The notes beneath the pieces were generated by a model. It saw nothing but the letters and a program-made list of their open reading frames with translations, was not told where the DNA came from and did no database searches. Positions 1-16,510 of a stretch of DNA of 16,510 bases are shown here, piece after piece. Position numbers and translations under genes: made by a program. Source of the DNA: an uncultured Lachnospiraceae bacterium (lineage in GTDB: Bacteria; Bacillota; Clostridia; Lachnospirales; Lachnospiraceae); assembly GCA_946537585.1 (NCBI GenBank), contig CAMNFX010000006.1, positions 1 to 16,510 on the forward strand, given 5' to 3'. Position 1 is the first letter of the stretch. Each line of letters starts with the position of its first letter.

Positions 1-784
1 TCTTTTTGAGGCTGTCCTTCATGAGCTTCTCGATCCAGACATAACGCTCATTTGTGATGATCGACTCTGCGTCATTGTCCATCTTTGACTCAACGGCCTT
101 GATGGATTCCTCGATCTTAGATTTTTGCTCCGCGGAATAATTCAGCTGCTCCAGAGCCTTGTCATCACGCTCAAATACCTTGACCGAATACCAGCGCTTC
201 TGAGATTCAGCCACAGAGGAGGGAAGGCCTGCCTCGATCTCTTCAAGGACCTTTTCCACCTCAGGATCAAAGGTATGCAGAGGAACGGTCTTCCCGTTCT
301 TTGCCGCATCGATCGCAGCTTCTGCGGCCTCCATGATGCCGGTGCCCTTCAGTGCGGAGATCGGACAGATCTTGCATCCGAGTTCTTTTTCAAGGTACTT
401 CTGGTCGATCTTGTCACCGTTCTTTTCGATCAGATCCATCATGTTCAGTGCGATCACGACCGGGATGCCGAGCTCGGTGAGCTGTGTGGTCAGGTACAAA
501 TTGCGTTCAAGGTTCGTTCCGTCGACGATGTTGAGGATCGCGTCCGGCTTTTCACCGATCAGGTAATTTCTTGCGACCACTTCCTCCAGAGTATAGGGGG
601 AAAGGGAATAAATGCCGGGAAGGTCGGTAATGACCACGTCATCATGCTTCTTCAGCTTGCCTTCCTTCTTTTCGACCGTAACACCCGGCCAGTTTCCTAC
701 AAACTGGTTGGATCCGGTCAGACCGTTGAACAGAGTGGTCTTACCGCAGTTTGGGTTGCCCGCAAGGGCGATTCTGATGCTCAT
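1..784 (-). CDS. feoB: Ferrous iron transporter FeoB, N-terminal GTPase part (truncated by window edge)
   Basis: FeoB is the inner-membrane Fe(II) transporter whose cytosolic N-terminal G-protein domain controls uptake. Only the first 261 codons are in the window; the membrane domain lies beyond position 1. The visible part carries a full set of G motifs: G1 GNPNCGKT (residues 9-16), the G2 threonine in GVTVEKK (about residue 36), G3 DLPG (54-57), G4 NMMD (114-117) and a G5-like ISALKGTG, followed by a helical regulatory segment. The start is the ATG at 784, reading MSIRIALAG, with a purine-rich GAGAGG upstream. It lies downstream of two feoA genes on the same strand with a gap of about 114 bp, which is unusually long and holds a candidate promoter and operator. 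A hairpin with one mismatch (813-831) lies in that leader. Identity is very secure. Confidence 0.97.
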   Translation of the reverse strand, partial: MSIRIALAGNPNCGKTTLFNGLTGSNQFVGNWPGVTVEKKEGKLKKHDDVVITDLPGIYSLSPYTLEEVVARNYLIGEKPDAILNIVDGTNLERNLYLTTQLTELGIPVVIALNMMDLIEKNGDKIDQKYLEKELGCKICPISALKGTGIMEAAEAAIDAAKNGKTVPLHTFDPEVEKVLEEIEAGLPSSVAESQKRWYSVKVFERDDKALEQLNYSAEQKSKIEESIKAVESKMDNDAESIITNERYVWIEKLMKDSLKK

Positions 785-856
785 ATATAATCCTCTCTAA
801 GTTTAAGATTCCGCCTGCCGAAAGGGCGGGCAGTTCATCTTCAATTGTAAACACGC

Positions 857-893
857 GCTAACAAATGTTAGCTTTTGCTATCGACCGTGTAAA
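857..893 (-). promoter_or_regulatory. Candidate internal feoB promoter with metal-repressor-like inverted repeats
   Basis: On the minus strand a TTTACA (888-893) is followed after 17 bp by TAACAT (865-870), a plausible sigma-A promoter for feoB alone. It overlaps two inverted repeats: GCTAACA-AA-TGTTAGC (857-872, 7-bp perfect arms) and, overlapping it, GTTAGC-TTTT-GCTATC (867-882, one arm mismatch). The second has the same 6-4-6 geometry as the repeat at the operon promoter (1472-1487). Metal-dependent control is inferred from the neighbouring genes and the DtxR/IdeR-like sequence. Confidence 0.45.
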
Positions 894-898
894 AAAAA

Positions 899-1117
899 TC
901 ACTCTACTTCAATCATTTCAGCATCCGCTTTACGTAAGGAAAGCTCGTAGCCGCGAACAGTAAGCTCGACCGGATCACCGAGCGGAGCCACCTTTCTCAC
1001 ATAGATCTCCACGCCCTTGGTGATTCCCATATCCATGATACGGCGCTTGACGGCACCCTCGCCGTTGAGCCGGACCACCTTCACGGTGTCACCGATATTA
1101 ACATCTCTCAGTGTCAT
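899..1117 (-). CDS. feoA: FeoA family ferrous iron transport protein (copy next to feoB)
   Basis: A 72-residue FeoA-type protein, a small SH3-like beta-barrel that acts in the cytoplasm with the FeoB G domain. Visible signatures are the start MTLRDVNIGDTVKVVRLNGEG, the central RRIMDMGITKGVEIYVRKVAPLGDPVELTVRGYELSLRK split by the typical glycine turns, and an acidic end. The length is normal for the family. The start has a strong AGGAGG ribosome site 9 bp before the ATG. It is the second of two feoA genes, 64 bp after the first, and precedes feoB on the same strand, so the three probably form one operon under iron control. Assignment as FeoA is secure; its exact role relative to the other copy cannot be told from sequence. 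Confidence 0.93.
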   Translation of the reverse strand: MTLRDVNIGDTVKVVRLNGEGAVKRRIMDMGITKGVEIYVRKVAPLGDPVELTVRGYELSLRKADAEMIEVE

Positions 1118-1181
1118 AATGTATACCCTCCTCTTTGGTGATGCCCGTTTAAGTCCCGATCCCGGAACAGGTCTGCGGGCC

Positions 1182-1391
1182 TTATACCATGATTTTTTCA
1201 GCCATTTCCCGGCTGACCGCGATCCGTGAATCCTTGATGTTGACGATCAGGCTCCCGTTGATCGTGGAAATGATCTTTACAACAGCGCCGGGAACAAACC
1301 CCATATCCTCCAGATGTTTTTTAAACTCCGGTGTCCCGCCGACACGCTTTACCTCCAGCTCGTCTCCGATCTTTGCAAAAATCAAAGGCAT
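1182..1391 (-). CDS. feoA: FeoA family protein (first copy of the operon)
   Basis: A 69-residue FeoA-like protein. It reads MPLIFAKIGDELEVKRVGG, then the family's core KKHLEDMGFVPGAVVKIISTINGSLIVNIKDSRIAVSREMAEKIMV. Compared with the downstream copy it has the same LxDMGf-pG centre but a different middle strand (INGSLIVNIKDSRIAV), a form seen in the more divergent FeoA paralogues of Firmicutes feo operons. A GGAGG site lies 8 bp before the ATG. It is the first gene after the feo promoter, with a leader of roughly 100 nt. FeoA proteins are thought to modulate FeoB; two copies may have different partners, but that is inference. Confidence 0.9.
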   Translation of the reverse strand: MPLIFAKIGDELEVKRVGGTPEFKKHLEDMGFVPGAVVKIISTINGSLIVNIKDSRIAVSREMAEKIMV

Positions 1392-1471
1392 ATACTGTTC
1401 CTCCGTTCCAGTCTGTTAGTTACAAGCAACATGACAGGCAAAATTGGTGCCGCAAAAGCGGCACTATCTAT

Positions 1472-1525
1472 GTTAGGCTTCCCTAACTACCCGTATAATT
1501 TACCCTATGCTAACAGATTTGTAAA
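1472..1525 (-). promoter_or_regulatory. feo operon promoter with DtxR/IdeR-like operator
   Basis: On the minus strand, TTTACA (1520-1525), a 17-bp spacer and TAAATT (1497-1502) form a sigma-A-like promoter with an expected start near 1490. Just downstream is a perfect 6-4-6 inverted repeat GTTAGG-CTTC-CCTAAC (1472-1487), very like the TTAGG...CCTAA core of DtxR/IdeR boxes, placed where a repressor would block initiation. A half site GTTAGC sits in the spacer (1509-1514) and a weaker repeat at 1415-1430. The regulator itself is not in the window. Confidence 0.65.
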
Positions 1526-1586
1526 GCGCGATTGATCCAAAAGGACGCGGTAACAGAATTTTTTTTTGTTTTTTTGTATTTCAGAG

Positions 1587-1627
1587 AAAAAAAGATCCCG
1601 CCGTGCTTAAGAAACACCTGCGGGATC
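1587..1627 (-). terminator. Intrinsic terminator downstream of prfB
   Basis: On the minus strand a perfect 8-bp stem GATCCCGC / GCGGGATC (1620-1627 and 1594-1601) is followed directly by seven T residues (1587-1593). It lies 54 bp after the prfB stop and separates the acoA-acoB-secA-prfB group from the feo promoter. Confidence 0.9.
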
Positions 1628-1681
1628 CGGGTTATGCATGATTTATTCTTTTATCTGAAAGGGATGCCGGGCCTGTCAGTT

Positions 1682-2824
1682 TCAGTCATTGTCCGCGACT
1701 CTGCGGTCCGGGCGTCCCAGCTGCACCCACTTTAAGTAGGCGCTGATAAACTGGTCGATATCTCCGTCAAGAACAGCCTGGGCGTTGCCGGTCTCCTCAC
1801 CGGTACGTACATCCTTGACCATGGTATACGGCTGCAGGACATAGTTTCTGATCTGGCTGCCCCAGGCGATCTCCTTAACATCACCGCGGATGTCGGAAAG
1901 CTTTTCCGCATGGGCCTGCTTCTGGAGCATGTAGAGCTTGGCCTTCAGCATAGCCATCGCCTTATCCTTGTTCTGGAACTGGGAACGTTCTTCCTGGCAG
2001 GCACAGACGATGCCGGTCGGGATATGCGTGATACGGACAGCTGAGGAGGTCTTGTTGATATGCTGGCCGCCTGCGCCCGAGGAGCGATAGGTATCGATCT
2101 TCAGATCAGAGGGATCGATCTCGATCTCAATATTGTCGTCAAGCTCCGGCATGACATCGCAGGAGCAGAAAGAGGTCTGCCGCTTGCCCTGTGCATTGAA
2201 GGGGGAGATGCGCACAAGACGGTGTACGCCCGCTTCTGATTTTAGCAGACCATAAGCGTTTTCACCCTCTACAGAGAAAGTCACGCCCTTGATGCCGGCC
2301 TCATCACCCTCCTGATAGTCAAGAAGCTTGACCGTAAAGCCGTGTTTTTCGCACCAGCGGGTATACATGCGGTAGAGCATCTCGTTAAAGTCCATGGCTT
2401 CCGTGCCGCCGGTGCCCGCGGAAAGCGCCACAATGGCATTGTTGGCATCATACTCGCCCGAAAGAAGCAGTGAGGTGCGCATGTTCTCAATGTCGTTTGT
2501 AAAAGCCGCGAGTGCTTCGCCGGCTTCCTGGGCCAGCTCTTCGTCATCCTCCTCACGTCCCATCTCGATCAGGGTCTCGATGTCCTCAAACTGGGTCTTA
2601 AGGGAATTATAACGGCTCACCGCAGACTTCAGGGAGTTAAGGTCCTTCATGATCTTCGCAGACTTGTCGGGGTCGTCCCAGAAGGTCGGCTCCTCCATCT
2701 GCCGCTCCATCTCTGCGATCCTCTGCTGCTTGTTCTCAAGGTCTAAGGAAGCGCGGATCTCCTCGAGCGGAGTCTTGTAGCTCATGAGCTGTGTCTTATA
2801 ATTGTCAAATTCGATCAGTGCCAT
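1682..2824 (-). CDS. prfB: Peptide chain release factor 2 (RF2), encoded without frameshift
   Basis: RF2 recognises UGA and UAA stop codons on the ribosome and triggers release of the finished protein. The 380-residue product has the N-terminal helical domain, the SPF tripeptide that distinguishes RF2 (residues 207-209, in VRISPFN), and the catalytic GGQ in SSGAGGQHIN (252-254), followed by the usual C-terminal half. ATG start with AGGAG 6 bp upstream. Most bacterial prfB genes contain an in-frame UGA near codon 26 read through by +1 frameshifting. Here the matching place reads TCC TTA GAC CTT (S-L-D-L, residues 26-29), so the gene is one continuous frame and that autoregulation is absent. 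It follows secA by 139 bp on the same strand, the common secA-prfB order in Firmicutes. Confidence 0.97.
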   Translation of the reverse strand: MALIEFDNYKTQLMSYKTPLEEIRASLDLENKQQRIAEMERQMEEPTFWDDPDKSAKIMKDLNSLKSAVSRYNSLKTQFEDIETLIEMGREEDDEELAQEAGEALAAFTNDIENMRTSLLLSGEYDANNAIVALSAGTGGTEAMDFNEMLYRMYTRWCEKHGFTVKLLDYQEGDEAGIKGVTFSVEGENAYGLLKSEAGVHRLVRISPFNAQGKRQTSFCSCDVMPELDDNIEIEIDPSDLKIDTYRSSGAGGQHINKTSSAVRITHIPTGIVCACQEERSQFQNKDKAMAMLKAKLYMLQKQAHAEKLSDIRGDVKEIAWGSQIRNYVLQPYTMVKDVRTGEETGNAQAVLDGDIDQFISAYLKWVQLGRPDRRVADND

Positions 2825-2899
2825 ACGGTACTCCTATTGTTGATCGTTTCCGGGTTCAGATATATAGTTCGTCCTGCTTTATTGCTCATGCACCTTAAC

Positions 2900-2957
2900 G
2901 TCGCAAAAACGTCCGTGACCCTGTACGCAAGCGTACGGTCCACGGCCGCTTTGCGAC
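2900..2957. repeat. Long imperfect inverted repeat between secA and prfB
   Basis: A 58-nt hairpin: outer arms GTCGCAAA / TTTGCGAC (2900-2907, 2950-2957), a middle CCGTG / CACGG with small bulges, and an inner GTACGC-AA-GCGTAC (2923-2936). No T tract follows on the minus strand, so it does not look like a standard terminator. It could be an RNA processing or stabilising structure in a secA-prfB message, or a dispersed palindrome. Confidence 0.7.
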
Positions 2958-2963
2958 CGGGCT

Positions 2964-5576
2964 TTATACCGGTAAGTTAAAGTCCAGCTTCTCTCCCGGC
3001 TTCATCATGCGGCCATGGCACTGCTTGAATTTTTTGCCGGAACCGCAGGGACAGGGGTCGTTGGGATAGATCTTGCGGATCTCGCGTTTTTTCGGTGCGC
3101 GGACCGCCGTGTCATCACGGTTGGTGCCTGTGATCTTGGCTGCAGGCTCACGCTCGATCTTCTGCTGTACCTGGATATGATACAGTACGCGGATCGTCTC
3201 TTCCTTGATGGAGGCCGCCATATCCTCGAACATTTCGTAGCCTGCGGTCTTGTATTCGACGAGCGGATCCTTCTGGCCGTAGGTCACAAGGCCGATGCCC
3301 TCCCGAAGCTGGGTCATGTCGTCGATATGGCTCATCCACTTGTTGTCGATGACCTTCAGCAGGACGACGCGCTCGGCTTCTCTTAACTGCTCCGGATCCG
3401 GGAACATGGCTTCCTTCTCCTCGTAGAGCTTGATCGCCTGTTCCTTCAGAAGCTGCTTCAGTGCAGGCTTCGACATGTGGTCAAACTCTTCCTGCGTGAG
3501 CCTTGTCGGGCGCAGCGGGATCACCGGCAGCAGCATGTTGTTGAGCGCGGAAATATCCCAGTCTGCAGGCTGCAGATCATCCGCGATCGTCATATCCACG
3601 GCATTGTCCACGATATCCTGGGCATAGCTGATGATGACATCACGCATGTTCAGACCGTCAAGCACCTTACGGCGGTCTGCATAGACGACATCACGCTGCT
3701 CGTTGTTGACCTGGTCAAACTTCAGGAGCTGTTCACGCACGCCGAAGTTGTTGGTCTCGATCTTCTTCTGGGCGTTTTCGATCGCCTTGGAAAGCATCCG
3801 GTGCTGGATCTCCTCGCCCTCTTCGACACCGAGCCTGTTGAACACATTCATCAGGTTGTCCGCGCCGAACAGGCGGAGGAGGTCATCCTCGAGGGACAGA
3901 TAGAACTTGGACTCACCGGGATCGCCCTGACGGCCGGAACGGCCGCGCAGCTGGTTGTCGATACGGCGGGACTCATGGCGCTCGGTTCCGATGATCTTCA
4001 GACCGCCAAGTGCTCTTGACTCCTCATCCAGCTTGATGTCGGTACCACGGCCGGCCATGTTGGTCGCAATGGTGACCGCCCCGTGCTGTCCTGCCTGCGC
4101 AACGATCTCCGCTTCCTTCTCGTGGAACTTTGCATTCAGCACATTGTGCGGGATGCCGCGCCGCTTCAGCATGCCGGACAGAAGCTCCGAGGTCTCGATG
4201 GTAATGGTGCCGACCAGGACCGGCTGGCCCTTGCGGTAGGACTCCTCCACGCTGTCGCAGACGGCGTTGAATTTCTCACGCTTGGTTTTATATACAGCAT
4301 CCTCATGATCGATCCTGGCGACAGGAACGTTGGTGGGGATCACGATAACATCCATTGCATAGATGTTGCGGAACTCCTTTTCCTCCGTCTGCGCGGTACC
4401 GGTCATACCGGCCTTCTTTGCAAATTTGTTAAAGAAGTTCTGGAAGGTGATCGTCGCAAGGGTGCGGCTCTCACGGCGGACATTTACATGCTCCTTGGCT
4501 TCGATCGCCTGGTGCAGGCCGTCCGAATAACGGCGGCCCGGCATGATACGTCCGGTAAATTCATCAACGATCAGGACCTCATCATCCTTGACCACGTAAT
4601 CCTTGTCCCTGTGCATTGCATAGTGCGCTCTCAGGGCCAGGATAATACAGTGCTGGATCTCAAGGTTCTCGGGATCCGCAAGGTTATCGATATGGAAGAA
4701 CTCCTCAACCTTATGGACGCCCTGCTCGGTCAGGGAAACATTCTTGTCCTTTTCATCGTAAATAAAGTCTCCGGTCTCCTCGATCTCTTCGCCGAGGATC
4801 GCGTTGATCTTGGAAAACTCCGCCGAAGCCTCGCCGCGCTCCAGGCGCCTTGCCAGCACATCGCACATCTCATAGAGCTTCGTGCTCTTTCCGGACTGGC
4901 CGGAAATGATCAGCGGCGTACGCGCTTCATCGATCAGGACAGAGTCCACCTCATCGATAATGGCATACTCAAGTCCGCGCAGCACAAGCTGCTCCTTATA
5001 GATCGCCATGTTGTCACGAAGATAGTCGAAGCCCAGCTCATTGTTCGTGACATAGGTAATATCACAGCCATACTGGCGCTTTCTCTCCGCGTTGTCCATG
5101 CTGTTTAAGACCACGCCGACGGACAGGCCGAGAAACTCATGCACCTTGCCCATCCACTCCGCATCACGCTTGGCGAGATAGTCGTTGACAGTAACGATAT
5201 GGACGCCCTTGCCGGTCAGCGCATTGAGGTAAGCCGGACAGGTAGAAACCAGGGTCTTTCCTTCACCGGTCTTCATCTCCGCGATACGTCCCTGATGCAG
5301 GACAATACCGCCGATCAGCTGTACACGGAAATGCTTCATTCCGAGGACTCTCCAGGCCGCCTCGCGGACCGTCGCAAAAGCCTCCGGAAGAATATCATCC
5401 AGGGTCTCCCCTGCTGCCAGACGTTCCCGGAACAGTGCGGTCTGCCCCTTCAGTTCCTCGTCCGTCATGGCCGCCATCTTCGGTTCGAGCGCCTCGATCT
5501 GATCCGCGATCGGATAGATCCTCTTCAGTTCTCGCTCGCTGTGCGTGCCGAATATCTTTTCAGTTAAGCTCGCCAT
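2964..5576 (-). CDS. secA: Preprotein translocase ATPase SecA
   Basis: SecA is the cytosolic motor that binds SecYEG and drives secretory proteins across the membrane with ATP. The 870-residue protein starts [10 protein letters not shown] and shows Walker A in MKTGEGKTL (101-109), the DEVD box (208-211) in [16 protein letters not shown], the second helicase half with [12 protein letters not shown] and [11 protein letters not shown], and a C-terminal zinc motif [14 protein letters not shown] with C842, C844, C853 and H854, which in other species contacts SecB-type partners or ribosomes. The length is normal and there is no frameshift. AAAGGA lies upstream of the ATG. It begins 35 bp after acoB with no terminator between them, so co-transcription with acoAB is possible. 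prfB follows. Confidence 0.99.
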
Positions 5577-5611
5577 TTTTCCAATCCTTTATCTATTGGT
5601 TTCTCTTACAT

Positions 5612-6601
5612 TTATCCCATCATTTCCAGTACCGCAGCCTCGATCCGCTGCGGTGTAGGGAATACATTTTTTTCCATCTCCGGGCTGCACGGGATCGGGC
5701 AGAAACGCCCTCCCACACGGCGTACGGGACTTTTAAGATACCGGAAGGCCTCTCCTTCCATGATCTGGCTTACGATCTCAGCGCCAAAACCGCCGAACTG
5801 TACGGCCTCATGGACCACGACGGCTCTTCCTGTCTTTTTTACGGAAGCATTGATCGTCTCGGTATCAAGAGGCGACAGGGTCCGAAGATCCAGGATCTCC
5901 GCGGAAATGCCGTCCAGCGCCAGCCATTCCGCCACATTCATGCACATCTGCACCATCCTGCCGTAGGTAATGAGTGTCACATCGGTGCCGTTTCGCTTGA
6001 TATCCGCCTTCCCGAGCGGGATCGTGAACTCTCCCTGCGGGACGGCTCCCTTGGTGTTATACAGAAGCTTCTGCTCCAGGAAGATCACCGGATTGTCATC
6101 ACGGACAGCGGATTTTAACAATCCCTTGGCATCCTGCGGCGTAGAAGGCACGACCACCTTCAGACCCGGCACATGGCAGTACATCGCTTCCAGCGACTGG
6201 CTGTGCTGTGCGGCCGCACCGGTGCCTCCTCCTGCCGCAGCCCGGATCACCAGCGGGACCTTCAGGCTTCCGGCATACATAAAGTGCATCTTGGCTGCTT
6301 CATTCATGATCTGGTCCCAGCAGACCGACATGAAATCGGAAAACATCAGCTCCACGACAGGCCGCATACCGGTCACGGCAGCTCCGATCGCCGTTCCGAC
6401 GAAGGCTGTCTCGGAGATGGGCGTTTCAAGCACCCGGTCCTTCCCGAATCGTTCGAGAAGTCCGCAGGTCGCTCCAAAGCCTCCGCCGTAGATACCGATA
6501 TCCTCTCCCATGAGGATCACATCGTCATCGAGTGCCATTTCCTCCTGCAGGGCTTCCCGGACAGCTTCCCGGTAGGTTATGATTTTAGTTTCATTCTGCA
6601 T
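5612..6601 (-). CDS. acoB: Thiamine-dependent 2-oxoacid/acetoin dehydrogenase E1 component, beta subunit
   Basis: This is the beta half of an alpha2-beta2 E1 enzyme that, with thiamine pyrophosphate, decarboxylates a 2-oxoacid or cleaves acetoin and passes the two-carbon unit to an E2 lipoyl protein. The 329-residue product has the TPP-site glutamate in TPISETAF (E64), the ELMFSDF core, the active-site histidine in AAAQHSQSLEAMY (H133) and the DAKGLLKSAVRDDNPV segment. These match AcoB-type acetoin dehydrogenases somewhat better than PdhB or BkdB. Start choice: the ATG at 6601 has GGAG 9 bp upstream; an in-frame ATG at 6616 has no ribosome site. acoA ends 29 bp upstream. No E2 or E3 gene follows; secA does. 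Substrate is not certain. Confidence 0.88.
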   Translation of the reverse strand: MQNETKIITYREAVREALQEEMALDDDVILMGEDIGIYGGGFGATCGLLERFGKDRVLETPISETAFVGTAIGAAVTGMRPVVELMFSDFMSVCWDQIMNEAAKMHFMYAGSLKVPLVIRAAAGGGTGAAAQHSQSLEAMYCHVPGLKVVVPSTPQDAKGLLKSAVRDDNPVIFLEQKLLYNTKGAVPQGEFTIPLGKADIKRNGTDVTLITYGRMVQMCMNVAEWLALDGISAEILDLRTLSPLDTETINASVKKTGRAVVVHEAVQFGGFGAEIVSQIMEGEAFRYLKSPVRRVGGRFCPIPCSPEMEKNVFPTPQRIEAAVLEMMG

Positions 6602-6630
6602 GAAATCGGTCTCCATGGTTAATGCCGGAA

Positions 6631-7599
6631 TCAGACGTAGACTCGTTCCTCCATACCGTCCGGTTCCGGATAGGGCTGACGCAGAGCCCAGCTGACAACG
6701 TCCTTCATCTCGCGCTCTGCTGCCGCTTCGATCGTCTCCAGTTCATTTTCGCTGAAGATCTCTTCCTTCAGGAGGAAGTCACGGAAACGGACGATCGGTC
6801 CGTTATCCTTCCAGTACTGCATTTCCTTCTCCGTGCGGTAAACATTCTGATCCGATCTCGAATGGCCGGAAATGCGGTAGGTATGCAGGATCACAAAAGC
6901 AGGTCTGCCCTCTTCAAGTACGGCAGCCCTGGCCCTGCTGACGGTCTCATAGACTTCAAGTACATCGTTGCCGTCCGCCTCACAGGTAAGAAAGCCGAAT
7001 GCGGTCCCGCGCTTTTTGAAGTCAGGATCCGCCGCGGATCTTTCCACCGGCGTGGAAACGGCGTAATGGTTGTCCTCCAGGATAAAGATCACCGGCAGCT
7101 TCCAGGCGCCTGCCAGATTCATGGATTCAAGCACAGCACCGGAATTGGCCGCTCCGTCCCCGAAAAAGCTGACGGATACGCGGTCCGGGATCTTCTTCAG
7201 CCTGATGGAAAGCGCCGCGCCGCAGGCAGTGGGCACGCCGGCACCCACGATGCCGTTCGAGCCGATCACGCCGCAGCTTTTATCGCAGATATGCATGGAG
7301 CCGCCGATGCCGCCGTTTGTTCCCGAAGCACGTCCGAGGATCTCAGCCATCATCGGCTTTACGTCCACGCCCTTCCCGATGCACTCACCGTGTCCGCGGT
7401 GTGTTGTCAGAATATAGTCGTCTTTTTTGAGTGCGGCGGTGCTTCCGACCACGGAGGCCTCTTCGCCCACACAAAGATGAAGAGTACCGTGGATCAGGCC
7501 CCTCGCATAAAGTGCCTTAACTGACTCTTCGAAACGGTTGACCTTCAGCATCTTCTGCAGAAGGTCCAGATAGAATTCTTTATTGTATGAAGCTGTCAT
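6631..7599 (-). CDS. acoA: Thiamine-dependent 2-oxoacid/acetoin dehydrogenase E1 component, alpha subunit
   Basis: Alpha subunit partner of the downstream beta gene. With the ATG at 7599 it has 322 residues beginning MTASYNKEFYLDLLQKM. It shows the HLCVGEEA opening helix, RGHGECIGKG, GGSMHI, the TPP/Mg motif starting GDGAANSGAV (147-149) and ending in EDNHYAVST (N177), and the phosphorylation-loop-like GHSRSDQNVYR. A longer in-frame GTG start at 7641 exists but lies upstream of a TATACT -10-like box (7619-7624), and the family normally begins near the chosen Met, so the short form is preferred. The ribosome site is weak. The pair probably makes E1 of an acetoin, pyruvate or branched-chain complex; lipoyl E2 and E3 would have to be supplied from elsewhere. 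Confidence 0.88.
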   Translation of the reverse strand: MTASYNKEFYLDLLQKMLKVNRFEESVKALYARGLIHGTLHLCVGEEASVVGSTAALKKDDYILTTHRGHGECIGKGVDVKPMMAEILGRASGTNGGIGGSMHICDKSCGVIGSNGIVGAGVPTACGAALSIRLKKIPDRVSVSFFGDGAANSGAVLESMNLAGAWKLPVIFILEDNHYAVSTPVERSAADPDFKKRGTAFGFLTCEADGNDVLEVYETVSRARAAVLEEGRPAFVILHTYRISGHSRSDQNVYRTEKEMQYWKDNGPIVRFRDFLLKEEIFSENELETIEAAAEREMKDVVSWALRQPYPEPDGMEERVYV

Positions 7600-7762
7600 A
7601 CAGTCTACAAATAAAAATAGTATACAGCATCCGAAAATCACTCTGATTTACGGAGTGCCATACATAAACAGATATAGTCGCGTCTTTAAAAGCTACCACC
7701 AATTCTTGGCAAAGTCAAGTTAAGCGGCAGCGTCAGCTTCTGATTTAATGTTTCTTTTATAG

Positions 7763-7810
7763 ATACTTAAGAAAGCAGTGCCGGAAGAAGTGCCGGGCCG
7801 CCTTAAGTAT
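7763..7810. repeat. Intergenic inverted repeat containing a direct repeat
   Basis: Perfect 9-bp arms ATACTTAAG (7763-7771) and CTTAAGTAT (7802-7810) enclose two copies of AGTGCCGG (7777-7784, 7789-7796). It lies between the dCMP deaminase stop and acoA. Neither strand shows a T tract beside it, so it is not a standard terminator; a protein-binding site or small palindromic repeat is possible. Confidence 0.55.
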
Positions 7811-7833
7811 TCTTAGGACATCATAGTTCGTAC

Positions 7834-8322
7834 TCAGTAACCGAATGTCCCCTGCAGGGATTCGTCGTCCCCGATCCACTCGCTGACATCGATCACCCGG
7901 TAGGACGTATCGTCATCCCTTACGATCACCCGCTCAATGCCGGCATTGATCACCATGCGCTTGCACATGGAGCAGCAGCAGGCATTTCGGACATATTCGT
8001 TTGTTTCCGCTTCCCTTCCCGAAAGGTACAGAGTGCTTCCGATCATCTTGTCACGGGAAGCGCTGATAATGGCATTGGCCTCCGCGTGCACGCTCCGGCA
8101 GAGCTCATAGCGCTCCCCCCGCGGGATCTGCATTTTCTGCCGCACACAGACACCGAGATCCGAACAGTTCTTTCTTCCGCGCGGCGCACCGACATATCCG
8201 GTGGAGATCACCTCATCGTTCTTTACGATGACCGCCCCGAAATTGCGTCTTAAGCAGGTGCCCCGCTTGGAGACAACATCCGCAAGATCCAGATAATAAT
8301 TGGTTTTGTCTCTACGTTTCAT
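7834..8322 (-). CDS. comEB: dCMP deaminase, ComEB family
   Basis: Zinc-dependent cytidine/deoxycytidylate deaminase fold. In this family the enzyme converts dCMP to dUMP, feeding thymidylate synthesis; in Bacillus the homologue is ComEB. The 162-residue protein has the catalytic HAE in SVHAEANAII (79-81), and the second zinc half as C117-S-M-C120 in ACCCSMCKRM, where the usual proline before the first cysteine is replaced by cysteine. The N-terminal GTCLRRNFGAVIV and the GYVGAPRG loop fit the family. ATG start with AGAGGAG 5 bp upstream. It is divergent from hpf and appears monocistronic. dCMP deaminase is the best call; broader nucleotide deaminase activity cannot be excluded. Confidence 0.92.
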   Translation of the reverse strand: MKRRDKTNYYLDLADVVSKRGTCLRRNFGAVIVKNDEVISTGYVGAPRGRKNCSDLGVCVRQKMQIPRGERYELCRSVHAEANAIISASRDKMIGSTLYLSGREAETNEYVRNACCCSMCKRMVINAGIERVIVRDDDTSYRVIDVSEWIGDDESLQGTFGY

Positions 8323-8341
8323 GGCGTCTCCTCTCCGGAAA

Positions 8342-8347
8342 AGTATA
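8342..8347 (-). promoter_or_regulatory. Likely -10 element of the dCMP deaminase gene
   Basis: Minus-strand TGATATACT gives an extended -10 (TGn plus TATACT) about 20 bp before the start codon. No good -35 is visible, which is tolerated with an extended -10. Confidence 0.4.
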
Positions 8348-8414
8348 TCATAAACAAAAGGAAAAAAGATTTCTTTTCAGGTACAAAACAGTCGAAGGAA
8401 ATTCTTTTCTGTGG

Positions 8415-8420
8415 TATACT
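8415..8420 (+). promoter_or_regulatory. Likely extended -10 promoter of hpf
   Basis: TGGTATACT ending at 8420 is an extended -10; the -35 region (TCGAAG at 17 bp) is weak. Transcription would begin near 8427, giving a leader of about 66 nt. This argues against the upstream in-frame ATG at 8430 and for the hpf start at 8493. Confidence 0.5.
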
Positions 8421-8492
8421 GAAGGTGCAATGAATGCGGTCTGGAATATTTTAAACCGTATTTATCAGCTTTTTACGAAGGGAAGTGTATTT

Positions 8493-9026
8493 ATGAAGTT
8501 CAATATCACCGGACGCAACATCAACGTCAGCGATAAGACCGAGGAGCAGATCACCAAGAAGCTGGGCAAACTCGGCAAGTTCTTCAAGGAAGACACCGTC
8601 GCAAATGTAACACTGTCCAAACAGAAAGATACATACACCATAGAGGTCACCATCCCGATCAAGGGCTCCATCATCCGGGCCGAGGAGAAGTCGGACGATC
8701 TGTACGTCTCCATCGACCTGGTAGAAGAAGTGCTGGAGCGCCAGATCCGCCGTCACCGCACCAGACTGATCGACAAGACACAGAGCGCGGAGTCCTTCTC
8801 TTCTCTCTTTGTAGAGGAAGAAGAGGCAGTCGATGACGAGGGCGAGATCCGCATTGAGAAAGTCAAGAAATTCGATTTCAAGCCCATGTCCCCCGAAGAG
8901 GCCTGCCTGCAGATGGATCTGCTCGGCCATAACTTCTTCGTATTCAAGGATGCGGAAACGGATGAGACCTGTGTTGTCTATAAGAGAAAGAATAATACCT
9001 ATGGTCTGATCGAGCCGGAAGGCTGA
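8493..9026 (+). CDS. hpf: Ribosome hibernation promoting factor, long form (HPF/RaiA family)
   Basis: Long HPF binds the 30S decoding centre with its N-terminal domain and, through its C-terminal domain, joins two 70S ribosomes into inactive 100S dimers in stationary phase. The 177-residue product starts MKFNITGRNINVSDKTEEQI, typical of the S30AE domain (about residues 1-100, basic RQIRRHRTRL near its end). After an acidic linker (EEEEAVDDEGE) comes the dimerisation domain IRIEKVKKFDFKPMSPEEA...LLGHNFFVFKDAETDETCVVYKRKNNTYGLIEP. The chosen ATG has GGGAAG 7-8 bp upstream. A 21-residue N-terminal extension to the ATG at 8430 is possible but would begin at the predicted transcript end and lacks a ribosome site. 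A strong terminator follows, so it is monocistronic. Confidence 0.97.
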   Translation: MKFNITGRNINVSDKTEEQITKKLGKLGKFFKEDTVANVTLSKQKDTYTIEVTIPIKGSIIRAEEKSDDLYVSIDLVEEVLERQIRRHRTRLIDKTQSAESFSSLFVEEEEAVDDEGEIRIEKVKKFDFKPMSPEEACLQMDLLGHNFFVFKDAETDETCVVYKRKNNTYGLIEPEG

Positions 9027-9056
9027 TCGCCTTTTCCATAAAAAACTGCAGTAATG

Positions 9057-9087
9057 ACGGGCGGCTCATGTGAGCCGCCCGTTTTCT
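9057..9087 (+). terminator. Intrinsic terminator of hpf
   Basis: An 11-bp perfect stem ACGGGCGGCTC / GAGCCGCCCGT (9057-9067, 9072-9082) with a 4-nt loop is followed by TTTTCT. It lies 30 bp after the hpf stop. Confidence 0.92.
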
Positions 9088-9161
9088 GTGCCGGAATCAA
9101 AGCTGCCGGGCCTTCGTCTTACCGGAAGCCGGAAAAGCCCGTTTACCTGCCTTTCGGTTTT

Positions 9162-10391
9162 TTATCCCTGTGAAAGAAAGCTGACCAGCGGATAGTTGAT
9201 GATGCCGCCCTTGTTTACCTTGGTTTCCGGATCCATCGTCAGCACCATCTTGAAATAATTGTCGCGGATACGGGTCAGCGGACCGAATTCGCGTTTTACG
9301 GCTTCTTTCTCTTCGATCGAACCGCAGCAGTTTAAGTAGGTCCTGTCCTCTCCCTTGACCGCCATAAAATCGATCTGGGCTGCACCCTGCTTGCCGACAT
9401 AGACCGTGAAGCCTCTGACCAGGAGCTCCATGAGAAGCGAGCTCTCCAGCATCGCCTCCTCGGCGACGCCCTCATCGCCCATAACGGCGTTGCGCATGGC
9501 CAGATCGCAGATATAATACTTTTCCTGCGTCTCGAGCTCCCTGTCCGCCTTGATGTCATATCTCGGCACCTTATGCAGGAGGAAAGCTCCCGTCAGCGCA
9601 TCCAGGAAGGAATACACGGTATCCACAGAGATCGTAACGCCCTGCTGTTTTACATAATCCCGGATCGCCTTGGGAGAGAAGGTCTCTCCGATATGGTTCA
9701 GGATGTACTCCATGATCTTGTCGATATGGGAAATATCTCTGAGCTTGTTGCACTGGACCACATCCTTAAGCAGGATCGCGCTGTAGAGATTGCTGAGATA
9801 ATCCTTTCCTGCAGAGGCATCCCTGAGGGCATAGACGCCCGGCATGCTGCCGCGTTCGAGATATTCTCTGAACAGCTCATCCTTCGTGCGCATGACCACG
9901 CCTTCTTCCTCATGGTGTCCTTCTTCGCCGGCCGTGATCTCGAGAAACTCACTGAAGTTGAACGGGTAGACATCGATCTTCACATAGCGGTAACCCAGGA
10001 TCGAGGCAAAGTCAGGCTGAAATACCGAGCTGTTGGAAGCCGTGACAAAGAGCTCACAGTCAAAAAGATTCATCAGCTCCGCAGCTACCTGGGCCCAGTT
10101 CTCCACGTTCTGGATCTCGTCAAGGAAAATATAGCAGCGTCCGCTTGCCTGACGGATAAACTCGCTGAGCATTTCCCGAAGGCTTTCCGTCCTTGTGAGA
10201 TAGGTATAGATCATTCCCTCAAAGTTCAGATAGATGATGTTTTCCTCCTGGATGCCGTTCTCCCTGAGTTCCTCGATAAACTGACGGATCAGCGTGGTCT
10301 TTCCGCAGCGGCGGACGCCGGTGATGATCTTCACCACGTCTCTGCCGGTATACATTTCCAGTTTCTTCAGATACAGGTCACGCTTCAGCAT
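9162..10391 (-). CDS. AAA-type ATPase with C-terminal DUF4143 domain
   Basis: A 409-residue protein of the widespread AAA_14/DUF4143 family, found singly in many anaerobes and without an established function. It has Walker A GVRRCGKT (25-32), Walker B YIFLDE (87-92) in IFLDEIQNVENW, a sensor-like TASNSS (family usually TGSNS) and the VYPFNFSEFLE turn. A winged-helix-like segment (SPKAIRDYVKQQGVTISVDTVYSFLDAL) leads to a C-terminal domain related to PD-(D/E)xK nucleases. There, only QIDFMAV and the downstream YLNCCGS are recognisable, so nuclease activity looks doubtful. The start at 10391 is fixed by GGAGGT 5 bp upstream; a longer TTG start would lie inside that ribosome site. It follows the deacetylase by 61 bp, with unclear functional connection. 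Confidence 0.9.
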   Translation of the reverse strand: MLKRDLYLKKLEMYTGRDVVKIITGVRRCGKTTLIRQFIEELRENGIQEENIIYLNFEGMIYTYLTRTESLREMLSEFIRQASGRCYIFLDEIQNVENWAQVAAELMNLFDCELFVTASNSSVFQPDFASILGYRYVKIDVYPFNFSEFLEITAGEEGHHEEEGVVMRTKDELFREYLERGSMPGVYALRDASAGKDYLSNLYSAILLKDVVQCNKLRDISHIDKIMEYILNHIGETFSPKAIRDYVKQQGVTISVDTVYSFLDALTGAFLLHKVPRYDIKADRELETQEKYYICDLAMRNAVMGDEGVAEEAMLESSLLMELLVRGFTVYVGKQGAAQIDFMAVKGEDRTYLNCCGSIEEKEAVKREFGPLTRIRDNYFKMVLTMDPETKVNKGGIINYPLVSFLSQG

Positions 10392-10452
10392 ATTTACCTC
10401 CAAATTCCATCAAACTCGATCAGCCGATATTTAATCACTCTGTAAACAATAC

Positions 10453-11523
10453 TTATTTAAAGCTGTAGTACACCTGATTCGGTACAAGCTGCACGCCGCG
10501 GATCGCTGCCAGCTCCGATACCGTCACCAGCTGGAAGCCCTGTCCCACCAGCGTCGGAACGATCGTTTCCGTAGCCGTCGCCGTTGCGTCGTAAAGCTCA
10601 TGCATCAGGACAATATCGCCGTCATGCACATGACCGACGACCGCATTGATCGTTGACTGCGCGTTTCTGGTCTTCCAGTCGAGGGTATCGATATTCCAGA
10701 GAATGATCGGCATATTGACATTCTGCAGAACAGTGCTGTTCTTGTTTCCGCCGGGAAGCCGCATGATCGTCGGCCGCACGCCGGTGACCTGTTCAATGAT
10801 ATCGTTGCAGGCGGTCACCTGCTTCCGGATCGTTGCCGCGTCTACTTTATTGAGATAGGTGTGGCTGTATGTGTGGTTGGCTACCTCGTGTCCCTCCGCG
10901 ACCATACGCTGTACCTCTGCGGCGCGGGAAGAAACACGGTCGCCTACCATGAAAAAGGTGGCGCGCTGTCCGTAGCGGGCGAATACATCCATAATGCGGT
11001 TTCCTGCATTTGTCTGGGGTCCGTCATCATAGGTGAGCGCTACCATCGGCTTCGTCACATCGATCGCCCTGCCGTTGCTCATGATCAGATTCGGATTGCC
11101 GTCGACGCCGGTCTGCGCAGCAGCCTGGGTCTGCTGGGAAGCCGCATCGGTCGGTTCCTGTGCAGGAAGCTCCGCAGGGGCAGCCGCGGAAGAAGCCGGA
11201 GCGGTTTCAGGCTGTGCAGCCTGTTCCGGCAGTACTGCGGGAGCCGGTGCCGGCTGTGCCTGGGGTGTCTGTGTTTCTGCGGTATTCCCGTTGTTATAGA
11301 GATAGGAATAATCTGTCACAACACCCTGAGGGGTTCCGGAATGCCCCGGCGTCACACCGGGCGCATAGATCACGCCGGGCGTGCCGCTGCTCTCCTGCGC
11401 GGAGCCTGCCGGAAGATCTCCCGAAGAGGAATAGGTGGCATAGTCTGCCAATGCCTGAAAGGAAAAGACCGCACTGACTGCAGCAGCTGCCAGCGCAGCT
11501 CTGATCACGGACTTAAAGTTCAT
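10453..11523 (-). CDS. Secreted polysaccharide deacetylase (NodB domain)
   Basis: A 356-residue exported protein. Residues 1-26 form a Sec signal peptide (positive MNFKSVIR, an Ala-rich core, cleavage plausible after QALA). Residues about 40-140 are a low-complexity linker rich in Ala, Pro, Gln and Thr, probably spanning the wall. From about 158 comes a NodB deacetylase domain with motif 1 TYDDGP (164-169), motif 2 HTYSH (217-221), motif 3 RLPGG (255-259), motif 4 DTLDW and motif 5 LMHE (His308). The metal and catalytic residues are present. Such enzymes remove acetyl groups from peptidoglycan GlcNAc or other polysaccharides, often giving lysozyme resistance; the substrate here is not determined. 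There is no LPXTG signal. The ATG overlaps the end of maf by 11 bp, with AGGAGG 10 bp upstream, so it is translated with maf. Confidence 0.93.
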   Translation of the reverse strand: MNFKSVIRAALAAAAVSAVFSFQALADYATYSSSGDLPAGSAQESSGTPGVIYAPGVTPGHSGTPQGVVTDYSYLYNNGNTAETQTPQAQPAPAPAVLPEQAAQPETAPASSAAAPAELPAQEPTDAASQQTQAAAQTGVDGNPNLIMSNGRAIDVTKPMVALTYDDGPQTNAGNRIMDVFARYGQRATFFMVGDRVSSRAAEVQRMVAEGHEVANHTYSHTYLNKVDAATIRKQVTACNDIIEQVTGVRPTIMRLPGGNKNSTVLQNVNMPIILWNIDTLDWKTRNAQSTINAVVGHVHDGDIVLMHELYDATATATETIVPTLVGQGFQLVTVSELAAIRGVQLVPNQVYYSFK

Positions 11524-12130
11524 ACTGTCTGAGCCTCCTGTTCACCTCGGCAATGGGAAATCCCATTACCGTATAATAATCACCATTGATCTTTTCTACC
11601 AGCAGCGCGCCCTCTTCCTGGATGCCATAGGCTCCGGCCTTGTCCATCGGCTCGCCGGTCGCGACATATGCATCGATCTCGTCGTCGTCAAGCTCATAAA
11701 AGCTGACACCCGTTGATGAAGTAAAATGAAGGCTTCCCTCTGTCGGATGACTGTCAATGTTTTTTCTCCAGAGGATCGTAACCCCCGTCCGCACCTCATG
11801 GGTCCTGCCGCTTAAAGCACGCAGCATGCGTTTTGCGTCCCCGGCATCCTTCGGCTTTCCGAAGATCACGCCGTCTAACAGCACGATCGTATCTGATCCG
11901 ATCACTACGACCTCTTCATCAGGATGCTTTCGGAAGACTTCTTCTGCTTTTATTCCCGAGAGATACTCCGCCGTATCAGCAGGCGCGATCTCTGAAGGCA
12001 CCGTTTCCACGGCATCGGATACTTCCGTAACAAAGGGACGCAGCAGACGCTGCATCAGTTCCCTGCGTCTTGGCGAAGCCGACGCAAGGATAAGCAGGCG
12101 CTTCCCCTGCTCCTGATTATAATCTGCCAT
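11513..12130 (-). CDS. maf: Maf family nucleoside triphosphate pyrophosphatase
   Basis: Maf proteins hydrolyse non-canonical or standard nucleoside triphosphates (dTTP/UTP type) to monophosphates, and overproduction affects septum formation in Bacillus. The 205-residue protein carries the family motifs ILASASPRRRELM near the N-terminus, VVIGSDTIV (about residues 75-83), GKPKDAGDAKRML, LSGRTHEVRTGV, the GEPMDKAGAYGIQ loop and the terminal GDYYTVMGFPI. Length is normal with a short hydrophilic N-terminal extension. AAAAGGAAG lies upstream of the ATG. It is the first gene of an apparent maf-deacetylase-ATPase group. The TTP/UTP subclass is probable but not proved. Confidence 0.96.
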   Translation of the reverse strand: MADYNQEQGKRLLILASASPRRRELMQRLLRPFVTEVSDAVETVPSEIAPADTAEYLSGIKAEEVFRKHPDEEVVVIGSDTIVLLDGVIFGKPKDAGDAKRMLRALSGRTHEVRTGVTILWRKNIDSHPTEGSLHFTSSTGVSFYELDDDEIDAYVATGEPMDKAGAYGIQEEGALLVEKINGDYYTVMGFPIAEVNRRLRQYEL

Positions 12131-12152
12131 TGTTTATACTTCCTTTTGTTTT

Positions 12153-12183
12153 AACCGAAGAAAAGTTCATTTCGGTTTTTTAT
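12153..12183 (+). terminator. Hairpin with T tract in the maf/HTH divergent region
   Basis: Stem AACCGAA / TTCGGTT (12153-12159, 12171-12177) with an 11-nt loop is followed on the plus strand by TTTTTATT. No plus-strand gene precedes it, so it may stop antisense transcription through maf, or simply sit in the maf leader. Confidence 0.35.
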
Positions 12184-12302
12184 TCAATAATGTTCTAAAT
12201 ATTATATTGCTATTGAAGATCAGTTGCAATACCCTTCGGCGAAGAAAATCGCCTGCGGCCGGATATTTGCACATTTTTTGTACAATAACAAATCATAAAC
12301 AC

Positions 12303-12332
12303 TGTACAGATGTACTGCGGCTTATGTATAAT
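12303..12332 (+). promoter_or_regulatory. Promoter of the tandem HTH genes with TGTAC operator-like repeats
   Basis: TGTACA (12303-12308), an 18-bp spacer and a perfect TATAAT (12327-12332) form a promoter with a start near 12339. An inverted repeat GTACA-GA-TGTAC (12304-12315) overlaps the -35, and another palindrome TTGTACAA lies at 12278-12285. Their position suits autorepression by the encoded HTH proteins; that is inference. Confidence 0.6.
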
Positions 12333-12380
12333 ATCTACACACGGCATATTTACGTTTCATCCACTATCAGGAGAACTCCC

Positions 12381-12632
12381 ATGATCAGCTATCGTAAGCT
12401 CTGGGAAAAAGTAGAAAAGAAAGGCTGGTCTCAGTACAGTCTGATCAACGATTTCGGGATCAATGCGGCCACGCTTCAGAAACTGAAGCGCAATGAATAT
12501 GTACGTACCGCAACGATCGACCGCTTCTGTGAGCTCTTAGACTGCCAGCCTGCGGATCTGATGGACCTCATCGAGGAAACGGACGATGAAATATCAAAAG
12601 CTCTTCATTATGCTGAAACAAAAGAATATTAA
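12381..12632 (+). CDS. Small Cro/CI-type HTH regulator (first of a tandem pair)
   Basis: An 83-residue DNA-binding protein that is almost entirely one helix-turn-helix domain of the short Cro/CI class (HTH_26-like). It starts MISYRKLWEKVEKKGWSQYSL, with the recognition-helix region FGINAATLQKLKRNEYV, and ends with the IDRFCELLDCQPADLMDLIEE helix typical of the family. The ATG at 12381 has AGGAGA 6 bp upstream. A longer in-frame start at 12207 would begin upstream of the promoter and is rejected. It overlaps the next gene by 47 bp in another frame. It is divergent from maf. Targets are unknown; it is probably autoregulatory. No phage or toxin gene is adjacent. Confidence 0.88.
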   Translation: MISYRKLWEKVEKKGWSQYSLINDFGINAATLQKLKRNEYVRTATIDRFCELLDCQPADLMDLIEETDDEISKALHYAETKEY

Positions 12633-12807
12633 GCTGAGCGAGCTCATCACATCCGGTATCATCTCGCCTTCCACCCTGCAGCGCCTGCGTCATGACAAGC
12701 CGGTCTCGCTTCATACGCTCGAGATCCTGTGCAGATACTTAGGCTGCGGACTGGGAGAGATCACTTCCGCCGATCATGAAAAGCCTCACCGAAACCACAG
12801 GGGCTGA
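12586..12807 (+). CDS. Small Cro/CI-type HTH regulator (second of a tandem pair)
   Basis: A 73-residue HTH protein with the same layout as its neighbour: MKYQKLFIMLKQKNIKLSEL aligns with ISYRKLWEKVEKKGWSQYSL, then GIISPSTLQRLRHDKPVSLHTLEILCRYLGCGLGEIT aligns with GINAATLQKLKRNEYVRTATIDRFCELLDCQPADLMD. It looks like a diverged tandem duplicate. The start at 12586 is preferred over an internal ATG at 12610 because the N-terminal helix is needed for the domain and GAGG lies 9 bp upstream. It begins inside the last 47 bp of the first gene, so translation is probably coupled. A terminator follows at 12861. Function beyond DNA binding is unknown. Confidence 0.82.
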   Translation: MKYQKLFIMLKQKNIKLSELITSGIISPSTLQRLRHDKPVSLHTLEILCRYLGCGLGEITSADHEKPHRNHRG

Positions 12808-12860
12808 TACGGTTCCAAACCCTTTCTTCATTGTGAATATCGGCTTTACAGCATATAAAA

Positions 12861-12895
12861 CAGCGGCTGACAGTTTATCATCAGCCGCTGCGTTT
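12861..12895. terminator. Bidirectional terminator between the HTH pair and the HAD phosphatase gene
   Basis: A 10-bp perfect stem CAGCGGCTGA / TCAGCCGCTG (12861-12870, 12881-12890) has a 10-nt loop. A short T run follows on the plus strand (CGTTTCTT) and TTTTAT on the minus strand, so it can serve both converging units. Confidence 0.8.
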
Positions 12896-12960
12896 CTTCA
12901 GGTATATTTATTTTCATGAAAGGGAGACATCCGTCCCCTTTCTATTCCCGTTTTTCAGTC

Positions 12961-13632
12961 TCAGGACAGCACGACGATCTTTCCGACTGCTTCCGGTGTA
13001 TCGGCGATATGATCCGCGCCGGCTGCTCTCAGCTCCTCTTCGGTGCCGTAACCATAGGCGACCCCGATGGTCTGCAGTCCGAACATCCGCGCTGCACGGA
13101 TATCTCCGCCTCTGTCTCCCACCATCACGGCATTCTCGGGATCGAGTATACCGTTGGTGCGGAGGATATATCGGATGACCTCCTCCTTGGTCGCGCGGGC
13201 ATTCGGATCATCCGGAATGGATTTATCCTGGGTGATGCCGGCAATAAAGCAGAAATAATCAGCCAGTCCGAAGTGCTCCAGGATCCGTACTGCCATGTGT
13301 TCAGGCTTTGCTGTGGCAACCATCAGCTTCTTGCCGTGCGCGTTCAGTACCTGAAGCATTTCCTCTATGCCGATGTAGGGGAAATTCTCAAAGCATCCTT
13401 TGGCATCATAGTATTCACGGAACAGACGCAGTCCCTCAGCTGCCTGTTCTTCATTCATGCCGTAAAAGGTCTGCAGTGACCAGGCCACCGGCGGTCCGAT
13501 GCACTTGCGATATGTATCCGGCCTGGGCTCGATCCCCATATGCTCGAGGGTATAAATGAATGCGTTGATGATGCCCTCGTAGGAATCCGTAAGTGTGCCG
13601 TCCAGGTCAAAAAGTATGTAACGTTTATCCAT
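12961..13632 (-). CDS. HAD superfamily phosphatase, phosphoglycolate phosphatase-like
   Basis: A 223-residue haloacid dehalogenase-type hydrolase of the Gph/PpaX-like subclass with an alpha-helical cap. Visible motifs: motif I FDLDGTLTDS with nucleophile D9 and acid/base D11; motif II in MVATAKPE (T107); motif III lysine in ATKEEVIRY (K149); motif IV VGDRGGDI (D173, D177). The cap lies between about residues 16 and 85 (YTLEHMGIEPRPDTYRKCIGPP). Family members remove phosphate from small metabolites such as phosphoglycolate, pyrophosphate or sugar phosphates; the substrate cannot be read from sequence. The only good start is the ATG at 13632, though the ribosome site GGGAG is 14 bp away, longer than usual. 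It is a single-gene unit with its own promoter and the shared terminator at 12861. Confidence 0.92.
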   Translation of the reverse strand: MDKRYILFDLDGTLTDSYEGIINAFIYTLEHMGIEPRPDTYRKCIGPPVAWSLQTFYGMNEEQAAEGLRLFREYYDAKGCFENFPYIGIEEMLQVLNAHGKKLMVATAKPEHMAVRILEHFGLADYFCFIAGITQDKSIPDDPNARATKEEVIRYILRTNGILDPENAVMVGDRGGDIRAARMFGLQTIGVAYGYGTEEELRAAGADHIADTPEAVGKIVVLS

Positions 13633-13673
13633 GATGCTTTTGGATACTCCCTTTCTGACAAATCAGTGAGTCC

Positions 13674-13702
13674 ATCATATCACTCTTTTTGTCTTTTTTC
13701 AA
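13674..13702 (-). promoter_or_regulatory. Promoter of the HAD phosphatase gene
   Basis: On the minus strand TTGAAA (13697-13702), exactly 17 bp, then TATGAT (13674-13679) preceded by TGA make an extended -10. It is a strong sigma-A-like promoter, about 40 bp before the start codon. Confidence 0.75.
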
Positions 13703-13833
13703 GAAAATGACCTTTTTTTACCCCTGATATGGCACCTGAGCCCCACTTTTCGTGTAAAATTCAAGGTAAAAGAGTGATTTTTAATACACTTCTCCGCAAA
13801 ACACGGCTGCTTTATATTTTTCAAAATTTACTC

Positions 13834-13861
13834 TTGACGAATCCAAAGAATATGCTATAAT
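13834..13861 (+). promoter_or_regulatory. tRNA-Gln promoter
   Basis: TTGACG (13834-13839), 16 bp and a perfect TATAAT (13856-13861). The expected start near 13868 leaves a leader of about 20 nt that can form a small hairpin CGCAC-GTCAG-GTGCG (13868-13882) before the mature 5' end. Confidence 0.85.
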
Positions 13862-13888
13862 TACTTTCGCACGTCAGGTGCGGGATAT

Positions 13889-13960
13889 AGCGCTATAGCC
13901 AAACGGTAAGGCAGCGGACTCTGACTCCGTCATTTCAAGGTTCGAATCCTTGTAGCGCTG
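13889..13960 (+). tRNA. tRNA-Gln, anticodon CUG
   Basis: A full 72-nt cloverleaf: acceptor AGCGCTA / TAGCGCT perfectly paired, D arm GCC...GGC, anticodon stem GCGGA / TCCGT with loop CTCTGAC, T arm CAAGG-TTCGAAT-CCTTG and discriminator G. The anticodon at 13921-13923 is CTG, reading CAG. The 3' CCA is not encoded. The D arm, GGACTCTGACTCC anticodon arm and G73 match bacterial tRNA-Gln. It stands alone with its own promoter and terminator. Confidence 0.97.
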
Positions 13961-13962
13961 TG

Positions 13963-13997
13963 AAGCCTCTCAGTTTTTGCTGAGAGGCTTTTTTTAT
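13963..13997 (+). terminator. Intrinsic terminator of tRNA-Gln
   Basis: Stem AAGCCTCTCAG / CTGAGAGGCTT (13963-13973, 13980-13990) with loop TTTTTG is followed by a run of T residues to 13996. It begins 2 bp after the tRNA. Confidence 0.93.
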
Positions 13998-14013
13998 TGC
14001 ATGAGCTCTCAGA

Positions 14014-14063
14014 AAGCGTCGAATTTATGGGCGTATGATATACGCACAGTAAATCCGACGCTT
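14014..14063. repeat. 50-bp imperfect inverted repeat downstream of tRNA-Gln
   Basis: Outer arms AAGCGTC / GACGCTT (14014-14020, 14057-14063), middle ATTTA / TAAAT (14023-14027, 14050-14054) and inner GCGTAT-GAT-ATACGC (14031-14045) make one long hairpin with small internal loops. There is no gene here and no T tract. It lies 8 bp before the dispersed repeat at 14072. Confidence 0.7.
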
Positions 14064-14071
14064 GATGAGGC

Positions 14072-14183
14072 AACAAGTATGAGCAAAAAAGCCTCTCGCA
14101 GCGAAAGCAAGAGGGGCGATTTGCGAATGCTTGTTAGCGATGCGTGAGTTGCTGCGCAACGAAGCATCGCGAAGCTCACGCAT
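14072..14183 (+). repeat. Dispersed structured intergenic repeat, copy A
   Basis: First of two copies in this window (the other is at 16289-16382, minus strand). Stem I pairs AACAAGTAT (14072-14080) with ATGCTTGTT (14127-14135), nine pairs with one G-U as RNA. It encloses ATGAGCAAAAAAG (14079-14091) and the core GGGGCGATTTGCGAATG (14113-14129). Stem II follows, as ATGCGTGAG / CTCACGCAT (14140-14148, 14175-14183) or the competing GCGATGC / GCATCGC (14138-14144, 14164-14170), with inner GTTGC-TGC-GCAAC (14148-14160). A 22-codon reading frame starts at 14079 but is not kept in copy B, so coding is unlikely. Confidence 0.7.
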
Positions 14184-14196
14184 ATCTGCCGCTGTA

Positions 14197-14228
14197 TAAA
14201 ATGAGCCTGCCTCAGATGAGACAGGCTC
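14197..14228 (-). terminator. Intrinsic terminator of garR
   Basis: Stem GAGCCTG..CTC / GAG..CAGGCTC (14203-14213, 14218-14228) has one mismatch and an AGAT loop. On the minus strand it is followed by ATTTTAT. It lies 25 bp after the garR stop. Confidence 0.85.
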
Positions 14229-14253
14229 CATTTTAAGTATTCTGCTCCTATCC

Positions 14254-15138
14254 TTACTTGCTCTCGACAGTAACGTCTGCGAGCTTCTCGAAGTAGGTGA
14301 CCATGCTTGCCTGGTCGTCCATGAGATGTCCTGCCACCTTCAGTGACTGGAAGATCTCATACAGCATTGCGGTATACGGAACCGGGCAGTCGATCGCATG
14401 AGCGGTCTTTAAGACGTTGGTAAGGTCCTTATGGTTGACCTTGATGGTTCCGCCGGGCTTGAAGTTGCGTGCCACCATCATCGGAAGCTTTGCATCCATG
14501 GCTACGCTGCCTGCAAGTCCGCCTCTGATTGCCTCATATACCTTGACGGGATCTGCGCCTGCCTTGGCTGCAAATGTGAAGGCCTCGCCGACAACCGCGA
14601 TGTTGTTGTTGACGATGATCTGGTTGACCAGCTTGGTGATGGAGCCTGCGCCGGAGGGGCCTACCAGCAGTGCGGAAGAACCGAATGCATCAAATACGGG
14701 CTTTACCTTGTCAAATGCATCCTGATCGCCGCCGACCATGATCGCCAGTGTGCCGTCGATTGCCTTGGGCTCTCCGCCGGAAACCGGAGCATCGAGGAAC
14801 TTAAGTCCCTTCTCCTCAGCAAGGGCGTAGCAGTCACGGGACTCAGCTGCAGTAACAGAGCTTAAGTCTACAAAGATCGTGCCGGGCTTTGCGGTGGACG
14901 CAAATCCGTCCGGTCCGAACATAACGGACTTGGAAATCGCGCCGGTGGGGACCATGACCATGCAGATGTCGCACTCTGCGCCCATCTCAGCATAGGTAGC
15001 TCTCTTTGCGCCAAGCTTTACAAATTCAGCAATGACATCCTCTTCAAGAGCAAATACATCAAGGTCAAAACCGGCCTTCAGAATGTTCTTGCACATGGGG
15101 CTTCCCATAATACCAAGTCCGACAAATCCAACTCTCAT
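14254..15138 (-). CDS. garR: 2-hydroxy-3-oxopropionate (tartronate semialdehyde) reductase
   Basis: A 294-residue member of the beta-hydroxyacid dehydrogenase family, which reduces tartronate semialdehyde to D-glycerate with NAD(P)H in glycolate, glyoxylate or aldarate breakdown. It shows the dinucleotide motif GFVGLGIMGSPMCKNI (4-19), the substrate-binding DAPVSGGEPKAIDGTL (116-131), the catalytic lysine K169 in SITKLVNQ, and YEAIRGGLAGS...RNFKPGG. These stretches agree closely with E. coli GarR, more than with 3-hydroxyisobutyrate dehydrogenases, although that activity remains an alternative. The ATG at 15138 has AAAGGAAG 9 bp upstream; an in-frame extension to 15231 lies in the leader and is not family-like. 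It has its own promoter and terminator. No other glyoxylate pathway gene is visible here. Confidence 0.9.
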   Translation of the reverse strand: MRVGFVGLGIMGSPMCKNILKAGFDLDVFALEEDVIAEFVKLGAKRATYAEMGAECDICMVMVPTGAISKSVMFGPDGFASTAKPGTIFVDLSSVTAAESRDCYALAEEKGLKFLDAPVSGGEPKAIDGTLAIMVGGDQDAFDKVKPVFDAFGSSALLVGPSGAGSITKLVNQIIVNNNIAVVGEAFTFAAKAGADPVKVYEAIRGGLAGSVAMDAKLPMMVARNFKPGGTIKVNHKDLTNVLKTAHAIDCPVPYTAMLYEIFQSLKVAGHLMDDQASMVTYFEKLADVTVESK

Positions 15139-15263
15139 CTCTTTATACTTCCTTTCTGGTGGAATTACTGCACCGGTATAAATGCCGGTAAACATGATTG
15201 CTGCAGGCATTATTCCTGCACACGCAGGCACAGGCTCAAAGGAGCTCTGCTTTTGCGCTACCG
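15139..15263 (-). other. Long structured 5' leader of garR
   Basis: From the predicted start near 15263 to the ATG is about 125 nt. It can form ACCGG / CCGGT (15172-15176, 15185-15189) and two competing hairpins sharing one arm: CTGCAGG / CCTGCA(G) (15201-15220) and CCTGC / GCAGG (15215-15228). No T tract typical of an attenuator is seen, and I do not recognise a known riboswitch. Confidence 0.4.
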
Positions 15264-15301
15264 TGTACTATTATATCAATTGAACGTATAAAAGTACACG
15301 G
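15261..15301 (-). promoter_or_regulatory. garR promoter framed by an 8-bp inverted repeat
   Basis: On the minus strand TGATATAAT gives an extended -10 with perfect TATAAT (15270-15275); the -35 (TGTACT at 17 bp) is weak. Perfect arms CCGTGTAC (15261-15268) and GTACACGG (15294-15301) flank it, and a TCAATTGA palindrome (15276-15283) sits in the spacer. A regulator binding site is plausible. Confidence 0.6.
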
Positions 15302-15320
15302 ACGAATAAAGAAAAAACAG

Positions 15321-15353
15321 AAAAATACCCGGATCGTCATCCGACTCCGGGTA
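15321..15353 (-). terminator. Intrinsic terminator of the crotonase gene
   Basis: Stem TACCCGG / CCGGGTA (15347-15353, 15326-15332) is followed on the minus strand by TTTTT (15321-15325). It is 125 bp after the crotonase stop. The stretch between (15354-15477) shows only small GC-rich palindromes and no gene that I can support. Confidence 0.8.
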
Positions 15354-15477
15354 CTGTATACTTTGATGATCTTTTGCTTTACTGATAAAGCCGTAACTTA
15401 AACGGATAGAATGCTCCGCGTTCTTCTGAATACGCCCGGCGCCTGCTGTCCGGGGACCCCCGCTGTATTCGTCCTGC

Positions 15478-16245
15478 TTATTTTTTCTTTCGCTTTGCGA
15501 GGAAGGCTGCCATACGGTCGACTCTTTCCTGTGAGGAAAATACCCCGTCAAAGAGCTTGCGTTCATAACTCAGGGCATCCTCAAGGGTCATGTCCATGCC
15601 GTCGCGGATCAGACGCTTTAACGCAGTCTGGGAGGCCAGGGACTTTTTCATCATATTCTGTGCCATCCTGACAGCTTCATCCATCAGCTCCGAGGGCTTT
15701 GTGATCTTGCCGACCAGGCCCATGTCGTAGGCTCTCTGCGCATTGATCCATTCCTCCGTCATGCAGAAATACTGCGCGCGGCTCACTCCGATCAGCTTGG
15801 AAAGGCGGACTGCACCGCCATATCCCGGGATCACGCCGAGGGACGGCTCCGGAAAGGCAAAGACCGCGTTGTCCGCAGCGATACGGATATCACAGGCAAG
15901 AGCAAGCTCAAACCCGCCTCCGAAGGCATAGCCGTTGATCGCAGCGATCACAGGCTTTGGGAGCATCTCGATCTCACGCATCAGCGCATGCCCGTTGGCG
16001 ATCATGGAGCGGCCTTCTGCGGGCGTCTCTGCCTGCATCTCCTCGATATCCTGGCCGGCCGCGAAGGCCCTGTCTCCTGCTCCCCGGATGACCACGACTT
16101 TGATCTCTTCCGTCTGGGAAGCATACTCGATCGCATCCCGAAGCTCGCTGACCGCATCAATATTAAGCGCGTTTAAAACATGCGGGCGGTTTAAGGTGAT
16201 CAGTTCAATGCCGTCGCCGGTTTCAACAATGATGTTCTCGTACAA
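15478..16245 (-). CDS. Enoyl-CoA hydratase/isomerase family protein (crotonase)
   Basis: A 255-residue crotonase-fold protein. Members hydrate trans-2-enoyl-CoA, for example crotonyl-CoA in butyrate formation. It has the N-terminal LNRPHVLNALN, the oxyanion-hole segments AFAAGQDIEEM and INGYAFGGGFELALACDIRIA, and both glutamates expected of a true hydratase: one in GGGFELAL (matching Glu144 of rat enzyme) and one in FPEPSLGVIPGYGG (matching Glu164). It ends in a basic LAKRKKK. The start is TTG at 16245, with AGAGGA 5 bp upstream; an in-frame TGA lies 18 bp further up, so no ATG is available. It is upstream of garR but separated from it by a terminator and promoter. Short-chain hydratase is likely; isomerase or hydrolase activity is possible. 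Confidence 0.92.
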   Translation of the reverse strand: MYENIIVETGDGIELITLNRPHVLNALNIDAVSELRDAIEYASQTEEIKVVVIRGAGDRAFAAGQDIEEMQAETPAEGRSMIANGHALMREIEMLPKPVIAAINGYAFGGGFELALACDIRIAADNAVFAFPEPSLGVIPGYGGAVRLSKLIGVSRAQYFCMTEEWINAQRAYDMGLVGKITKPSELMDEAVRMAQNMMKKSLASQTALKRLIRDGMDMTLEDALSYERKLFDGVFSSQERVDRMAAFLAKRKKK

Positions 16246-16288
16246 GGTGGTCCTCTTTTCTCAATAATGGTTCTGTTGCATAAGCTGC

Positions 16289-16382
16289 GTGCTGCTCCAC
16301 GCTTCGCGTTCTCGCAGCACTCACGGACATTCGGAAATCGCCCCGCTCACTTTGTTCGCGTGTCTTTTTTCCTCATGTCCGT
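16289..16382 (-). repeat. Dispersed structured intergenic repeat, copy B
   Basis: Second copy of the element at 14072-14183, on the opposite strand. Read on the minus strand: stem I ACGGACAT / ATGTCCGT (16375-16382, 16323-16330; 8 perfect pairs) encloses ATGAGGAAAAAAG (16364-16376) and the core GGGGCGATTTCCGAATG (16328-16344), identical to copy A but for one base. Stem II is GTGCTGC / GCAGCAC (16314-16320, 16289-16295) with inner ACGC-GAA-GCGT (16299-16309). Stem sequences differ from copy A, yet pairing is kept. Confidence 0.7.
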
Positions 16383-16404
16383 TGCCAGTCCAAATGTCCG
16401 CATC

Positions 16405-16427
16405 TGCCATTATGCAGGCATATGGCA
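16405..16427. repeat. Small hairpin after an argS-like gene end
   Basis: TGCCAT-T-ATGC / GCAT-ATGGCA (16405-16415, 16418-16427) forms a 10-bp stem with one bulged T. It is flanked by a direct repeat GCATCTGC (16400-16407, 16425-16432). There is no T tract on either side, so terminator function is doubtful. Confidence 0.5.
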
Positions 16428-16456
16428 TCTGCGTCATTCGTCCGGAGCTTATGCGC

Positions 16457-16510
16457 TCACATCTTCTCCGGTGCGGAGAATCCCAGCATGTCGATGCAGT
16501 TAAGCAGCAC
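16457..16510 (-). CDS. C-terminal end of a gene resembling arginyl-tRNA synthetase (truncated)
   Basis: Seventeen codons and a TGA stop at the right edge, reading VLLNCIDMLGFSAPEKM. This resembles the conserved end of arginyl-tRNA synthetase, where the anticodon-binding helix bundle closes with a pattern like LLGI-x-(A/V)PERM and a terminal methionine. The fragment is too short for certainty. If correct, argS lies upstream of the crotonase gene on the same strand, with a gap of about 210 bp holding repeats. Confidence 0.45.
   Translation of the reverse strand: MLLNCIDMLGFSAPEKM

Follow-up and report, generated by a model that had tools for sequence, protein, structure and literature searches.

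The window analysed here is a stretch of 16,510 nucleotides from an uncultured Lachnospiraceae bacterium (contig CAMNFX010000006.1), in which two members of the Rfam family RF01699, the Clostridiales-1 RNA, were identified. Copy A occupies 14002..14178 on the plus strand (83.7 bits) and copy B 16280..16452 on the minus strand (85.7 bits), and both match the full model (1-166) above the gathering cut-off of 48 bits. Copy A starts 40 bp past a tRNA-Gln (ctg) gene (13888..13961, plus strand, found by ARAGORN), directly after the T-run of that tRNA's terminator. Copy B is flanked by the end of a minus-strand reading frame, as judged by eye, and by a minus-strand enoyl-CoA hydratase/isomerase gene starting at 16245 (PF00378). 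In the open-reading-frame list, reading frames overlap both copies. What is likely a third copy, truncated to the left end, P2 and the start of P3, lies at about 2876..2968 on the minus strand, with a score of 24 bits (E 0.13) that is below the cut-off. Its 5' half resembles locus L102 when read by eye, and it overlaps the stop codon (2964-2966) of the reading frame 2964-5576, which we take to be secA from its sequence.

Each of the two full copies, about 175 nt long, forms three hairpins enclosed by an outer stem. The initial annotation had described two structured copies, and the stems it quoted, their folding and the exact core match were all recovered. However, its intervals were too short, its "closing stem" belongs to P3, the second of the three hairpins, with P2 and the outer stem P1 lying outside, and its statement that no named family was recognised is superseded by RF01699. 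In copy A, the hairpins are P2 (14008..14069; minimum-energy fold and Rfam structure line), P3 (14072..14135; fold) with a tandem G.A core (14081-14082 opposite 14125-14126), and P4 (14137..14170; fold). In copy B, P3 with its tandem G.A core spans 16323..16382 (fold and cmscan alignment) and P4 spans 16289..16320 (fold), both on the minus strand. The z-scores of minimum-energy folding are -8.9 for copy A and -6.4 for copy B. The shared 17-base core is found at 14113-14129 (plus) and 16328-16344 (minus) with 0 mismatches; when up to 2 mismatches are allowed, nothing else in the window matches, and none of 200 shuffles contained two matches. Both copies are bounded by the closing stem P1 alone. 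Neither a right arm nor a target-site duplication was found at copy A or copy B, and the 5' strand of P2 in copy A stands where relatives have their left terminal repeat. The ATGAG...CGAA motif has some likeness to a hammerhead, but the hammerhead core includes CUG, which is missing here, and this candidate was dropped.

The family is abundant and patchy. The source genome (assembly 59% complete) contains 14 RF01699 matches, 10 of them over the cut-off. Matches were found in 24 of 61 genomes and in 13 of 25 within the genus, where the number per genome ranges from 0 to at least 35 (at most 38 candidates were scored per genome), and in a draw across Lachnospiraceae the element was matched in 215 of 397 genomes. 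Copy B is absent from the same site in both relatives (G001 and G024) in which its two flanks were found together. Short derivatives without the RNA core also exist (L244). Among plasmids, one named record carries the element, Butyrivibrio fibrisolvens plasmid pNP243, in 3 places. In the phage collection 13 records have it (the ten inspected are unannotated faecal contigs), and a pattern scan of viral contigs gave one contig.

In many copies the element extends about 20-35 nt beyond the RF01699 model, and its layout is TGATnnnnGGGTCAAAAG (or TGAGnnnnGGGACAAATG), three hairpins, a right arm and a final ATCA or CTCA. By pattern search, a right arm mirroring the left end was detected 3' of the model in 59 of 147 copies; the other 88 were left out of the duplication count, 68 for having no arm and 20, copy B included, for a start unlike the known ends. 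Exact target-site duplications of at least 5 bp flank 33 of the 59 armed copies, from 20 genomes (2000 shuffles: mean 3.0, maximum 10), and duplications of at least 6 bp flank 31 (shuffle mean 2.0, maximum 7). They are mostly AT-rich, and one of them, ATCTGA, belongs to locus L005 of the source genome. A first, smaller set had given exact 5-mer duplications in 10 of 18 copies (shuffle maximum 5). The remaining 26 armed copies have no exact duplication, and a few of the 59 (L001, L348, L028) look like chance pattern matches. In a hunt for an autonomous element, lone terminal repeats were also fetched from seven genomes (G004, G011, G022, G026, G027, G031, G032); besides L170 (G016), copies of the element and truncated or deleted versions of it were all that was noticed.

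An IS1182 transposase was first suspected as the mover from the single locus L170. At that locus an inner repeat, ACCTTGAAAATCTAATACAA, had been considered the true end of the insertion sequence and the outer repeat an older palindrome; this doubt was dropped because the eight best matches of a family-wide search all have the outer repeat. In these eight loci together with L170, the left repeat is present in 9 of 9 (14-18 of 18 positions) and both ends in 8 of 9 (7 by script and L309 by reading; L308 runs off its contig), while both ends occurred in 0 of 4000 random paired windows. The transposase ends are of the same two kinds as those of the element, the first kind in eight loci and the second in one, and the end TGAGTTGCCCGACAAATG at L307 is identical in 18 of 18 positions with the right end of L005. 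Duplications of 5-7 bp were found at four transposase loci (ATGACA, ATCAATA and ATATAA by script, TATCA at L309 by reading), and 3 of the 7 copies with both flanks readable have no duplication beside their ends. The weaker or broken loci (L193, L310-L313, L316, L317) have a two-sided repeat (L312), a one-sided one, or none that is clear.

Six of the proteins score 120.8-148.2 bits against the NCBIfam profile NF033551 (IS1182), over most of the transposase length, and one (L170) contains the DDE transposase domains DUF772 and DDE_Tnp_1_6. The curated cut-off is 270 bits, and on this score the predicted transposase is IS1182-like and not a member of IS1182. Five of the nine host genomes have element matches (G016, G554, G561, G715, G764). 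In the four transposase genomes inspected, the ends of the element are like those of the resident transposase in G554 and G715, and unlike them in G561 and G764, with three element copies each. Among the 13 genomes with at least 14 element matches, 12 lack any match to the transposase (including the 59% complete source genome, G020, G026 and G027), and the thirteenth, G004, has only a 39-residue fragment. The IS1182 profile matches 21 of 61 relatives, none of them G000, G004, G011, G020, G026 or G027. In the family draw, element and transposase are not significantly associated by presence: the element occurs in 16 of 24 genomes with the transposase vs 199 of 373 without it (Fisher p 0.29; lists compared by eye).

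The fold itself is conserved through compensatory change. Of 55 representatives, 49 could be anchored (6 rows were dropped), and in all 49 the tandem G.A core is invariant, GA opposite GA. The N-N pair beside this core is Watson-Crick in 49 of 49 copies with four pair types (shuffle maximum 31), and 16 of 17 RNAalifold pairs have changes on both sides. The base of P2 has the left terminal repeat as its 5' strand, and the exact partner strand of this repeat is present in 41 of 77 copies (shuffle mean 17, maximum 25; 70 of 147 were left out for having no repeat motif or core). Of these 77 copies, 37 have the GGGTC repeat, 24 of them with an exact partner, while GGACG has one in 0 of 4. In minimum-energy folds of 51 full elements, 425 of the 510 bases of the left repeat pair locally and 0 pair with the right repeat. 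The initial annotation had proposed selection on structure, either as a non-coding RNA or as a transposable palindromic unit. The covariation in the anchored representatives bears out selection on structure, and the terminal repeats and duplications of many copies bear out the transposable unit; non-coding RNA and transposable unit are not exclusive here. Further copies and compensatory stem changes were both found, yet position -4 of P3 is paired in only 31 of 49 anchored copies.

From the above, Clostridiales-1 is best explained, with a probability of about 0.7, as a short non-autonomous transposon (MITE) that is predicted to be moved in trans by an IS1182-like transposase and whose fold probably works in host transcripts. 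Terminal inverted repeats, target-site duplications, scattered copies with differing sites and an insertion sequence with the same ends are all found across the family. The IS1182-like transposase or a near relative would move the element in trans, although movement itself was never observed. The terminal repeats may diverge with transposase lineages, the RNA partner strand following, which would explain stems that change sequence while pairing holds. In RNA, the fold probably prevents the two terminal repeats from coming together, and an insertion would then be a compact untranslated domain and not a long duplex, and insertions in the sense direction would be retained. We put forward more tentatively that the terminal repeat serves both as the DNA site of the transposase and as a strand of a working RNA stem, so that a change of specificity would force a change of the RNA, and that a family-wide mobile element thus brings with it a sense-strand RNA device that is under selection and renders its insertions harmless or beneficial to host genes.

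A substantial minority possibility is that these are DNA palindromes only, in which the hairpins matter as DNA (as a cruciform or single-stranded hairpin that a transposase recognises, or as arms that template switching keeps similar) and the RNA plays no part. IS1272, which is assigned to the IS1182 family, has stem-loops as its targets (PMC5678879, in the parts consulted), and tandem and partial copies of the element adjoin one another. G.U pairs are also scarce despite many double changes, at 2.0% of element pairs vs 4.1% in 16 tRNAs from the same loci, and this scarcity fits a DNA palindrome equally well. However, G.U pairs exceed A.C pairs on the core strand (39 vs 12, p 2e-4; 47 of 55 copies, 8 dropped), though one strand as single-stranded DNA could also yield that. 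In addition, among 82 usable copies (23 of 105 were dropped for lacking two neighbour genes or overlapping a gene), 63 sit between codirectional genes, 48 in sense and 15 in antisense orientation (p 4e-5; gene calls are crude). Together, the sense bias and the excess of G.U over A.C suggest selection on RNA, and the invariant non-Watson-Crick GA/GA core would be needless in a pure palindrome.

Copies bounded by P1 only, namely A, B and the G020 copies that follow terminator T-runs, could have moved by a second route, such as IS1272-like stem-loop replacement or tandem slippage, which we regard as less likely than not. A T-run lies within 16 nt upstream of 13 of 20 G020 copies vs 226 of 4200 random non-coding positions, and the positions of copy A behind a terminator and of both window copies without duplications agree with such a route. 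But no transposase is linked to P1-only copies, and decay of the right arm explains the same data; copies A and B may be older members with the right arm lost, or members moved in some other way.

It is improbable that the copies are cellular genes for trans-acting small RNAs, as the Rfam type line "Gene; sRNA" states, that merely duplicate. Promoters whose transcripts would begin within the element precede some copies (for example, TTGACA-17-TATAAT at L050), and upstream promoter scores beat those of displaced windows (4.4 vs 5.5 mismatches of 12; 43 copies). However, these promoters are mostly poor, with at least 4 mismatches in 34 of 43 copies, and exact target-site duplications, sites without the element and the range of matches within one genus argue against this explanation. 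A promoter at the element start was rejected as a general feature, being real in a few copies and weak on average. It is very improbable that the copies are REP/BIME-like palindromes with a Y1 (RAYT or IS200-type) transposase as their mover: they are likewise intergenic and palindromic with tandem partial forms, and 32 of 61 relatives have Y1 genes, but no linkage was seen, with no Y1 match in the copy-bearing G000, G010 and G026 and a single sub-threshold RF01699 match around 16 Y1 loci, and direct duplications are not expected from Y1 transposition.

If Clostridiales-1 is such a transposon, a listed RNA family gains a testable identity, and in the major gut family Lachnospiraceae the "sRNA gene" annotation would be altered, since many matches would be mobile-element copies. 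Covariation, which is usually taken to prove that an RNA is functional, is here kept by a mobile element, and this raises the question of whether selection acts on the RNA or on the DNA. The table of Weinberg et al. 2010 (PMC2864571) lists Clostridiales-1 as a likely RNA that is not cis-regulatory and gives no function, and we found none in print since 2010. Among the titles and abstract openings searched, with most subscription journals outside the search, none linked Clostridiales-1 (RF01699) with IS1182 or MITE.

Compared with RF01699 as published, many copies here are part of larger units bounded by terminal repeats and target-site duplications. As far as the consulted parts of a review describe them (PMC10969869), bacterial MITEs are likewise non-autonomous, with AT-rich targets, direct repeats, stem-loop transcripts and an insertion sequence acting in trans; those features do not include a fold that covaries throughout a bacterial family around an invariant G.A core, and that text has no word beginning with Clostridi or Rfam. 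The likeness to IS1272/IS1182 consists of a profile match over most of the transposase length at a score below the curated cut-off. Three new IS1272 insertions replaced stem-loops without duplication (PMC5678879, same parts), whereas insertion-sequence and MITE copies here have duplications of 5-7 bp. BOX and RUP of Streptococcus pneumoniae, compared by description and not by sequence and from a different host family, are in the sections consulted (PMC3049150) also short, intergenic and multi-copy, with terminal inverted repeats, target-site duplications and strongly folded transcripts. However, the terminal repeats of BOX and RUP are described as hybridised to one another, while the left repeat of Clostridiales-1 is predicted to fold locally, and BOX and RUP are enriched between convergent genes (PMC3049150), while 63 of 82 Clostridiales-1 copies lie between codirectional ones.

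The two structured elements in the window, copy A (14002–14178, plus strand) and copy B (16280–16452, minus strand), match the Rfam model of Clostridiales-1 RNA (RF01699; cut-off 48 bits) over its whole length with 83.7 and 85.7 bits, respectively, so they belong to a named family, which the initial annotation had not recognised. In the predicted fold of both copies, stem P1 closes a structure with the hairpins P2, P3 and P4 (z -8.9 and -6.4). The earlier description of a structured element in two copies is retained, while its extent is revised, for the region given covers P3 and P4 only; the shared 17-base core occurs twice within the window as described (0.01 expected). Clostridiales-1 is described, in a passage of Weinberg et al. 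2010 (PMC2864571), as a likely RNA from Clostridiales and human gut that is not cis-regulatory. Its type in Rfam is sRNA, and no function was found in the literature searched by title and abstract opening. A third piece at about 2876–2968 (minus strand), likely a truncated element, scores below threshold (24 bits, E 0.13); the left end, P2 and the beginning of P3 were recognised by reading. The stop codon TAA of the upstream frame 2964–5576, which we take to be secA, falls within the left end of this piece.

Further copies, for which a search of this genome and its relatives had been suggested, were found. In the own assembly, of 1.3 Mb and 59% completeness, there are 14 RF01699 matches, 10 of them above the cut-off. 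Matches exist in at least 13 of 25 genomes within the genus, at least 24 of 61 compared genomes (own included; 0 to at least 35 per genome, with alike genome sizes) and at least 215 of 397 genomes drawn from the family (above the cut-off in at least 177). Other families of the order contain the element in at least 2 of 24 genomes, and a draw of 398 genomes from the phylum gave at least 4 matching genomes, all from the same family, of which the draw lists five members. Three BLAST matches come from plasmid pNP243 of Butyrivibrio fibrisolvens D1 (NZ_CP146964.1), and the one viewed (63111–63304) is upstream of an aldehyde dehydrogenase gene; this plasmid and strain can be named as a test system for the element. 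In an IMG/VR contig (L301), a core match (7050–7086) is located next to three reading frames resembling serine recombinases by eye, and the contig is perhaps an integrative element, not a virus.

Copy B is absent from the same site in two relatives (G001 and G024), both of which retain the start of the hydratase gene and the upstream frame's end; only one flank was recovered from the remaining relatives. At the site of copy A, no element was seen by reading behind tRNA-Gln and its terminator in the 15 relatives keeping both, and this comparison is weaker than that for copy B because the downstream genes differ. In 92 of 105 copies, at most 30% of the element lies within a crude reading frame; the flanks are 85% coding.

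The structure of the element is conserved. We summarized 55 representatives (54 below 0.78 on an in-house similarity score, plus copy B), 49 of which were usable when anchored on the motif alone, blind to pairing. GA opposite GA is invariant in the anchored copies, all 49 of which have a Watson-Crick pair adjoining this G.A core of P3 (shuffle mean 22.7, maximum 31); this pair is of four types, CG in 25 copies, GC in 13, TA in 8 and AT in 3. P3 pairs -3, -5, -6 and -7 are formed in 46, 43, 47 and 45 of the 49 copies, and pair -4 in just 31 (shuffle mean 25, maximum 30), with A frequently opposite G. RNAalifold predicted 17 pairs from an unfitted alignment, 16 of them changed on both sides, which, together with the G.A-adjacent pair, bears out the initial annotation's view that sequence changed and pairing was kept. 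P1 and P2 were not recovered by RNAalifold from this alignment, probably due to misalignment by MAFFT, and pair counts of P1 depend on the Rfam boundaries.

Wobble pairs were counted in 47 of the 55 copies with a scheme neutral between G.U and A.C, giving 39 G.U versus 12 A.C pairs (p 2e-4; 33 versus 9 from P2). This excess is what would be expected if the core strand acted as RNA, or else as single-stranded DNA. G.U pairs are rare, at 2.0% of element pairs versus 4.1% in 16 tRNAs from the same loci. By crude gene calls, 61 of 82 usable copies are sense and 21 antisense relative to the downstream gene, and between codirectional genes the numbers are 48 and 15 (p 4e-5); genome G026 on its own gives 15 and 0, and leaving out G020 gives 41 and 12. 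Two copies, L050 1467–1678 (minus) and L038 from 1501 (plus), come directly after consensus-like promoters (TTGACA-17-TATAAT and TTGACA-17-TATAGT), from which transcription would start in or at the element.

Many copies are transposons extending further on the right, where an arm after the element body mirrors the left end, for example TGATACCAGGGTCAAAAG on the left and TGATGTTGGGGTCAAAAG (reverse complement) on the right in L050. In a survey of 147 copies (105 + 42), an arm was recognised in 59 and none in 68, while 20 start unlike known ends. Exact target-site duplications of at least 5 bp are found in 33 of the 59 armed copies (20 genomes) and of at least 6 bp in 31, with maxima of 10 and 7 in 2000 shuffles; 26 armed copies have no exact duplication, and a few, namely L001, L348 and L028, are apparent chance hits of the pattern. 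L005 is the one armed copy with a duplication (ATCTGA) in the own genome, and the same check found neither right arm nor duplication at copies A and B. Elements, whole or partial, are arrayed head to tail at L065 (G027), L026 (G057), L016 (G031) and G554:C50:209640-210086.

An IS1182-like transposase is the likely partner of the element. A 532-aa transposase of genome G016 (locus L170) is flanked by element-type ends, and a search with it gave 24 carriers at E <= 1e-30 in the 397 family genomes. These transposases are called IS1182-like because six of them score 121–148 bits with the NCBIfam IS1182 profile, below its cut-off of 270, and one protein contains DUF772 and DDE_Tnp_1_6 domains. All of nine loci (the eight best hits among the 24 carriers and L170) have the left end, which agrees with the canonical repeat of the respective kind at 14–18 of 18 positions; a script located both ends in seven of them, separate inspection added L309, and the L308 locus stops at a contig end. 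None of 4000 random paired windows carries both ends. Duplications are ATGACA (L303), ATCAATA (L304), ATATAA (L305) and TATCA (L309, by eye), and none adjoins the ends at L302, L306 and L307; the L307 flanks have CTGTTTCTGT in common, 8 bp further out from the ends. A second kind of end at L307, TGAGTTGCCCGACAAATG, equals the right end of L005 over 18 positions. Other observations speak against this partnership. Among four genomes with three to six copies inspected each, element ends resembling those of the resident transposase are present in G554 and G715 and were not seen in G561 and G764. Element matches exist in 5 of the 9 transposase hosts. Across the family draw, the two are unassociated (element in 16 of 24 carriers versus 199 of 373 others, p 0.29). 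In the set of 61 compared genomes, 12 of the 13 having at least 14 element matches gave no transposase match, the 13th only a fragment. We infer that the element would be moved in trans by such a transposase.

The base of P2 is formed by the left terminal repeat, whose exact partner lies within the P2 3' strand in 41 of 77 readable copies (shuffle mean 17.2, maximum 25). The commonest repeat, GGGTC (37 of 77), has a partner in 24 copies, and GGACG in 0 of 4. In minimum-energy folds of 51 full elements, the right repeat is never the partner of a left-repeat base: of 510 such bases, 425 are in local pairs and the other 85 remain unpaired. The terminal repeats might thus drift along with the transposase, with the RNA partner strand following, a possible origin of the sequence changes in the stems. 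The RNA core may be dispensable for movement, because very short derivatives like L244 (from 1490, G031) have both terminal repeats and one hairpin without the core. Another short derivative lacking the core, with one terminal repeat and one hairpin, is located near 4059–4076 of L229 (G026).

A shorter repeat family has the same core (ATGAGnAAGnAGG...CCGGATTnCGAATG) and different outer arms (GTCTGC/GCAGAC), and looks like a separate lineage. It is found at L011 78–226, L012 1501–1638, L013 1239–1323 and L014 in the own genome, with sub-threshold RF01699 matches there, and at L035 (G008). At a Y1 transposase locus (L140, G028), one hairpin model has two sub-threshold matches, flanking the gene, and a DUF3800-XI RNA match is above its own cut-off (the three places are 1016–1082, 2175–2241 and 3055–3101); this is possibly a separate repeat system.

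The P1-only copies, among them both of the window and those of G020, may be decayed or may move by another way. In G020, 13 of 20 copies come after a T-run, versus 226 of 4200 random non-coding positions. A second route of movement is thinkable for P1-only copies by analogy, because IS1272, assigned to the IS1182 family, is reported in a passage of PMC5678879 to replace stem-loops without duplication.
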